From Pseudomonas sp. BMS12 (GTDB lineage: Bacteria > Pseudomonadota > Gammaproteobacteria > Pseudomonadales > Pseudomonadaceae), in contig NZ_LSOF01000015.1 of NCBI RefSeq assembly GCF_001592875.1, positions 1 to 64,000 of the forward strand: a stretch of 64,000 bases of DNA, given 5' to 3'. Both the position numbers and the translations under genes were made by a program. The notes under the pieces were generated by a model. The model saw nothing but the letters and a program-made list of their open reading frames with translations. It searched no databases and had not been told where the DNA came from. Below are positions 1-64,000 of this stretch, piece after piece. Within the stretch, counting starts at the first letter, position 1; every line of letters starts with the position of its first letter.

Positions 1-873
1 CCGGACGCGCTGATGAAGCATGAGTGGCTGGTGATCGCCGACCTCGGCAGTCGCCAGGGCCAGCGCGAGGAGCGCATCTATCTCGCTGCCGATCTCGATC
101 CCGCATTGTTCGACTCGGTGCTGGCCGAACAGGTGAGCGTGCGCGAAGAACTGGAGTGGGACGAGCGCGAGGGTGTGCTGCGCGCCGAGCGTCAGCGCCG
201 GGTCGGCGAGCTGGTGCTCAGTCGTGAGGCCCTGAGCGGCCTGGAAGAGGAAACCCGTGGCCGTGCATTGCTTGGCCTGGTGCGGCGCAAGGGCCTGGAA
301 CTGCTGCCCTGGACGCCGGAGCTGCGCCAGTGGCAGGCGCGGGTGGCACTGCTGCGCCATCTCGACCTGCAGCACAAGGGCGACAGCGAATGGCCGGATC
401 TGAGTGATGCGGCGCTGTTGGCGTCACTGGAGGACTGGCTGCAGCCCTATCTGGGCAAGGTCAGCCGGCTCAGTCACTTCGCCAACCTCGACCTGCCGAG
501 CATCCTGCAGGGCCTGCTGCCCTGGCCGTTGCCGCAGCGCCTGGACGAGCTGGCACCCAAGCACCTGCAGGTGCCGTCCGGCTCGCGCATCACCGTCGAT
601 TACTCGGAAACGCCGCCGGTGCTGGCGGTACGTCTGCAGGAGCTGTTCGGCCTGGCCGCCACGCCGCGTATCGCCGGCGGCCGGCAGGGCGTGCTGCTGC
701 ATCTGCTGTCACCGGCGCGCCGGCCGGTGCAGGTGACCCAGGATCTGGCCAGCTTCTGGGCCAACACCTACGCCGAGGTGAAGAAGGATCTCAAGGGCAG
801 GTACCCCAAGCACTACTGGCCGGACGACCCGCTGGTGGCCGAGCCTACCGCGCGGGCCAAGCCGAGAAAGTAG
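1..873 (+). CDS. hrpB: ATP-dependent RNA helicase HrpB, C-terminal part
   Basis: Open from the first base, so this is the 3' end of a gene that begins outside the window; about 290 residues remain. HrpB is a DEAH-box RNA helicase of about 820-840 aa. The helicase motifs are upstream and not visible. What is seen matches the family's C-terminal domain: an EWLVIADL segment near the window start, LPWTPELRQWQARVALLR in the middle, and the typical ending with SFWANTYAEVKKDLKGRYPKHYWPDDP. It ends in TAG, followed by a GC-rich hairpin, and converges on the ABC transporter gene. The cellular role of HrpB in pseudomonads is poorly known. Confidence 0.92.
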   Translation, partial: PDALMKHEWLVIADLGSRQGQREERIYLAADLDPALFDSVLAEQVSVREELEWDEREGVLRAERQRRVGELVLSREALSGLEEETRGRALLGLVRRKGLELLPWTPELRQWQARVALLRHLDLQHKGDSEWPDLSDAALLASLEDWLQPYLGKVSRLSHFANLDLPSILQGLLPWPLPQRLDELAPKHLQVPSGSRITVDYSETPPVLAVRLQELFGLAATPRIAGGRQGVLLHLLSPARRPVQVTQDLASFWANTYAEVKKDLKGRYPKHYWPDDPLVAEPTARAKPRK

Positions 874-884
874 CCCGGCCTGGC

Positions 885-909
885 GATTGCGGGTGAGGTG
901 CCCGCAATC
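885..909 (+). terminator. Hairpin between convergent genes
   Basis: Perfect 9-bp inverted repeat (GATTGCGGG / CCCGCAATC, 7-nt loop) 12 bases after the hrpB stop and 15 bases from the stop of the opposing ABC transporter gene. There is no T run on either side, so it is only a possible bidirectional terminator. Confidence 0.35.
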
Positions 910-924
910 TGCTGTTCGGAGGGA

Positions 925-2742
925 TCAGGTTGTGGCTGCGACTGCCGCTTCCTGCTCGATCATCAGCCAGGCGCCCTGGCCGTCCAGTTCCAGGCGGTGG
1001 CTGTGGAAGCCGGTCAGGGTGGCGCGGTGGCCGACGCTGACCAGCATGCTGTCGCGCATCTCGCTGCGCAGCAGCGAATACAGGGCATGCTCCAGGCCTT
1101 CATCCATGGCCGAGGTCGACTCGTCGAGGAAGACGATGCGTGGCCGGTTGAACAGCACCCGGGCGAAGGCCAGGCGCTGCTGCTCGCCCACCGAGAGGAT
1201 GCGTGACCAGTCGCTGCTGATATCCAGGCGGTCGGTCAGGTGGGCCAGGTTGACCTGGCGCAGGGCCTGCTGCAGGCGCTCGTCGTCGCCTGGCACGCTG
1301 GTGCCGGGGTAGGCGATGGCGGTGCGCAGGTCGCCCAGTGGCAGGTACGGGCGCTGCGAGAGAAACAGCGCTTCGCTGCCTGCCGGGCCGCGCACTTCGC
1401 CTTCGGCATAGGGCCACAGGCCGGCCAGGGCGCGCAGCAGGGTGGTCTTGCCGCTGCCCGAGGGGCCCTTGATCAGCAAGGCCTGGCCCGGTTGCAGGCT
1501 GAGGTTGAGGTCGCTGAGCAGGGCGTGGCCGTCGGGGCGTTGTACCTGCATGCCGAGGATGTCCAGGGCTTTGGCCTGGCTGACCCGCGCCACGCGTGGC
1601 AGGTCACGCGACTGCTGGTTGGCGTCGAGGAAGCCGGTGAGACGGTCGAGGGTCGCTCGGTACTGGGCGAAGGTGTCGTAGGAGGAGCGGAAGAACGACA
1701 GCGAATCCTGCACCTGGCCGAACGCCTGGGAGGTCTGCATCACATCGCCCAGCTTGATCGCGCCGCTGAAGAAGCGTGGCGCCTGGAGGATGAAGGGGAA
1801 GACCACGGCGATCTGGCTGATGGCCAGGTTGAAGCCGTCGAACTTCAGGCTGCGGTAGACCAGGGCCCAGACATTGCCGATCAGGGTGGAGAAACGCCCC
1901 AGCAGGGTGCCGCGCTCGATCGCCGCACCCTGGTAGAAGGCCACGTTCTCCGCATATTCGCGCAGGCGCATCAGGGCGTAGCGGAAGTTGGCGGTGAGCT
2001 TCTCGTTGAGGAAGTTCAGGCGGATCAGCGGCCGGCCGAGGCGGAAGGCGATCCAGGTGGCGATGATCACGTAGATGTACACGGCGAACACCATCGCCCG
2101 CGGAATCTCCACGCCGGCCACGGTCAGCGGCGCTGACAGGCCCCAGAGGATGCCGGTGAAGGCGACCAGCGAGACCAGTGCGCTGACCGCACCGAGGGCC
2201 AGGCTCACCGAGCCGCTGACGAAGGCGTTCACGTCCAGTTCGATGCGCTGGTCCGGGTTGTCCACCGGGGTGTCGAGGAACTGCCCGCGGTAGTAAGCGT
2301 CGCCGTCCGTCCAGTCGGCGGTCAGGCGCTCGGTGAGCCAGACCCGCCAGCGGATGCTGAAGGCCTGGGTCACGTAGTAGTTGAACAGGGCGCGCAGCAC
2401 ATGGATGGTCGCCAGCACGGCGAACACGCCGAGGAGGAACCAGAAGGCCTTCTGATCCAGGCCCTGCAGGGCGCTGTAGAAGCCGTTGTACCAGAACGAG
2501 AACAGCACGTTCATGCGTACCGAGAACAGCGCCAGCACCAGCAGCAGGGCGAATACCAGCAGCGGTTTCCAGCTGTTGCCGGGGCTGAGGTAGGGACCGG
2601 CGATCTGCCAGAACTGCCTGCCCCAACGCGTGCAGCGGATGGCCAGGGCGGCTGCGGCGGCAAAGGAGATGAAGGTGATGAGGGTGGCGACAGCGAGCCA
2701 GCCCAGGCTTTCTTGTAGTGCCTGGCTCCAATCCATTTCCAT
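925..2742 (-). CDS. SbmA/BacA-like ABC transporter, fused permease and ATPase (YddA type)
   Basis: 605-aa half-transporter joining a membrane domain of the SbmA/BacA and ABC_membrane_2 type (roughly residues 1-340, several hydrophobic helices) to an ABC ATPase. ATPase motifs are Walker A GPSGSGKTTLLRAL, signature LSVGEQQRLAFARV and Walker B RIVFLDES, all complete, so it should be active as a homodimer. E. coli YddA and mycobacterial BacA-like proteins are relatives; the latter import hydrophilic compounds such as cobalamin and bleomycin. The substrate here is unknown. The start at 2742 is chosen because GGAAG lies 7 bases upstream; an in-frame ATG 34 codons earlier lacks such support and would add a Pro-rich extension. 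Confidence 0.85.
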   Translation of the reverse strand: MEMDWSQALQESLGWLAVATLITFISFAAAAALAIRCTRWGRQFWQIAGPYLSPGNSWKPLLVFALLLVLALFSVRMNVLFSFWYNGFYSALQGLDQKAFWFLLGVFAVLATIHVLRALFNYYVTQAFSIRWRVWLTERLTADWTDGDAYYRGQFLDTPVDNPDQRIELDVNAFVSGSVSLALGAVSALVSLVAFTGILWGLSAPLTVAGVEIPRAMVFAVYIYVIIATWIAFRLGRPLIRLNFLNEKLTANFRYALMRLREYAENVAFYQGAAIERGTLLGRFSTLIGNVWALVYRSLKFDGFNLAISQIAVVFPFILQAPRFFSGAIKLGDVMQTSQAFGQVQDSLSFFRSSYDTFAQYRATLDRLTGFLDANQQSRDLPRVARVSQAKALDILGMQVQRPDGHALLSDLNLSLQPGQALLIKGPSGSGKTTLLRALAGLWPYAEGEVRGPAGSEALFLSQRPYLPLGDLRTAIAYPGTSVPGDDERLQQALRQVNLAHLTDRLDISSDWSRILSVGEQQRLAFARVLFNRPRIVFLDESTSAMDEGLEHALYSLLRSEMRDSMLVSVGHRATLTGFHSHRLELDGQGAWLMIEQEAAVAATT

Positions 2743-3007
2743 AGGTTCTTCCGGCGGATGCGTGGGGATGGGTGTTTCAGGGCTTGGTGGCAGACCCCGC
2801 GATACGGGCGATCTGGCACTGAGCGGTGTGCGCGATAGTAGCACCGAGCTTGGTGTCTGCTCATGGGCTTCAGGTTCCCTGTTCCAGGCACTTTTTCTAC
2901 TGCCCGCAATCCTTGCTTGACAGCTTTTTCACATTGCCATGACGGAGGCTTCACACCTGGGGCCATAGCCTGACGGTCGATTATTCAGCCATCAGTCGAG
3001 CACCATT

Positions 3008-4699
3008 GTGAGCAAGCCCCAGCAGGCCCAGCCTGACCTTCAACCCCAGCGTTGGACTATCCCCCTCAGCCGCAGCGTCCTGACCATGCTGGTCGCCCTG
3101 TGGCTGATGCTGATCATGAATCTGCCGTTCTGGCGGGCCGTGATCGATGGGTTGGGTCATCTGAACCAGTCCAGCCTGTTCTTCCTCGTCAGCCTGCCGG
3201 CGTTCGTCTTCATCTGGCTGTATCTGTTGCTCAGCCTGCTGGCCTGGGGACCCCTGACCAAGTTCGTGCTGGGGCTGGTTCTGCTGGTGTCCGCCGGCGC
3301 CAGTTACTTTATCGCCAGCTATGGCATCGTCATCGACTACTCGATGCTGACCAACGTGGTGCAGACCGACAGCGCCGAAGTGCTGGACCTGCTGACCTGG
3401 CGCCTGGCGCTGTGGATGTTCGGGCTTGGCGTGCTGCCCGTGCTGCTGTTGTCGCGGGTGCAGTTGCTGCAGCGCGGCTGGCGCCGCGAGACGCTGGCCA
3501 AACTCGGCAGCATGGCGGTCCTGCTGCTGTGCATGGTCGGCATCGTCATGAGCCTGTACAAGCCCTACGCCTCCTTGCTGCGTAACCACCGCGAAGTGCG
3601 GTTGCTGCTGGTGCCTTCCAATGTGGTGGCGGCGGTGCACGGTTATCTCAAGCGCGAGCTGGCGGGACCGAAGCAGCTTGAGGTGGTGGGAGCGGATGCC
3701 CATCGTATCCGGCGGGTATCGAGTTCGACCCGTCCGCGGGTGACCCTGCTGGTGGTGGGCGAGACCGCACGGGCGGCCAATTTCTCGTTGAACGGCTATG
3801 CCCGCAGCACCAACCCCGAACTGGCAAAACGGAATGTCATCAACTTCACCCAGGCCACCTCCTGCGGTACGGCTACTGCGGTCTCGGTGCCCTGCATGTT
3901 CCAGGACGTCGGCCACGGTGGTTACAAGGACGACATGGCCAAAGGCCGCGAGAACCTGCTGGATGTCCTGCAGCGCGCCGGTGTACAGGTGCTCTGGCGC
4001 GACAACAACTCGGGCTGCAAGGATGTCTGTGATCGGGTGGCTTACGACGATGTCTCGCATCTGCAGATCGAAGGCGGCTGCAGCGGCAATGAGTGCTATG
4101 ACGAGGTGCTGCTCAGCGGCTTGCAGGACTATCTGGACCGGCTCGATCGCGATGCCGTGATCGTTCTGCACATGAAGGGCAGCCATGGCCCGGCCTACTA
4201 CAAGCGCTACCCGAAGGCCTTCGAGGTGTTCACTCCGATCTGCGCGGATAGCCAGCTGGACCGTTGCAGCCGCGCCAGCATCCTCAACGCCTACGACAAC
4301 AGCCTGGTGTACACCGATCATGTGCTGGCGGCGGCCATCGATCTGCTGCAACGCAACGCCGGGCACCTGGACAGCGCCATGCTGTATCTGTCCGATCACG
4401 GCGAGTCGCTCGGCGAGAGCGGCGTCTATCTGCACGGCATGCCCTATGCCCTGGCGCCCAGCGAGCAGGTCCATATCCCCATGCTCATGTGGCTTTCCGG
4501 CGGCCTGCAGCGTAGCGCCGGGCTCGACGCCCAGTGCATGCGCCAGCGCACGGACGAGCTGGTCTCGCAGGACAACCTGTATCACTCGGTGCTGGGGCTG
4601 ATGGACGTGCAGACGCGGGTGTATCAGCCCGAAAAAGACCTCTTCCGCAACTGTCGGGCCGGCGACACCAAGGCCCTGACGGCCCTGCGCACGCCATGA
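3008..4699 (+). CDS. eptA: Lipid A phosphoethanolamine transferase, EptA family
   Basis: 563-aa inner-membrane enzyme that moves phosphoethanolamine from phosphatidylethanolamine to lipid A, which lowers surface charge and raises resistance to cationic peptides and polymyxins. About five N-terminal membrane helices (residues 25-190) precede a periplasmic alkaline-phosphatase-fold domain. Expected active-site residues are present: Glu252 in VVGETARAANFSLNGYARST, nucleophile Thr288 in SCGTATAVSVPCMF, and metal ligands Asp463-His464 in LSDHGES. Cysteines able to form the stabilising disulfides of the family are also present (C286, C296, C337, C341, C358, C363). The start is GTG with only a weak ribosome site. 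No clear PmrA-type direct repeat was seen upstream. Confidence 0.93.
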   Translation: MSKPQQAQPDLQPQRWTIPLSRSVLTMLVALWLMLIMNLPFWRAVIDGLGHLNQSSLFFLVSLPAFVFIWLYLLLSLLAWGPLTKFVLGLVLLVSAGASYFIASYGIVIDYSMLTNVVQTDSAEVLDLLTWRLALWMFGLGVLPVLLLSRVQLLQRGWRRETLAKLGSMAVLLLCMVGIVMSLYKPYASLLRNHREVRLLLVPSNVVAAVHGYLKRELAGPKQLEVVGADAHRIRRVSSSTRPRVTLLVVGETARAANFSLNGYARSTNPELAKRNVINFTQATSCGTATAVSVPCMFQDVGHGGYKDDMAKGRENLLDVLQRAGVQVLWRDNNSGCKDVCDRVAYDDVSHLQIEGGCSGNECYDEVLLSGLQDYLDRLDRDAVIVLHMKGSHGPAYYKRYPKAFEVFTPICADSQLDRCSRASILNAYDNSLVYTDHVLAAAIDLLQRNAGHLDSAMLYLSDHGESLGESGVYLHGMPYALAPSEQVHIPMLMWLSGGLQRSAGLDAQCMRQRTDELVSQDNLYHSVLGLMDVQTRVYQPEKDLFRNCRAGDTKALTALRTP

Positions 4700-4751
4700 G
4701 CTTTCTCGACCCCACAGGCATGACTAACTGGAAAGGGCAGGGCAAGGTCTG

Positions 4752-5648
4752 ATGTCGTTATCTCGAATCCATTCACCCGCTGATGCGGCCCAGCCCGGCA
4801 GGGCCGGCGGCTACTGGCGCGCGTTACTTGGCATCCTCTGCAGCCTTGCGCTGGGAGCACTGGCTCTCGCTGCATGGCGCCACTTCGCTCCGCCTCAGGC
4901 GGCGGACGGCTGGCACTACAGGGTGTATCTGGACGGTGTGGAAAAGGTCAGCGCGCTGGCCATCGATGGTCAGGGTGAGCTGCTGCTCAGCCAGGAATTG
5001 CAGAACGGCCAGGGGCGCATTCTGCAGCGTGCGGCAGACGGCCAGCTGCATGAGGTCGAGCTGGGTCTGTCCAAGCCCGATGGCATGGTGGCCTTCCGTG
5101 GTGGCGTGGTGTTCAGTCAGGAACAGGATACCGAGCCGGTGCGCTGGTATGGTCCCGATGGCACTCGCACCCTGTTCAGCGGGCGCAATATCGAAGGGCT
5201 GGCCAACGACGGGCGCTTTCTCTACGCCATCGAGGACCGCCACGGCGACGGGCACCTGCTGCGCTATGACCCGGAAACCGACAGTACCCTGGTCCTGCGC
5301 AGCGATCTCGATGAGGCCGAGGCGATCACGGCCTGCCCGGACGGCCGTCTGTTCTATAGCGAGAAAGCCAGTGGCCAGGTGCGCCAGCTCGCCGCCGAGG
5401 GGCGCGACCCGCTGGTGCTGGAAGGGCTGAACCAGCCCGGCTATCTGTTGTGCACCGACGATGGGCTGTGGATCACCGAGGACGCCACCCACATGGCTCG
5501 CCTGCTGCTGCTGACTGCTGATGGCCGGCAACATACGGTGCTGTCCCACCTGCGTTCTGCGCAGACCATCCTGCAGACCGCGCCTGGGCAGTATCTGCTG
5601 GCCGAGCAGGGGCGCAATCGTGTGCTGAGCCTGCAGCGCCGTGACTGA
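4752..5648 (+). CDS. Membrane-anchored beta-propeller protein of unknown function
   Basis: 298 aa. One hydrophobic helix (about residues 25-43, ILCSLALGALALAAW) anchors a periplasmic domain with repeated propeller-like blades: motifs such as VSALAIDGQGELLLSQEL, KPDGMVAFRGGVVFSQE, IEGLANDGRFLYAIED and CPDGRLFYSEK resemble SMP-30/gluconolactonase or NHL propellers. Metal-site residues of SMP-30 enzymes were not confidently identified, so it may bind rather than catalyse. It starts 52 bases after eptA on the same strand and is probably co-transcribed, which suggests (inference) a role connected with lipopolysaccharide modification. Confidence 0.7.
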   Translation: MSLSRIHSPADAAQPGRAGGYWRALLGILCSLALGALALAAWRHFAPPQAADGWHYRVYLDGVEKVSALAIDGQGELLLSQELQNGQGRILQRAADGQLHEVELGLSKPDGMVAFRGGVVFSQEQDTEPVRWYGPDGTRTLFSGRNIEGLANDGRFLYAIEDRHGDGHLLRYDPETDSTLVLRSDLDEAEAITACPDGRLFYSEKASGQVRQLAAEGRDPLVLEGLNQPGYLLCTDDGLWITEDATHMARLLLLTADGRQHTVLSHLRSAQTILQTAPGQYLLAEQGRNRVLSLQRRD

Positions 5649-5666
5649 CGAGCTGCTGCTCGCCTG

Positions 5667-6407
5667 TCAGTCCAGGCTGAGGTCCTCCCCGGCAGCCCGC
5701 AACTCTTCGTAGGCGCGGTCCAGGTCATCCAGCAGGCGCTGGCTGCCAGGCGCGTGACGCGAGGCGACCAGGCGCAGCTGTATCTGTTGCAACAGGGTGT
5801 AAGGCAAGGGCGACAGGCCCAGAGACTTGCGGGTCTGCTCCACGGGGGCCTGGTAGTCGAGGAGATAGTCGCCGCGCTTGCGCAGGAGCATTTCCAGCGC
5901 GGCTGCGTGGGTACTGGTGCGGTGGATGGTCAGCCCCAGGGCCGGATCGGTAAGCATGTCATTGACCGGTTTCCAGTAGCTGTAGCCGCTGATCACGATC
6001 ACCTCTTTACCGCGCAGGCCTTCGGGAAACTGTGGCGCCGGGGTGTCGCGGCGGCGATACAGCATCAGGTTGAAGTCGCCCAGGCTGTTGCGGGCCTCGT
6101 AGGTATCGTTCACCAGCTCGGTCTTGCCGCCGGCGCCCGGCCACAACTGCACGCTGCCGTTCTGCAACCCGGCATACAGGCGCGCACCGGGGAGCGAGCG
6201 ATATTCGCCGCGGTAGCCGGCGTGGCGCAGCAGGCGTTCGGTCAGTGCCAGGATCGAGCCCTGGGGCTGGCCGTTGTCATCGGTCCAGGAATAGGGCGGG
6301 AATTCGTAGTAAGCAACGCTGATGGGCGGAGCATCGGGCGCGGGTTGCGCCCAGGCAGCGGCACAGCAGAGGCATGCCAGCAGGGCCGGGAGAAGGGTTC
6401 TGCGCAT
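5667..6407 (-). CDS. Periplasmic family-3 solute-binding protein
   Basis: 246 aa with a signal peptide (MRRTLLPALLACLCCAAAWA, cut before QP). The opening of the mature part, SVAYYEFPPYSWTDDNGQPQGS, followed by ALTERLLRHAGY, is the classic start of SBP_bac_3 proteins, which bind amino acids or similar small molecules. There is no ABC permease or ATPase gene next to it, so it may work with a distant transporter or a sensor. It converges with the beta-propeller gene, 18 bases apart. The ligand cannot be told from sequence. Confidence 0.75.
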   Translation of the reverse strand: MRRTLLPALLACLCCAAAWAQPAPDAPPISVAYYEFPPYSWTDDNGQPQGSILALTERLLRHAGYRGEYRSLPGARLYAGLQNGSVQLWPGAGGKTELVNDTYEARNSLGDFNLMLYRRRDTPAPQFPEGLRGKEVIVISGYSYWKPVNDMLTDPALGLTIHRTSTHAAALEMLLRKRGDYLLDYQAPVEQTRKSLGLSPLPYTLLQQIQLRLVASRHAPGSQRLLDDLDRAYEELRAAGEDLSLD

Positions 6408-6651
6408 CGTCTATTTCGCGGCTCGGAGGCCGTCTTGTTGTTCGATTGCGCTTGAGCATGGCGGCGCCCACGGGCTTTGTCCAGCCGCTCGGGCGACCGG
6501 TCAGTCGTATGCTGGCGGCCGATGCTGCCGCGGGTTTCGGCTGCTGTTCGCCGAGCCGTCTGTCGTACTGGGGAGCAGGCTGCGCCAGCTACTATGCTGG
6601 GTAGGATGCCCGCGTGTGGCACGGGTAGTCGCGAGCAGACGGGGGGACTCC

Positions 6652-7494
6652 ATGTATCGCAAGGTCTTCGCCAGCAAGGTGTTCGAACGCAAGGTGGTGG
6701 TGGTCACCGGCGGCTGCGCCGGCATCGGCCGGGCATTGGTGATGCGTTTCGCCCAGGCGGGCGCGCGGCTGGCCATTCTCGACCTGCAGGAGGCGGCGCT
6801 GGAGAGCCTGGTGCAGCACCTGGGCGATCACCTGGGCTGCGAGGCCATCGGCCTGGTCTGTGATGTGGCCGACGCCGAGTCGGTGCAACAGGCCATGGCC
6901 CTGGTGACGGAGCGCTTCGGTGGCATCGACCTGCTGCTCAACAATGCCGGCATCACCCATCGCAGCACCTTTGCCGAAACCGAGCTGGCGGTGTTCCAGC
7001 GCATCATGGCGGTCAACTACTTCGGTGCCGTGCACTGCACCAAGGCGGCGCTGCCGGGGCTGATCGCCCGGCGCGGCCAGGTCATCGTGCTCAGTTCGCT
7101 GTCCGGCTTCGCGCCGTTGCTCTATCGCAGCGCCTACAACGCCAGCAAGCATGCCCTGCATGGTCTGTTCGAAACGCTGCGCGCCGAGCTCAAGGGCTCC
7201 GGGGTCAATGTCATGCTGGTGTGCCCCGGTTTCACCGCCACCGACCTGCGCAAGAATGCCCTGGTCGGCGACGGCTCGGTGACCCAGCAACCGCCGCTGG
7301 CCATCGGCAAGATCGCCTCGGCGCAGGATGTGGCCGAGGCGATCTACCAGGGCGCACTGCGCCGGCGGCGCCTGCTGGTGCTGTCCAACATCAACTGGCG
7401 TGCCCGGTTGCTGGCGCGCTTCTTCCCGCGGCTGTTCGAGCGCGTGCTGCTGCCGCGCCTGTCCGGGCTCAAGCCCGGCTCTACGGGGCGCTGA
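6652..7494 (+). CDS. Short-chain dehydrogenase/reductase (SDR)
   Basis: 280 aa classical SDR: nucleotide-binding glycine motif TGGCAGIG near residues 19-26, NNAG in LLLNNAGITHRST, and catalytic Tyr162-x-x-x-Lys166 in SAYNASKHAL. After the Rossmann fold, a basic C-terminal tail with a hydrophobic stretch (NINWRARLLARFFPRLFERVLLPRL) suggests membrane association, as in several SDRs that act on lipids. The ATG at 6652 follows a GGGGGG stretch; a longer reading frame reaches upstream but lacks family similarity. The next gene, a binding protein, begins 3 bases later, so the two should be one operon. Substrate unknown. Confidence 0.85.
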   Translation: MYRKVFASKVFERKVVVVTGGCAGIGRALVMRFAQAGARLAILDLQEAALESLVQHLGDHLGCEAIGLVCDVADAESVQQAMALVTERFGGIDLLLNNAGITHRSTFAETELAVFQRIMAVNYFGAVHCTKAALPGLIARRGQVIVLSSLSGFAPLLYRSAYNASKHALHGLFETLRAELKGSGVNVMLVCPGFTATDLRKNALVGDGSVTQQPPLAIGKIASAQDVAEAIYQGALRRRRLLVLSNINWRARLLARFFPRLFERVLLPRLSGLKPGSTGR

Positions 7495-7497
7495 AGC

Positions 7498-8229
7498 ATG
7501 TTGCGCTGGGTTCTCTTGCTGCTGTGCAGCGCCAGCGCCTGGGCGCAGCAGCCAGGACAGCCGCTGCGCGTGGTCACCGATTACTGGCCTCCCTTTCGCA
7601 TGGCCGGGGCGGATGGCCAGTTGCAGGGGCTGGACATCGATATGCTCAACGAGCTGCAGAAACGCACCGGTTTGCGCTTCGAGGTGCGCCTGCAACCCTG
7701 GGCCAGGGCGCTGGAGGACATGCGCAACGGCCAGGCCGACCTGATGACCGGGTTGGCCCGTACCGCCGAGCGCGAGCAGTACATCGACTACCTGGAGCCC
7801 TACTACTACGCCTGCACACCCAGGTTCTACGGGTCGGCGCAACGTGCTGCGGCCATCGACTCCTACGAGAAACTCTTGGGGCTGCGCATTGGCTATGTCC
7901 TGCAGTCGGCCTACTTCGAACCGTTCGACTCGGATACCCGCCTGCTCAAGGTCGGGGTGAAGAACGAAGACCAGCTGCTGCAGATGCAGCTGCGTGGGCG
8001 TGTCGAACTCATGATCGGCACCGACTGCCAGGTGGACTTCCAGTTGCGCGACCTCGAACTGGGACCGCGTCTGGTCAAACTGAACTATCGGCCGCCCGGT
8101 CGCACCCTGTTGTACCTGGGGCTGTCACGGACCAGCGGTCGTGACGATGAGCGCGAGCTGTTGGCGCAGGCCTTGCGCCAGTTGCTGCATGACCGCTGGA
8201 TGCAGCAGGCGGCCAAGGCCTACCGCTGA
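7498..8229 (+). CDS. Periplasmic family-3 solute-binding protein
   Basis: 243 aa. Signal peptide MLRWVLLLLCSASAWA, then LRVVTDYWPPFRMAGADGQLQGLDIDMLNELQKRTGL, a textbook SBP_bac_3 beginning; ADLMTGLARTAEREQYIDYLEPYY is the usual middle motif. It begins 3 bases after the SDR gene. As with the other binding protein at 5667-6407, no permease or ATPase is close by. Such stand-alone proteins in pseudomonads may serve remote transporters or chemosensors; which applies here is not visible. Confidence 0.78.
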   Translation: MLRWVLLLLCSASAWAQQPGQPLRVVTDYWPPFRMAGADGQLQGLDIDMLNELQKRTGLRFEVRLQPWARALEDMRNGQADLMTGLARTAEREQYIDYLEPYYYACTPRFYGSAQRAAAIDSYEKLLGLRIGYVLQSAYFEPFDSDTRLLKVGVKNEDQLLQMQLRGRVELMIGTDCQVDFQLRDLELGPRLVKLNYRPPGRTLLYLGLSRTSGRDDERELLAQALRQLLHDRWMQQAAKAYR

Positions 8230-8237
8230 AATCCCAC

Positions 8238-8672
8238 TCAATGGCTGTGCGGCTCGACGTACAGCTCGTAGACCAGCGCCATGTCCCAGTAGGCCGCTTC
8301 GATCTTGTGCCCGTCGAGATCGCGCACGAAACAGCCGTAATAGGGCTCGCCGTAGTGCGGGCGCGGGCCGGGCGGGCCGTCCGGAGTGGCGCCGGCGGCC
8401 ACGGCGGCGGCGAAGAAGGCGTGGACTTCCTCCTTGCTACCGGCGACGAAGCCGAAGTGGGTGCCATTGCCGACATTGGCCGGGTTGCCGTCGATCGGGC
8501 TCTGCACCCAGAACTCCGGGTACTCGCGGCCCCAGGCCACGGCGCCCGGGTGTTCGAGAATGCGCTTGCAGCCGAGGGTCGGCAGCACCTGATCGTAGAA
8601 GGCCACGGCCTGGTCGAACTGGTTGGTGCCGATGGAGACGTGGGAGAGGATGCTGGGATTCTGCTCGGACAT
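8238..8672 (-). CDS. VOC (glyoxalase/dioxygenase) family protein
   Basis: 144-aa vicinal-oxygen-chelate protein with the beta-alpha-beta-beta-beta pattern repeated: ILSHVSIGTNQFDQAVAFYD at the start and GCFVRDLDGHKIEAAYWD near the end. His12 in the first half and Glu in KIEAAY are candidate metal ligands of the fold. Family members include lactoylglutathione lyase-like enzymes and antibiotic-binding proteins; the substrate is not predictable here. It converges with the binding-protein gene, 8 bases apart. Confidence 0.8.
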   Translation of the reverse strand: MSEQNPSILSHVSIGTNQFDQAVAFYDQVLPTLGCKRILEHPGAVAWGREYPEFWVQSPIDGNPANVGNGTHFGFVAGSKEEVHAFFAAAVAAGATPDGPPGPRPHYGEPYYGCFVRDLDGHKIEAAYWDMALVYELYVEPHSH

Positions 8673-8743
8673 GAGGATTCTTCCCTGAAAGAGTGAAAGC
8701 TCCCAAGCCTAGCAGCTGCCGTGCGATTTTCCTGGCCGGTGAG

Positions 8744-9418
8744 TCAGCTGCTGTGGCTGTCCTCGGTTGGCCGCTGGTTGCACAGCATGAAGCAGCGGAA
8801 CAGCACCACGGTCGAGAACAGCTGGAGGAAGCCGTTGACGATATCCAGGATCAGGCTGCCGATGGCGTCCGGCTGTTCGCCCAGCAGCTGCAGTGTCCAG
8901 TCGTCCAGCAGCCACAACGGTACTATCACCAGCAGCACGCAGGCCAGCAGCGACCAGAAGTGGCCGATGCTGAGCAGGAAGCTCTCGCGCATCGCCTGCA
9001 GCGGCGCCAGGCCGCGCAGCACCAGCAGGTATTCGGCGAAGGCCAGCTTGACCATCAGGTACAGGGCCAGCGGCAGGAACAGCGCACCGCCGAGCATGAT
9101 CAGCAGCGTGCTCAGCCCCGCCAGCACGGCGAACGCCGGCCACAGTTGCACGGTGCTGGCCAGCAGGTCGCGGATGGCGGGGCGCTGGCCCTGGCTGCGG
9201 GCGTCGAGGAAGAGGATCAGCGCGGCGCTGTACAGCGGGTAGAAGAACAGCCCCACCAGCAGTTCGTAGGCGGGGGAGTGGGCACTGTCGGTGAGGCTGG
9301 CGACTATGGCGCGGGCCAGGCATTCGGCGGCGACCAGCGGCAGGCAGAGCGTGGCAATGAACTGCAGGTTGCGGCTGAAGAAGTGGGCGGCGTCGCGCAG
9401 GATGCTAAGCGGATTCAT
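8744..9418 (-). CDS. YciC-like polytopic membrane protein
   Basis: 224 aa, strongly hydrophobic with about five or six membrane helices (for example LLVGLFFYPLYSAALILFL, AFAVLAGLSTLLIMLGGALFLP, WSLLACVLLVIVPLWLLDDW). The opening MNPLSILRDAAHFFSRNLQFIATLCLP matches the YciC/UPF0259 family of inner-membrane proteins of unknown function. It is a single gene, 114 bases from the divergent NYN nuclease gene. Confidence 0.7.
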   Translation of the reverse strand: MNPLSILRDAAHFFSRNLQFIATLCLPLVAAECLARAIVASLTDSAHSPAYELLVGLFFYPLYSAALILFLDARSQGQRPAIRDLLASTVQLWPAFAVLAGLSTLLIMLGGALFLPLALYLMVKLAFAEYLLVLRGLAPLQAMRESFLLSIGHFWSLLACVLLVIVPLWLLDDWTLQLLGEQPDAIGSLILDIVNGFLQLFSTVVLFRCFMLCNQRPTEDSHSS

Positions 9419-9532
9419 TGGCAGATTTCACCGGAAGACTACTGCCATTCACTTTAGCCGATGGCCGGGCGGGAGGGACATGGCTACGACCATTGCCGCA
9501 TAATGCCGCTCCAATTCCCATCAGGCGCCGCC

Positions 9533-10012
9533 GTGAAGAAGATCGCCCTGTTCGCCGATGTGCAGAACCTCTACTACACCGTGCGCCAGGCCCATGGTTG
9601 CCACTTCCACTATGCCGAGCTGTGGCGCCAGGTGGCGGCACTGGGTGAGATCGTCGAGGCGCGCGCCTATGCCATCGATCGCGGTGATGCCAAGCAGCGC
9701 CAGTTCCAGCAGATCCTGCGCAACCTGGGTTTCCAGGTGATGCTCAAACCCTATATCCAGCGCAGCGACGGCTCGGCCAAGGGCGACTGGGACGTGGGTA
9801 TCACCCTGGACGTGATGGAGGCCGCCGAGCGGGTCGACGAAGTGGTGCTGGCCTCCGGCGATGGCGATTTCGATCTGCTGCTCGAGCGCATTCGCGCCCG
9901 TCATGGGGTCAGCAGCTGCGTGTATGGCGTCGCCGGGCTCACCGCCAATTCCCTGATTCGTGCCGCCGACCGCTTCGTGCCGGTCGACGGGGCCTTGCTG
10001 TTGAAGAGCTGA
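9533..10012 (+). CDS. NYN-domain (PIN-like) nuclease, LabA type
   Basis: 159 aa. Acidic residues of a NYN/PIN-like metal nuclease are visible: Asp9 and Asn12 in IALFADVQNLYY, GDWDVGITLDVM in the centre, and the SGDGDF cluster followed by DLLLERIRARHG. The fold is a compact single domain of usual length. The GTG at 9533 puts the conserved KKIALFADVQN at the N terminus, as expected; an earlier in-frame ATG at 9503 would add ten residues of non-conserved sequence. The DEDDh exonuclease gene follows after 7 bases, so the two are likely co-translated and may act on the same RNA or DNA. Confidence 0.82.
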   Translation: MKKIALFADVQNLYYTVRQAHGCHFHYAELWRQVAALGEIVEARAYAIDRGDAKQRQFQQILRNLGFQVMLKPYIQRSDGSAKGDWDVGITLDVMEAAERVDEVVLASGDGDFDLLLERIRARHGVSSCVYGVAGLTANSLIRAADRFVPVDGALLLKS

Positions 10013-10019
10013 GAGAACG

Positions 10020-10619
10020 ATGTCCGAACCTATCGCCGTGATCGACTTCGAGACCACCGGCATGTCACCGAGCCAGGGCGCGCGGCCGACCGAGATCGGC
10101 GTGGCGCTGATCGCCAACGGCGAGATCGTCGGCCGTTTCCAGAGCCTGATGAATGCCGGTGCCTGGGTGCCGCCGTTCATCGAGCAGCTCACCGGCATCA
10201 GCAACGCCATGGTGCGCCGTGCGCCGCCGGTGGCCGAGGTGATGGCCGCGGCGGCCGAGTTCATCGGTGATGCACCGCTGTTGGCGCATAACGCGGCGTT
10301 CGACAGCAAGTTCTGGGACGCCGAGCTGGCCCAGCTTGGCCGGCGCCGGGCTCGCGATTTCGCCTGTTCGCTGCTGCTCTCGCGGCGCCTGCTGCCGGAG
10401 GCGCCCAGCCACAAGCTGGGCAACCTCAACAGCTGGGTGGGCCTGCCCAGCACCGGCCAGGCTCACCGCGCACTGGCCGATGCCGAGATGGCGGCCAACC
10501 TGACCCTGCACCTGCAGGATCTGCTGCGCCAGCGGCATGCCATCGACGCCGACCACACCTACCTGTGCGGCCTGCAGAAGCTCTCGGCCGCCAAGGTACG
10601 TGCGTTGCTGCGCGCTTAG
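10020..10619 (+). CDS. DEDDh 3'-5' exonuclease (DnaQ-like)
   Basis: 199 aa. Exo I motif VIDFETTG (Asp9, Glu11), Exo II HNAAFDSKFW, and Exo III HRALADAEM carry all acidic residues and the His of the DEDDh class. These enzymes remove nucleotides from 3' ends of DNA or RNA; there is no polymerase domain, so it resembles stand-alone DnaQ-like or RNase T-like proteins. It begins 7 bases after the NYN nuclease gene. Its TAG overlaps by four bases the TAA of the converging transporter gene. Confidence 0.86.
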   Translation: MSEPIAVIDFETTGMSPSQGARPTEIGVALIANGEIVGRFQSLMNAGAWVPPFIEQLTGISNAMVRRAPPVAEVMAAAAEFIGDAPLLAHNAAFDSKFWDAELAQLGRRRARDFACSLLLSRRLLPEAPSHKLGNLNSWVGLPSTGQAHRALADAEMAANLTLHLQDLLRQRHAIDADHTYLCGLQKLSAAKVRALLRA

Positions 10620-11830
10620 CCAGCCAGCTCCAGTTTGCCGTAGTCGATGCGGTTCTCCTTCGGCGAGCCCTCGATGGCCATCACTGCGTGGCGTTTGTAG
10701 CGCAGGATGTAGGCGAAGCAGCCAAAGTACAGGGCGATCACCAGGGCGCCGACCCACTCGATCTGCAGGAACTCCAGCTTGAACAGCAGGGTCAGGGCGC
10801 TGAGCGCCACCAGGTTGCCCAGCACATAGGCCGTACGCCCGTAACGGGCGACGCTGAGACCGAGGTTGTCGGTGTACAGGCGGATCAGCGAGTCCAGCGA
10901 ATTGACCACCATGCTCACGCCGACCACCACCATCGCCAGGTTGAGCAGGCCGCCGATGTGCAGCGCGTGCTGGTGGTAGAAGTACAGCACGCTGAACCAC
11001 ACGCCGATGGCCAGCGAGGGGAACACCAGCATGGCGCCGAGCAGCTGCCAGGTGCGCAGGCCGCCGGCGAAGCGCGCGGTGAACTGGCCGATCATGATGC
11101 TCCAGGAGAACCACCAGTACAGGTAGAAGGCGTGGTAGTCGTTGAGCGGCAGCACGAAGCTGTCCAGGTGATTGAAGTAGTCGCCGATCAGCCCGGCGGT
11201 GGCGAAGAAATCACCGACGCTGCCCTGCTCGCCGAGGAAGGCGGCGCCCCACATGTAGGCGATCAAACCGATGAACAGCCAGCTGGTGCCGAGGCTGAGC
11301 AGGCGCACGTAGCGCAACTGGGTGCTGGAATACACGGCGATGGCGATCGCCAGCAGTACGATCAGGTAGAAACCCGGCAGCAGCTGCTCGCCATCACCGA
11401 GCTGCGGCAGGTACCAGGGCAGGTTCTTCAGCAGCAGGAAGGCGGTGAAGGCGCAGGTGCCGATGATCACCAGGTTGTTCAGCCACTTCACCAGCGGCAG
11501 TTCGAAGAAGCGCACGCGCGGCTCGATCACGCAGAAGTAGAAGCAGGTGAGGAAGTAAAAGCCCCAGATGAGGAAGCCCCAGAAACCGAACTCGATGGCC
11601 AGCGGGTTGGCGAAGGCATATTCGGGGCTGGCCGGGTCGCTGTAGCCGGCGAACTCGGTGAGGGGGAACATGATCAGGCCGACATCCAGGCCTGAGGTGA
11701 AGAGAATCGCGATGAAGGTGAAGGTTCTCACCGGGGTCACGCCGATGCAGCGCAGGTTGCCCCATTTCAGAAGTACCGCGGCAATCGCGGTGAAGGTGAA
11801 CAGCATTCCGATCGATAACCAGAGAGTCAT
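10616..11830 (-). CDS. Short BCCT-like transporter, probably choline uptake
   Basis: 404 aa, about 10 membrane helices. The segment YLYWWFSWSIMIGQFTARFA resembles the conserved BCCT (betaine/choline/carnitine) helix WWISWAPFVGxFIARIS, though it is diverged. Canonical BCCT proteins are 500-700 aa with 12 helices; this one appears to lack the N-terminal helices and the cytoplasmic osmosensing tail. The start at 11830 has AGGAGG 6 bases upstream. It lies 106 bases downstream of betA on the same strand, so choline (or a related quaternary amine) is the likely substrate. No frameshift is seen; the gene looks intact rather than decayed. Confidence 0.7.
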   Translation of the reverse strand: MTLWLSIGMLFTFTAIAAVLLKWGNLRCIGVTPVRTFTFIAILFTSGLDVGLIMFPLTEFAGYSDPASPEYAFANPLAIEFGFWGFLIWGFYFLTCFYFCVIEPRVRFFELPLVKWLNNLVIIGTCAFTAFLLLKNLPWYLPQLGDGEQLLPGFYLIVLLAIAIAVYSSTQLRYVRLLSLGTSWLFIGLIAYMWGAAFLGEQGSVGDFFATAGLIGDYFNHLDSFVLPLNDYHAFYLYWWFSWSIMIGQFTARFAGGLRTWQLLGAMLVFPSLAIGVWFSVLYFYHQHALHIGGLLNLAMVVVGVSMVVNSLDSLIRLYTDNLGLSVARYGRTAYVLGNLVALSALTLLFKLEFLQIEWVGALVIALYFGCFAYILRYKRHAVMAIEGSPKENRIDYGKLELAG

Positions 11831-11936
11831 GCCGCCCTCCTGGTCGCTGCAACGGGTTCTTTGATCAATAGCATGGGGTGCTCCTCCTGTAGTTGGCGTT
11901 ATGCGGCGCACCTCCTCGCGGAGGCGCACCGGGGGA

Positions 11937-13622
11937 TCAGTTGACGCGGCGCTGCGGGGCGTGCGGACGTTGCTGCTGGCCGCTGTGCTCGGCGAGGGCG
12001 ACTGGAGCGCCGCTGGGCGCCAGCGGCTCGCGGCCGAGGATCAGGTCGGCGGCGCGCTCGGCGAGCATGATGGTCGGCGCGTTGAGGTTGCCGTTGGGGA
12101 TGCTCGGGAACAGCGAGGAGTCCACCACGCGCAGCCCCTGCAGGCCGCGCACGCGGGTCTCGGAGTCGACCACCGCCAGTTCGTCCTCGCCCATGCGGCA
12201 GGTGCCGCAGGGGTGGTAGGCGCTCTCCACCGCTTGGCGCACGAAACGGTCGATCTCTTCGTCGCTCTGCACGCCGGCGCCGGGCTGGATCTCGTCGCCG
12301 CGATAGGCGTCCATCGCCGGCTGCTCGATGATCTCGCGGGTCAGGCGTACGCAGGCGCGGAAGCCGGCCCGGTCGTCCTCGTGCTGCAGATAGTTGAAGC
12401 GGATCTGCGGCGCCTCGCTCGGGTCGGCGCTGCGCACGTGCACGAAGCCGCGACTCTTCGGCTTGTTGTGGCCCACGTGCAACTGGAAGCCGTGGCCGTC
12501 GAAGGCCTCCTTGCCGTCGTAGCGCATGGCCGCCGGCAGGAAGTGGTACTGCAGGTCCGGCCAGGGGCTGGCTGCGGTGGAGCGGATAAAGGCGCAGGAC
12601 TCGAAGTGGTTGGTCGCGCCCAGGCCGTCCTTCTTCAACAGCCAGCGCGTGCCGATGAGGAACTTGCTCCACAGGCCGAGCTTGCCGTTGAGGGTGATCG
12701 GCTGCTTGCAGCGGTACTGGAAGTAGAACTCCAGGTGATCCTGCAGGTTCTCGCCGACGCCCGGCAGCTCGTGCTGCACGGCGATACCGGCGGCCTTGAG
12801 CACATCCGCCCGGCCGATGCCGGACAGCTGCAGCAGGTGCGGCGAGCCGATGGGGCCGGCGCTGAGAATCACCTCGCGGCTGGCGCGCACTTCCTGCACC
12901 TTGCCACCCTGCTGGAAGCGCACACCGACGGCGCGCTGGCTGTCGAGCAGCACGCGCTCGACCAGGGCGTGGGTGATCACCTTGAGGTTGCTGCGGCTCA
13001 TCGCCGGGCGCAGGTAGGCGTTGGCGGTAGACCAGCGGCGGCCATCCTTGATGGTCATGTGCATGGCGCCGAAGCCTTCCTGCTGGGCACCGTTGTAGTC
13101 GCTGGTGGCCGGGTAGCCGGCCTGCACGCCGGCATCGATGAAGGCGCGGTACAGCGGGTTCTGCATGTTGTTGCCGTTGTTCACCGCCAGCGGGCCGTCT
13201 GCGCCGCGATACTCGTCGCCGCCGAACGCCCAGCTCTCGGCCTTGCGGAAGTAGGGCAGGCAGTGGGCGTAGTCCCAGCCGTTGGCGCCGAGCTGCTGCC
13301 ATTCGTCGAAGTCGCCGGCGTGGCCGCGCACGTAGACCATGCCGTTGATGGACGAGGAGCCACCCAGCACCTTGCCGCGCGGGCAGTGCATCTGGCGGTT
13401 GTCCAGGTAGGGTTCGGGCTCGGTGGTGAACTGCCACGCGTACTTGCGGGTGTTCATCGGGATGGAGAGCGCGGTGGGCATCTGGATGAAGATGCTCTTG
13501 TCGCTGCCGCCGGTTTCCAGCAACAGCACGCGGTGGGTGCCGTCCGCGCTGAGGCGGTTGGCCAGGACGCAACCGGCGGAGCCGGCACCAACAACAATGT
13601 AATCGTATTCGGAATAAGTCAT
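11937..13622 (-). CDS. betA: Choline dehydrogenase
   Basis: 561-aa GMC-family flavoprotein that oxidises choline to betaine aldehyde at the membrane, feeding the respiratory chain. FAD-binding motif [15 protein letters not shown] lies at residues 11-25, the GMC signature [19 protein letters not shown] follows, and the catalytic His is in [12 protein letters not shown] near the C terminus. Length is that of the family (about 550-560). It is separated from betB upstream by 155 bases holding an inverted repeat and is followed by the transporter gene. Regulation is expected through BetI at the operator before betI. Confidence 0.95.
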
Positions 13623-13678
13623 GCGTGACTGCCGGCCCCAAAGGCTTCGGATTGTTTGATCGTCGGCCAGGCGTCGTT

Positions 13679-13737
13679 GAGATGGGCTTCGGGCTGCTCA
13701 TTTACGCGGAGTAAACGCCGCACCCTCAGCCCATCTC
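13679..13737 (-). repeat. Nested inverted repeat between betB and betA
   Basis: Perfect 10-bp arms (GAGATGGGCT at 13679-13688, AGCCCATCTC at 13728-13737) enclose a second small hairpin (TTTAC / GTAAA, 13701-13715). It lies in the 155-base betB-betA gap and could slow transcription, act in mRNA processing, or be a dispersed repeat unit. Confidence 0.5.
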
Positions 13738-13777
13738 GCCTAGCCTGGCTCTCGCTCAGAAAATCCGTGGGCAACCT

Positions 13778-15237
<1,460 letters not shown>

Positions 15238-15241
<4 letters not shown>

Positions 15242-15849
15242 GTGTTCGGGGTCTCCTTGGCAGAATGGGCGCGCAGGCAGGCCATGATGAAGCCCTTGCA
15301 CAGGCGCTCGGCGGCGGCGAAGTCGGCGGCCGGGGCGCTGCCCAGCGTGCTGCGCAGCCAGAAGCCATCGATCATCGCGGCGGCCTGGCTGGCGGCATCG
15401 CTGGCAGCGGCAGCCGGCAGGCAGAGGCCGAAGGCGTAGCGCAGGTTGCTGTACAGACGGCGGTTGTTGATGCGCTGCAGGCGCTTCAGGCCAGGCTCGT
15501 GGGCGGCACGCGCCCAGAAGCTGAGCCAGGTGCGGCCGGCCAGTTCGGAGCGCTGGAACTCGCTGAAGTTGGCTTCGACTATGGCCAGCAGGCGCTGCTC
15601 GGGGCTGACCTGGCCGTCGTCCAGGCGCCGCAGCAGGTCCTGGCGCAGCTGTTCCAGCAGGTGGCGCAGGGCGGCTTCGATCAGCCCCTGCTTGCCACCG
15701 AAATAGTGGCTGATGATCCCCGACGACAGGCGCGCCTTGCCGCTGATGCTGAGGATGGTGGTGTCCTGCAGGCCCAGCTCGGCGATGGATTCCAGGGTGG
15801 CCTGGATCAGCTGCTGGCGGCGGGTTTCTTTGATTCCGACTTTAGGCAT
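15238..15849 (-). CDS. betI: TetR-family repressor BetI
   Basis: 203 aa. N-terminal TetR helix-turn-helix: [20 protein letters not shown], then [20 protein letters not shown]. The C-terminal ligand domain contains [11 protein letters not shown], typical of BetI, which senses choline. It is the first gene of the bet operon and represses it. A palindrome sits 10 bases upstream of its start. The start at 15849 ([11 protein letters not shown]) has no good Shine-Dalgarno sequence; the upstream bases are A/T-rich. Confidence 0.94.
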
Positions 15850-15859
15850 ATTTTTATTG

Positions 15860-15873
15860 ATTGAACGTTCAAT
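15860..15873. promoter_or_regulatory. BetI-type operator
   Basis: Perfect 14-bp palindrome ATTGAACGTTCAAT ten bases before the betI start codon, with partial symmetry continuing outward. Its position matches the place where BetI represses its own operon in related bacteria. It could cover the -10 region or the transcription start. The assignment is by position and symmetry. Confidence 0.75.
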
Positions 15874-16007
15874 TAAAAACAACCTTAAACAGACCTCTGC
15901 CTGCCTGCAACCTTTGTCGGTCAAGTTCTGGAAAGTTCTTTGAACGTGTCGCTATCGTGATGTGTTGGGCGAGGCTGGCTTGGGGCTGCTTCATCTGGGC
16001 AGCCAAG

Positions 16008-16068
16008 CGCGACTGAAGTCGCTCCCACAGAAGCCCAGATATGAGGCGTGGGAGCGGCTTCAGCCGCG
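16008..16068. repeat. Inverted pair of Pseudomonas-type REP sequences (REPIN)
   Basis: Two 21-bp REP units face each other: 16008-16028 (reverse strand reads GTGGGAGCGACTTCAGTCGCG) and 16048-16068 (GTGGGAGCGGCTTCAGCCGCG in its plus form), separated by 19 bases. Each holds its own small hairpin, and the two base differences between units are compensatory, keeping both stems paired. This head-to-head layout is that of a REPIN, a short element mobilised by RAYT transposases. No RAYT gene is in the window. Confidence 0.75.
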
Positions 16069-16105
16069 ATGCTTGGCATCGCAAGCATCGATTGCCGGAA
16101 CATCG

Positions 16106-16145
16106 GGCAAAGAAAAGGGCGCGGTCCTTGCGGAGCGCGCCCTTT
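16106..16145 (-). terminator. Intrinsic terminator of prfC
   Basis: 10-bp GC-rich stem (16114-16123 with 16136-16145), 12-base loop, followed on the minus strand by TTTTCTTT. It begins 16 bases after the prfC stop. Confidence 0.8.
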
Positions 16146-16160
16146 CTCGGTGAGCAGCTG

Positions 16161-17744
<1,584 letters not shown>

Positions 17745-17886
17745 GGGTGCGTGCCTGACTGGAATCGGTTGCGGGCCACGCGCGGCCCGAAAAGCGCGGG
17801 ATTATAGCGGGAAACGCAGTGGCGATCAGACCCGATAGTCCGATCATGGCTGCGCATGGCCTTGCACCCTGCGCCGCCCGCATACC

Positions 17887-20535
17887 TCAGAAGGCGATAT
17901 TCAGCCCCAGGCGTACGCCGTGGTCGCTGTTGTTGTCGCCGAACTGGCCGGAATAGCCCAGGTCGAGGCTGGCTTGAGGCGCGAGCTGCAGGTTCAGACC
18001 GACTTGGGCCAGGGCGCTGTCCTGGGCTACGGGGGCGCCTTGTACGCTGAAGCCGTCATAGCCGGCGAGGCCGAAGTGGCTCTCGTCGCCTGGCTCGTCG
18101 AAGGCATGTTGCCAGGCCAGGCTGGTCTGCAGCGTCAGTGGCTGGCCTGCGATATCGCCCAGCGGTGCCATGGCACGCAGGCCGAGGCTGGCGTAGTCGG
18201 CGCTGTCATCCTCGCCTTCCACGCTGAGCGCCGCGATGCCGCCGTGCTCGCGGAAGTCGTCGCTGTCCACCTCGACATGGGCCAGGCCGGCAAAGGGCTC
18301 CAGGCGTAGCTCGCCGAGTTGCAAGGCATAGCCCAGCTCGGCGAAGACCTGGGTGGTCTCGGCGTCGTAGTCGGCCTTGAGAGTATTGCGCAGGGTGGCC
18401 ACCTGTACCTCGCGCTTGCTGTCGACCTGGTTCCAGCTGTGCGCCACACCCAAGCGCAGGCTGAGGGCGCTCCAGCGTCCGGCGAGGTAGGCGGCCAGGG
18501 AGGTGCTGTCGATATCGGCAGAGGAGTCGCGTTGGCTGATATCCAGGTCGCTGCTGCCGTAGCCGATGGCCGCCCCCAGGCGCCAGGTGTCGTTGAGCGG
18601 CAGGTCGGCGCCGAGCAAGGTGCCGCGGCTGTCGCGATCCAGGTCGGCAATGTTGCTGTTGCCATCCTTCTCGCTCCAGCTGCCGTAGCCCTTGAGCCAA
18701 AGCGTCAGGCCACTGTCGGCATCGCGGTGCAGGACATCGTCCGTCGCCCCGGACTGGGCCGCGCGCAGGCGCTCGGTGATGGCTTCGCGCACATAACGGC
18801 TGTCGTCGAACAGTGCGCCGCGGGTGCTGGTGTGTAGCTCGCCGGACAGGCTGTCGAAGGCGGCCTGGGCTTGGGCAGCGCTGAGGCCGCTGATTGCCGT
18901 GCTCAGGGCTCCGCTGCCGTTGGATTCCAGGGCATTGGCCAGGCTGCGCTGGTTTCTGCTGACGGCGACGCTGGCAAAGCTGACGCTGTTGCGCAACAGG
19001 GTCAGTTCGACGCTGTTGCTCGTGTAAGCCAAGGTCGGTTTGAGGAAGGCCAGATTGCTGGTCAGCGAACCGAAGGTGCCGCTCACGCTGTTCGCCGAGA
19101 CGATGGTGTAGGTGGTGCTCGGCGACCAGTCGCCGCTGCCACTGGCCAGCACCTTGAGCGTCGAGCCGCCCAGGTTGACTGTGCCGGTAGAGCTCAGTTG
19201 GTCGGCGCTGCCGTCTGGGTTGGCTTCGATTGCCAGGATCGAACCGGCGTTGAACGTCACATTGCCATTGACGTGCAGCGTGCCGATGGAGTTGCCTGGC
19301 GCCAGGGTAGAGCCGGAGTTCAGGGTCACGTTGCCATTGATGGCGCCGTGGCCGCCGAGCAGGGCACCGCTGTTGACGCTGACAGCGCTGCTCAGGCTGG
19401 CGCTGGAGCCGGCGCTGCCGCCGATAATCAGGCTGCCGGCGCTGACCGTGGTAGGGCCGGTATAAGTGCTGGCGCCATTTAGGGTCAGGGTTGCATTGCC
19501 CGTTTTAGTCAGGCTGCCGGCGCCGCTAATGGCTCTACTGCTCAGGTGCACATTCGTCTGCATGGTCAGTACGGCGTTGCTGCCCAGCAGCACGCCATCG
19601 TCAAGCGTCAGGCCGGCATCTTGCGCTGTAATAACGGCGCGGGTGTTATCCATCAGCCAAACGACACCATTGATAGCGGAGCCTGTTTTTAAGGTCAGCG
19701 AGTTGTCGCCGCCAGTGAATTGCACTGCCGCGCCATCGTTAGGGAGGGTCAGACTGAAACCAGGAGCGATTCCGGAGCCTGCACGGCCGGCACTGATAAT
19801 GCCGGCGTTGGTTATGTCCAGATTGGCGCCCGAAACACCATGGCCCCCCCCTCCGCCTACGCCAATCCGATGGCTTACGCCGCCAGCACCGCCATTGCCA
19901 CCATTACCGCCTGTAATAGTGCCGAAATTGTTCAGGCTTCCACCGTTGGCCAGCGTTACCCCGTTGCCACCGCCACCGCCACCGCCACCGAAAAAGCTCG
20001 CGCTATCGCCGCCATTGCCGCCATTGCCGCCTGAAGCGCTGCTGCCGCTATTGATCGTAACCGCACCGTTGCTGGCAAAAAGCCCTGTACCACCGCCACC
20101 GCCACCGCCACCGTTGCTAGTGCCAACACCATTGCCGCCGTTGCCGCCGCCATTGCCTGTAAAGCCTGGTGAGGTGCCTGATGCCCCGCCGCTACCGCCG
20201 GCGGCATCCAAAACGCCATCGCTGCCGCCAGCACCGCCATTGCCATTACTGCCGCTGATGCCGCTAGTAGTAACCATAGTGCCACCGCCATTACCACTGG
20301 CTCCTCCAATCATGTAGATGTTACTACCGCCATCGCCAGGTGCTGCCCAGGCAATGCTGCTAATGCTGAGGGTCGTCGCCAGGCTGATTGTCTGGATGGC
20401 CAGGAGTAAGTCTTTGGAGAGGGCTGCTTGGCTGGCTTTTGGTTTAAATGCAGAGCTTGGCTTACCAGTACGCTCGGGCGCCACCTGGTATTGCCCCAGG
20501 CTGCGATTGAAAACGGTGCGATAAATACGGTTCAA
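17887..20535 (-). CDS. Autotransporter adhesin-like protein with extended signal peptide and Gly/Asn-rich passenger
   Basis: 882 aa from a TTG start at 20535, chosen because AGGGG lies 7 bases upstream and the peptide then begins NRIYRTVFNRSLGQYQ, the conserved ESPR extended signal region of type V secreted proteins. The signal ends near SISSIAWA. Residues about 65-240 are strikingly Gly/Asn/Ser-rich (many GGNGG and GGGGGG runs). Next comes an autotransporter-associated strand repeat (SLTKTGNATLTLNGASTYTG) in a beta-helix. The last 250-270 residues form the outer-membrane beta-barrel, ending in Phe (LGLNIAF). It likely displays a surface adhesin or biofilm protein; target unknown. It is transcribed away from a two-component pair. 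Confidence 0.88.
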   Translation of the reverse strand: MNRIYRTVFNRSLGQYQVAPERTGKPSSAFKPKASQAALSKDLLLAIQTISLATTLSISSIAWAAPGDGGSNIYMIGGASGNGGGTMVTTSGISGSNGNGGAGGSDGVLDAAGGSGGASGTSPGFTGNGGGNGGNGVGTSNGGGGGGGGTGLFASNGAVTINSGSSASGGNGGNGGDSASFFGGGGGGGGNGVTLANGGSLNNFGTITGGNGGNGGAGGVSHRIGVGGGGGHGVSGANLDITNAGIISAGRAGSGIAPGFSLTLPNDGAAVQFTGGDNSLTLKTGSAINGVVWLMDNTRAVITAQDAGLTLDDGVLLGSNAVLTMQTNVHLSSRAISGAGSLTKTGNATLTLNGASTYTGPTTVSAGSLIIGGSAGSSASLSSAVSVNSGALLGGHGAINGNVTLNSGSTLAPGNSIGTLHVNGNVTFNAGSILAIEANPDGSADQLSSTGTVNLGGSTLKVLASGSGDWSPSTTYTIVSANSVSGTFGSLTSNLAFLKPTLAYTSNSVELTLLRNSVSFASVAVSRNQRSLANALESNGSGALSTAISGLSAAQAQAAFDSLSGELHTSTRGALFDDSRYVREAITERLRAAQSGATDDVLHRDADSGLTLWLKGYGSWSEKDGNSNIADLDRDSRGTLLGADLPLNDTWRLGAAIGYGSSDLDISQRDSSADIDSTSLAAYLAGRWSALSLRLGVAHSWNQVDSKREVQVATLRNTLKADYDAETTQVFAELGYALQLGELRLEPFAGLAHVEVDSDDFREHGGIAALSVEGEDDSADYASLGLRAMAPLGDIAGQPLTLQTSLAWQHAFDEPGDESHFGLAGYDGFSVQGAPVAQDSALAQVGLNLQLAPQASLDLGYSGQFGDNNSDHGVRLGLNIAF

Positions 20536-20576
20536 ACCACTACCCCTGGGCGCTCTGTGGCGCTTTCCCTGCGTTG

Positions 20577-20675
20577 GCAAACAGCAGAATTTTGCGGGGA
20601 GGGTGAGGTGCTGTCTGTCCCTCAACCGAGGGACAGGGTGGAGGTTTTCTCGTTAGAGACCCTCCTGCTGTTTGC
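20577..20675 (-). promoter_or_regulatory. Layered stem-loop leader of the autotransporter mRNA
   Basis: Three nested pairings lie just upstream of the autotransporter start: an outer 11-bp stem (GCAAACAGCAG 20577-20587 with 20665-20675), a middle 7-bp stem (GGAGGGT 20598-20604 with ACCCTCC 20659-20665, sharing one base with the outer arm), and a perfect 9-bp apical hairpin (20615-20623 with 20628-20636, loop of 4). A structured 5' leader is likely; its function is unknown. Confidence 0.5.
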
Positions 20676-20842
20676 TGGAGGCGACACTCATATGGTGCTA
20701 GCCACGCGCCGCTTAACCCTGGCAGCAGGAAGTGGGCGCACGTTTGTTGCCTTGACTTGTCTGTCCCCCGCTTTAGCGACAAGCTTGCGGCTTTCAGGAC
20801 GTATTTCGGCGCAGTGAGCGGTGCCGCACACAGGAAAACGGA

Positions 20843-21499
20843 ATGATTGGCGTGGTGCTGGTGGAGGACGATCCACTGTTTCGCGAGTCGGTGCGTGGGG
20901 CGTTGGCGCGGGTTGATGATGTGGTTCTGCAGGCTGAGGCGGTAACCCTGGCGCAGGGCCTGGCTCTGCTCGACGGCCCTGCGGCCGAGGTGTTGCTGGT
21001 GGACCTCGGCCTGCCGGATGGCTCCGGCATCGAGATGATCCGCGCCACCCGCCAGGCCTGGCCGGATTGTGCGGTGATGGTCGCCACCCTGTTTGGTGAT
21101 GAGGAGCGGGTGTTCGCCTCTCTGCAGGCCGGCGCCAGCGGTTATCTGCTCAAGGATTCGCTGGCCAGCGGCATCGTCGATGAAGTTCGCACGCTGCATG
21201 CCGGTGGCAGCCCGATCAGCCCGATGATCGCCCGGCGCCTGTTGCGTCACTTTCAACCACCGGCTGCGCAGGCCAACGAGCCTTCTGCAGTGGAATTGTC
21301 GCCCCGTGAGCTGCAGGTGCTGGAGCAGATCACTCGGGGCTACTCGGCGGCGGAAATTGCCGAGTTGCTGCAGGTGTCGCCCTGGACGGTGCAGACCTAT
21401 GTGCGCCGCGTGTATGAAAAGCTCGGCGTGCGTTCCAAGGCGGCTGCGGTGGGTGAGGCCTTTCGTCTGGGGTTGGTTGCCATGGACTCGTCACAGTGA
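20843..21499 (+). CDS. NarL/LuxR-type response regulator
   Basis: 218 aa. Receiver domain with acidic pocket VEDD (residues 7-10), phosphoacceptor Asp54 in VLLVDLGLPDGSG and Lys in YLLKDS; then a LuxR-type helix-turn-helix (ELSPRELQVLEQITRGYSAAEIAELL, WTVQTYVRRVYEKLGVRSK). Its GTGA overlap with the histidine kinase gene shows they form one pair. The gene points away from the autotransporter gene, 307 bases between starts, so control of that gene is plausible but unproven. Confidence 0.9.
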   Translation: MIGVVLVEDDPLFRESVRGALARVDDVVLQAEAVTLAQGLALLDGPAAEVLLVDLGLPDGSGIEMIRATRQAWPDCAVMVATLFGDEERVFASLQAGASGYLLKDSLASGIVDEVRTLHAGGSPISPMIARRLLRHFQPPAAQANEPSAVELSPRELQVLEQITRGYSAAEIAELLQVSPWTVQTYVRRVYEKLGVRSKAAAVGEAFRLGLVAMDSSQ

Positions 21500-23373
21500 G
21501 GGGATGGTTCGCCCTGTGCCTGCTGCTGTTAAGCGCCCAGGTCGCGGCGCAGCCGGTACATGCGCAGGAGGTGGAGAGCTTTACCCTGACCGCGCCTGCC
21601 GCAGAGTTTCTGGCGCCGCCTGCTCATCAGCAGATGTCGCCGGGTACGTGGCAGCGGGTGTCTTTGCCGCATGTAAGCGAGCCGCGTGGCCTGGAGCCCG
21701 ATACCCATCAGGGTATTCGCACGACTTACTACCGCTTGCCGGTACCGGCTTCCGCCGAGCCGCTTTTCTTCTACCTGCCGCGCTGGCAGACCGTCGGCCA
21801 ACTGGCCCTGTATGGCGATGGCAGATTGCTCTGGCGCTCCACGGGGGATCGTGTCTGGAACGGTTTCAACACCCCATTGTGGTTGGCTCTAGACGCTCTC
21901 GATGGGCAGCCCAGGCCCAGGGAGCTGCTGCTGCGTATGGACAGCCTGGCGGGCCTGGGCGGCGGGATTTCCAGTCTTTGGCTGGGTACTGAAGCCGAAC
22001 TGCTGGGCTCTTACCGTCTGCGGCTGATCGCCCAGGTGTGGCTGCCGGCGGCCATCGGCGTTGCGGTGCTGGCGCTGGGTGTTTTTGCGCTGGGCGTATG
22101 GAGCCGGCGCCGACACGAGCCGATCTACATCCTGTTCTTCGTGGCGGCGGTGTTCTATTGCCTGCGTATCCTGCATTTTCTCGGGCCGCTGGATACCCGC
22201 TTGCTGTCGGCGGACTGGTTCGGCTGGATCACCATCAACTCCATCGGCTGGTTGGTGTCGATCAACCAACTGTTCACCTTGCGTCTGTGTGCCCGTCGCG
22301 TGCGCTGGCTGGAGTTCGGGCTGGTTGGCTTCATGCTCGCCTCGACCCTGTTGACCCTGCCGCTGTGGCAGTCGGCAGAGAGCATCGCGGCACTGGCTTC
22401 GCTCTGCTATATGGGCGGTGGTCTGATGTTCCTGCTGTCCATCCCTGTGGTGATTGGTGCAGCCCGGCGCAGTGTGTCCTGGCTGGCGAGAATGCTGGCC
22501 TGGGGCAGCTTGCTGGGCGTGCTGTTTTCGGTGCACGACATACTGATGCAGAACTACCGCCTAAGCCTGGACAGCCTGTATTTGCTGCCTTACTGGCAGA
22601 TCGGCTTCTGCCTGCTGTTCTGCATGGTGCTCGGACAGCGCTACCTGGCCAGCATCCAGGGGCTGGAGCGCAGTCACGAGCTGCTGGCCCTGCGTTTGGC
22701 GGAGCGTGAAGCGGAGCTGGAAGAGAGCCACCAGCAACTGCGTGAGGTCGAGCGGCGCGAAGTACTGGCCGGTGAGCGCCAGCGCCTGATGCAGGACATG
22801 CACGATGGTCTGGGCGCTTCGCTGGTGGGGGCGTTGCAAGTGGTAAAACGCGGCGAGCTGGAAGCCGAGCGCATCGAACAGGTGCTGCGCGATTGTCTCG
22901 ATGACATGCGCCTGGCCATCGATACGCTGGAGCCGCAGGGCAAGGACTTGAACCTGCTTCTGGCCACTTTGCGCTATCGCCTCGGACCACGCCTGGAGGC
23001 GGCCGGTATCAAACTGTTATGGCGGGTAGATGACTTGCCGGAGCTGAGCTGGTTGTCGCCCGACAGTGCTCTGCATGTCATTCGCATCATTCAGGAAGCC
23101 CTGACCAATATCATCAAGCATGCTGGTGCCAGTCAGGTGCGGCTGTCGGCCACGTCTGACGGGCAGGCGGTGCAGCTGCAGGTGCTGGACGATGGTCGTG
23201 GCATGCCTGCCGTGGTTTCTTCATCGACGGGGCGTGGTCTTGGCAATATCCGCTCTCGGACCGCCGCCCTCGGCGGAGCTGTGTCCTGGTCGACTGGCGG
23301 ATCTGCTGTCGGTACCTGCGTGACTGTGCAGCTACCGATCAGCAGAGAGCAACCTTCACTTGGTGACAGTTGA
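21496..23373 (+). CDS. Membrane sensor histidine kinase (NarX/DesK class)
   Basis: 625 aa, GTG start overlapping the regulator stop. A signal peptide (WFALCLLLLSAQVAAQ) and a periplasmic domain of about 160 residues precede roughly seven membrane helices, the 7TMR-DISM layout associated with sensing of extracellular, often carbohydrate-like, ligands. A short coiled coil leads to the HisKA_3 box GERQRLMQDMHDGLGASL with His436, then a HATPase with N box IIQEALTNIIKHAGA and G1 box DDGRGMP. It should phosphorylate the NarL-type regulator before it. Its 3' end overlaps the opposing antiporter gene by 18 bases. Confidence 0.88.
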   Translation: MRGWFALCLLLLSAQVAAQPVHAQEVESFTLTAPAAEFLAPPAHQQMSPGTWQRVSLPHVSEPRGLEPDTHQGIRTTYYRLPVPASAEPLFFYLPRWQTVGQLALYGDGRLLWRSTGDRVWNGFNTPLWLALDALDGQPRPRELLLRMDSLAGLGGGISSLWLGTEAELLGSYRLRLIAQVWLPAAIGVAVLALGVFALGVWSRRRHEPIYILFFVAAVFYCLRILHFLGPLDTRLLSADWFGWITINSIGWLVSINQLFTLRLCARRVRWLEFGLVGFMLASTLLTLPLWQSAESIAALASLCYMGGGLMFLLSIPVVIGAARRSVSWLARMLAWGSLLGVLFSVHDILMQNYRLSLDSLYLLPYWQIGFCLLFCMVLGQRYLASIQGLERSHELLALRLAEREAELEESHQQLREVERREVLAGERQRLMQDMHDGLGASLVGALQVVKRGELEAERIEQVLRDCLDDMRLAIDTLEPQGKDLNLLLATLRYRLGPRLEAAGIKLLWRVDDLPELSWLSPDSALHVIRIIQEALTNIIKHAGASQVRLSATSDGQAVQLQVLDDGRGMPAVVSSSTGRGLGNIRSRTAALGGAVSWSTGGSAVGTCVTVQLPISREQPSLGDS

Positions 23374-24606
23374 GGCTGGATATACCCAGCGCACCAGGCT
23401 GCCGATGGACAGACCCTGCAGCAGGATCGACACCAGCACGATGATGTAGGTGATGCCCAGCAACAGGTCGCGTTCGCCGCCCGCAGGCAATGACAGCGCC
23501 AGGGCCACCGAGATACCACCGCGCAGGCCGCCCCAGGTGAGGATGCGCGTGGTGCCGTTCTGTATGTTGCGGCCGCCCTTGCGCAGCAGGGCAACGGCCG
23601 GCGCCACCGTGCACCAGCGTGACACCAGCACGGCGCCGCCGAGGGTGAAGGCGGCCACTAGGTGCAGCCAGGTCAGCGGCACCAACAGCAGTTCCAGGCC
23701 GATCAGGGCAAACAGCAGGGCGTTGAGCATTTCATCGATCAACTCCCAGAACTTGTCCACGTAGCGGCGCGTTTCGTCGGACATGGCGTGGTTGCGGCCG
23801 TGGTTGCCGATGATCAGGCCGGCGACGACCATGGCGATTGGCCCGGACACGTGCAGGTGGGTGGCCAGTGCGGAGCCGCCGAGGACCAGAGCCAGGGTCA
23901 GCATGACCTCGATCTGGTACTGATCGATGCTGCGCAGCATGGCGAATACCACTACGCCGAGCGCGGCGCCAAAGACCAGGCCGCCAATCGCCTCATGCAC
24001 GAACATCCAGCCAATGGCGCTGGCCTCCGGTGTGCTGCCCAGTTGCAGGATGCCCAGCAGGATGGCGAACACCACCACTGCGGTGCCGTCGTTGAACAGC
24101 GACTCGCCGACTATGGTGGTAGCCAGGGGCTTGGGTGCACCGGCGGACTTGAGAATGCCGAGCACCGCAATGGGGTCGGTGGGCGAGATCAGGGCGCCGA
24201 ATAGCAGGCAATAAAGGAAGTCCACCTGCCAGCCGAACAGGGCGAAGGTGTAGTAGCTGAGCGTAGCGATCAGCGCGGTGGACAGCAGTACGCCGAAGGT
24301 GGCCAGCAGACCGATTGGCCACTTGTAGTCGCGTAGGTCGCGCAGATCCACATGTAGCGCGCCAGCGAACAGCAAGGCCGGGAGGAACCAGGTCATCAGT
24401 ACTTCGGAGAAATCGATGCGTCGGATCAGTTCCTGAGACTCATGCTCCAACACCGGGTAACCAAGCTCCGAAAAACCCAGGGCGATGGCCGAGAACAGCA
24501 GTGCGGTGGCCATGATGCCGATGGTTGGGGGCAGGCGGATGAAGCGATAGTTGGCGTAGGTTAGCAGTGAAGTGAAGACGATGAAGGCGGCGGCGAGGTC
24601 AAGCAT
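23356..24606 (-). CDS. Cation:proton antiporter, CPA1 (NhaP-like) family
   Basis: 416 aa, about 12 membrane helices. The signature FGALISPTDPIAVLGILK (ion-binding Asp in the SPTDP motif) and GESLFNDGTAVVVF are typical of CPA1 Na+(K+)/H+ antiporters. No cytoplasmic regulatory tail is present, so this is a short NhaP-type protein. It likely exports Na+ or other monovalent cations in exchange for protons and helps control pH and salt. Its C-terminal codons overlap the histidine kinase gene on the other strand. Confidence 0.88.
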   Translation of the reverse strand: MLDLAAAFIVFTSLLTYANYRFIRLPPTIGIMATALLFSAIALGFSELGYPVLEHESQELIRRIDFSEVLMTWFLPALLFAGALHVDLRDLRDYKWPIGLLATFGVLLSTALIATLSYYTFALFGWQVDFLYCLLFGALISPTDPIAVLGILKSAGAPKPLATTIVGESLFNDGTAVVVFAILLGILQLGSTPEASAIGWMFVHEAIGGLVFGAALGVVVFAMLRSIDQYQIEVMLTLALVLGGSALATHLHVSGPIAMVVAGLIIGNHGRNHAMSDETRRYVDKFWELIDEMLNALLFALIGLELLLVPLTWLHLVAAFTLGGAVLVSRWCTVAPAVALLRKGGRNIQNGTTRILTWGGLRGGISVALALSLPAGGERDLLLGITYIIVLVSILLQGLSIGSLVRWVYPASTVTK

Positions 24607-25105
24607 GCGAAGTCCTTTTCCTTGGGCGGGCGGTGCGCGCGCAGAGCATACGGAAAGTCGCCCTGCAGAACCAATCGACTACCCTGGGCTGTGATCCGTG
24701 ACCTCTTCTGGCGGCCGCGGCGGGTCTGGTTTTGTGCAGCATTCCTGACATTTTGTTGAGTATCGAAAACAGTCAACCGGGCAAGCGACAGTAAGCTGTC
24801 AATAGGCGGCAATTTTTCATTGATATCGTGCCTTCATGGTCCTAAAGTTCGCGCCCGAACGTCCATGCTGGCAACGATCCATCCGGCTCAAGTACTGACG
24901 ACGAGAGGTTGCCGAGTGCCTATCCTGTTTGGCGGGTACTCGATGATTCTCGGCGACATGCCTTGGGAAGTAGGCGAACCAAAGTGGGGAAACTGATCAG
25001 ACGTTCCGGCCCTCCACGGCCACCCCCGACGCGTAGTTGAACCTGTGGCTGGTTCAGCTGCCCGAATAACTGTGTTCCTGGTTTTGCCCAATGGGAGTCC
25101 CACGC
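24607..25105 (+). promoter_or_regulatory. Long leader region before speC
   Basis: About 500 bases without a convincing gene, between the start of the antiporter gene and speC, so it must hold both promoters. Within it: a possible 20-codon reading frame at 24836-24898 (starts MVLKFAPERP, ends SIRLKY then TGA); a pairing GCCGAG 24911-24916 with CTCGGC 24949-24954; an alternative pairing CGAGT 24913-24917 with ACTCG 24938-24942 that shares the same left arm; and a GAACC/GGTTC hairpin at 25039-25055. The mutually exclusive pairings and the small frame hint at a regulatory leader for ornithine decarboxylase. No known riboswitch was recognised. Confidence 0.4.
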
Positions 25106-26269
25106 ATGTCGATCAAGGTCGAAGACTATTTCGCACCCGCCACTTTCCAGCGCATGAAGGCGCTTGCCGATCAGGAGGAAACCCCCTTCGTGGTGATCGA
25201 CAAGCAGACCATTTCCGATGCCTATGATCAGCTCGGCAATTGCTTCCCCTTCGCCAAGATCTACTACGCGGTGAAGGCTAACCCCGCCATTGAGATCACC
25301 GAGTTGCTGCGCGACAAGGGCTCGAACTTCGACATCGCCTCGATCTACGAGCTGGACAAGGTGATGAGCGCCGGCGTCGGCCCGGAGCGCATCAGCTACG
25401 GCAACACCATCAAGAAGGCGCGTGATATTCGCTACTTCTACGAGAAGGGCGTGCGCCTGTTCTCCACCGACTCCGAAGCGGACCTGCGCAACATCGCCAA
25501 GGCTGCGCCGGGCTCGAAGATCTATGTGCGCATCCTCACCGAAGGTTCCACCTCGGCCGACTGGCCGCTGAGCCGCAAGTTCGGTTGCAACCCGGACATG
25601 GCCCTGGATCTGCTGGTTCTAGCCAAACAGCTGGGTCTGGTGCCTTACGGCATCTCCTTCCACGTTGGCTCGCAGCAGCGCGACATCGACGTCTGGGATG
25701 CCGCCATCGCCAAGGTCAAGGTGATCTTCGAGCGCCTCAAGGAAGAAGACGGCATCACCCTGCAGATGATCAACATGGGCGGTGGCTTCCCGGCCAACTA
25801 CATCCAGCGCACCAATGATCTGGAGACCTACGCCGAGGAAATCACCCGCTTCCTGAAAGAGGACTTCGGTGACGAGCTGCCGGAAATCATCCTCGAACCG
25901 GGCCGCTCGCTGATCGCCAACGCCGGTATCCTGGTCAGCGAAGTGGTGCTGGTCGCGCGCAAGTCGCGTACCGCTGTGGAACGCTGGGTCTACACCGACG
26001 TGGGCAAGTTCAGCGGCCTGATCGAAACCATGGACGAGGCCATCAAGTTCCCCATCTGGACCGAGAAGAAGGGCGAGATGGAAGAGGTGGTGATCGCCGG
26101 CCCGACCTGCGACAGCGCCGACATCATGTACGAGAACTACAAGTACGGCCTGCCGCTCAACCTGGCCGCCGAAGACCGCCTGTACTGGCTGTCCACCGGC
26201 GCCTATACCACCAGCTACAGTGCGGTGGAGTTCAACGGCTTCCCGCCGCTGAAGGCGTTCTATATCTGA
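25106..26269 (+). CDS. speC: Ornithine decarboxylase (PLP fold III, short type)
   Basis: 387 aa. This alanine-racemase-fold decarboxylase forms putrescine from ornithine. PLP Lys57 is in KIYYAVKANP, the phosphate-binding glycines in NMGGGFPANY, EPGRSLIANAG follows, and the active-site Cys335 lies in GPTCDSADIM. It is the eukaryote-like short form found in Pseudomonas, not the 700-aa E. coli SpeC. The ATG at 25106 gives the conserved MSIKVEDYF; an earlier in-frame ATG has no similarity. Some relatives also accept lysine. A terminator follows 18 bases after the stop. Confidence 0.93.
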   Translation: MSIKVEDYFAPATFQRMKALADQEETPFVVIDKQTISDAYDQLGNCFPFAKIYYAVKANPAIEITELLRDKGSNFDIASIYELDKVMSAGVGPERISYGNTIKKARDIRYFYEKGVRLFSTDSEADLRNIAKAAPGSKIYVRILTEGSTSADWPLSRKFGCNPDMALDLLVLAKQLGLVPYGISFHVGSQQRDIDVWDAAIAKVKVIFERLKEEDGITLQMINMGGGFPANYIQRTNDLETYAEEITRFLKEDFGDELPEIILEPGRSLIANAGILVSEVVLVARKSRTAVERWVYTDVGKFSGLIETMDEAIKFPIWTEKKGEMEEVVIAGPTCDSADIMYENYKYGLPLNLAAEDRLYWLSTGAYTTSYSAVEFNGFPPLKAFYI

Positions 26270-26285
26270 GTCGATGCGCTGCAGA

Positions 26286-26313
26286 CAAACCCCGCTCCGG
26301 CGGGGTTTTGTTT
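26286..26313 (+). terminator. Intrinsic terminator of speC
   Basis: Stem AAACCCCG / CGGGGTTT (26287-26294 with 26301-26308), 6-base loop, followed by T-rich TGTTTG. It starts 17 bases after the speC stop codon. Confidence 0.88.
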
Positions 26314-26365
26314 GTATGTGCAGCTGGTTTCTAATGGTGCGGCCACCAGCACAAGGAGAGGGCGT

Positions 26366-26893
26366 ATGCAGGATCGACGTTATGCAACACCAGGGGCAGA
26401 GCTGGAAGGTTCGCCAGCCGGGACTCGTCAGGGGCCGGTCGGCTTGGGTGGCTGGCTGATTCTGGTGGTTCTGGGCCTGGTCATCAGCCCGCTGCGTATC
26501 GGCCACCTGCTGCTCACCAGCTATTTTCCAATGTTCACCGATGGCACCTGGCAGTACCTGACCGAGGTCGGCTCTCCTGGCTATCACCCGCTTTGGGCGC
26601 CGGTGATGGTGTTCGAGGTGACAGGCAACCTTCTGCTGATTGCGCTTGCGGCAGTCACTCTGGTCTGCTTCTTCCTCAGGTCCAGATACACCCCGCGCCT
26701 GGCCATCGGTTGGTATGCCTTCGCGGCGATCTTCGTGACGATCGATTTTTTCGTTGCCGATCTCATTCCGGCTGTGGCGGCCGAGGATGATGCGGAGAGC
26801 CTGAAGGAGATGCTGCGTTCGTTGATTGCCGCGCTGATCTGGATACCTTACTTCCTGGTATCCGCCCGGGTCAGGAATACCTTCGTCCGCTGA
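26366..26893 (+). CDS. DUF2569 family membrane protein
   Basis: 175 aa with four predicted membrane helices. The motif [20 protein letters not shown] is the hallmark opening helix of DUF2569, and the usual acidic loop ([19 protein letters not shown]) closes the protein. Function of the family is unknown. The start at 26366 has AAGGAGAG 6 bases upstream; longer frames have no support. It lies between the speC terminator and pxpA, 25 bases before pxpA, and may be co-transcribed with pxpABC. Confidence 0.8.
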
Positions 26894-26918
26894 CAGGCTT
26901 TGCGACCATACTGATGCG

Positions 26919-27662
26919 ATGAACAGAATTCTTCTCAACTGCGACATGGGCGAAGGCTACGGTGCCTGGCGCATGGGCGACGACGAGCACGCCATGCCGC
27001 TGATCGATCAGGCCAACCTGGCCTGCGGTTTCCATGCCGGTGACCCGCTGATCATGCGCCGCAGCGTGGCCCTGGCCATGCAGCATGACGTGGCCATCGG
27101 TGCCCATCCGTCCTATCCCGATCTGCAGGGTTTCGGTCGCCGCCATCTGAGCTGTAGCCCGGAGGAGGTCACCGCCCTGGTGCTGTACCAGCTCGGTGCG
27201 CTGGACGCCTTCTGTCGCGCGGCCGGTACCCAGGTCGCCTACGTCAAGCCACATGGCGCTCTGTACAACGACCTGGTGCGCGACGATGCCTTGTTCGTCG
27301 CCGTGCTCGAAGCCTGCGCGAGCTATCGCCGGGGGCTGCCGCTGATGGTGCTGGCCCTGGCCGATAATTCGCGCGAACGGCGCCTGGCCGAGGCGGCCGG
27401 CGTGCCGCTGTTGTTCGAGGCCTTCGCCGACCGCGCCTACCAGGCCGACGGCCAGCTGGCGCCGCGGCGCCTGGCTGGCGCCGTGCATCATGAGCCTGCG
27501 CGCATTCTCGACCAGGCGCTGGCCATCGCCCGTGGCAAGCCCTTCGCCGATCTCGACGGCAAGCCGCTGCAATTGCGGGCCGACAGCCTCTGCGTGCATG
27601 GCGACAATGCCGAGTCGCTGGCGGTGCTGCGCAGGTTGCGAGCGCAACTGGACAGCCTGTGA
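26919..27662 (+). CDS. pxpA: 5-oxoprolinase subunit A (LamB/YcsF family)
   Basis: 247 aa. The opening [19 protein letters not shown] and the motifs [30 protein letters not shown] and [10 protein letters not shown] are typical of LamB/YcsF proteins. With PxpB and PxpC it opens 5-oxoproline (pyroglutamate) to glutamate using ATP, which removes a damage product of glutamine and glutathione. The three genes lie in order pxpA-pxpB-pxpC with overlapping ends. Length matches the family (about 245-255 aa). Confidence 0.93.
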
Positions 27663-28333
27663 TCCGCTTCGAACCGGTCGGGGTCGAGGCCCTGTTGCTG
27701 GTACTGGCCGAGCAACCCGATGCCGGCTTGCCGCTGCGCATCGCCCGCCTGGCCGAGCGCATCCGCGCAGAGCTGGGGCCGTTGCTCGGCGATTTGGTGC
27801 CGGGCTGGACCAGCCTGCTCCTGCATTACGACCTGTTGCACACCGATCATCTGCAATTGGCCGAGCGTTTGGCGCCATTGCTGCAGGACTGGTTGGTGGA
27901 GCCGGCGGGTGAGGGCGGCGGGCAGCTGCATCAAATCCCGGTGTGGTATGCCGGGGCGGACCTGGGGGCGGTGGCGCAAGCCTGCGGTATCTCGGTCGAG
28001 CGGGTGGTCGAGCTGCACAGCGGCGTGGAATACCGGGTCGGCGCCATCGGCTTCGCCCCCGGCTTTGCCTATCTGGGTGAGCTGCCCGCAGCCTTGATCC
28101 TGCCGCGGCTGGCAACGCCGCGTACAGCGGTTGCGGCGGGCAGCCTGGCCATTGCCGAGCGACAGACGGCCATCTATCCACAGGCTTCGCCCGGTGGCTG
28201 GCACCTGCTCGGTCTGTGCCCCTGGCGGCTGTTCGATGCCGGGCGTATTCCACCCTGTCCGTTGGCGCTGGGCGACCGGGTACGTTTTGTCCCTGTCGAT
28301 GAGGCGCGCTATCGCGCCGAGGCCGCCAATTGA
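27659..28333 (+). CDS. pxpB: 5-oxoprolinase subunit B
   Basis: 224 aa. KipI / allophanate hydrolase subunit 1 fold: the conserved segment [20 protein letters not shown], then [19 protein letters not shown] and the [22 protein letters not shown] ending. It starts with GTG, whose last two bases are in the TGA of pxpA (GTGA overlap), so translation is coupled. It forms the ATP-dependent part of 5-oxoprolinase with PxpC; earlier databases call it an inhibitor of KinA by homology to B. subtilis KipI. Confidence 0.92.
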
Positions 28334-29253
28334 ACGGTCTGCGGGTGCTCAAGCCTGGCCCTTTGAGTCTGCTGCAGGACGGCGGGCGGCATGGCTGGCA
28401 GCACCTGGGGGTGTCACCCAGCGGTCCGCTGGACTGGCACGCCGCCGCCTGGGCCAATCGCCTGTTGAACAATGCGTGGGGAGCGCCGTTGCTGGAGACC
28501 GCCCTGGGCGGCCTGGAGCTGGAAAGTACCCTGGATACCTGGCTGGCGCTGACTGGCGCGGATGCTTCGATTCATCTGGATGGTATTCCCGTGATGCCCT
28601 GGTCGCGCTTCTTCGTGCGCGCCGGGCAGCGTCTGCAGATAGGTTTTGCCCGTAGCGGACAGCGTATCTATCTGGCTGCCGCCGGTGGTTTTAACGCGCC
28701 GCAGGTGCTGGGCAGTGTCTGCAGTCAGGTGCGTGAAGGCCTGGGTGGGCTCGATGGGCGGGGGCTCGCCCTGGCCGAGGGTGATCTGCTCGCGTGCCAG
28801 CCTGGCTATTTCGACCGTGGGGGCAGTGTGCCCTGGCGCTATCACGCGGATTACCGGGCCCTGCCGTTGCTGCGGGTCATCACGGGTGGTGATGCGGTGG
28901 AGTTCGTGGCCGGGGAGTTGGAGTCCTTTTTCGCTCAGCACTGGTTGCTCGATACGCAGAGCGACCGCATGGGCGCGCGCCTGCAGGGCGAGCCGCTGCA
29001 AGCGCCCAGGCGCGAGTGGTCGCAGGGCGTGGCGCGCGGCTGCATCCAGGTGCCGGCGGACGGCCAGCCAATCATTCTGCAGGCCGATCGCCAGACCATG
29101 GGCGGGTATCCCGTTCTGGGGTGGCTGCATCCGCTGGATCAGTGGCGCCTGGCTCAGTGCGCGCCGCGCCAGCGGCTGAGGTTCACCCAGGTCAGCGTCA
29201 GCGACGCCCAGGCCGAGCTGCGCGAGTTCTATCGGTTCTTCGGCCGGACATGA
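28330..29253 (+). CDS. pxpC: 5-oxoprolinase subunit C
   Basis: 307 aa. KipA / biotin-dependent carboxyltransferase-like domain: start LRVLKPGPLSLLQDGGRHGWQHLGVSPSG with MDWHAA-like DWHAAAWANRLL next, and a C-terminal IILQADRQTMGGYPVLGWL motif. It begins with TTG overlapping the TGA of pxpB (TTGA), the second non-ATG coupled start in this operon. A long hairpin follows the stop at 29261-29294. Confidence 0.92.
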   Translation: MNGLRVLKPGPLSLLQDGGRHGWQHLGVSPSGPLDWHAAAWANRLLNNAWGAPLLETALGGLELESTLDTWLALTGADASIHLDGIPVMPWSRFFVRAGQRLQIGFARSGQRIYLAAAGGFNAPQVLGSVCSQVREGLGGLDGRGLALAEGDLLACQPGYFDRGGSVPWRYHADYRALPLLRVITGGDAVEFVAGELESFFAQHWLLDTQSDRMGARLQGEPLQAPRREWSQGVARGCIQVPADGQPIILQADRQTMGGYPVLGWLHPLDQWRLAQCAPRQRLRFTQVSVSDAQAELREFYRFFGRT

Positions 29254-29260
29254 GGCAGAA

Positions 29261-29294
29261 ATGCCGAAGGCGCCACATGGGCGCCTTCGGGCAT
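29261..29294. terminator. Long hairpin after pxpC
   Basis: Near-perfect 14-bp stem (ATGCCGAAGGCGCC at 29261-29274 with 29280-29294, one bulged G) and 5-base loop. It lies between convergent pxpC and the repeat-protein gene, seven bases after the pxpC stop. There is no T run, so termination is likely but not certain. Confidence 0.6.
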
Positions 29295-29347
29295 AGAGGT
29301 ACGCAGTCAACTTCTAGTGCGAGTGCCTCTCGTATCGCAGTTGTTAC

Positions 29348-29878
29348 TTAACCGATCTGGCTGCTGCCGGTGCGATCGAAGCCGTCTTCGGCGACGTTGT
29401 TGCCGGTGCGATCGAAGCCGTCTTCGGCGACGTTGCTGCCGGTGCGATCGAAGCCGTCTTCGGCGACGTTGTTGCCGGTGCGATCGAAACCGTCTTCGGC
29501 GACGTTGTTGCCAGTGCGATCGAAACCGTCTTCAGCGACGTTGTTGCTGGTGCGATCGAAGCCATCTTCGGCGACGTTGTTGCTGGTGCGGTCGAAGCCG
29601 TCTTCGGCGACGTTATTGCTGGTGCGATCGAAGCCATCTTCGGCAACGTTGTTGCCAGTGCGATCGAAACCGTCTTCGGCGACGTTGTTGCCAGTGCGAT
29701 CGAAACCGTCTTCGGCAACGTTGCTGCCGGTGCGGTCGAAGCCATCTTCGACGATGTAGCTGCCGGTACGGTCAAAGCCGTCTTCGGCGAGGGTGCGATC
29801 AAAACCGTCCTCGGCCAGGGTCAGGCCGCTGAGGGTGAAGGTAGAAACGAACAGGGCGGTGAGAATTTGCTTTTTCAT
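29348..29878 (-). CDS. Secreted protein of 13 EDGFDRT tandem repeats
   Basis: 176 aa. A signal peptide (MKKQILTALFVSTFTLSGLTL, cut near LTLA) is followed directly by 13 copies of EDGFDRT; from the second copy on, units are 12 residues long with consensus AEDGFDRTGNNV (variants GSNV, SNNV, GSYI). There is no other domain; the protein ends GSSQIG. The repeats are rich in Asp, Gly and Asn, so calcium or polymer binding is conceivable, but no known motif was recognised. A GGAG ribosome site lies 9 bases upstream. The gene stands alone, between convergent pxpC and a divergent binding-protein gene. Similar short Asp/Gly/Arg repeat proteins occur in pseudomonads without known function. Confidence 0.75.
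   Translation of the reverse strand: MKKQILTALFVSTFTLSGLTLAEDGFDRTLAEDGFDRTGSYIVEDGFDRTGSNVAEDGFDRTGNNVAEDGFDRTGNNVAEDGFDRTSNNVAEDGFDRTSNNVAEDGFDRTSNNVAEDGFDRTGNNVAEDGFDRTGNNVAEDGFDRTGSNVAEDGFDRTGNNVAEDGFDRTGSSQIG
29369..29815 (-). repeat. Coding 36-bp tandem repeat array
   Basis: Contiguous 36-bp units (the first is 27 bp) encoding the EDGFDRT protein. Units differ mainly at silent or Gly/Ser positions (for example gcgatcgaagccgtcttc against gcgatcgaaaccgtcttc). There are no unique spacers, so it is a coding minisatellite that could change copy number by slippage or recombination. Confidence 0.9.
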
Positions 29879-30251
29879 TTGAGTGGCTCCGTTTGGGGCT
29901 GGAAGTTGACTACGGGGCCTATGTTACTCAGGTAAATTCGATATAAAACTTGAGGGTGGCAATGTTAGTAATCGATGCCGTTGATAGTTTGCTTGCGCCC
30001 AGTATCCGTGGGGCTTTCCAGGATTTTATCTGTCTCGTTTGCTCGCCACTGGAACGCTTGGTGCTCGTTGTTAATTATCGATAAATTCGATGCGTATCGG
30101 CTGTATCTATCCTGGCGATGCGCGAGCCTGATGCAGCCAATGGCGCTAAGCTGAAAGACAGAGGGCGTCGAGCATGATGGTTGCGCTAGCGCATCGGCCT
30201 TTGTGCAGGACGTAGAAGAAAAAGGACCCATTGCTGAAGAGTCCGGTCGAG
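29879..30251. other. AT-richer intergenic region between divergent genes
   Basis: About 370 bases, clearly less GC-rich than the surroundings, between the repeat-protein gene and the LIV-type binding protein. It should carry both promoters. A 10-bp palindrome TTATCGATAA lies at 30075-30084 and AT-rich tracts at 29933-29950. No gene, tRNA or terminator was recognised. Confidence 0.5.
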
Positions 30252-31400
30252 ATGTCGAAAATATTGCGGCAGCTGTTGTGTTGTTTCGCCGTTCCTGCCT
30301 GCCTGCTGCTCTGTACGTCACTGCGTGCCGAGGAGGGCGTATCCGCCCACGAGCTGCGCCTGGGTATGGTCAATGCCCAGAGCGGGCCCGCGGCTGGTCT
30401 GGGGCGTGGGGTTCGCGCCGGTGTCGAAGCCTATTTCGCCAAGGTCAATGCCCGCGGCGGCGTACATGGACGGCGGCTGGCCTTGCTGCTGCGGGACGAT
30501 GGCTACGAGCCGCGCCGTACCGCCAGCCTGAGCCAGGAGCTGATCGATTCCGCTGAGGTCTTTGCCCTGCTCGGTTTTGTCGGTACGCCGACCTCGCGTG
30601 CGGCCATGCCTGGCGTGTTGGCAGCGCACGTGCCCTATCTTTTCCCGTTCACCGGTGCCGAGGTGCTGCGCGAGCCGGTACATCGCTGGGTGTTCAATGT
30701 GCGGGCTTCCTATTTCGACGAGACCGAAGCCCTGGTGGCGGGCATTACCGAGGACCTTGGTTTCGAGCGGGTGGCCTTGCTGATGCAGGACGATTCCTTC
30801 GGCGAGACGGTCAAGGGTGGGCTGGCTGGCGCGCTGCACAAACGCGACCTGAAGATCAGTGCCGAGCAGCGCTTCCTGCGCAATTCACTGGAGGTTGCTC
30901 CGGCGCTGCAGGCGCTGCGCCCGTCACAGCCGCAGGCGATCTTCTTCGTCGGTACCTATAAACAGATGGCAGCAGCGGTGCGCCTGGCCCGGGAGCTGGA
31001 CATGCCGGCGCGTTTCTTCAGCGTGTCTTTCGTCGGTACCGAGGACTTCATCGCCGAGGTGGGTGCGGCCGGCGAGGGGGTGCACATCTCTCAGGTGGTG
31101 CCCTCGCCCCAGGATGCCTCGCTGCCGCTGGTGCGCGAATACCAGGCAGCCATGGGCCGCGTACCACCGGGGTATGCCTCGCTGGAGGGCTATATAGGGG
31201 CGGCGGTTCTGGTCGAGGCGCTGCGCCGCGGTGGGGCGCAGCCGACCCGCACCGGACTGGTCGAGGTACTGGAGTCGCTGGACGTCGACCTGGGCGGTTT
31301 CCGCGTGGCGTTCGCCCCCGACGATCATCAGGGGTCGGACGCCGTCTACCTCACCCGTATCGAGCAGGGGCGTGCCGTGCCGGTGCGGCACATGCGTTGA
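30252..31400 (+). CDS. Periplasmic LIV-type (branched-chain amino-acid class) binding protein, orphan
   Basis: 382 aa. Signal peptide MSKILRQLLCCFAVPACLLLCTSLRA, then the type I periplasmic-binding fold of LivJ/LivK: ELRLGMVNAQSGPAAGLGRGVRAGVEAYFAKVNARGGVHGRRLALLLRDDGYEP, GFVGTPTSRAAMP, and SLEGYIGAAVLVEALRR. An alternative TTG start at 30231 has a good AAGGA site and would add seven residues; ATG at 30252 gives a more normal signal peptide. No permease or ATPase gene of a Liv system is adjacent; the ligand is unknown. It ends 6 bases from the end of the converging dppF. Confidence 0.82.
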   Translation: MSKILRQLLCCFAVPACLLLCTSLRAEEGVSAHELRLGMVNAQSGPAAGLGRGVRAGVEAYFAKVNARGGVHGRRLALLLRDDGYEPRRTASLSQELIDSAEVFALLGFVGTPTSRAAMPGVLAAHVPYLFPFTGAEVLREPVHRWVFNVRASYFDETEALVAGITEDLGFERVALLMQDDSFGETVKGGLAGALHKRDLKISAEQRFLRNSLEVAPALQALRPSQPQAIFFVGTYKQMAAAVRLARELDMPARFFSVSFVGTEDFIAEVGAAGEGVHISQVVPSPQDASLPLVREYQAAMGRVPPGYASLEGYIGAAVLVEALRRGGAQPTRTGLVEVLESLDVDLGGFRVAFAPDDHQGSDAVYLTRIEQGRAVPVRHMR

Positions 31401-31406
31401 GCAGGC

Positions 31407-32378
31407 TCAGGGGGTGATGTCCTCCGCGTGGTGACACGCCACCTGGCGCGCATCGAGCAGGCGCAGCTCTGGCACTTCGCTGTGGCAGCGTTCGCTGGCG
31501 TACGGGCAACGCTTGTGGAAGGCGCAACCTGGCGGCGGATCGAGTGGGTTGGGCAGCTCGCCGGCGATCTTGATCTTCGGTTTGGCCGGGTCCGGGTGGA
31601 TGGCTGGCGTGGCCGAGAGCAGGGCGCGGGTGTAGGGATGCAGCGGCCGCTCGTAGATCAGCTCGGCCGGACCCATCTCGGCCGGGCGGCCGAGGTACAT
31701 GACCAGCACGTCGTCGGCCACGTGGCGCACTACCGAGAGGTTGTGCGAGATGAACACGTAGCCGGTCTCATACTGTTCTTGTAAGTCCATGAACAGGTTG
31801 AGCACCTGAGCCTGGATCGACACGTCGAGCGCCGAGGTCGGCTCGTCCGCCACCAGCACCTTGGGCTGCAGCATCATGGCGCGGGCCAGGGCGATACGCT
31901 GGCGCTGACCGCCGGAGAACATGTGCGGGTAGCGCTGGGCATGCTCGGGGCGCAGGCCGACCTGTTGCATCATCGCCTGCACCTTTTCCCGCCGTTCGTT
32001 GCGTGACAGGTCGGTGTTGATCAGCAGCGGTTCGGCCAACTGGTCGCCGATCTTCTGCCGCGGGTTGAGCGAGGCGTAGGGGTTCTGGAACACCATCTGC
32101 ACGTCGCGGCGCAGCTGCTTGCGCTGGGCCTTGCCTGCGCCGGCCACTTCCTGGCCGGCGATCTGCAGGCTACCGGCGCTGGGCTCTTCGATCAGGGTCA
32201 GGGCGCGGGCCAGGGTCGACTTGCCGCAGCCGGACTCGCCGACCACAGCCAGGGTCTTGCCGGCCCCCAGGCTGAAGGACACGCCGTTCAGGGCGCGCAC
32301 CACGGCACTGGGCTTGAACAGGCCGCGGGAAATTTCGTAGTGACGGGTCAGGTCGCGGGCTTCGAGTACGTTGCTCAT
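31407..32378 (-). CDS. dppF: Dipeptide ABC transporter ATPase DppF
   Basis: 323 aa. Walker A GESGCGKSTLAR, signature SGGQRQRIALARAM, Walker B VLVADEPTSALD and the oligopeptide/dipeptide C-terminal motif with Cys residues (CAFHKRCPYASERCH), which in relatives binds an iron-sulfur cluster. It energises dipeptide import with DppD. Start and DppD stop share one base (TGATG), so translation is coupled. Last gene of the operon. Confidence 0.93.
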   Translation of the reverse strand: MSNVLEARDLTRHYEISRGLFKPSAVVRALNGVSFSLGAGKTLAVVGESGCGKSTLARALTLIEEPSAGSLQIAGQEVAGAGKAQRKQLRRDVQMVFQNPYASLNPRQKIGDQLAEPLLINTDLSRNERREKVQAMMQQVGLRPEHAQRYPHMFSGGQRQRIALARAMMLQPKVLVADEPTSALDVSIQAQVLNLFMDLQEQYETGYVFISHNLSVVRHVADDVLVMYLGRPAEMGPAELIYERPLHPYTRALLSATPAIHPDPAKPKIKIAGELPNPLDPPPGCAFHKRCPYASERCHSEVPELRLLDARQVACHHAEDITP

Positions 32379-33352
32379 CAGGCCACCTCCGCGTTGAGAT
32401 TAAGGGGATAGAAGCAACGCACCGCGCCGCGCTGGTGTGGCTCCAGCGCCGGGCGTTGTTCGCGACAATGCGGTTGGGCATAGGGGCAGCGTGGCGACAG
32501 CAGGCAACCGGCGGGGCGGTCGTAACGGCCGGGAACGATACCGGGCAGGGTGGCCAGGCGCTCGGCGCCCAGGCTGTGCTCGGGAATCGCCTTGAGCAGC
32601 GCTTCGGTGTAGGGGTGGGTTGGTGCATCGAACAGCTGCGGCACGCTGCCGATCTCCACGGCCTGCCCGGCGTACATCACGCACACGCGCTGGGCGGTTT
32701 CGGCGACCACGGCCAGATCGTGGGTGATCAGCACCAGGCCCATGCCTTCGTTACGCTGCAGGTCGAGCAGCAGGTCCATGATCTGCGCCTGGATGGTCAC
32801 GTCGAGCGCCGTGGTCGGTTCGTCGGCGATCAGCAGCTTGGGCTCGGCAGCGATGGCCATGGCGATCGCCACGCGCTGGCTCATGCCGCCGGAGAGTTGG
32901 TGCGGGTACGCATCGAGGCGGCTGGCGGCACCGGGAATTTCCACCCGCTCGAGCAGCTGCAGGGCGCGGGCGCGAGCGGCCTTGCCCTTGAGGCCGAGGT
33001 GCTGGCGCAGCACTTCTTCGATCTGCATGCCCACGGTGTAGCTGGGGTTGAGTGCGGTCATGGGGTCCTGGAACACCATGGCCAGGTCCTTGCCGACCAC
33101 TGTCCGGCGCTGCCTGCCCTTGAGCGCGAGCATGTCGTGCCCATCGAAGCGCAGGCTGTCGGCCGTGACCCGGCCGGGAGCGTCGATCAGGCCCATCAGC
33201 GCCATCATGGTCACCGATTTGCCCGAGCCGGACTCGCCGACGATGGCCAATACCTCGCCCTTGTCCACGCTCAGGTCGAGGCCGTCGACCACGGGTACCG
33301 CATCGGCGGCGCCGAAGCGCACGCTGAGATTCTGGATATCGAGAAGACTCAT
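32378..33352 (-). CDS. dppD: Dipeptide ABC transporter ATPase DppD
   Basis: 324 aa. Walker [15 protein letters not shown], signature [16 protein letters not shown], Walker [13 protein letters not shown], and the C-terminal oligo_HPY cluster [14 protein letters not shown]. The start at 33352 ([13 protein letters not shown]) has AAGGAG 7 bases upstream; an in-frame ATG seven codons earlier is less well placed. Together with DppF it forms the ATPase heterodimer. Confidence 0.93.
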
Positions 33353-33362
33353 GACGGGCTCC

Positions 33363-34274
33363 TTACTGCGCATTCTTCAGCTTCGGGTCCAGCGCATCGC
33401 GCAGCCCGTCGCCCATCAGGTTGATTGCCAGCACGCTGAGCAGGATGGTCAGCCCTGGTAGCGACACCACCCACCAGGCGCGTTCGATGTAGTCGCGGGC
33501 CGAGGCCAGCATGGTGCCCCACTCGGGGGTCGGCGGTTGCACACCGAGGCCGAGGAAGCCCAGCGCGGCGGCGTCGAGAATGGCCGAGGAGAAGCTCAGG
33601 GTGGCCTGCACGATCAGCGGCGCCATGCAGTTGGGCAGCACGGTGACGAACATCAGCCGGAGTTTGCCGGCGCCCGCGAGCTGCGCCGCGGTGACGTAGT
33701 CGCGGCCCAGTTCGCCCATTACCGCGGCGCGGGTCAGGCGCACGTAGGAGGGCAGCGAGACGATGGCGATGGCGATCACCGTGTTGATCAGGCCCGGGCC
33801 GAGGATGGCGACGATAGCCACCGCCAGCAGCAGCGAGGGCAGGGCCAGCATGATGTCCATCAGGCGCATGATCGAGGGGCCGAGCAGGTTCGGGTAGAAG
33901 CCGGCGATCAGGCCGAGGAGGATGCCGGGCAGCAGCGACATGACCACCGAGGCCAGGCCGATCAGCAGCGACAGGCGGGCGCCGTGGATCAGGCGCGAGA
34001 GGATGTCACGGCCGACCTCGTCGGTGCCCAGCAGGTATTGCAGTTGCCCGCCTTCCAGCCAGGCTGGCGGGGTGAGCAGGGCGTCACGGAACTGCTCGCT
34101 GGGGTTGAAGGGCGCGACCCAGGGCGCGAACAGCGCGCAGAACACAATCAGCAACATGAACAGCAGACCGGCGACGGCGCCCTTGTTGTGGGCGAAGGCT
34201 TGCCAGAACTCCTTGAGCGGCGAGGGATAGAGCAGCGCCTGATCGGCGGCGGGCATTGCATTGGCTTGAGTCAT
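33363..34274 (-). CDS. dppC: Dipeptide ABC transporter permease DppC
   Basis: 303 aa. N-terminal OppC_N segment ([30 protein letters not shown]) followed by a binding-protein-dependent permease domain with the EAA-type loop [20 protein letters not shown]. Six membrane helices. It contacts DppB and the ATPases. Stops 10 bases before dppD. Confidence 0.93.
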
Positions 34275-34286
34275 GTCCGGGCCTCC

Positions 34287-35297
34287 TCAGCGCTGATGAC
34301 GGATACGGGGATTGACCAGGCCGTAGAGGATGTCCACGACGAAGTTGACCAGGATCACCAGGCAGGCGATCAGCAGGATGCCGTTCTGCACCACCGGGTA
34401 GTCGCGGGCGCCAATGGCCTCGATCAGCCACTTGCCGATGCCGGGCCAGGAGAAGATGGTCTCGGTCAGTACCGCGCCGGACAGCAGGGCGCCGACCTGC
34501 AGGCCGAACACCGTGAGCACCGGAATCAGCGCGTTGCGCAGGCCATGCACGAACACCACGCGCGCGGGGGAGAGGCCCTTGGCCCGGGCGGTGCGGATAT
34601 AGTCCTCGCGCAGCACTTCGAGCATGGCCGAGCGGGTCATGCGGGCGATCACCGCCAGCGGGATGGTGCCCAGCACGATGGCCGGCAGGATCAGGTGCAT
34701 CAGGGCATCGCGGAAGGCGCCTTCTTCCTCGCTGAGCAGGCTGTCGATGAGCATGAAGCCGGTTCTCGGTTCGATGTCGTAGAGCAGGTCGATGCGCCCT
34801 GAGACCGGGGTCCAGCCCAGGTAGACCGAGAAGAACATGATCAGCAGCAGGCCCCACCAGAAGATCGGCATGGAGTAGCCGGTCAGCGAGATGCCCATCA
34901 CCCCGTGGTCGAACAGTGAGCCGCGTTTGAGCGCGGCGACCACGCCGGCGATCACCCCGAGCGTGCCGGCGAACAGCAGCGCGGCCAGGGCCAGCTCCAG
35001 AGTGGCGGGGAACAGGGTGAGGAACTCATGCCACACGCCTTCGCGGGTGCGCAGCGACTGACCCAGGTCGCCCTGGGCCAGCTGGCCGATGTAGTTCAGG
35101 TACTGGATCGGCAGCGGCTGGTCCAGGCCCAGGCGGTGCATGGCTTCGGCGTGCATTTCGGGGTCGACCCGGCGCTCGCCCATCATCACTTCCACGGGGT
35201 CGCCGGGAATCAGGCGGATCAGGGCGAAGGTCAGCAGGGTGACGCCGAAGAAGGTAGGGATCAGCAGCCCCAGGCGTCTGGCTATGAACGACAGCAT
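34287..35297 (-). CDS. dppB: Dipeptide ABC transporter permease DppB
   Basis: 336 aa with six membrane helices. The opening FIARRLGLLIPTFFGVTLLTFALIRLIPGDPVEVMMG is the classic OppB/DppB N terminus; the EAA loop is EVLREDYIRTARAKGLS. It is followed by dppC after 12 bases. The gap to the upstream binding-protein gene is 77 bases. Confidence 0.94.
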   Translation of the reverse strand: MLSFIARRLGLLIPTFFGVTLLTFALIRLIPGDPVEVMMGERRVDPEMHAEAMHRLGLDQPLPIQYLNYIGQLAQGDLGQSLRTREGVWHEFLTLFPATLELALAALLFAGTLGVIAGVVAALKRGSLFDHGVMGISLTGYSMPIFWWGLLLIMFFSVYLGWTPVSGRIDLLYDIEPRTGFMLIDSLLSEEEGAFRDALMHLILPAIVLGTIPLAVIARMTRSAMLEVLREDYIRTARAKGLSPARVVFVHGLRNALIPVLTVFGLQVGALLSGAVLTETIFSWPGIGKWLIEAIGARDYPVVQNGILLIACLVILVNFVVDILYGLVNPRIRHQR

Positions 35298-35374
35298 TGC
35301 GTTGTGGTACTCCGCGTCATCAGGTCTGTGCCCTTGTGGGGCTTATGGTTATGGGGCAGGTCATGCCTGTTGCT

Positions 35375-36961
35375 TCATTTCATCCGCCGTACTTGGCTGA
35401 AGTTGTTCGAGCCCATGGGGTTGAGCACGAAACCCTCGACATCCTTGCTCAGTACGGCGAACTGCTTGGGGTGGGCCAGGGCGATCCATGGCGCCTGTTC
35501 ATGGAAGATCAGCAGTGCCTCGCGGTACAGCGCGGCGCGGCGGTCCGGCTCGGTAACCCGGCGCGCCTCGCGGATCAGCTGATCGAAATCCTTGTTGCAC
35601 CAGCCGGCCTGGTTTTCACCGCTGGCGGCCGCCGCGCAGGACAGGTTGGGGGTGAGGAAGTTGTCCGGGTCGCCGTTGTCGCCGGCCCAGCCCATGAACA
35701 CCAGGTCGTGCTCGCCGTTCTTGGCGCGTTTGATCAGCTCGCCCCACTCGAACACGCGGATATCGCTGTAGATGCCGATGGCGGCCAGGTCCGCCTGCAG
35801 CATCTGCGCGCCGATACCGGGGTTGGGGTTGGTTGGGCCGCCACCGGGGCGGGTCCAGATCGACAGCTTGAGGCCCTGGGCATGGCCGGCCTCGGCCAGC
35901 AGCTGGCGCGCGCGGGCCTGGTCCAGTGGCCAGGGCTGCAGGCCCTGGTCGAAGCCCGGCAGGGTCGCGGGGTAAGGGGCCACCGCCAGGCTGGCGTTGC
36001 CTTCGCCATACTGGGCGCGCAGGTAGGCCTGGCGGTCGAAGGCCAGATTGATGGCCTGGCGCACGCGCACGTCGTCCAGGGGCTTGTGACGGGTGTTGAG
36101 CGCCACGTAGGCGGTCAGCAGCGAATCCAGCTCCAGCACCTTGAGTTTCGGTTCCTGGCGCAGGTCGGCGATATCCGTGGGGCGTGGATGCAGGGCAATC
36201 TGACAGGCGCCGGCCTTGAGCTGTTGCAGGCGGGTATTGGGGTCGGGCGTGATGGCCAGCAACAGCTTGTCCAGCGCCGGCTTGCCGGCCCAGTAGGTCG
36301 GGTTGGCGCGGAAGCGTATCTGCGCGTCCTTGGCATAGCGCTCGAAGACGAAGGGGCCAGTGCCTATTGGCTGGCTGTTGAGCTTGCCGGGCGTGCCGGC
36401 CTTCAGCAGCTGCGCGGCGTACTCGGAGGAATAGATGGAGGTAAAGCCCATGGCCAGGTCGGCCAGGAAGGGCGCCTCGGGGTGTTTCAGGGTGAAGCGC
36501 ACGCGGTAGTCGTCGAGCTTCTCGACCTTGTCGATCAGTTCGGCGAAGCCCATGGCTTCGAAATAGGGGAAGCCGCGCGGCGAAAGCGCGTGCCATGGAT
36601 GATGCTGTTCGCGCTGGCGCTCAAAGCTCCACAGTACGTCGTCGGCATTGAAGTCGCGGCTCGGCTTGAACCAGGGCGTTTCATGAAAGCGTACGCCACG
36701 GCGCAGCTCGAAGGTGTAGCGCAGGCCGTCGTCGCTGATCTGCCAGCGTTCGGCCAGGGCCGGCACCAAACGCGTGCTGCCGGGGGCGAACTGCACCAGG
36801 CGCTCGAACAGCGTTTCCGCCGAGGCATCGGCGGTGGTGGCGGCAGTGTACTGGACGATATCGAAACCTTCCGGACTGGCCTCGGAGCAGACCACCAGGG
36901 ACTGTTCGGCGAGCACGGGCAGGCTGACGCAGAGCGCCAGGGTCATGAGGAAACTGCGCAT
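35375..36961 (-). CDS. Dipeptide-binding protein, DppA family (second copy)
   Basis: 528 aa periplasmic family-5 binding protein. Signal peptide MRSFLMTLALCVSLPVLAEQ, then SLVVCSEASPEGFDIVQYTA, the DppA-type beginning; RRGVRFHETPWFKPSRDFNADDVLWSFERQ is the family signature. It lies between a second DppA-like gene (37016-38617) and dppB. The two share similar layout but are clearly different in sequence, suggesting they supply different peptides to one DppBCDF channel, as known for P. aeruginosa. The ligand preference is not visible. Confidence 0.88.
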   Translation of the reverse strand: MRSFLMTLALCVSLPVLAEQSLVVCSEASPEGFDIVQYTAATTADASAETLFERLVQFAPGSTRLVPALAERWQISDDGLRYTFELRRGVRFHETPWFKPSRDFNADDVLWSFERQREQHHPWHALSPRGFPYFEAMGFAELIDKVEKLDDYRVRFTLKHPEAPFLADLAMGFTSIYSSEYAAQLLKAGTPGKLNSQPIGTGPFVFERYAKDAQIRFRANPTYWAGKPALDKLLLAITPDPNTRLQQLKAGACQIALHPRPTDIADLRQEPKLKVLELDSLLTAYVALNTRHKPLDDVRVRQAINLAFDRQAYLRAQYGEGNASLAVAPYPATLPGFDQGLQPWPLDQARARQLLAEAGHAQGLKLSIWTRPGGGPTNPNPGIGAQMLQADLAAIGIYSDIRVFEWGELIKRAKNGEHDLVFMGWAGDNGDPDNFLTPNLSCAAAASGENQAGWCNKDFDQLIREARRVTEPDRRAALYREALLIFHEQAPWIALAHPKQFAVLSKDVEGFVLNPMGSNNFSQVRRMK

Positions 36962-37015
36962 GAATGCGTCCTTCTACGGGAGAACCGGGCGGCACGCGGC
37001 CGCCCGGCAGCCGGC

Positions 37016-38617
37016 TTACTTGCCGACGCTCACGCCGTAGAAGGAGTTGAGCGCGAACGGGCTGATCTTGAAGTCCTGCACGTTCTTGCGCATCGGCTGG
37101 TACACGGTGGAGTGGGCGATCGGGGTGATTGGCACCTGCTCCTTGAGAACCACCTGGGCCTGCATGTACAGCTTGGTACGCTCGGCCACGTCGGTGGTGC
37201 GCTTGGCGGCCTTGATCAGCTTGTCGTAGTCCTCGTAGCACCACTTGGAGAAGTTGTTGCCGTCGACCGCATCGCAGCCATACAGGGTGCCCAGCCAGTT
37301 GTCCGGATCACCGTTGTCGCCGCTCCAGCCGATCAGCATGGCGTCATGCTCGCCGGCCTTGGAGCGCTTGAGGTACTCGCCCCACTCGTAGGTGACGATC
37401 TTGGCCTTGATGCCGACCTTGGCCCAGTCGGCCTGGAGCATCTCGGCCATCAGCTTGGCATTGGGGTTGTACGGGCGCTGCACCGGCATGGCCCACAGGG
37501 TGATCTCGGTGCCTTCCGGTACCCCGGCGGCCTTGAGCAGCTCCTTGGCCTTCTCCGGGTTGTAGCCGGCGTCCTTGATGCTGTCGTTGTAGGACCACTG
37601 GGTCGGCGGCATGCCGTTGACGGCCAGCTGGCCGGCGCTCTGGTACACGGCGTCGATGATCGCCTGCTTGTTCACCGCCATGTCCAGCGCCTGGCGCACT
37701 TCGAGCTTGTCGAGCGGCGCATGCAGCACGTTGTAGGCGATGTAGCCGTCGTTGAAGCCCGGCTGCGAGGGCATGTTGATGTTCGGGTCCTTGGCCAGCG
37801 AGTCGAGGTCGGCCGGACGCGGGTTGAGGGTGACCTGGCACTCGCCGGCCTTGAGCTTCTGCATGCGCACCGAGGCATCGGTGTTGATGGCGAAGATCAG
37901 GTTGTCGATCTTCACGTCATCCGGCTTCCAGTAGTCCTTGTTGCCGGTGAAGCGGATCTGCGCGTCCTTCTGGTAGCGCTTGAACACGAACGGGCCGGTG
38001 CCGATCGGCTTCTGATTGATGTCGGCGGCCTTGCCGGCTTTGAGCAGCTGGTCGGCGTATTCGGCGGACTGGATCGAGGCGAAGCTCATGGCCAGGTTCT
38101 GGATGAAGGCCGCGTCCACTTCATTGAGGGTGAACTGCACCGTCATGTCGTCGATCTTGGCGATCTTGGCGATGTTGGTATCCATGCCCATGTCGGTGAA
38201 GTAGGGGAACTCCGACGGGTAGGCCTTACGGAACGGGTGGTCCTTGTCGAGCATGCGCTGGAAGGTGAACAGCACATCGTCGGCGTTGAACTCGCGGCTC
38301 GGCTTGAAGTAGTCGGTGGTGTGGAACTTCACGCCCGGGCGCAGGTGAAAGGTGTAGGTGAGGCCGTCTGGGGTGACGTCCCACTTCTCGGCCAGGCCGG
38401 GAATGACGGCGGTGCCGCCCCGCTCGAACTGGGTTAGGCGGTTGAACACGGTTTCCGCGGCAGCATCGAAATCGGTGCCGGTGGTGTACAGGCCCGGATC
38501 GAATCCGGCGGGACTGCCTTCGGAGCAGAACACCAGGCTGCTGGCAGCGCTGGCGAGGGGGGCGCTGGCGATCAGCCCAGCGGCGAGGAGAGCCTGGATA
38601 ACGGCGTTCTTGCGCAT
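37016..38617 (-). CDS. Dipeptide-binding protein, DppA family (first copy)
   Basis: 533 aa. Signal peptide MRKNAVIQALLAAGLIASAPLASA, then SLVFCSEGSPAGFDPGLYTTGTDFDAA and FHTTDYFKPSREFNADDVLFTFQRM. First gene of the apparent dppA-dppA-dppBCDF operon. In P. aeruginosa a porin gene (opdP) lies among the dppA genes; it is absent here. A sigma-54-like sequence lies about 70-80 bases upstream of the start codon. Confidence 0.9.
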   Translation of the reverse strand: MRKNAVIQALLAAGLIASAPLASAASSLVFCSEGSPAGFDPGLYTTGTDFDAAAETVFNRLTQFERGGTAVIPGLAEKWDVTPDGLTYTFHLRPGVKFHTTDYFKPSREFNADDVLFTFQRMLDKDHPFRKAYPSEFPYFTDMGMDTNIAKIAKIDDMTVQFTLNEVDAAFIQNLAMSFASIQSAEYADQLLKAGKAADINQKPIGTGPFVFKRYQKDAQIRFTGNKDYWKPDDVKIDNLIFAINTDASVRMQKLKAGECQVTLNPRPADLDSLAKDPNINMPSQPGFNDGYIAYNVLHAPLDKLEVRQALDMAVNKQAIIDAVYQSAGQLAVNGMPPTQWSYNDSIKDAGYNPEKAKELLKAAGVPEGTEITLWAMPVQRPYNPNAKLMAEMLQADWAKVGIKAKIVTYEWGEYLKRSKAGEHDAMLIGWSGDNGDPDNWLGTLYGCDAVDGNNFSKWCYEDYDKLIKAAKRTTDVAERTKLYMQAQVVLKEQVPITPIAHSTVYQPMRKNVQDFKISPFALNSFYGVSVGK

Positions 38618-38683
38618 GTCGACCTCATGTTTTTTGTGGTTTTCATCGTGAGGGATGCCTTGTGGGCACCTTGCGTGAAGCTA

Positions 38684-38699
38684 TGCAGGGCGTGTGCCT
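38684..38699 (-). promoter_or_regulatory. Candidate sigma-54 promoter for the dpp operon
   Basis: On the minus strand the sequence reads AGGCACACGCCCTGCA, which matches the consensus TGGCAC-N5-TTGCA at all but two positions, with correct GG-to-GC spacing. It is 67 bases upstream of the first dppA start. Peptide uptake under nitrogen control would fit. A weak sigma-70 alternative overlaps it (TTGCAG, 17 bases, TAGCTT). Confidence 0.45.
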
Positions 38700-38789
38700 G
38701 CTGCAAGGGCCGAGCGCCGATCAGTGTAGTAGTTGTGATGAAATTGTAAGCAGTTGTCGCAATATCGACAGGTTAGGTCGGGGGAGAAG

Positions 38790-38819
38790 GCAGGCGCCGC
38801 CTCGCAAGGTGGCAGCGCC
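38790..38819 (-). terminator. GC-rich hairpin after the SIMPL gene
   Basis: GGCGCCGCC and GGTGGCAGCGCC arms around a short loop, about 10 bases downstream of the SIMPL gene stop. No long T run, so the assignment is tentative. Confidence 0.4.
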
Positions 38820-38829
38820 CGTTGCTCGA

Positions 38830-39543
38830 TCAGGGCATCTGCACTTCGATGGTGCCGTCGGCGCTCAGCTGGATGCGGCTGGTGCCGGCCTCGATCTGCG
38901 GCGCGGCCTCGCTCTTGCTGAAACTGCCGCGATCCATGGCCATGGCGCGCATCGGCATCACCGGCTGGAAGCCGCCACCGTTGAGACTCAGGTTGACCAG
39001 CTTGTAGCTCTTGCCGCCCATGGCGGCGGTGGCCAGCTGGGCGCGGGCCTTGAAGGCTTCGACCGCTTCCTTGATCAGCGTGTCCTCGCTGCTTTTGCGG
39101 GTGTCTTCGGCGACGGCGAAACTCATCTCGGCCATCTTCAGCTCACCCAGCAGGTCGGCGGACAGCTGCGCCAGGCTGGCGAAGTCGGCGCTTTCCAGGC
39201 GCAGTTCGGCGCGCTCGCGCCAGGCACCGATCTTGCTGCCTTCGTCTTCGTACACCGGGTAGCTGTTGCGGCTGCCCAGGCTGACCTTGACGCCCTTGAC
39301 CTTGCGCGCCTGCTCCAGTGCCTTGTTCAGGGTAGCGGTGATGCCGCTGGCCAGGTGTGCCGGGTCCTTGTCCTGGGCTTCGCTGTAGAGGGTGACGAAC
39401 ATGCGGTCGTGGGCTACTTCCTGGCTGACTTCGGCGTGCAGCGAAATCTGGTTGTAGCGCGGCTCGTCGGCCAGGGCCGGCAGGCTGGCGCAGGTGGCCA
39501 GGCCGAGGGCGAAGGTGGCGGCGAGACGGTGGAATGCGTGCAT
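38830..39543 (-). CDS. Periplasmic SIMPL (DUF541) domain protein
   Basis: 237 aa. Signal peptide MHAFHRLAATFALGLATCASLPALA, then a SIMPL domain: ISLHAEVSQEVAHDRMFVTLYSEAQ with later GSRNSYPVYEDEG and a C-terminal IQLSADGTIEVQMP. SIMPL proteins are periplasmic or surface proteins of poorly known function; in E. coli YggE is linked to oxidative stress. It is transcribed alone, away from roxS with 239 bases between starts. Confidence 0.87.
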   Translation of the reverse strand: MHAFHRLAATFALGLATCASLPALADEPRYNQISLHAEVSQEVAHDRMFVTLYSEAQDKDPAHLASGITATLNKALEQARKVKGVKVSLGSRNSYPVYEDEGSKIGAWRERAELRLESADFASLAQLSADLLGELKMAEMSFAVAEDTRKSSEDTLIKEAVEAFKARAQLATAAMGGKSYKLVNLSLNGGGFQPVMPMRAMAMDRGSFSKSEAAPQIEAGTSRIQLSADGTIEVQMP

Positions 39544-39782
39544 GGGAACTCCTTGCGGGTGGTTGTCCTGGGGTTTGACGAAGGGCTCAGACTATTCGGG
39601 TTAAGGCGGGTTCGCAGAATTTGTTTGTCGTTTGTTACAGGTAGTGAGTTGGCCGTTGCCCCAGTCGTTCTCACGGTATGCCGGGCGGCTTCTCAACCTC
39701 GTGACATCACAGTCGCTTGTTTCTCTGCGTCCGGTTGCCGCAGGCAGGCGGCCACCCAGGCCCTCTGGTTATACTCGCGAAC

Positions 39783-41057
39783 ATGCCGACGACCTCTATC
39801 TACGCCCCTGTCCAGCTACTCTCCGCCAGTCGCCAGAACCTCTGGCGCCTGACCCTGATCCGCCTGCTGGTGCTGGCCGCCCAGGCCGGCTCGGTGGGCA
39901 TCGCCTACCTGTCCGGCATGTTGCCGTTGCCCTGGCTGGCGCTGTGCATCACCCTCGGCGTGGCGCTGGGCCTGTGCCTGCTGACTGCTCTGCGGCTGCG
40001 CGGGCCGTGGCCGGTGACCGAACTGGAGTACACGGTGCAGCTGGCCTGTGATCTGGTGATCCACAGCGTGCTGCTGTATTACTCGGGCGGTCCGGCTAAC
40101 CCCTTCGTCTCCTATTACCTGGTGCCGCTGACCATTGCCGCGGCGACCCTGCCCAGGTTGCACACCATGGCCCTGTGCGGCCTCGGTCTCGCGGGCTACA
40201 GCCTGCTGCTGTTCTGGCCGCATCCGCTGAACATTCCCATGGTCCAGCGTGAATCGCTGTTGATCTACGGCATGTGGCTGTCGGTGGCGATGGCGGCGGT
40301 GCTGATCACCTTTTTCGCCGCCAAGATGGCCGGCGCGCTGCGCCGCCAGGACGAACTGCAGGCGCTGCGCCGCGAGGAAGGCATGCGTGATCAGCAACTG
40401 CTGGCGGTAGCCACCCAGGCCGCCGGCGCCGCCCACGAACTGGGCACGCCGCTGGCGACCATGAGCGTGCTGATCAAGGAGCTGCGCCAGGAGTACCGCG
40501 ACAAGCCGGCCCTGCAGGACGATCTGGCGTTGCTGCAGGAACAGGTCAAGCTGTGCAAGGAAACCCTGCAGCATCTGGTGCGCGCCGCGGAGGCCGATCG
40601 CCGTCAGGCGGTGTTCGAACAGACCGCCGTGCAATGGCTGGAGAGCACCCTCAATCGCTGGCATCTGATGCGCCCCGAGGCCACCTACCGCTTCCAGTGC
40701 CTGGGCGGCGGTGCGGTGCCGCGCCTGCTGCCGCCGGCCGACCTGACCCAGGCGCTGCTCAACCTGCTGAACAATGCCGCCGATGCCTGCCCGGACAAGC
40801 TGGATATCTGCCTGACCTGGGACGAGACCTGGATCAACCTGAGCATCCGCGACCACGGCGCCGGGGTGCCGCTGGCCATTGCCGAGCAGATCGGCAAACC
40901 CTTCTTCACCACCAAGGGCAAGGGTTTCGGTCTCGGTCTGTTCCTCAGCCAGGCCAGCGTGACGCGGGCCGGCGGTTCGGTGAAACTCTACAACCACGAA
41001 GAAGGCGGCACGCTGACGGAACTGCTGCTGCCGCGGCTTGGAGATGAGCATGTCTGA
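39783..41057 (+). CDS. roxS: Redox-responsive sensor histidine kinase RoxS (RegB/PrrB family)
   Basis: 424 aa. About six membrane helices include the quinone-binding motif of RegB, GGPANPF (residues 102-108). The phospho-His is His218 in GAAHELGTPLATM, and Cys258 in KLCKETLQHL matches the position of the redox-active cysteine of RegB. The HATPase has NLLNNAADACP and GLGLFLSQA. It senses respiratory redox state and controls terminal oxidases through RoxR. The start at 39783 is the first ATG before the conserved membrane part. The roxR start lies inside its last codons. Confidence 0.93.
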   Translation: MPTTSIYAPVQLLSASRQNLWRLTLIRLLVLAAQAGSVGIAYLSGMLPLPWLALCITLGVALGLCLLTALRLRGPWPVTELEYTVQLACDLVIHSVLLYYSGGPANPFVSYYLVPLTIAAATLPRLHTMALCGLGLAGYSLLLFWPHPLNIPMVQRESLLIYGMWLSVAMAAVLITFFAAKMAGALRRQDELQALRREEGMRDQQLLAVATQAAGAAHELGTPLATMSVLIKELRQEYRDKPALQDDLALLQEQVKLCKETLQHLVRAAEADRRQAVFEQTAVQWLESTLNRWHLMRPEATYRFQCLGGGAVPRLLPPADLTQALLNLLNNAADACPDKLDICLTWDETWINLSIRDHGAGVPLAIAEQIGKPFFTTKGKGFGLGLFLSQASVTRAGGSVKLYNHEEGGTLTELLLPRLGDEHV

Positions 41058-41610
41058 CGAACAACTGCACGACCAGGAAGACCAGCCGCACCTGTTGCTG
41101 GTGGACGACGACCCCACCTTCACCCGCGTCATGGCCCGCGCCATGGATCGTCGTGGCCTGCGCGTGAGCGTGGCCAACTCGGCGGAAGAGGGCCTGGCCC
41201 TGGCCAAGGAAGACCTGCCCGACTACGCCGTACTCGACCTTAAGATGGAAGGCGACTCCGGCCTGGTGCTGCTGCCCAAGCTGCTGGAGCTGGATGCCGA
41301 GATGCGCGTGGTGATTCTCACCGGCTACTCCAGCATCGCCACGGCAGTGGAGGCGATCAAGCGTGGCGCCACTAATTACTTGTGCAAGCCGGCCGATGCC
41401 GACGATGTGCTGACCGCGCTGCTCTCCGAGCATGCCGACCTGGAAACCCTGGTGCCGGAAAACCCGATGTCGGTGGATCGGCTGCAGTGGGAGCACATTC
41501 AGCGCGTGCTGGCCGAGCACGAGGGCAACATCTCCGCCACGGCGCGGGCGTTGGGCATGCACCGGCGGACCCTGCAGCGCAAACTGCAGAAGCGCCCGGT
41601 GCGGCGCTAG
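41050..41610 (+). CDS. roxR: Response regulator RoxR (RegA/PrrA family)
   Basis: 186 aa. Receiver with VDDD (residues 18-21), phosphoacceptor Asp63 in VLDLKMEGDSGL, and a C-terminal Fis-type helix-turn-helix (EHEGNISATARALGMHRRTLQRKLQKR) typical of RegA. The start at 41050 has GGAG six bases upstream and overlaps roxS by 8 bases; an ATG at 41044 has no spacing for a ribosome site. A hairpin terminator follows directly. Confidence 0.94.
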   Translation: MSDEQLHDQEDQPHLLLVDDDPTFTRVMARAMDRRGLRVSVANSAEEGLALAKEDLPDYAVLDLKMEGDSGLVLLPKLLELDAEMRVVILTGYSSIATAVEAIKRGATNYLCKPADADDVLTALLSEHADLETLVPENPMSVDRLQWEHIQRVLAEHEGNISATARALGMHRRTLQRKLQKRPVRR

Positions 41611-41614
41611 ATTG

Positions 41615-41635
41615 AAAGGCTGGTGAAAGCCTTTT
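41615..41635 (+). terminator. Terminator of roxSR
   Basis: AAAGGCT (41615-41621) pairs with AGCCTTT (41628-41634) across a 6-base loop, ending in TTTT, four bases after the roxR stop. Confidence 0.7.
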
Positions 41636-41685
41636 AGCGCTGTACGCAGGTATCATTAGGGCCCTAATCATATTTTGGGGTCACC

Positions 41686-42627
41686 ATGCTCGCTGTCGTC
41701 CAGCAGACGCTCGCCGCCACTGCTCCGGTATTTGCCATGCTGTTCGTCGGCGTGGCGCTCAAACGCTTGGGCTGGATCGACGGCCGCTTCATCGATACGG
41801 CCTCCAGCCTGGTGTTCAAGGGCACCATGCCGGTGATGCTGTTCCTCGCCATCCTGCATGCCGACCTGCGTACTGCGCTGCAACCGGCGCTGCTCGGTTA
41901 CTTTCTGCTGGCCACCATCGTGACCTTTCTGTTGGCCTGGGGCTGGGCCATCTTGCGGGTGCCGCACGAGGAGCGCGGCGTGTATACCCAGGGTGCCTTT
42001 CGTGGCAACAACGGCATCCTCGGTCTGGCCCTGGCGACCAGTCTGTACGGTGACTATGGCCTGTCGCTCGGCGGCATCCTCGGGGGGGTGGTAATCCTGT
42101 CGTACAACACGCTGTCGGCGATCGTGCTGGCGGTGTATGGGCGCAATGGCAAAGCCGATGTTTGGAGTATCGCCCGCAGCATTGTCACCAACCCGCTGAT
42201 TCTCGGGGTAGTGGCCGCCATCCCCTTCGCCTACTGGCAGGTAAAGCTACCGGCGTGGCTGCTGACTTCCGGCGACTACTTCGCCAGCATGACCTTGCCC
42301 CTGGCACTGATCTGCATTGGCGGCACCCTGACCCTGACCTCGTTGCGCGAAGGTAGCAGCCTGGCCCTTAGCGCCAGCCTGATGAAGCTGGTCTGGCTAC
42401 CGCTGCTGGCCACCTTTGGCGCCTTTCTTTGCGGCTTTCGCAATGTCGAACTGGGCATTCTCTTCCTTTATTTCGCCAGTCCGACTGCAGCGGCCAGCTT
42501 CGTCATGGCCAAGGCCAGTGGTGGCAACCACGAGTTGGCCAGCACCATCATCGTCATCACCACGCTGATGGCCGTGCTGACCACCAATATCGGCCTGCTG
42601 GTGCTGCAGTGGGGCGGCTGGATCTGA
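41686..42627 (+). CDS. AEC (auxin efflux carrier) family permease
   Basis: 313 aa, about ten membrane helices, opening LAATAPVFAMLFVGVALKRLGWIDGRFID and the central FRGNNGILGLALATSLYGDYG, both family features. Bacterial members carry small carboxylates such as malate or malonate; the substrate here is unknown. It stands alone, downstream of the roxSR terminator. Confidence 0.87.
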   Translation: MLAVVQQTLAATAPVFAMLFVGVALKRLGWIDGRFIDTASSLVFKGTMPVMLFLAILHADLRTALQPALLGYFLLATIVTFLLAWGWAILRVPHEERGVYTQGAFRGNNGILGLALATSLYGDYGLSLGGILGGVVILSYNTLSAIVLAVYGRNGKADVWSIARSIVTNPLILGVVAAIPFAYWQVKLPAWLLTSGDYFASMTLPLALICIGGTLTLTSLREGSSLALSASLMKLVWLPLLATFGAFLCGFRNVELGILFLYFASPTAAASFVMAKASGGNHELASTIIVITTLMAVLTTNIGLLVLQWGGWI

Positions 42628-42826
42628 GGTCAGGGCAATGCCGGCAATAGCCGTTTGCCATGAATGTCGGCTGCTTCCCTGCTGATCGCGGCTGTTCGCC
42701 CCGCATTCGTCAATCCTGTATGGTTCTGCGATTGCGTCGACAAACCAACGCCGGGCAATTGTCGTAATCGCCCAATAGGCCGCAGAAATCTTTGTCGAAT
42801 TGGGTCAAATTCCCCTTCGACATTCG

Positions 42827-42851
42827 ACGGCCTGCCTTTTCGGCAGGCCGT
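42827..42851 (+). promoter_or_regulatory. Strong hairpin in the leader of the M23 peptidase gene
   Basis: Perfect 10-bp stem ACGGCCTGCC / GGCAGGCCGT with a 5-base loop, ending 21 bases before the peptidase ATG. It lies just upstream of the ribosome site (GGAAG), so it could be an attenuator, stability element, or terminator of upstream transcription. Confidence 0.5.
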
Positions 42852-42872
42852 ACTGTTCTCCGGGAAGCCACT

Positions 42873-43853
42873 ATGAAGTTCATTTCGCCGTCTAGTCGGT
42901 CCCTTACCCGCGACACCATTCGGGTCGTCAATCCGCGCCGCCTGCTAATGCCGGGCCTGGCGTTGTTACTGCTGTGCAACCTGGGCGCCTTCGCCGGTGG
43001 CGTCTGGATCGGTCAGGGCCTGGGCAGTACGCCTGTGGTGCAGGCACCGAACGTGGCCCAGGCTGCCGCACCGGCAGTCGAAGAAAATTTCGCCCTGGCG
43101 CGAGTGGGTGAACTGGTAGGGCGGCTGCGCTCGCTGGAGGCCGATGCCTTGTTGCTGCGGCGCATGCTGGGTGAGCACAAGAGCCTGACCGAGCAGGTCT
43201 CGGCCCTCGACCCGACGCTGATGCCGGAACTGGTGACGGTTGCCAAGGATGCCGGCAAAGGTGGTGTCCTGTTGCCGCCGCGGGGTTGTGCCGATGCCAG
43301 TCTGGAACGCGGCGCGGCCTCACTCGAAGGGTTGCAGCGCAGCGAGACGGCGGCCCGCTGCCTGCGCGGTGCGCTCGACCAGTTGCTGGAACGGGTGGCC
43401 AGCCGCAATGCCGCGCTGATGGCCATTCCCTCGCACCGTCCGGTGCAGGGTGCCCGCCTGGGTTCGGCCTTCGGCAACCGCGTAGACCCCTTCAACAAGC
43501 ATCTGGCTTTTCATTCCGGCCTGGACTTCTCCATTCGCTCGGGTACCGACGTGGTTGCAGCGGCGGGCGGCCGAGTGCGCTCAGCCCAGCGCCACAGCGG
43601 CTATGGCAACTTGCTGGAGATCGATCACGGCAACGGCCTGGTTACCCGCTATGCCCACCTGTCGCGCTTCTATGTGAAGGCCGGCGATGTGGTGACGCCG
43701 GGGCAGCGCATCGCGGCAGTCGGCTCCACTGGCCGCTCCACCGGCCCGCACCTGCACTTCGAGGTGCAGCACAACGGCCGCTTCGTCGACCCGCAGCGTT
43801 TCCTGGCGCTGGGCGACCTGCCCCACGACAGCGACGCCCTGGCTCATGACTAA
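42873..43853 (+). CDS. M23 family metallopeptidase (LytM domain), membrane-anchored
   Basis: 326 aa. One N-terminal membrane helix (LLMPGLALLLLCNLGAFAGGVW), a helical linker, then a LytM/peptidase M23 domain with all zinc and catalytic residues: HSGLD (His and Asp ligands) and HLHFE (catalytic His and ligand), plus GRVRSAQRHSGYGN and YAHLSRFYVKAGD. It should cut peptidoglycan cross-links or stems. The ATG at 42873 follows GGAAG; longer frames lack support. It overlaps by 8 bases with the coiled-coil gene and precedes a bactofilin, a pairing known in cell-shape modules. Confidence 0.9.
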   Translation: MKFISPSSRSLTRDTIRVVNPRRLLMPGLALLLLCNLGAFAGGVWIGQGLGSTPVVQAPNVAQAAAPAVEENFALARVGELVGRLRSLEADALLLRRMLGEHKSLTEQVSALDPTLMPELVTVAKDAGKGGVLLPPRGCADASLERGAASLEGLQRSETAARCLRGALDQLLERVASRNAALMAIPSHRPVQGARLGSAFGNRVDPFNKHLAFHSGLDFSIRSGTDVVAAAGGRVRSAQRHSGYGNLLEIDHGNGLVTRYAHLSRFYVKAGDVVTPGQRIAAVGSTGRSTGPHLHFEVQHNGRFVDPQRFLALGDLPHDSDALAHD

Positions 43854-44193
43854 GGCGCTGTCGACCCGCGACCTGCTGCGTGGCGAGCATCACCTGCATC
43901 TGGTCGGCCACAAGCCCGGCCGGCGCTGGGTGTGGCTGGTGCTGCTCCTGCTGGCTAGCATCGGCCTGGCCGCCTACCTGCGCCTGCAGCAGGAGGCCGG
44001 TTTGCAGGGCCAGTTGAGCCAGTTGACCCGTGAGAACACCGAGCTCAAGGCCAGCCTGGCGCAGCTGCGCATGCAGCAGCGCGAGGCGGAAGCTGCCCAG
44101 GCACAACTGGTGCGGCGCAATGGCGACCTGGCAGCACAGGTCAAGAAACTGAAGACCGATCTGACGTTCTTCCGGCAGCAACAAGACCGTTAA
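43846..44193 (+). CDS. Small membrane-anchored coiled-coil protein
   Basis: 115 aa. Cytoplasmic N-terminal segment, one membrane helix (WVWLVLLLLASIGLAAYL, residues 29-46), then a heptad-rich coiled coil (LQGQLSQLTRENTELKASLAQL and onward) in the periplasm, ending KLKTDLTFFRQQQDR. It overlaps the M23 gene by 8 bases and is followed by a bactofilin gene after 21 bases. Not recognised as a named family. Its position suggests it links the peptidase and the bactofilin. Confidence 0.75.
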   Translation: MTKALSTRDLLRGEHHLHLVGHKPGRRWVWLVLLLLASIGLAAYLRLQQEAGLQGQLSQLTRENTELKASLAQLRMQQREAEAAQAQLVRRNGDLAAQVKKLKTDLTFFRQQQDR

Positions 44194-44214
44194 TCACCCT
44201 CCGGGAGTACGAGG

Positions 44215-44655
44215 ATGTTCAATAGCAAGAAGGCGGCGCCACGCGTGTCCGTCGACAAGTTTTCCAGCCTGATCTCGGACAATCTGGCGCTCAACGGCGA
44301 CCTGGAATTCGAGGGCGGCCTGAAGATCAGTGGCAAGGTGCGCGGCAACGTGCGCCACAAGCCCGGTTCCGCCAGCCTGCTGGCACTGAGCTCCGGTGGC
44401 AGTATCGAAGGCAATGTCAGCAGCCATGACGCGCTGATCGACGGCAGCATCGTCGGCGATCTGGTGGTCGAGCACCTGCTGGAGCTGCACTCCAACGCGC
44501 GGGTGCGCGGCAATATCAGCTATCGCCAGCTGAGCATGGAGAACGGCGCGCTGGTGGAAGGCAAACTCACCCGGCTGGACGATCAGGGCCAGCTCCTGGA
44601 GCTGCCGCGCCCGGCGCAGCGGGCGCTGGCCGAAGACGAGGCCGAGCAGGCCTGA
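44215..44655 (+). CDS. Bactofilin
   Basis: 146 aa. DUF583 beta-helix: SDNLALNGDLEFEGGLKISGKVRGNVRHK, GSIEGNVSSHDALIDGSIVGDLVVEHLLELHSNARVRGNISYRQLSMENGALVEGKL, the repeated hydrophobic-Gly pattern of bactofilins. Such proteins form polymers on the cytoplasmic membrane and recruit cell-wall enzymes; with M23 peptidases they shape local wall growth. Ends with an acidic tail (EDEAEQA). Terminator follows. Confidence 0.92.
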   Translation: MFNSKKAAPRVSVDKFSSLISDNLALNGDLEFEGGLKISGKVRGNVRHKPGSASLLALSSGGSIEGNVSSHDALIDGSIVGDLVVEHLLELHSNARVRGNISYRQLSMENGALVEGKLTRLDDQGQLLELPRPAQRALAEDEAEQA

Positions 44656-44699
44656 GTCCACGGCGCAGGGTGCCGCTCTGCATGGCACCGCCAGCTTGG

Positions 44700-44735
44700 A
44701 AAACGCCGCGACTCCAGACAGAGTCGCGGCGTTTT
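44700..44735. terminator. Bidirectional terminator between bactofilin and pbpC
   Basis: Perfect 15-bp stem (AAAACGCCGCGACTC with GAGTCGCGGCGTTTT), 6-base loop. A/T ends on both sides allow use by both the bactofilin operon (+) and the macroglobulin-pbpC operon (-), which converge here. Confidence 0.88.
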
Positions 44736-44750
44736 CTTATCCGGCTGGAT

Positions 44751-47054
44751 TCAGGGCAGGAACTCCACCCGCAGAGGCCGCCCAGTGCTGCGACCCTGGT
44801 CGTCGCTGACACGGATCTGATACTGCCCGGACTTCTCCGGGCGCCATTGCAGGGCGCTCTGCGGCGAACTCTGGCCGAGCAGGCGCTGGTCGGCGAACCA
44901 GTACAGGGTTCGCGCGTCGGCGGCGGCGCTGGCGGCCAGGGCGATACTTTCCTGCGGTTGTGACAGGCGCAGGCTGTAGGTCACCTGGCTCAGCGGCGAG
45001 CTGATGCGCGGTACGTCATGGCTGTCGATGGCCACCTGCAGGCGGCAGTCGCGTTCGGCATCCGGTGGCGTACGCCGGGGCAGGCCCGCGGCGGCGAACA
45101 GGCGCTGCAACTCCGACGGCCAGAACTCGAAGACACGCAGCTCGCTGGTCGCTGGATCATAGGGCGGACAGGCGGCCTTGCCGCTCAGTCGGTCGACCAT
45201 CACCGGGCGGTGCAGGTCGGAGACGCGGATCGGCGATACGCCGGGGATGTACCAGGTCTTGCGGGTCTGTGGGCACCAGCGGTTGGGCAGTTCGCCGGAG
45301 GCGGCGCAAACCTCCACGCGGGTCAGTCCGGGCGGCGGTCGGTCGGCCGTGGCCTGCACCTTCGGCAAGGCCAGCGGCAGGGCATCGGCGATGCGGAAGA
45401 ACAGCGGCGCAGCGGTCCTAATGCCGACGAAGGCCGGGTTCGGTGTGGCGTCGAAGTTGCCGACCCACACCACCAGCACGTAGGGGCCGACCAGACCGGC
45501 GCTCCAGGCATCGTGGAAGCCCCAGGAGGTGCCGGTCTTCCAGGCCACCGGCCAGTCGCGGCCACGGGCATCGGCGGGCAGGCCATCCGGGCGCGGATTG
45601 TGGCGCAGCATGTCGCGCACCATGAACGCGGCCTGGGGGGACAGCAGCTGCGGGCCGGGTTCGCTGCGGTCTTCGCGGGTCCAGCGCAGCGGACGCAGGC
45701 GGCCGTCGCCGGCCAGCATCAGGTACAGCGTGGCCAGCTCGGCCGGGGTCAGTTCGCCGCCGCCGAGGGCCAGGGCCAGGCCGTAATGCTCCTCGCCACG
45801 CAGGCCACGGATGCCGGCGCGCTGCAGCAGACCGTGCAGCGACGGCTGGCGCAGCTGGCTGGCCAGCCATACCGCCGGCACGTTGCGGCTGCGGATCAGC
45901 GCGTCCTGGGCCGTCAGTGGCCCGGCAAACTTGCCGTCGAAGTTCTCCGGCTGGAACGCGCCAAAGGCGTGCGGCGCGTCGCGCAGGATGCTCATCGGCT
46001 GGATCAGGCCCTGGTCCAGGGCCAGACCATAGAGAAACGGCTTGAGCGTGGAGCCCGGCGAGCGCCGCGCCTGCACGCCGTTGACCTGGCCGTGGATGTC
46101 GGCAGCGAAGTAGTCGGCCGAGCCGACCATGGCCTTCACCGCCTGGTCGCGGCTGTCCACCAGGATTGCCGTGGCGTTGCGTACGCCCTGGCGGTGGTGG
46201 TCGCCGACGAACTGCTGGATCAGGCGTTCCAGGCGTTTCTGCAGGCGTGGGTCGAGGGTGCTGTGCAGCTCGTCGCCAGCACGACTGGCCAGTAGCTGCT
46301 CGCTCAGGTGCGGCGCGCGAAACGCCAGTTGCCGGCGCGTGCGTGCCGTCAGCGGCAGTTCCAGCAGGCCGGCATTGCGCGGGTCGTCGGCGTGCGCCTG
46401 GCGCCACTGGGCCATCAGTTGCAGGCGCGCTCGCTGCAGCGCCGGGCCGAAGCGCCCGCGTCGCGGCTGCTGGGGAATCACCGCCAGGGCCAGGGCCTCG
46501 CTGAGCGACAGCTGGCTCGCCGACTTGCCGAAATAAATGCGGCTGGCCGCCTCGACGCCTTCGATATTGCCGCCCATGGGCGCCAGGTTGAGATAGGCCT
46601 CGAGAATGTCGTGCTTGCTGTGCCGTGCTTCCAGCCACAAGGCCAGGGCGATCTGTTGCAGCTTGCCGGGAATCTGCCGTGAGTTGAGGCCGTACAGGCG
46701 CCGCGCCAGTTGCATGCTCAGGGTCGAGCCGCCCTGGCGCATGCCACCGCCATAGGTGGCCATGGCCGCACGCAGCAGGGCGCCCGGATCGACTCCGGGA
46801 TGCCGGTAGAAGTTGCGATCCTCCTTGAGCAGCTGGGCTTCGACCATGGCCGGGGCAATGCGCTCCAGCGGCAGCCACAAGCGGTACTGGCCGTCGCTGG
46901 CCAGGGTCATGCGCAGCAGTTCGCCGTTCTCTGCCAGCACCATCCGCGACAGCGGCGCCGCCTCGCGCAGCGGCGCATGCGGCCACAGGCGCAAGGTCAG
47001 AAGCAGCAGGGTGAGCAGGCCGAGGCCGAGCAAGCAGCGTTTCAGTCGGTGCAT
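44751..47054 (-). CDS. pbpC: Penicillin-binding protein 1C
   Basis: 767-aa bifunctional class A enzyme: membrane helix (residues 5-23), glycosyltransferase GT51 domain with catalytic Glu78 in LLKEDRNFYRHPGVDPGALL, transpeptidase with Ser335 (STLK), SRN (389-391) and KTGT (506-509), then a C-terminal PBP1C-specific beta domain. It lies downstream of the giant alpha-2-macroglobulin gene on the same strand, with 47 bases between them, the classic bacterial pairing of a cell-wall repair enzyme with a protease trap. No strong ribosome site is adjacent; translation may depend on coupling or a hairpin. Confidence 0.95.
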   Translation of the reverse strand: MHRLKRCLLGLGLLTLLLLTLRLWPHAPLREAAPLSRMVLAENGELLRMTLASDGQYRLWLPLERIAPAMVEAQLLKEDRNFYRHPGVDPGALLRAAMATYGGGMRQGGSTLSMQLARRLYGLNSRQIPGKLQQIALALWLEARHSKHDILEAYLNLAPMGGNIEGVEAASRIYFGKSASQLSLSEALALAVIPQQPRRGRFGPALQRARLQLMAQWRQAHADDPRNAGLLELPLTARTRRQLAFRAPHLSEQLLASRAGDELHSTLDPRLQKRLERLIQQFVGDHHRQGVRNATAILVDSRDQAVKAMVGSADYFAADIHGQVNGVQARRSPGSTLKPFLYGLALDQGLIQPMSILRDAPHAFGAFQPENFDGKFAGPLTAQDALIRSRNVPAVWLASQLRQPSLHGLLQRAGIRGLRGEEHYGLALALGGGELTPAELATLYLMLAGDGRLRPLRWTREDRSEPGPQLLSPQAAFMVRDMLRHNPRPDGLPADARGRDWPVAWKTGTSWGFHDAWSAGLVGPYVLVVWVGNFDATPNPAFVGIRTAAPLFFRIADALPLALPKVQATADRPPPGLTRVEVCAASGELPNRWCPQTRKTWYIPGVSPIRVSDLHRPVMVDRLSGKAACPPYDPATSELRVFEFWPSELQRLFAAAGLPRRTPPDAERDCRLQVAIDSHDVPRISSPLSQVTYSLRLSQPQESIALAASAAADARTLYWFADQRLLGQSSPQSALQWRPEKSGQYQIRVSDDQGRSTGRPLRVEFLP

Positions 47055-47070
47055 GGTGGTTCAGCGAAGA

Positions 47071-47096
47071 CGGCCCTCCGGTTGACGAGAGGGCCG
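47071..47096 (-). other. Hairpin between macroglobulin and pbpC
   Basis: 8-bp stem CGGCCCTC / GAGGGCCG with a 10-base loop, located between the stop of the macroglobulin gene and the pbpC start. It could moderate read-through into pbpC. No T run. Confidence 0.45.
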
Positions 47097-47101
47097 CGGG
47101 T

Positions 47102-50100
47102 TCAGGGTTTGACGATGCTCAGCTTACCGGCCTTGCCACGCGCCTGCTGGCTGGTGTCGTACATGCCTTCGGCATAGGCCGGGGGTGTGCCGAAGGTGCC
47201 GGCATTGGTGGCGCGCACGCGGTAGACGAAGGTGGCGGCGTCGCGGTAGACGGTGCCGTAGAGCACCACGCGGTCGTCGCGCACGTCGGCGAACTCGGGG
47301 TGCCAGTCGCTCATGCCGGGCTCGCCGATCGGCGGCTGCCAGCTCGGCTCCTCTTCATAGTCACCTTCTTCGCTGTACTCGTCATCACCGCTCTCAGTGA
47401 CCGGCGCCGGCTGGTTGTACACCGGCTCGGTGCCGCCCGGCAGCAGGTCGACCACGGCCACCTGCTGGACCTGGTCGAAGTCCTTGGCGCGCAGGCGCAG
47501 GCGCACCAGGAACTCGTCGCCGACCCGCACTTGGTCGATCGACTTGCCGTCCAGGTCGGTGTACTCGTGGCTCACTTCCAGGCCATCGGCGATCACCTTG
47601 TTCGGCGCGCCACGGTCGTAACCGCTCTCGCTGAGCATGTAGAACGCCGGGGCATCGCCGCTCTTGCGCAACAGCAGCATCTTGGCGGCCATGGGCACGT
47701 CGCTGACCGGCGGCTTGCCGCTCAGTGTCAGCGGCTGTTCGCCCTGCTTGCCCAACCAGGCGCTGACGCGCAGGCCCAGGTCCTGTTCGGCGCGCTCGCC
47801 GTAGTTGTCCAGGGCACGCAGCAGCAGGGCGGCGGACAGCGAGTTGTAGCGCTGCTCGCTGAGGCGCGTGCCGAGGGCGTCGAGCAGTTTCACCGGCACT
47901 TCATCCAGCTCGCCGGGGAAATGCCTGGCCAACAGGCGTAGGTGTTCGGCGTCGTGCACCAGCGGGTCGTAGTACAGGCCGTAGCTGTGCCAGCCCTTTT
48001 CCAGGTTGCGCCAGACCTGCTGGGCAAACAGTGTGTCGGCCTGTTTGTCCTGCTTGAGCAGCTTGTAGCTGGCGGCCAGGTAGGCGGCACCCATGTCCTG
48101 CTGCCAGTTCTTGCTGTGGAAGGTTTCGTAGCGCTCGCGGATATCGGCCAGCGCGCCGCTGGTGACCACCCCCTGACGGGTCAGCAGGTAGGCGGCGTAG
48201 GCGCGGTTGCGCAGCTCCTCCAGGCCGTCGCTGGGGCCGTTGGCCAGTTGCGACAGGTAGCTGTTGGCGCGGTTGAGCAGGTCGCCCGGTACCGCGAAGC
48301 CACGCTCCTTACCCTCGATCAGGAAGTCGGTGGCGTACAGGCTGGCATAGGGCGCCACACGCGGGTTGGCCGCCCACAGACCGAAACCGCCCTCCAGGTT
48401 CTGCCGCGAGCGCAGGATACGCACGGCATTGTCGAAGGCGCTCTGCGCCTGCGCCTCGATGCCTGCGGCCGAATGGCCCCAGACCAGCGCCGGCATGGCC
48501 TTGGACACCAGCTGTTCGGTGCAGCTGTAGCCGTACTCGGCCAGGTAGCTGTTGAGGCCATCGGCCCATACCAGCGGCGAACCGGCCGCGGCAAAGCGCA
48601 CATCGCGCAGTTGCGGGTAGAGGTCGCGGCTGATCTGCACTTCGCCGCTGGAATCCTCGCTGCGGCCCAGGGTCAGGGCCACGCGGCGCTCCACCAGCGG
48701 CCGCACCGAGGTGGTCTCGCCAATCTGCACGCGCTTGCCATCGGCCAGGGTGGCGACGAAGTTGAGATCCGCCGAGCCGAGGGCCTCGCTGGCCAGCAGG
48801 TCGATTTCCACCACGCCTTCCTTGCGCGGCGCCAGCTGCAGCTCGGCCTGGTTGATGGTCTGCACCTTGAGGCCGGCGCTGGTTTCCAGGCTGAACTTCA
48901 CCGTGGCGGGCTGTTCCAGGTTGCTGAACACCCCGGCGCTGACCTTGAACAGATCGCCCGGAGCCACGAAAGCCGGCACGTTGGGGGTGATCACCAGCGG
49001 TCCGCGTACCTCGGTGGCGCCTTCGACCACACCGATGCGCGCATCGTCCACGGCCACCACGAACAGGTGCAACTTGCCGTTGAAGTAGTCCGGCACCTGA
49101 TAACGGAAGTTGTTGTCGCCGGCTTGCAGCTCGACCAGCCCGGACCAGTAGGCCACGGGCGGCTTGCGCTTGCGTTTGAACGGGTTGAGGTGGGCGCCGA
49201 GCAGTTCTTCGCCATCACCGCCGGCTGCGGCGGCGTCGATCAGGCGACTGAACTCCGGCAACAGCAGGTCGAGAATCTGGCTGGTGTCCACTTCCAGGGC
49301 GCGTTTCTGGAAGAAGTGCGCCAACGGGTTGGGGGCCTGGTAGCGCGCTACCTGCAGGATGCCTTCGTCCACCGCGTAGACCACGGCGCGGCCGGGGCGA
49401 TCGGTGTTGACCCGGATATCCAGCGCCTGGCCCGGCTCGATATGCTCGTCGGCGCTGACACTCAGCGGGATGCGCCGCGCGTCGAGTTTGATGCGCAGCG
49501 CTGCCACGCCATAGGACAGCGGGCTCATGTACACTTCGGGCGAGGCGCTGTCGCGGACGAACTGCACGTTGACGTAGGCGTTGCCTTCCAGCCCGGCGGG
49601 CAGGCGGATGCGCTGCACGCTGCTGGTGCTGTCGGCCTTGAACCACTGGTGGGCATAGACCTTGTCGCGTTCGATGGTGATCAGCCCGGCGCCGGTGTAG
49701 GGCGCGCGGATGCTGATCTCGATTTCGTCGCCCTGGGCGTAGGCGTCTTGGTCCAGACGCAGCTGCAGTTCGGCGTTGCGCTCCAGCGACCGGCTGGCAT
49801 TACCGCGACCGGCGACGCTGTAGCTCACCTGGTTCAGCGGCGTGCCGTCGGCGGCCTTGAGGGTCAGGGTGAAGTCGCCGGGTTCATCGGTGTTCAGGAG
49901 CTGCTTGCTGCCACTGGCGGTGATGTCCAGCGGCTGGCTGCCCAGCGGAATGTTCTTGATCCGCGACTGGTACTTGTAGGTGCCGTTGGACTGCTTGACC
50001 AGTACCGAGACGTAGCGCTGCTCGACCAGCTCGGTGCTCAGCCCGGTTACCGCCAGTGGCTTGAGGTCGGGGCCGATGGCCAGCCACTCGATCTCGCGCT

Positions 50101-52939
50101 TGGCGCCCTTGCTCACGTAGTCCAGCGCGTCGACGCTCTTGACCCCGGCCAGCCAGGGCGCGGAAGACACCATCAGGCTGCTCTGCGCGGCGACGTTGCG
50201 CCCGCCTTCGGCCTCGAACACCCGCGCCAGCAGGCTCAGGCGGTAGGTGCGGGCGGCGTAGCGGTTCAGGCGCAGGTCGAGGGCGAGCTCACCGTTGTCG
50301 TCGGTCTGGCCGTCGGCCAGCTCCTCGGTGCTGCTGTCGTTCAGCGAGTCGTTGATGCGGAAGCGATAGTCCGGGTATTCGGCAAACGCGGCATAGGCCG
50401 GCGACAGGGTCATCTCGGCAGTGACCCGGCGCGCGGAGGCAGGCGCGCCGAACAGGTGCATGGCCTTGACCTTGGCTTCGACCTGCTCGGGGGCAATCCA
50501 GCCCTTGATCCGGCTGCTTGCCAGGGTGGCGCTGACTTTCATGCGGTCCGGCTCGAAGTCGCGCACCTTGAAGTCGACACTGCCCAGCTCGGTGCGCCGA
50601 TCCTCTTCGTCGATCAGGCTGAGGCTGGCGGTGTAGGTGCCGGCCGGCGCCGCTTCGCTGCTGGCGAAATCGAGGCTCTCGAAGCCGCTGCTGGACAGTT
50701 TCAGGCGTTGGCGCAACACGCTCTGGCCGCGCGGATCGCGCACCACCAGCTCCACCGGCAGGCCCTGCAACTGGCCGCTCCAGTCGGCGCTGCGCACGAT
50801 CATGGCCAGGTGCGCGGTCTCGCCCGGGCGATAAAGGCCGCGGTCGCTGAACAGGTAGGCGCCGAGGCGATCCGGTTCGCCGTTCTCGTACTGGCCGCCG
50901 ATATCGAAGCGCGACAGGTCGAGACGATGCTGGCTGCGGGCGACCGGCAGGAACGACTGGTCGTTGCCATGGTTGACCACGTACATCAGCGGGGTCTTCT
51001 CGCGGCGCAGTTCATCCAGCTTGGCGAAGTGGGCCTGGCCGTTGGCGTCGGTATACGCGTTGGCTACCGGCAGGCCGTTGCGGCCGAGGATCTCGACTTC
51101 GGCACCGGCCACCGGGCCGCCCTGGCTGATGGACTGTACGAACAGGTCGTGGCTGCCGTCGCTGCTGCGTTTGGCGATGATGCCGAGGTCGCTGACCACC
51201 ACGAAGCGCAGGTCGCGGGTCGGGTTGTCGTCGTAGTAGTAATCGAAGGTGTCGCGGCTCGGGTCGTCCTGGGAGCTCAGCTTGATCACGAAGATGCCGC
51301 GGCGGCCACCGTCTGCGTTCAGGTAGGGGCCGAGATCGATGTGGCTGTACTGGGTTTTCGACGGGTCGCTGGCGTCCAGCGGCAGGCTGACCTCCATGCG
51401 CTCCACCAGGCGGTCGAAGTAACTGTTGGAGAACTCGGGACGGGCGAAGCTGCCGTTGTTCTGGTCGACCAGGTGGTGCAGCTGGTTGGGCAGCAGGCGC
51501 GAGATCTCCACCTGGGCGCCGGGTACGCCACGGGCCATGATGCCCAGGCGCTGCTCGCCATTAAGGCTGAGCAGGGCACCGTCGGAGAGGAAGGCCAGGG
51601 CGCGTGGGTACCTGGGCATCTGTCGCAGGCTGTAGGTCGGGTCCTTGGCCAGGTAGCCGCCGACGGCCTCGACCTTGGCCGCCACTTTCACATAGAGGTA
51701 ACGCCCTGGCTCGGCCTTGAACTTGAAGGCGTGCAGGCTGTTCAGCGGCTCGACGCTGGGGATATGCGTCAGTGGCAGGCGCTCGGCCTTGGCCAGGGTC
51801 TGCTCGTCGATCTTGGATTCGTCCCAGTACTCCTGGCCGTTGGCGTTGCGTTTCGGCAGCAGCCAGGCTTGCACCTGCTTGGCGATGGCCTCGTCGGCCA
51901 CAGCACTGGAGCTGCTGAACATCAGCACGGGTTCGGGCTCGCCGCGGTCGTTATCGACGAACTGGATGTTGGCGGCGCTGAAGGTCAGGCGATAGCGTCC
52001 CGGTACCGTGGCCGAGGCATACAGTGCCTGGGCAGTGGCGTTGCCACCGTCACGGGCCTGCACGCCCTTGTCCAGGGTCAGGCCGACGGCGGCGCTTTCC
52101 AGCGGTGTGGCCAGTGGCGCGGAGTGCACATAGACTGCCAGCTTGTTCTTGCTGAAGGTGATTTCCGGAGTGGTGGCGACATCCTTGTCGCGGTACTCCA
52201 GGCCGCGCTCGAGGTTGATCGACACGCGCTGGCGGAAAGACGCTTCATTGACCGGGTGGGAGAAGTTGATGGTGGTCACCAGCTTCTTCAGGCTCGGTAC
52301 CACAGGGTCCTGATACAGCTCGCGGCTGGCCACGACGGCGCCAAAGGGCTGGGTCGCGAAGCTGGCCGAGTAGTGGTCGAGCAGCACGCCGTCGGCGAGC
52401 AGGCCTTCTTCGGCCAGGGTTACCTGGTAGCTCTGGTCGATCGGCCAGTCGCCGGCAGGGGTGAAGACCAGGCTGCGATCACTGCTCCAGTGCCAGGCGC
52501 CTTTGACCTGTGGCTGCAGCTCGATGCCTTGCAGCACATCCTTGCCAATCGCCTCCAGTGGCGCGGCGGACTCGCGGAAGTCGATGCGCAGGCTGTCCAC
52601 GCGAATGGGCTCGCCATGGTAGTTGGTCAGCTTCGGCGCGTGCAGCGAGTAGTCGACGGTATGTGGCACCGGCAGGTTCTGGTACCAGTGCCAGGCATAG
52701 GCGCCAGCGCCGCCGAGCAGCGCCAGCACTGCCAGCGCCGCGGCGGTCTGCCTGGGCCGCGCGCGCAGCCAGCGGCCACAGGCACACAGGACTTGCCACA
52801 GTTTGCGCAGCCACAGTGGCGGCTGCCAGTTACCGACCAGGGCGGTCAGCAGCCAGCGCAGCAGGCGCAGTAGGCCAAGGATTACGACGGAAAAAATGGC
52901 GAAAACGCGGCGGCAAGCCGACTTGAGCGAAGCGAGCAT
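47102..52939 (-). CDS. Bacterial alpha-2-macroglobulin with thioester (YfhM type I)
   Basis: 1945 aa. Start at 52939 (MLASLKSACRR) chosen because AGGG precedes it at good spacing; two earlier in-frame ATGs are worse. The N terminus has hydrophobic segments at about residues 12-36 and 67-83, so it is held in the inner membrane by helices rather than as a lipoprotein like E. coli YfhM. The long body carries macroglobulin and bait-type domains, and the thioester motif is intact: Cys1473-Thr-Glu-Gln1476 (GYSCTEQLVSKAMPAL). Such proteins trap proteases in the periplasm. The C-terminal part ends in a receptor-like beta domain. Confidence 0.94.
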   Translation of the reverse strand: MLASLKSACRRVFAIFSVVILGLLRLLRWLLTALVGNWQPPLWLRKLWQVLCACGRWLRARPRQTAAALAVLALLGGAGAYAWHWYQNLPVPHTVDYSLHAPKLTNYHGEPIRVDSLRIDFRESAAPLEAIGKDVLQGIELQPQVKGAWHWSSDRSLVFTPAGDWPIDQSYQVTLAEEGLLADGVLLDHYSASFATQPFGAVVASRELYQDPVVPSLKKLVTTINFSHPVNEASFRQRVSINLERGLEYRDKDVATTPEITFSKNKLAVYVHSAPLATPLESAAVGLTLDKGVQARDGGNATAQALYASATVPGRYRLTFSAANIQFVDNDRGEPEPVLMFSSSSAVADEAIAKQVQAWLLPKRNANGQEYWDESKIDEQTLAKAERLPLTHIPSVEPLNSLHAFKFKAEPGRYLYVKVAAKVEAVGGYLAKDPTYSLRQMPRYPRALAFLSDGALLSLNGEQRLGIMARGVPGAQVEISRLLPNQLHHLVDQNNGSFARPEFSNSYFDRLVERMEVSLPLDASDPSKTQYSHIDLGPYLNADGGRRGIFVIKLSSQDDPSRDTFDYYYDDNPTRDLRFVVVSDLGIIAKRSSDGSHDLFVQSISQGGPVAGAEVEILGRNGLPVANAYTDANGQAHFAKLDELRREKTPLMYVVNHGNDQSFLPVARSQHRLDLSRFDIGGQYENGEPDRLGAYLFSDRGLYRPGETAHLAMIVRSADWSGQLQGLPVELVVRDPRGQSVLRQRLKLSSSGFESLDFASSEAAPAGTYTASLSLIDEEDRRTELGSVDFKVRDFEPDRMKVSATLASSRIKGWIAPEQVEAKVKAMHLFGAPASARRVTAEMTLSPAYAAFAEYPDYRFRINDSLNDSSTEELADGQTDDNGELALDLRLNRYAARTYRLSLLARVFEAEGGRNVAAQSSLMVSSAPWLAGVKSVDALDYVSKGAKREIEWLAIGPDLKPLAVTGLSTELVEQRYVSVLVKQSNGTYKYQSRIKNIPLGSQPLDITASGSKQLLNTDEPGDFTLTLKAADGTPLNQVSYSVAGRGNASRSLERNAELQLRLDQDAYAQGDEIEISIRAPYTGAGLITIERDKVYAHQWFKADSTSSVQRIRLPAGLEGNAYVNVQFVRDSASPEVYMSPLSYGVAALRIKLDARRIPLSVSADEHIEPGQALDIRVNTDRPGRAVVYAVDEGILQVARYQAPNPLAHFFQKRALEVDTSQILDLLLPEFSRLIDAAAAGGDGEELLGAHLNPFKRKRKPPVAYWSGLVELQAGDNNFRYQVPDYFNGKLHLFVVAVDDARIGVVEGATEVRGPLVITPNVPAFVAPGDLFKVSAGVFSNLEQPATVKFSLETSAGLKVQTINQAELQLAPRKEGVVEIDLLASEALGSADLNFVATLADGKRVQIGETTSVRPLVERRVALTLGRSEDSSGEVQISRDLYPQLRDVRFAAAGSPLVWADGLNSYLAEYGYSCTEQLVSKAMPALVWGHSAAGIEAQAQSAFDNAVRILRSRQNLEGGFGLWAANPRVAPYASLYATDFLIEGKERGFAVPGDLLNRANSYLSQLANGPSDGLEELRNRAYAAYLLTRQGVVTSGALADIRERYETFHSKNWQQDMGAAYLAASYKLLKQDKQADTLFAQQVWRNLEKGWHSYGLYYDPLVHDAEHLRLLARHFPGELDEVPVKLLDALGTRLSEQRYNSLSAALLLRALDNYGERAEQDLGLRVSAWLGKQGEQPLTLSGKPPVSDVPMAAKMLLLRKSGDAPAFYMLSESGYDRGAPNKVIADGLEVSHEYTDLDGKSIDQVRVGDEFLVRLRLRAKDFDQVQQVAVVDLLPGGTEPVYNQPAPVTESGDDEYSEEGDYEEEPSWQPPIGEPGMSDWHPEFADVRDDRVVLYGTVYRDAATFVYRVRATNAGTFGTPPAYAEGMYDTSQQARGKAGKLSIVKP

Positions 52940-53079
52940 ATGCATCCCTGCAGCGTGAGAGTGCGGACCTTGCGTCCACGGGCGCGACGGCACAGGCTGT
53001 CGCGCCGCGAATTATGCGCCCGCGTGCCCTCCTGGTGCGCGGGGTATGACGATGAATTACAAAATTTTTGTGGGCTGTA

Positions 53080-53463
53080 TCACGCCTGTTCGGCCTGCCA
53101 GGCGTCGATCACTTCCTGGGCTGCGCGGAAGGCATCGATGGCTGCCGGCACGCCGGCGTAGACCGCGCAGTGCAGCAGCGCCTCACGGATTTCCTCCACC
53201 GTGCAGCCGTTGTTCAGCGCCCCGCGCACATGGCCCTTGAGCTCCTGCGGGCACTTCAGTGCGGTCAGTGCGGCCAGGGTGATCAGGCTGCGGGTCTTGC
53301 GCTCCAGCACGCCACGCGTCCAGACGCCGCCCCAGGCATGCTCGTTGACGAACTCCTGCAGCGGTTGGGTGAAGTCGGTGGCGTTGTTCAGGGCACGGTC
53401 GACGAACACGTCACCCATTACTGCGCGGCGTACCTGTTCACCCTGTTTGGCGTTGTCGGACAT
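53080..53463 (-). CDS. Carboxymuconolactone decarboxylase family protein (PcaC-like)
   Basis: 127 aa. CMD domain with typical WTRGVLERKTRSLITLAALTAL and PQELKGHVRGALNNGCTVEEIREALLHCAVYAGVPAAIDAFRAA, which resembles PcaC (4-carboxymuconolactone decarboxylase). No other protocatechuate-pathway gene is in the window, so it could also be a related enzyme with a different substrate. Stand-alone gene. Confidence 0.85.
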   Translation of the reverse strand: MSDNAKQGEQVRRAVMGDVFVDRALNNATDFTQPLQEFVNEHAWGGVWTRGVLERKTRSLITLAALTALKCPQELKGHVRGALNNGCTVEEIREALLHCAVYAGVPAAIDAFRAAQEVIDAWQAEQA

Positions 53464-53573
53464 GCGTCGATCTCCTTGGTGTATTGAGCTGCGTCGTTAC
53501 CGCACGGGCAGGAGTCCCCTGATTCCCGGGCTCCCGCCTGTGCGGGAACCATCATTGGAGGAGTGGCCTCTTT

Positions 53574-54659
53574 CTAGCGTTGTTTATGCCAGGCGCGGGC
53601 ACCCACAACTGCCAGGGTGATGGCAGTCAGCGGCAGGACGAAGGTCAGCATGGCGTGCTGGAAGGCATCGAGCCAGGGGGCGTCGTTGCTGTGGGCGATC
53701 AGGTAGGTGGTGTAGATCGCGTAGTAGGCGACGAACAGGGCGCCTTCCCAGCGGTTGATGCTGTAGCCATTGAAGAAGATCGGCAGGCAGGCGATGGCTA
53801 CGGCGATCATCACCGGGAAGTCGAAGGCCAGGGCATTGGCGGCGACCGGAATGGCACTGGGTGCCACCAGCGAGGCCAGGCCAAGCACGCAGAGCAGGTT
53901 GAACAGGTTGCTGCCGACGATGTTGCCCACGGCGATGTCGCGCTCGCCCTTGAAGGCAGCCATCACCGAGGTGGCCAGCTCCGGCAGCGAGGTACCGATG
54001 GCGACCACGGTCAGGCCGATCACCAGCTCCGACATGCCCAGGGCGCGGGCCATCTGCACTGCGCCTTCGACCAGGAAGTTGGAGCCGCCGACCAGCAGCA
54101 CCAGACCGGCGATCAGCAGGCCGAGGTTGATGGCCCAGGCATAGGGTTTGGGCGTTTCGTGCAGGCCGTATTCGGCTTCGAACTCGTCGGCGTCTTCGCT
54201 CTTCTTCTCGCGGCGGCTGCTGACGATCAGGAAGACGGTATAGGTGATCACGCCGGCGAACAGCAGGGCACCGTCCAGGCGGCTGAGGCTGCCGTCCCAG
54301 GCCAGGGCATAGACCAGCAGGCTGGCGCCGATCATCAGCGGCACATCGAGGCGGATCAGCTGGCGCGACACCAGCAGCGGCGCGACCAGGGCGGTGATGC
54401 CGAGGATCAGCAGGACGTTGGCGATATTGCTGCCGATCACGTTACCGATGGCCAGGTCGCCGCTGCCGTTCCAGGCCGACTGCACGCTGACCGCGGTTTC
54501 CGGTGCGCTGGTGCCGAAGGCGACCACGGTGAGGCCGATGATCAGTGGCGGGATGCCGAACTGGGCCGCCAGTTTGGCGGCGCCGCGCACCAGCACCTCG
54601 GCGCCGGCGACCAGCAGCACCAGGCCGGCGATCAGGTAGACGAAAGTCATCAGGGTCAT
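53574..54659 (-). CDS. Calcium/sodium antiporter (CaCA, YrbG-like)
   Basis: 361 aa, about ten membrane helices in two inverted halves. Both ion-binding repeats are present: GTSAPETAVSVQSAWNGSG with AIGNVIGSNIANVLLILG, and GTSLPELATSVMAAFKGE with AVGNIVGSNLFNLLCVLG. A basic/acidic loop (SSRREKKSEDADEFEAEYG) joins them. It probably exchanges Ca2+ for Na+ or H+ at the inner membrane. The start at 54659 (MTLMTFVYLIAG) may be one of two adjacent ATGs. Confidence 0.9.
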   Translation of the reverse strand: MTLMTFVYLIAGLVLLVAGAEVLVRGAAKLAAQFGIPPLIIGLTVVAFGTSAPETAVSVQSAWNGSGDLAIGNVIGSNIANVLLILGITALVAPLLVSRQLIRLDVPLMIGASLLVYALAWDGSLSRLDGALLFAGVITYTVFLIVSSRREKKSEDADEFEAEYGLHETPKPYAWAINLGLLIAGLVLLVGGSNFLVEGAVQMARALGMSELVIGLTVVAIGTSLPELATSVMAAFKGERDIAVGNIVGSNLFNLLCVLGLASLVAPSAIPVAANALAFDFPVMIAVAIACLPIFFNGYSINRWEGALFVAYYAIYTTYLIAHSNDAPWLDAFQHAMLTFVLPLTAITLAVVGARAWHKQR

Positions 54660-54735
54660 GCTGAGGCTCCAGAAAAAATCGGCATAGCTTATTCATTGGC
54701 AGCGGCGACGCCAGTGCCGGGTGTATCGCTTTGTG

Positions 54736-55107
54736 TCAGTCGTCCAGGGCTTCGATGCGCACCGGCGCCACGCCCTGGCGCAGCATGCCCAGTTGCTCGG
54801 CGGCGCGGCGCGACAGGTCGATGATGCGCCCTTTGGCGAACGGGCCGCGATCGTTGATGCGTACCGTCACCTGGCGACCGTTGCCCAGGTGAGTGACCCG
54901 CACTCGGGTGCCGAACGGCAACTGGCGGTGTGCGGCGGTCAGGGCGTTCTGGTCGAAGCGTTCGCCACTGGCGGTGGGTTTGCCCTGGTGCTGGGCACCG
55001 TACCAAGAGGCCTGGCCTTCGTCGCGATAGCCATGAGGGTCGATCTGGCCCTGGCTGGCGCAACCAGTGAGCAGCAGGGCGGCGAGGGGGAGCAGAAAGC
55101 GGCGCAT
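54736..55107 (-). CDS. Short RlpA-like lipoprotein (double-psi beta-barrel)
   Basis: 123 aa. Lipobox LLTGCAS near residue 16, then an RlpA-type double-psi beta-barrel: GQASWYGAQHQGKPTASGERFDQNALTAAHRQLPFGTRVRVTH and NDRGPFAKGRIIDLSRRAAEQLGM, with catalytic-type Asp and His residues. Full RlpA (about 300 aa) carries a SPOR domain; this one has none, so septal targeting would need another route. It may be a peptidoglycan lytic transglycosylase. The start at 55107 gives the typical MRRFLLPLAALLLTGC; an in-frame ATG two codons earlier has poorer spacing. Confidence 0.85.
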   Translation of the reverse strand: MRRFLLPLAALLLTGCASQGQIDPHGYRDEGQASWYGAQHQGKPTASGERFDQNALTAAHRQLPFGTRVRVTHLGNGRQVTVRINDRGPFAKGRIIDLSRRAAEQLGMLRQGVAPVRIEALDD

Positions 55108-55130
55108 GGACATTCCCAGGTGGCAGATGA

Positions 55131-55158
55131 CACAACGCCGGGCAGGCCCGGCGTTGTG
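55131..55158. terminator. Strong hairpin after gatB
   Basis: Perfect 12-bp stem CACAACGCCGGG / CCCGGCGTTGTG with a 4-base loop, 6 bases after the gatB stop. No T run on the minus strand, so it may act as a processing or stability end for gatCAB. Confidence 0.6.
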
Positions 55159-55164
55159 TTTGAC

Positions 55165-56613
55165 TCAGGATTCGAGCTTCTTCTTCAGCAGCTCATTCAC
55201 CTGGCCGGGGTTGGCCTTGCCCTTCGAGGCCTTCATGGCCTGGCCGACGAAGAAACCGAACATCTTGCCGCGCTTGGCTTCGTCGCTGGCGCGGTACTGT
55301 TCGACCTGCTCGGCGTTGGCCGCCAGCACTTCGTCGAGCATGGCTTCGATGGCGCCGGAGTCGGTGACCTGCTTGAGGCCCTTCTTCTCGATCACCTCGT
55401 CGGCGCTGGCGCCTTCGCCGGCGGCCAGGGCCTCGAACACCATCTTGGCGATCTTGCCGCTGATGGTGTTGTCCTTGATGCGCAGGATCATGCCGCCCAG
55501 CTGCTCGGCCGACACCGGCGACTGCTCGATCTCCAGGTTGTCCTTGTTGAGCAGGCTGGAAAGCTCGCCCATCACCCAGTTGGCGGCCAGCTTGGCGTCG
55601 CCGCACACGGCGTTGACCGCCTCGAAGTAGTCGGCCAGTTCACGGCTGGCGGCCAGCACGGTGGCGTCGTACGCGGACAGGCCGAACTGCGCCTCGAAGC
55701 GCTCGCGCTTCTGTACCGGCAACTCCGGCAGGCTGGCGCGCACTTCGTCGAGGAAGCTCTGCTCGATCACCACCGGCAGCAGGTCGGGGCAGGGGAAGTA
55801 ACGGTAGTCGTTGGCTTCTTCCTTGCTGCGCATGGAGCGCGTCTGGTCCTTGTTCGGGTCGTACAGGCGGGTTTCCTGCACCACCTTGCCGCCGTCCTCG
55901 ATCAGTTCGATCTGGCGCTGCACCTCATGGTTGATCGCCTTCTCGATGAAGCGGAACGAGTTGACGTTCTTGATCTCGGCGCGGGTGCCGAACTCGGCCT
56001 GGCCTTTCGGCCGTACCGAAACGTTGCAGTCGCAGCGCAGCGAGCCTTCGGCCATGTTGCCGTCGCAGATGCCCAGGTAGCGCACCAGGGCGTGGATGGC
56101 TTTGACATAGGCCACGGCTTCCTTGGCCGAACGGATGTCCGGCTCGGAGACGATCTCCAGCAGCGGCGTGCCGGCGCGGTTCAGGTCGATACCGCTCATG
56201 CCGTGGAAGTCTTCGTGCAGGCTCTTGCCGGCGTCCTCTTCCAGGTGCGCGCGGGTGATGCCGATGCGCTTGACGGTGCCGTCTTCCAGGGTGATATCCA
56301 GGTGGCCCTTGCCGACGATGGGGTCGTCCATCTGGCTGGTCTGGTAGCCCTTGGGCAGGTCCGGGTAGAAGTAGTTCTTGCGGGCGAAGATGTTCTTCGG
56401 CGCGATATGCGCATCGATGGCCAGGCCGAACTTGCAGGCCATGCGCACGGCTTCGGCATTCAGCACCGGCAGGGTGCCGGGCATACCCAGGTCAACCAGG
56501 CTGGCCTGGGTGTTGGGCTCGGCGCCGAAGGTCGTGGCGCTGGCCGAGAAGATCTTCGATTGGGTGCTGAGCTGGGCGTGGATTTCCAGCCCGATCACGG
56601 TTTCCCATTGCAT
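55165..56613 (-). CDS. gatB: Asp-tRNA(Asn)/Glu-tRNA(Gln) amidotransferase subunit B
   Basis: 482 aa. Opening [23 protein letters not shown] and EDAGKSLHE, then the tail GatB/Yqey domain ending in [12 protein letters not shown]. GatB holds the tRNA and activates Asp/Glu for amidation by GatA ammonia. Third gene of gatC-gatA-gatB, 11 bases after gatA. Confidence 0.97.
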
Positions 56614-56624
56614 CTGTCTATTCC

Positions 56625-58076
56625 TCAGAAACCAGTCGGTGCTTGGGTGTGCCAGTCAGTGACCTGTTGGTACTGATGCGCAACGTTGAGCAGGCGTGCT
56701 TCCTGGAAGTAGTTGCCCAGCAGCTGCACGCCGACCGGCAGACCGTCGACGAAGCCGGCGGGCATGGACAGGCCCGGGATGCCGGCCAGGTTGGCGGTGA
56801 TGGTGTAGATGTCTTCCAGGTACTCGGCGACCGGGTCGTTGTTCTTCGCGCCGATCTGCCAGGCCAGGTTCGGCGTGGTCGGGCCGAGGATCACGTCGAC
56901 CTCGTTGAAGGCGGCGACGAAGTCGTTCTTGATCAGGCGGCGGATCTGCTGGGCCTTGATGTAGTAGGCGTCGTAGTAACCGGCGGACAGCGCATAGGTG
57001 CCGACCATGATGCGGCGCTTCACTTCCGCACCGAAGCCTTCGCCGCGCGAACGCTTGTACAGGTCTTCGAGGTTGACCGGGTTCTCGCAGCGGTAGCCGA
57101 AACGCACGCCGTCGAAACGCGACAGGTTGGAGCTGGCTTCCGCCGGGGCGATCACGTAGTAGGCGGGGATCGCATGCTGCATGTTCGGCAGGCTGATGTC
57201 CTTGACGGTGGCGCCGAGCTTCTTCAGCTCCTCGACCACGGCCATGACCTTCTCGCCGATACGGGCATCCAGACCGCTGCCGAAGTATTCCTTGGGTAGG
57301 CCGATGCGCAGGCCGGCCAGGGGCTGGTTCAGAGTGGCCAGATAGTCGTCGACCGGCTGGTCGACGCAGGTGCTGTCCTTGGCGTCGAAGCCGGCCATGC
57401 CGGCCAGCATCAGGGCGCAGTCTTCGGCGTTACGGGCCAGCGGGCCGCCCTGATCGAGGCTGGAGGCGTAGGCGATCATGCCCCAGCGGGAAACGCGACC
57501 GTAGGTCGGCTTGATCCCGGTGAGGTTGGTCAGCGCGGCCGGTTGGCGAATCGAGCCGCCGGTGTCGGTGCCGGTAGCAGCCGGCAGCAGGCGCGCGGCA
57601 ACCGCAGCCGCCGAACCGCCGGAGGAGCCGCCCGGTACGCGGGTCAGGTCCCAGGGGTTCTTCACTGCGCCATAGTGGCTGGACTCGTTGGCCGAGCCCA
57701 TGGCGAATTCGTCCATGTTCAGCTTGCCCAGGGTGACGGTGCCGGCGCTGGCCAGCTTGTCGACTACGGTGGCGTTGTAGGGCGCCTTGAAGCCGGTGAG
57801 GATCTTCGAGCCGCAGCTGGTCAGCACATCCTGGGTGCAGAACAGGTCCTTGTGGCCGATCGGGGCGCCGAGCAGGGCGCCGTCTTCGCCATTGGCACGG
57901 CGCGCGTCGGCGGCTTGCGCCTGGGCGCGGGCCAGCTCTTCGGTCACGGTGATAAAGCTGTTGAGCTGCGGGTCGAGCTGCTTGATGCGCGCCAGCAGGG
58001 CGCCGGTCAGCTCCACGGAGGAGAAGGTCTTGTCCTTCAGGCCGCGGGCGATCTCGGCCAGGGTCAGTTGATGCAT
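56625..58076 (-). CDS. gatA: Asp-tRNA(Asn)/Glu-tRNA(Gln) amidotransferase subunit A
   Basis: 483-aa amidase-signature enzyme that releases ammonia from glutamine. Catalytic Lys in IGHKDLF and Ser in [17 protein letters not shown], with the second Ser in [15 protein letters not shown], are all present. It overlaps nothing; gatC ends 16 bases upstream. Length equals the family. Confidence 0.97.
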
Positions 58077-58092
58077 GGGAAACCCTTTCCTT

Positions 58093-58380
58093 TTATTCGA
58101 TGACTTTCGGCACGAGGTACAGGCCGCTTTCCACGGCCGGGGCGATGGCCTGGTAAGCGTCGCGCTGGTTCTGTTCGGTTACTGCATCGGCGCGCAGGCG
58201 CTGGGTGGCCTCCAGCGGATGGGCCAGTGGCTCGATGCCGGTGGTGTCGACCGCCTGCATGGCGTCGATCAGGCCGAGGATGTTGTTGAGGGTCGCGGTG
58301 GTTTGCGGAATTTCGCCTTCGCTCAGCCCCAGACGGGCCAGATGGGCGATTTTTTCCACGTCGGAGCGTTCGAGCGCCAT
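58093..58380 (-). CDS. gatC: Asp-tRNA(Asn)/Glu-tRNA(Gln) amidotransferase subunit C
   Basis: 95 aa: [24 protein letters not shown], central [24 protein letters not shown], end [12 protein letters not shown]. It stabilises the GatAB complex. First gene of gatCAB, divergent from mreB with 218 bases between starts. An upstream in-frame ATG is dismissed because it has no similarity. Confidence 0.96.
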
Positions 58381-58512
58381 CGTGATTCTCCAGGGACTAG
58401 CGGGTGACCGGGCGGGAGCGGGCGGGAACGGATGCCGCGCTGGGTGGTCAAAGGCCGCGAATTTTGGGCCTACAAGGCCCGGAAAAGCGGGCAATTTAGC
58501 ACATCCGCCGCC

Positions 58513-59639
<1,127 letters not shown>

Positions 59640-59656
59640 GCCTGAGGTAAGCTGTC

Positions 59657-59691
59657 AAAGCCGGAAGCCCATTCTTCCGGCTTTGTATTTT
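59657..59691 (+). terminator. Intrinsic terminator between mreB and mreC
   Basis: Perfect 11-bp stem AAAGCCGGAAG / CTTCCGGCTTT with a 6-base loop, followed by GTATTTT. It starts 18 bases after the mreB stop and ends 41 bases before mreC, so part of the transcripts should stop here. Confidence 0.85.
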
Positions 59692-59732
59692 CTGGCTGTT
59701 GCACTTTCCGCCGCTGCAAAAGGGGACGCGCC

Positions 59733-60704
59733 ATCAAACCGCTATTCGCCAAAGGGCCCTCGCTGGGCGTACGACTGCTGGTGCTGGTCGTGCTATCGGC
59801 CGTGCTGATGGTGGTGGATGCGCGTTTCGAAGTGCTGCAGCCACTGCGTGCCCAGCTGGGCCTGATCACCGAGCCCGCCTATCGCCTGGCCCGCCTGCCG
59901 CTGACCCTGTGGGAAGGCGTGGCGCAGCAGTTCAGCAGTCGTAGCGAGCTGATGGCCGAGAACGAGAAGCTCAAGGCCGAAGCTCTGCTGATGCAGGGGC
60001 GCCTACAAAAGCTGGCCACCCTCACCGAGCAGAACGTGCGTCTGCGCGAGTTGCTCAACTCCGCCGCCCTGGTCGACGAGAAGGTGCTGGTCACCGAGCT
60101 GATCGGCGTCGACCCCAATCCCTTCACCCATCGCATCCTGATCGACAAGGGTGAGAAGGACGGCGTGTTCCTCGGCCAGCCCGTGCTCGATGCGCGCGGC
60201 CTGATGGGGCAGGTGGTCGAGGTGATGCCCTATACCGCGCGGGTCTTGCTGCTGACCGATACCAATCACAGCATTCCGGTGCAGGTGAATCGCAACGGCC
60301 TGCGCGCCATCGCCGCCGGAACCGGCAACCCCGAACGCCTGGAGCTGCGCCATGTGGCCGATACCGCCGATATCAAGGAAGGTGATCTGCTGGTCAGTTC
60401 GGGCATGGGTCAGCGCTTCCCGGCCGGTTACCCGGTGGCTTCGGTCAGCGAAGTGATCCACGACTCCGGCCAGCCGTTTGCCATTGTTCGCGCCATTCCC
60501 ACCGCCGCACTCAACCGCAGTCGCTACATGCTGCTGGTGTTCACCGATGCGCGTAGCGCCGAAGAACGCGCTACCGAGGCGGCCCAGGCTCAGGAGGCCG
60601 CCGACGCTGCTGCGCCGGTCGAGGCGCCGGATGCGGCAGTACCGGCCCCGGTGCCGGGGCGTGACGAACCTGCCGTGCCGGCGGCTGCACAGGAGAGACA
60701 GTGA
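59733..60704 (+). CDS. mreC: Rod-shape-determining protein MreC (apparent ATC start)
   Basis: 323 aa from a proposed ATC start codon at 59733. The usual start codons give only a GTG at 59781, which would cut into the membrane helix. From 59733 the protein reads (M/I)KPLFAKGPSLGVRLLVLVVLS, which aligns with E. coli MreC MKPIFSRGPSLQIRLILAVL residue by residue, and AAAAGGGGA lies six bases upstream. No in-frame ATG, GTG or TTG occurs near this site. MreC bridges MreB and the periplasmic elongasome; TM helix about residues 14-32, coiled coil 70-110, then a beta domain ending in a Pro/Ala-rich tail. Confidence 0.9.
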   Translation: MKPLFAKGPSLGVRLLVLVVLSAVLMVVDARFEVLQPLRAQLGLITEPAYRLARLPLTLWEGVAQQFSSRSELMAENEKLKAEALLMQGRLQKLATLTEQNVRLRELLNSAALVDEKVLVTELIGVDPNPFTHRILIDKGEKDGVFLGQPVLDARGLMGQVVEVMPYTARVLLLTDTNHSIPVQVNRNGLRAIAAGTGNPERLELRHVADTADIKEGDLLVSSGMGQRFPAGYPVASVSEVIHDSGQPFAIVRAIPTAALNRSRYMLLVFTDARSAEERATEAAQAQEAADAAAPVEAPDAAVPAPVPGRDEPAVPAAAQERQ

Positions 60705-61189
60705 TGGTGGCCCGATCCCGCAATGGCTGGGTGGTCTGGGGCAGTCTGCTGCTGGCCCTGCTGCTCAGCGTGGCCCCCATGCCGCAGTTCATGGAGATCG
60801 GCCGGCCGCTGTGGCTGGCGCTGGTCCTGAGTTACTGGGTGTTGGCGCTGCCCCATCGCCTGGGCATGGTCAGTGCCTGGAGCCTGGGTCTGGTGGAAGA
60901 TGTGCTGTATGGCACCCTGCTCGGGCAGAACGCGCTGATACTGACCCTGATCACTTTCCTGGTGCTGTCCTTGCAGCGCCGCCTGCGGATGTTTCCCATG
61001 TGGCAGCAGAGCCTGGTGCTGCTGGTGGTGTTCGGACTGGCCCAGCTGGTGCAGTTGTGGCTCAACGCTCTCACCGGCAATCGCCCGCCAACCCTGGCTT
61101 TTGTCCTGCCGGCGCTGATCAGCGCCTTGCTCTGGCCCTGGGTGTTCGCCATCCTGCGTGGGTTGCAGCAGCGTTTCGCGGTCAACTGA
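60704..61189 (+). CDS. mreD: Rod-shape-determining protein MreD
   Basis: 161 aa, five or six membrane helices (SLLLALLLSVAPMPQFM, LALVLSYWVLALPHRLG, SLVLLVVFGLAQLVQLWL). The start is ATG at 60704, sharing one base with the mreC TGA (TGATG), with AGGAG 8 bases upstream; a GTG at 60701 is possible. Works with MreC and PBP2/RodA in cylindrical wall growth. Confidence 0.93.
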   Translation: MVARSRNGWVVWGSLLLALLLSVAPMPQFMEIGRPLWLALVLSYWVLALPHRLGMVSAWSLGLVEDVLYGTLLGQNALILTLITFLVLSLQRRLRMFPMWQQSLVLLVVFGLAQLVQLWLNALTGNRPPTLAFVLPALISALLWPWVFAILRGLQQRFAVN

Positions 61190-61231
61190 CAAGACCGCTT
61201 CTTCAATTTCCTTCGACAGGGAGATGTCTGC

Positions 61232-61834
61232 ATGGCCACGCTCTACCTGGCCTCGGGTTCCCCCCGCCGGCGCGAATTGCTGGCCCAGATCGGCGTTCCT
61301 TTTACTCCTCTGATCGCCGCCATAGACGAAACCCCGTTGCCGGATGAGTCCGCCCATGGCTATGTAGAGCGCCTGGCGCGGGAAAAGGCCGAGGCTGGTC
61401 TGGCTACTCTGGGGTCGGCCGCCGAGGCGGTGGTGCTGGGGGCCGACACGGCGGTGGTGCTCGATGGCCGCATTCTCGGTAAACCGCTGGATCGCGCGGA
61501 TGGCCTGGCCATGCTCGCGGCGTTGGCCGGGCGCGAGCACCAGGTGCTGACCGCCGTGGCGTTGGCCGGCGCCGGCCGGGTCGAGTCGCGGGTAGTGGTC
61601 AGTCGGGTCGCGTTTCGCCCTTTGCGGCCCGGTGAGGCCGAGGCCTACTGGGCCAGCGGCGAGCCGCAGGACAAGGCGGGTGGCTATGGTATCCAGGGCC
61701 TGGCGGCGGTGTTTGTCAGCCAGTTGCAGGGCAGCTATTCGGCGGTAGTAGGGCTGCCATTGTGCGAGACCGCGCAAATGCTTGGAGAATTCGGGATTCC
61801 GTGCTGGCAGGCTGCGCCTGTCGGCCCACAATAG
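61232..61834 (+). CDS. maf: Maf-family nucleoside triphosphate pyrophosphatase (YhdE type)
   Basis: 200 aa. Maf motifs: [56 protein letters not shown]. YhdE-type Maf hydrolyses dTTP and UTP or modified nucleotides, cleaning the pool. It lies between mreD and rng, as in many gammaproteobacteria. Confidence 0.95.
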
Positions 61835-61881
61835 AACGCGGCGGCCCCTGGCCAGCAGCCGCGACGCGCAGAGTAGGACGC

Positions 61882-63339
61882 ATGAGCGAAGAAATCCTGA
61901 TCAACATCACGCCGATGGAGTCGCGCGTGGCCGTGGTGGAAAACGGTGTGCTGCAGGAAGTGCATGTCGAGCGTACGCAGAAGCGCGGCATCGTCGGCAA
62001 TATCTACAAGGGCAAGGTGGTGCGGGTGTTGCCGGGCATGCAGGCGGCCTTCATCGACATCGGCCTGGATCGCGCCGCTTTCATCCACGCGGCGGAAATC
62101 TCCAGCCGCGAAGGCAGCGCGGTGGAGCCCATCGGAGCCCTGGTGCATGAGGGCCAGAGCCTGGTGGTGCAGGTGACCAAGGACCCCATCGGCACCAAGG
62201 GCGCACGCCTGACCACCCAGCTGTCGATTCCCTCGCGCTACCTGGTGTACATGCCGAAAACCGCGCATGTCGGTATTTCCCTGAAGATCGAGGACGAGAC
62301 CGAGCGCGAGCGCCTCAAGCAGGTGGTCGCCGACTGTGTGGCGGCCGAGGGCATCGAGGAGGCGGGCGGCTTTATCCTGCGCACCGCCGCCGAGGGTGCC
62401 GGGCGCGACGAGATCCTCGCCGATATCCGCTATCTGCGCCGCCTGTGGGAGCAGATCGCCGGGCAGATGCAGACGGCCAAGACGCCTTCGGTGATCTACG
62501 AGGACCTGTCCCTGGCCCTGCGCACCCTGCGCGACCTGGTCAACCCTAAGATCGAGAAGATCCGCATCGACTCGCGGGAAACCTTCGGCAAGATCACCCA
62601 GTTCGTCGACGAGCTGATGCCCGAGATCGCCGATCGCCTCGAACACTATCCGGGCGAGCGGCCGATCTTCGACCTGTACGGTGTCGAGGACGAGATCCAG
62701 CGTGCCATGGAGCGCAAGGTACCGCTCAAGTCCGGCGGCTACCTGGTGGTCGATCCGGCCGAGGCGATGACCACCATCGACGTCAACACCGGCGCCTTCG
62801 TCGGTCACCGTACCCTCGAAGAAACCATCTTCAAGACCAACCTCGAGGCGGCCACCGCGATTGCCCGGCAGATGCGGCTGCGCAACCTCGGCGGGATCAT
62901 CATCATCGACTTCATCGACATGGAAGACGAGGAACATCAGCGCCAGGTGCTGCGCACCCTGGAAAAACAGCTGGAGCGTGATCACGCCAAGACCAACATC
63001 ATCGGCATCACCGAACTGGGCCTGGTGCAGATGACCCGCAAGCGCACTCGCGAGAGCCTCGAACAGGTGCTGTGCGAGCCCTGTGCGGCCTGCCAGGGGC
63101 GCGGCAAGCTGCGCACTGCGGAAACCATCTGCTACGAAATCTTCCGCGAAATCCTGCGCGAGGCCCGTGCCTATCAGGCCGAGGGCTACCTGGTGCTGGC
63201 CAATCAGAAGGTGATCGACCGCCTGCTCGACGAAGAGTCAGGCAACGTCGGTGAACTGGAGGCCTTTATCGGCCGGCCCATCAAGTTCCAGGTCGAAAGC
63301 ATGTATTCCCAGGAGCAGTACGACGTGGTGCTGCTCTGA
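61882..63339 (+). CDS. rng: Ribonuclease G
   Basis: 485 aa RNase E/G family endoribonuclease that matures 16S rRNA 5' ends. N-terminal S1 domain (VGNIYKGKVVRVLPGMQAAFIDIGLDRAAFIH), DNase-I-like catalytic part with Asp in IIIIDFIDME and DVNTG, and zinc-link CEPCAACQGRG. Start at 61882 (MSEEILINITP) by homology, with TAGGA before it. It ends directly before yhdP (TGAATG). Confidence 0.96.
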   Translation: MSEEILINITPMESRVAVVENGVLQEVHVERTQKRGIVGNIYKGKVVRVLPGMQAAFIDIGLDRAAFIHAAEISSREGSAVEPIGALVHEGQSLVVQVTKDPIGTKGARLTTQLSIPSRYLVYMPKTAHVGISLKIEDETERERLKQVVADCVAAEGIEEAGGFILRTAAEGAGRDEILADIRYLRRLWEQIAGQMQTAKTPSVIYEDLSLALRTLRDLVNPKIEKIRIDSRETFGKITQFVDELMPEIADRLEHYPGERPIFDLYGVEDEIQRAMERKVPLKSGGYLVVDPAEAMTTIDVNTGAFVGHRTLEETIFKTNLEAATAIARQMRLRNLGGIIIIDFIDMEDEEHQRQVLRTLEKQLERDHAKTNIIGITELGLVQMTRKRTRESLEQVLCEPCAACQGRGKLRTAETICYEIFREILREARAYQAEGYLVLANQKVIDRLLDEESGNVGELEAFIGRPIKFQVESMYSQEQYDVVLL

Positions 63340-64000
63340 ATGGGCTTCCTGGTCCGGCTGTTGCGATGGGGATTGGGGCTCTGCGCTCTGTTGCTGGTGC
63401 TGGCCGCGCTGTATGTCAGCCTGGGTCGGCAACTGGCACCGCTGCTGGCGGAATATCGCGATGAGGTGCAGGACCGGGCGCGTGATGCGCTGGGCATGCC
63501 GCTGTTCATCGGTAGCCTTGAAGGCGGCTGGAGTGGCTTCGATCCGGTACTGACGGCCCACGATGTGCAAGTGGGCGAGGGTGCCAGTGTCGTGCGTCTG
63601 GATCAGGTGCGCGTGGTACCGGATGTGATCGGCAGCCTGCTGGCCCGCCAGTTGCGCTTTGCCAATCTGCAGGTCGAAGGGCTGCAGTTGAGCCTGCGCC
63701 AGGGCGAGGAGGGTCGCTGGACCGTCGAAGGGCTGCCGACCCGCGAACCGAGCCAACCGCTGCAGCCGCAGCAACTGCTCAAGCTGCTGGAACATGTCCG
63801 CAAGGTATCGCTGCTGGGCAGCCAGCTGACTCTCGAACCGCGGGGGCGCGAGCCGCTCAGTCTGACCTATATCGACGCCACTTTGCGCAGCGGGCTGGTA
63901 CGCCAGCGCCTGGATGTGCGCCTGCGTCTGCCCGACGGTCAGCCGCTGGCCTTGCGTTTGCGCGTGCGCCTGGATGCCAAGGACTGGCAGGCGAGCAGTG
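63340..64000 (+). CDS. yhdP: YhdP family (TIGR02099) envelope protein, N-terminal part
   Basis: About 220 codons read without stop to the window end; the gene continues beyond it (family length about 1200-1300). It begins right after the rng stop (TGAATG), so the two are coupled. One N-terminal membrane helix (LGLCALLLVLAALYVSLG) precedes an AsmA-like region with LGMPLFIGSLEGGWSGFDPVLTAHDV. YhdP is an AsmA-type protein implicated in phospholipid transport to the outer membrane. It follows rng, as in other gammaproteobacteria. Confidence 0.93.
   Translation, partial: MGFLVRLLRWGLGLCALLLVLAALYVSLGRQLAPLLAEYRDEVQDRARDALGMPLFIGSLEGGWSGFDPVLTAHDVQVGEGASVVRLDQVRVVPDVIGSLLARQLRFANLQVEGLQLSLRQGEEGRWTVEGLPTREPSQPLQPQQLLKLLEHVRKVSLLGSQLTLEPRGREPLSLTYIDATLRSGLVRQRLDVRLRLPDGQPLALRLRVRLDAKDWQASS

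Follow-up and report, generated by a model that had tools for sequence, protein, structure and literature searches.

An exported EDGFDRT tandem-repeat protein of Pseudomonas sp. BMS12 belongs to a genus-wide family with a MexT-type operator and is probably a PA4881-like envelope stress protein

In a stretch of 64,000 nucleotides from Pseudomonas sp. BMS12 (contig NZ_LSOF01000015.1, positions 1 to 64,000, here called the window), one short gene codes for little more than a signal peptide and a run of EDGFDRT repeats, which raises the questions of whether it is made as a protein, what switches it on and what its product could do for the cell. The gene lies between convergent pxpABC 5-oxoprolinase genes on one side and a divergent Peripla_BP_6 binding-protein gene on the other (Table 1). 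A preliminary description of the locus had reported a signal peptide followed by 13 EDGFDRT copies, mostly in 12-residue units, and this was confirmed by the ORF, by motif count and by Tandem Repeats Finder: the 13 copies are spaced by 9 residues once and then by 12 residues 11 times, and the translation ends in a short GSSQIG tail. Tandem Repeats Finder returned a period of 36 bp, with 11.8 copies and 90% matches over positions 29365-29790 (score 656), by far the top score among the five rows it reported for the window.

Table 1. Features read in and around the repeat-protein gene, in window coordinates.
Feature	Position	Strand	Basis
Repeat-protein gene, 176 aa, ATG start	29348..29878	-	ORF list and sequence
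Signal peptide MKKQILTALFVSTFTLSGLTLA, presumed to be cleaved before EDGFDRT	29813..29878	-	Read by eye
13 EDGFDRT copies, 12-residue units (36 bp)	29369..29812	-	Tandem Repeats Finder and motif count
Ribosome-binding site CGGAG	29887..29891	-	Sequence; GGAG kept in relatives
-10-like TAACAT	29921..29926	-	Comparison of family upstream regions
-35-like GTTTTA, 17 bp spacer to -10	29944..29949	-	By eye; weak consensus match only
LysR/MexT-type nod box ATCAACGGCATCGATTACTAACAT, 83 bp before ATG	29962..29985	-	Strict-form search, matrix, pxpC-locus alignment
Second nod-box-like site ATCGAATTTATCGATAATTAACAA, one mismatch	30068..30091	-	One-mismatch search, pxpC-locus alignment
Hairpin between convergent pxpC and repeat gene, possible shared terminator	29262..29294		By eye

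The 36-bp units of the preliminary description stand, but "nearly identical" was slightly too strong a term for them. The 13 heptads are written in 8 distinct DNA versions that all encode the same residues (pN 0.000, pS 0.52), and selection therefore acts on the EDGFDRT protein; over the whole 36-bp units of the gene, pN/pS was 0.16. One antisense frame that shares the wobble positions also gave a low ratio, 0.09 versus 0.08 in the sense frame when the same units were used, and it is the minus strand that carries the signal peptide, the GGAG and the promoter-like elements all together. Judged by its sequence, the repeat gene encodes a genuine protein.

A homologue search, which the preliminary description had recommended, found protein matches in 215 of the 298 genus genomes sampled (E 1e-3). 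Since low complexity can inflate the matches of a repeat family, a set of 61 distinct sequences, the window's included, was assembled with a filter that required a signal-peptide-like start and at least 3 units; the start shared by the 61 is thus a selection criterion of the script and not an independent observation, and the filter drops some family genes, such as those in L052 and L059. In the wider family set, repeat periods of 13 or 12 residues predominate. Family genes occupy several different conserved loci whose neighbours vary from one locus to the next, and functional operon partners were rejected because the neighbours differ. The pxpC gene is common to the window and eight other loci (L011, L035 and L040-L045), at seven of which the binding-protein gene also falls within the stretch read; two of them, L011 and L042, code for identical proteins, and neighbouring copies of the repeat gene are present at L011, L041 and L044. 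Copy number among pxpC-locus genes ranges from 3 to 23 units, which bears out the expected variation between relatives, as a comparison of species and not of the strains for which it had been proposed. The window gene is, by these matches, a member of a genus-wide family and not an orphan.

Repeat units also seem to pass between paralogous loci. In the one genome examined for this (G224), the repeat genes of two separate loci (L080 and L081) have 220 bp of repeats in common at 92%, against about 72-76% between either gene and the nearest of its other relatives, which points to unit exchange between paralogues. Two to several repeat genes stand clustered side by side at L042/L053, L041, L044 and in genome G023 (L059). 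An origin from mobile elements was rejected: a search of phage records gave no match at E 0.01, which likewise leaves the earlier idea of a phage or bacteriocin interaction without support, the PHROG matches were weak and were set aside, and the seven plasmid matches were all below 60% identity, with none in Pseudomonas.

What the family genes have in common beyond their repeats is their upstream region, where ATC-N9-GAT-N4-AnCAT is followed by a TAACAT-like -10 and then by GGAG across loci. Of the 61 sequences, 59 have GGAG no more than 20 bp from the ATG, 39 have TANNNT in the expected range and 18 have a T-rich -35 at 15-19 bp, and in the nine sequences of the pxpC locus ATC-N9-GAT-N4-A-x-CAT is among the invariant upstream columns. 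ATC-N9-GAT is a T-N11-A LysR box. In the 4.5-Mb genome of the window, the form ATCRNNNNNRTYGATNNNNANYAT matches at two places, upstream of the window gene and of a paralogue, against 0 for the control; with one mismatch allowed there are 28 matches against 2, including the site at 30068-30091, which could serve either the window gene or the divergent binding-protein gene. Of these one-mismatch sites, 21 lie inside an ORF by a rough ORF choice that also put both exact sites in spurious ORFs. A stretch like 30068-30091 is present in L035 and partly in L040.

A tighter form of the operator was found in 212 of the 298 genus genomes, with every control column at 0, and this genus-wide search did not match the window's own genome. 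By hand tally, 267 of the 298 have a protein match, the operator or both. At all 30 operator loci examined a signal-peptide-like repeat ORF begins shortly after the box, 29 of these being one locus beside an AsmA gene and so not independent. A matrix was consequently judged on other loci: trained on the 29 AsmA-locus loci only (10 distinct sites), it gave a median of 13.7 in 56 sequences from elsewhere and -5.6 in 425 control genes (p 8e-31), with the best match 78-91 bp ahead of the start codon in 51 of the 56. The window gene scored 17.7, the 99th percentile of the controls being 9.9, and 24 of the 56, among them the paralogue L002 (8.9), fell below that percentile. The three top controls (27.5, 14.7 and 14.7) proved to be family genes overlooked by the filter, so that the controls were slightly contaminated, to the disadvantage of the MexT-type reading; the next control scored 12.4. 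The box was first noticed in family upstream regions that included the window's, which makes its presence there partly circular, though not its rarity elsewhere. Beyond the genus, the operator was present in 6 of 293 order-level genomes, five of them of the same genus, and no repeat ORF stands behind the site in the sixth (L166). The best remaining non-family control (L062 10517-12157, 12.4) has its box 120 bp upstream, and in L068 and L069 a protein similar to its product is encoded behind the repeat genes.

MexT is a regulator of redox and toxic-chemical stress that controls MexEF-OprN efflux in Pseudomonas, and its consensus is ATCA-N5-GTCGAT-N4-ACYAT. The window's genome contains a MexT orthologue (L121) that matches a MexT probe at 86% and matches the solved MexT structure 6l33 at E 5e-111, and the gene adjoining it scores above the NCBIfam MexE cut-off. 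Under the matrix derived from repeat genes, the promoter of this mexE scored 15.4 at 77 bp before the ATG, a value exceeded by only one of the 425 controls, itself a family gene. The mexE site also fits ATYA-N7-YGAT, the form published for MexT boxes (PMC11432991). From these promoter comparisons we infer that MexT or a close MexT-like LysR regulator would control the window gene, and this regulatory half of the mechanism proposed below appears well supported. Which protein owns the box is less clear: because two MexT-like paralogues (L122 and L123, 66-69% identity) are present in the same genome, another regulator may do so, and since MexT-type matches (1e-100) occur in 296 of the 298 genus genomes whether the operator is present or not, the co-occurrence of the two does not discriminate.

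Control by MexT has been described for proteins of a similar kind. One study describes PA4881 of P. aeruginosa as a tandem-repeat protein that MexT controls (PMC3557286), and it stands at the top of a mexT mutant table, with a log2 change of -6.5, PA4623 showing -5.8 (PMC12607905). Its drop in parS and parR mutants (-10.68 and -9.13) is the largest visible in another data set (PMC3848899). PA2206, a further LysR protein, binds the PA4881 promoter and raises PA4881 7.7-fold, and more than one LysR regulator may thus act on PA4881-type promoters; in the same study, a disk assay found that H2O2 sensitivity was not raised in a PA4881 mutant (PMC3557286). Among the repeat genes considered here, MexT dependence is published, in the literature searched, for PA4881 and PA4623 only (PMC12607905).

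Another genome, G592, has a MexT that is identical to 6l33 at all but one of 204 residues, and 27 sites within two mismatches of the MexT consensus, against 2 in the control. Two of its two-mismatch sites precede exported-type repeat proteins, at 75 and 83 bp before the ATG. One of these, L198 (129 aa), is flanked by MFS and ShlB genes; the other, L201 (113 aa), has a Ferritin gene as its neighbour and AsmA farther out. From these neighbours and the gene order of P. aeruginosa, we take L198 to be PA4623 and L201 to be PA4881. At the family locus with the tight operator the order is repeat gene, AsmA, Ferritin, which differs from that at L201, and the two therefore have a shared neighbourhood and not strict synteny. 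The presumed counterparts resemble the window protein in their signal-peptide-like start, in repeated A-x-[DNS]-G-[SA]-x-[RQ] cores and in the MexT-like site 75-83 bp before the ATG; unlike it, they have longer, more degenerate (e.g. LADNGSERTVDRLHRDMS) and fewer units, weaker boxes by the repeat-gene matrix and other loci. The L201 site scored only 3.3, with 32 of 425 controls higher, and at L198 the matrix prefers a different site, at 180 bp. No ORF at the G592 loci passed a screen for two or more strict core matches, because L198 and L201 carry one each, and for the same reason homology of the pair with the window protein is weak.

A MexT-type nod box lies at a set distance from the ATG of the window gene, and the encoded protein has a signal peptide, called by eye, followed by tandem units built on a Gly-x-[DE]-Arg core, as in a PA4881-like protein; the gene stands at a different locus from the PA4881 counterpart, and the likeness is confined to the signal peptide, the short core and the promoter layout. 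The zero-mismatch consensus site in G592 stands in front of two genes, one ArsR-type and one MFS, presumably PA4354/PA4355. That pair is listed in the published MexT table (PMC12607905). At L180 of the same genome, a site one mismatch from the consensus lies before a small lipoprotein-like gene.

The preliminary description regarded such a protein as having no function on record, and it missed the genus-wide family, the MexT-type operator and a probable relative, PA4881, published as MexT-controlled (PMC3557286). PA4881 barely makes this kind of protein known. It heads the published PAO1 MexT table (PMC12607905), and the literature searched gives no function for it. What is new, as far as our searches show, is the family with its several loci, the operator common to them and the perfectly regular EDGFDRT variant, and no paper on EDGFDRT or AEGGSDR was found within the literature collection searched. 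PA4881 can now be compared with a set of genes spread over the genus that have an operator and a short conserved core in common and vary naturally in copy number, features which make the function directly testable.

The protein itself is small, acidic and, by its signal peptide, probably exported, in agreement with the preliminary description. Its net charge is -26, family members ranging up to +2, and mature chains of the family contain 15.5% Gly and 10.2% Arg and are nearly devoid of Cys, Trp, Met, His and Lys, with Cys absent in 60 of 61 sequences. AlphaFold, supplied with 17 aligned sequences, gave a mean pLDDT of 43.5 and no repeat structure, too weak a model for structure comparison; the window protein is thus predicted to be disordered, or else to have a fold invisible to AlphaFold from so shallow an alignment. 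The best candidate for a solved homologue was a chance match (E 0.91).

We consider it probable that the window gene encodes a MexT-type-regulated, exported and disordered envelope stress protein similar to PA4881 and PA4623. The family would consist of small Sec-exported tandem-repeat proteins, each alone under its own promoter. Redox or electrophile stress would activate MexT or a close MexT-like LysR regulator, which would switch the gene on through the nod box centred near -65, and the 154-residue mature chain would be exported, presumably to the periplasm, and stay largely unfolded. There its many identical A-[ED]-[DG]-G-x-D-R units might act jointly in the cell envelope, by multivalent binding or buffering, a guess at the molecular action that we put forward tentatively. 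The evidence behind this reading comprises the protein family, its conservation as protein and the shared operator at a fixed position, together with the MexT orthologue, the mexE box fitting the same matrix and the predicted disorder. In a bolder version, which is a long shot, MexT-switched unfolded chains encoded at many unlinked loci would be exported to soak up reactive electrophiles as an envelope sponge, inert or sacrificial; the Arg that occurs about once in each unit would be a dicarbonyl target, and the dose would be tuned by copy number and by unit exchange between loci. The matrix role suggested earlier found no support.

Other readings of the same chain are possible in principle. 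Hydrophilins are recognised by Gly above 6% and a hydrophilicity index above 1, and a Gly-rich, very hydrophilic unfolded chain of this type could shield the envelope during stress by bulk, without specific binding. The mature chain of the window protein qualifies on both counts (Gly 15%, index 1.12) and is predicted to be disordered, but only 8 of the 61 sequences qualify on both when the mature part is cut at residue 22 throughout, 53 of the 61 falling short in hydrophilicity, and the invariance of EDGFDRT at the amino-acid level over 13 copies goes beyond what bulk composition requires; we therefore regard a hydrophilin-like protectant as a minor possibility.

Clearly less probable is a copper/zinc-responsive periplasmic protein like PtrA, in which the N-terminal AEGG[AS]DR motif would have been multiplied. 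The NCBIfam model of the PtrA N-terminus (NF041599) matches 2 of 10 relatives above its curated cut-off of 31 bits (L050 with 43.5, L031 with 37.9), but the window protein reaches only 18.1 bits. Three small genes of the window's own genome (G000:C43; L003, L004 and L005) do exceed the cut-off, and by eye they lie in a copper-resistance-type region, with multicopper-oxidase, response-regulator and efflux-type genes nearby. Their products have a signal peptide followed immediately by AEGG[AS]DR at the start of the mature chain, as a single motif and not a tandem array. PtrA is described as being under CopRS/CzcRS control, with a different operator, whereas the operator of the window gene is of MexT type; the best CopR/CzcR-type site upstream has 4 mismatches to the published consensus (PMC11195947), and no copper gene is among the annotated neighbours.

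Ion binding, calcium included, had been suggested in the preliminary description and is very improbable. The net charge of -26 and the Gly/Asp-rich tandem units of an exported protein recall RTX repeats, but the 12-residue unit lacks the RTX nonapeptide, no RTX or other calcium-repeat model of Pfam matched even at E 1, and the relatives range up to a net charge of +2. A selfish or meaningless expansion of the repeats that rides on a promoter, which the wide range of copy number at the pxpC locus and the apparent movement of units between loci of G224 could suggest, is just as improbable in view of the pN of 0 across the heptads and because reading frame, ribosome-binding site and operator are all conserved at several loci. 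In the window's genome, a lipoprotein-like gene lies near the MexT-like L123.
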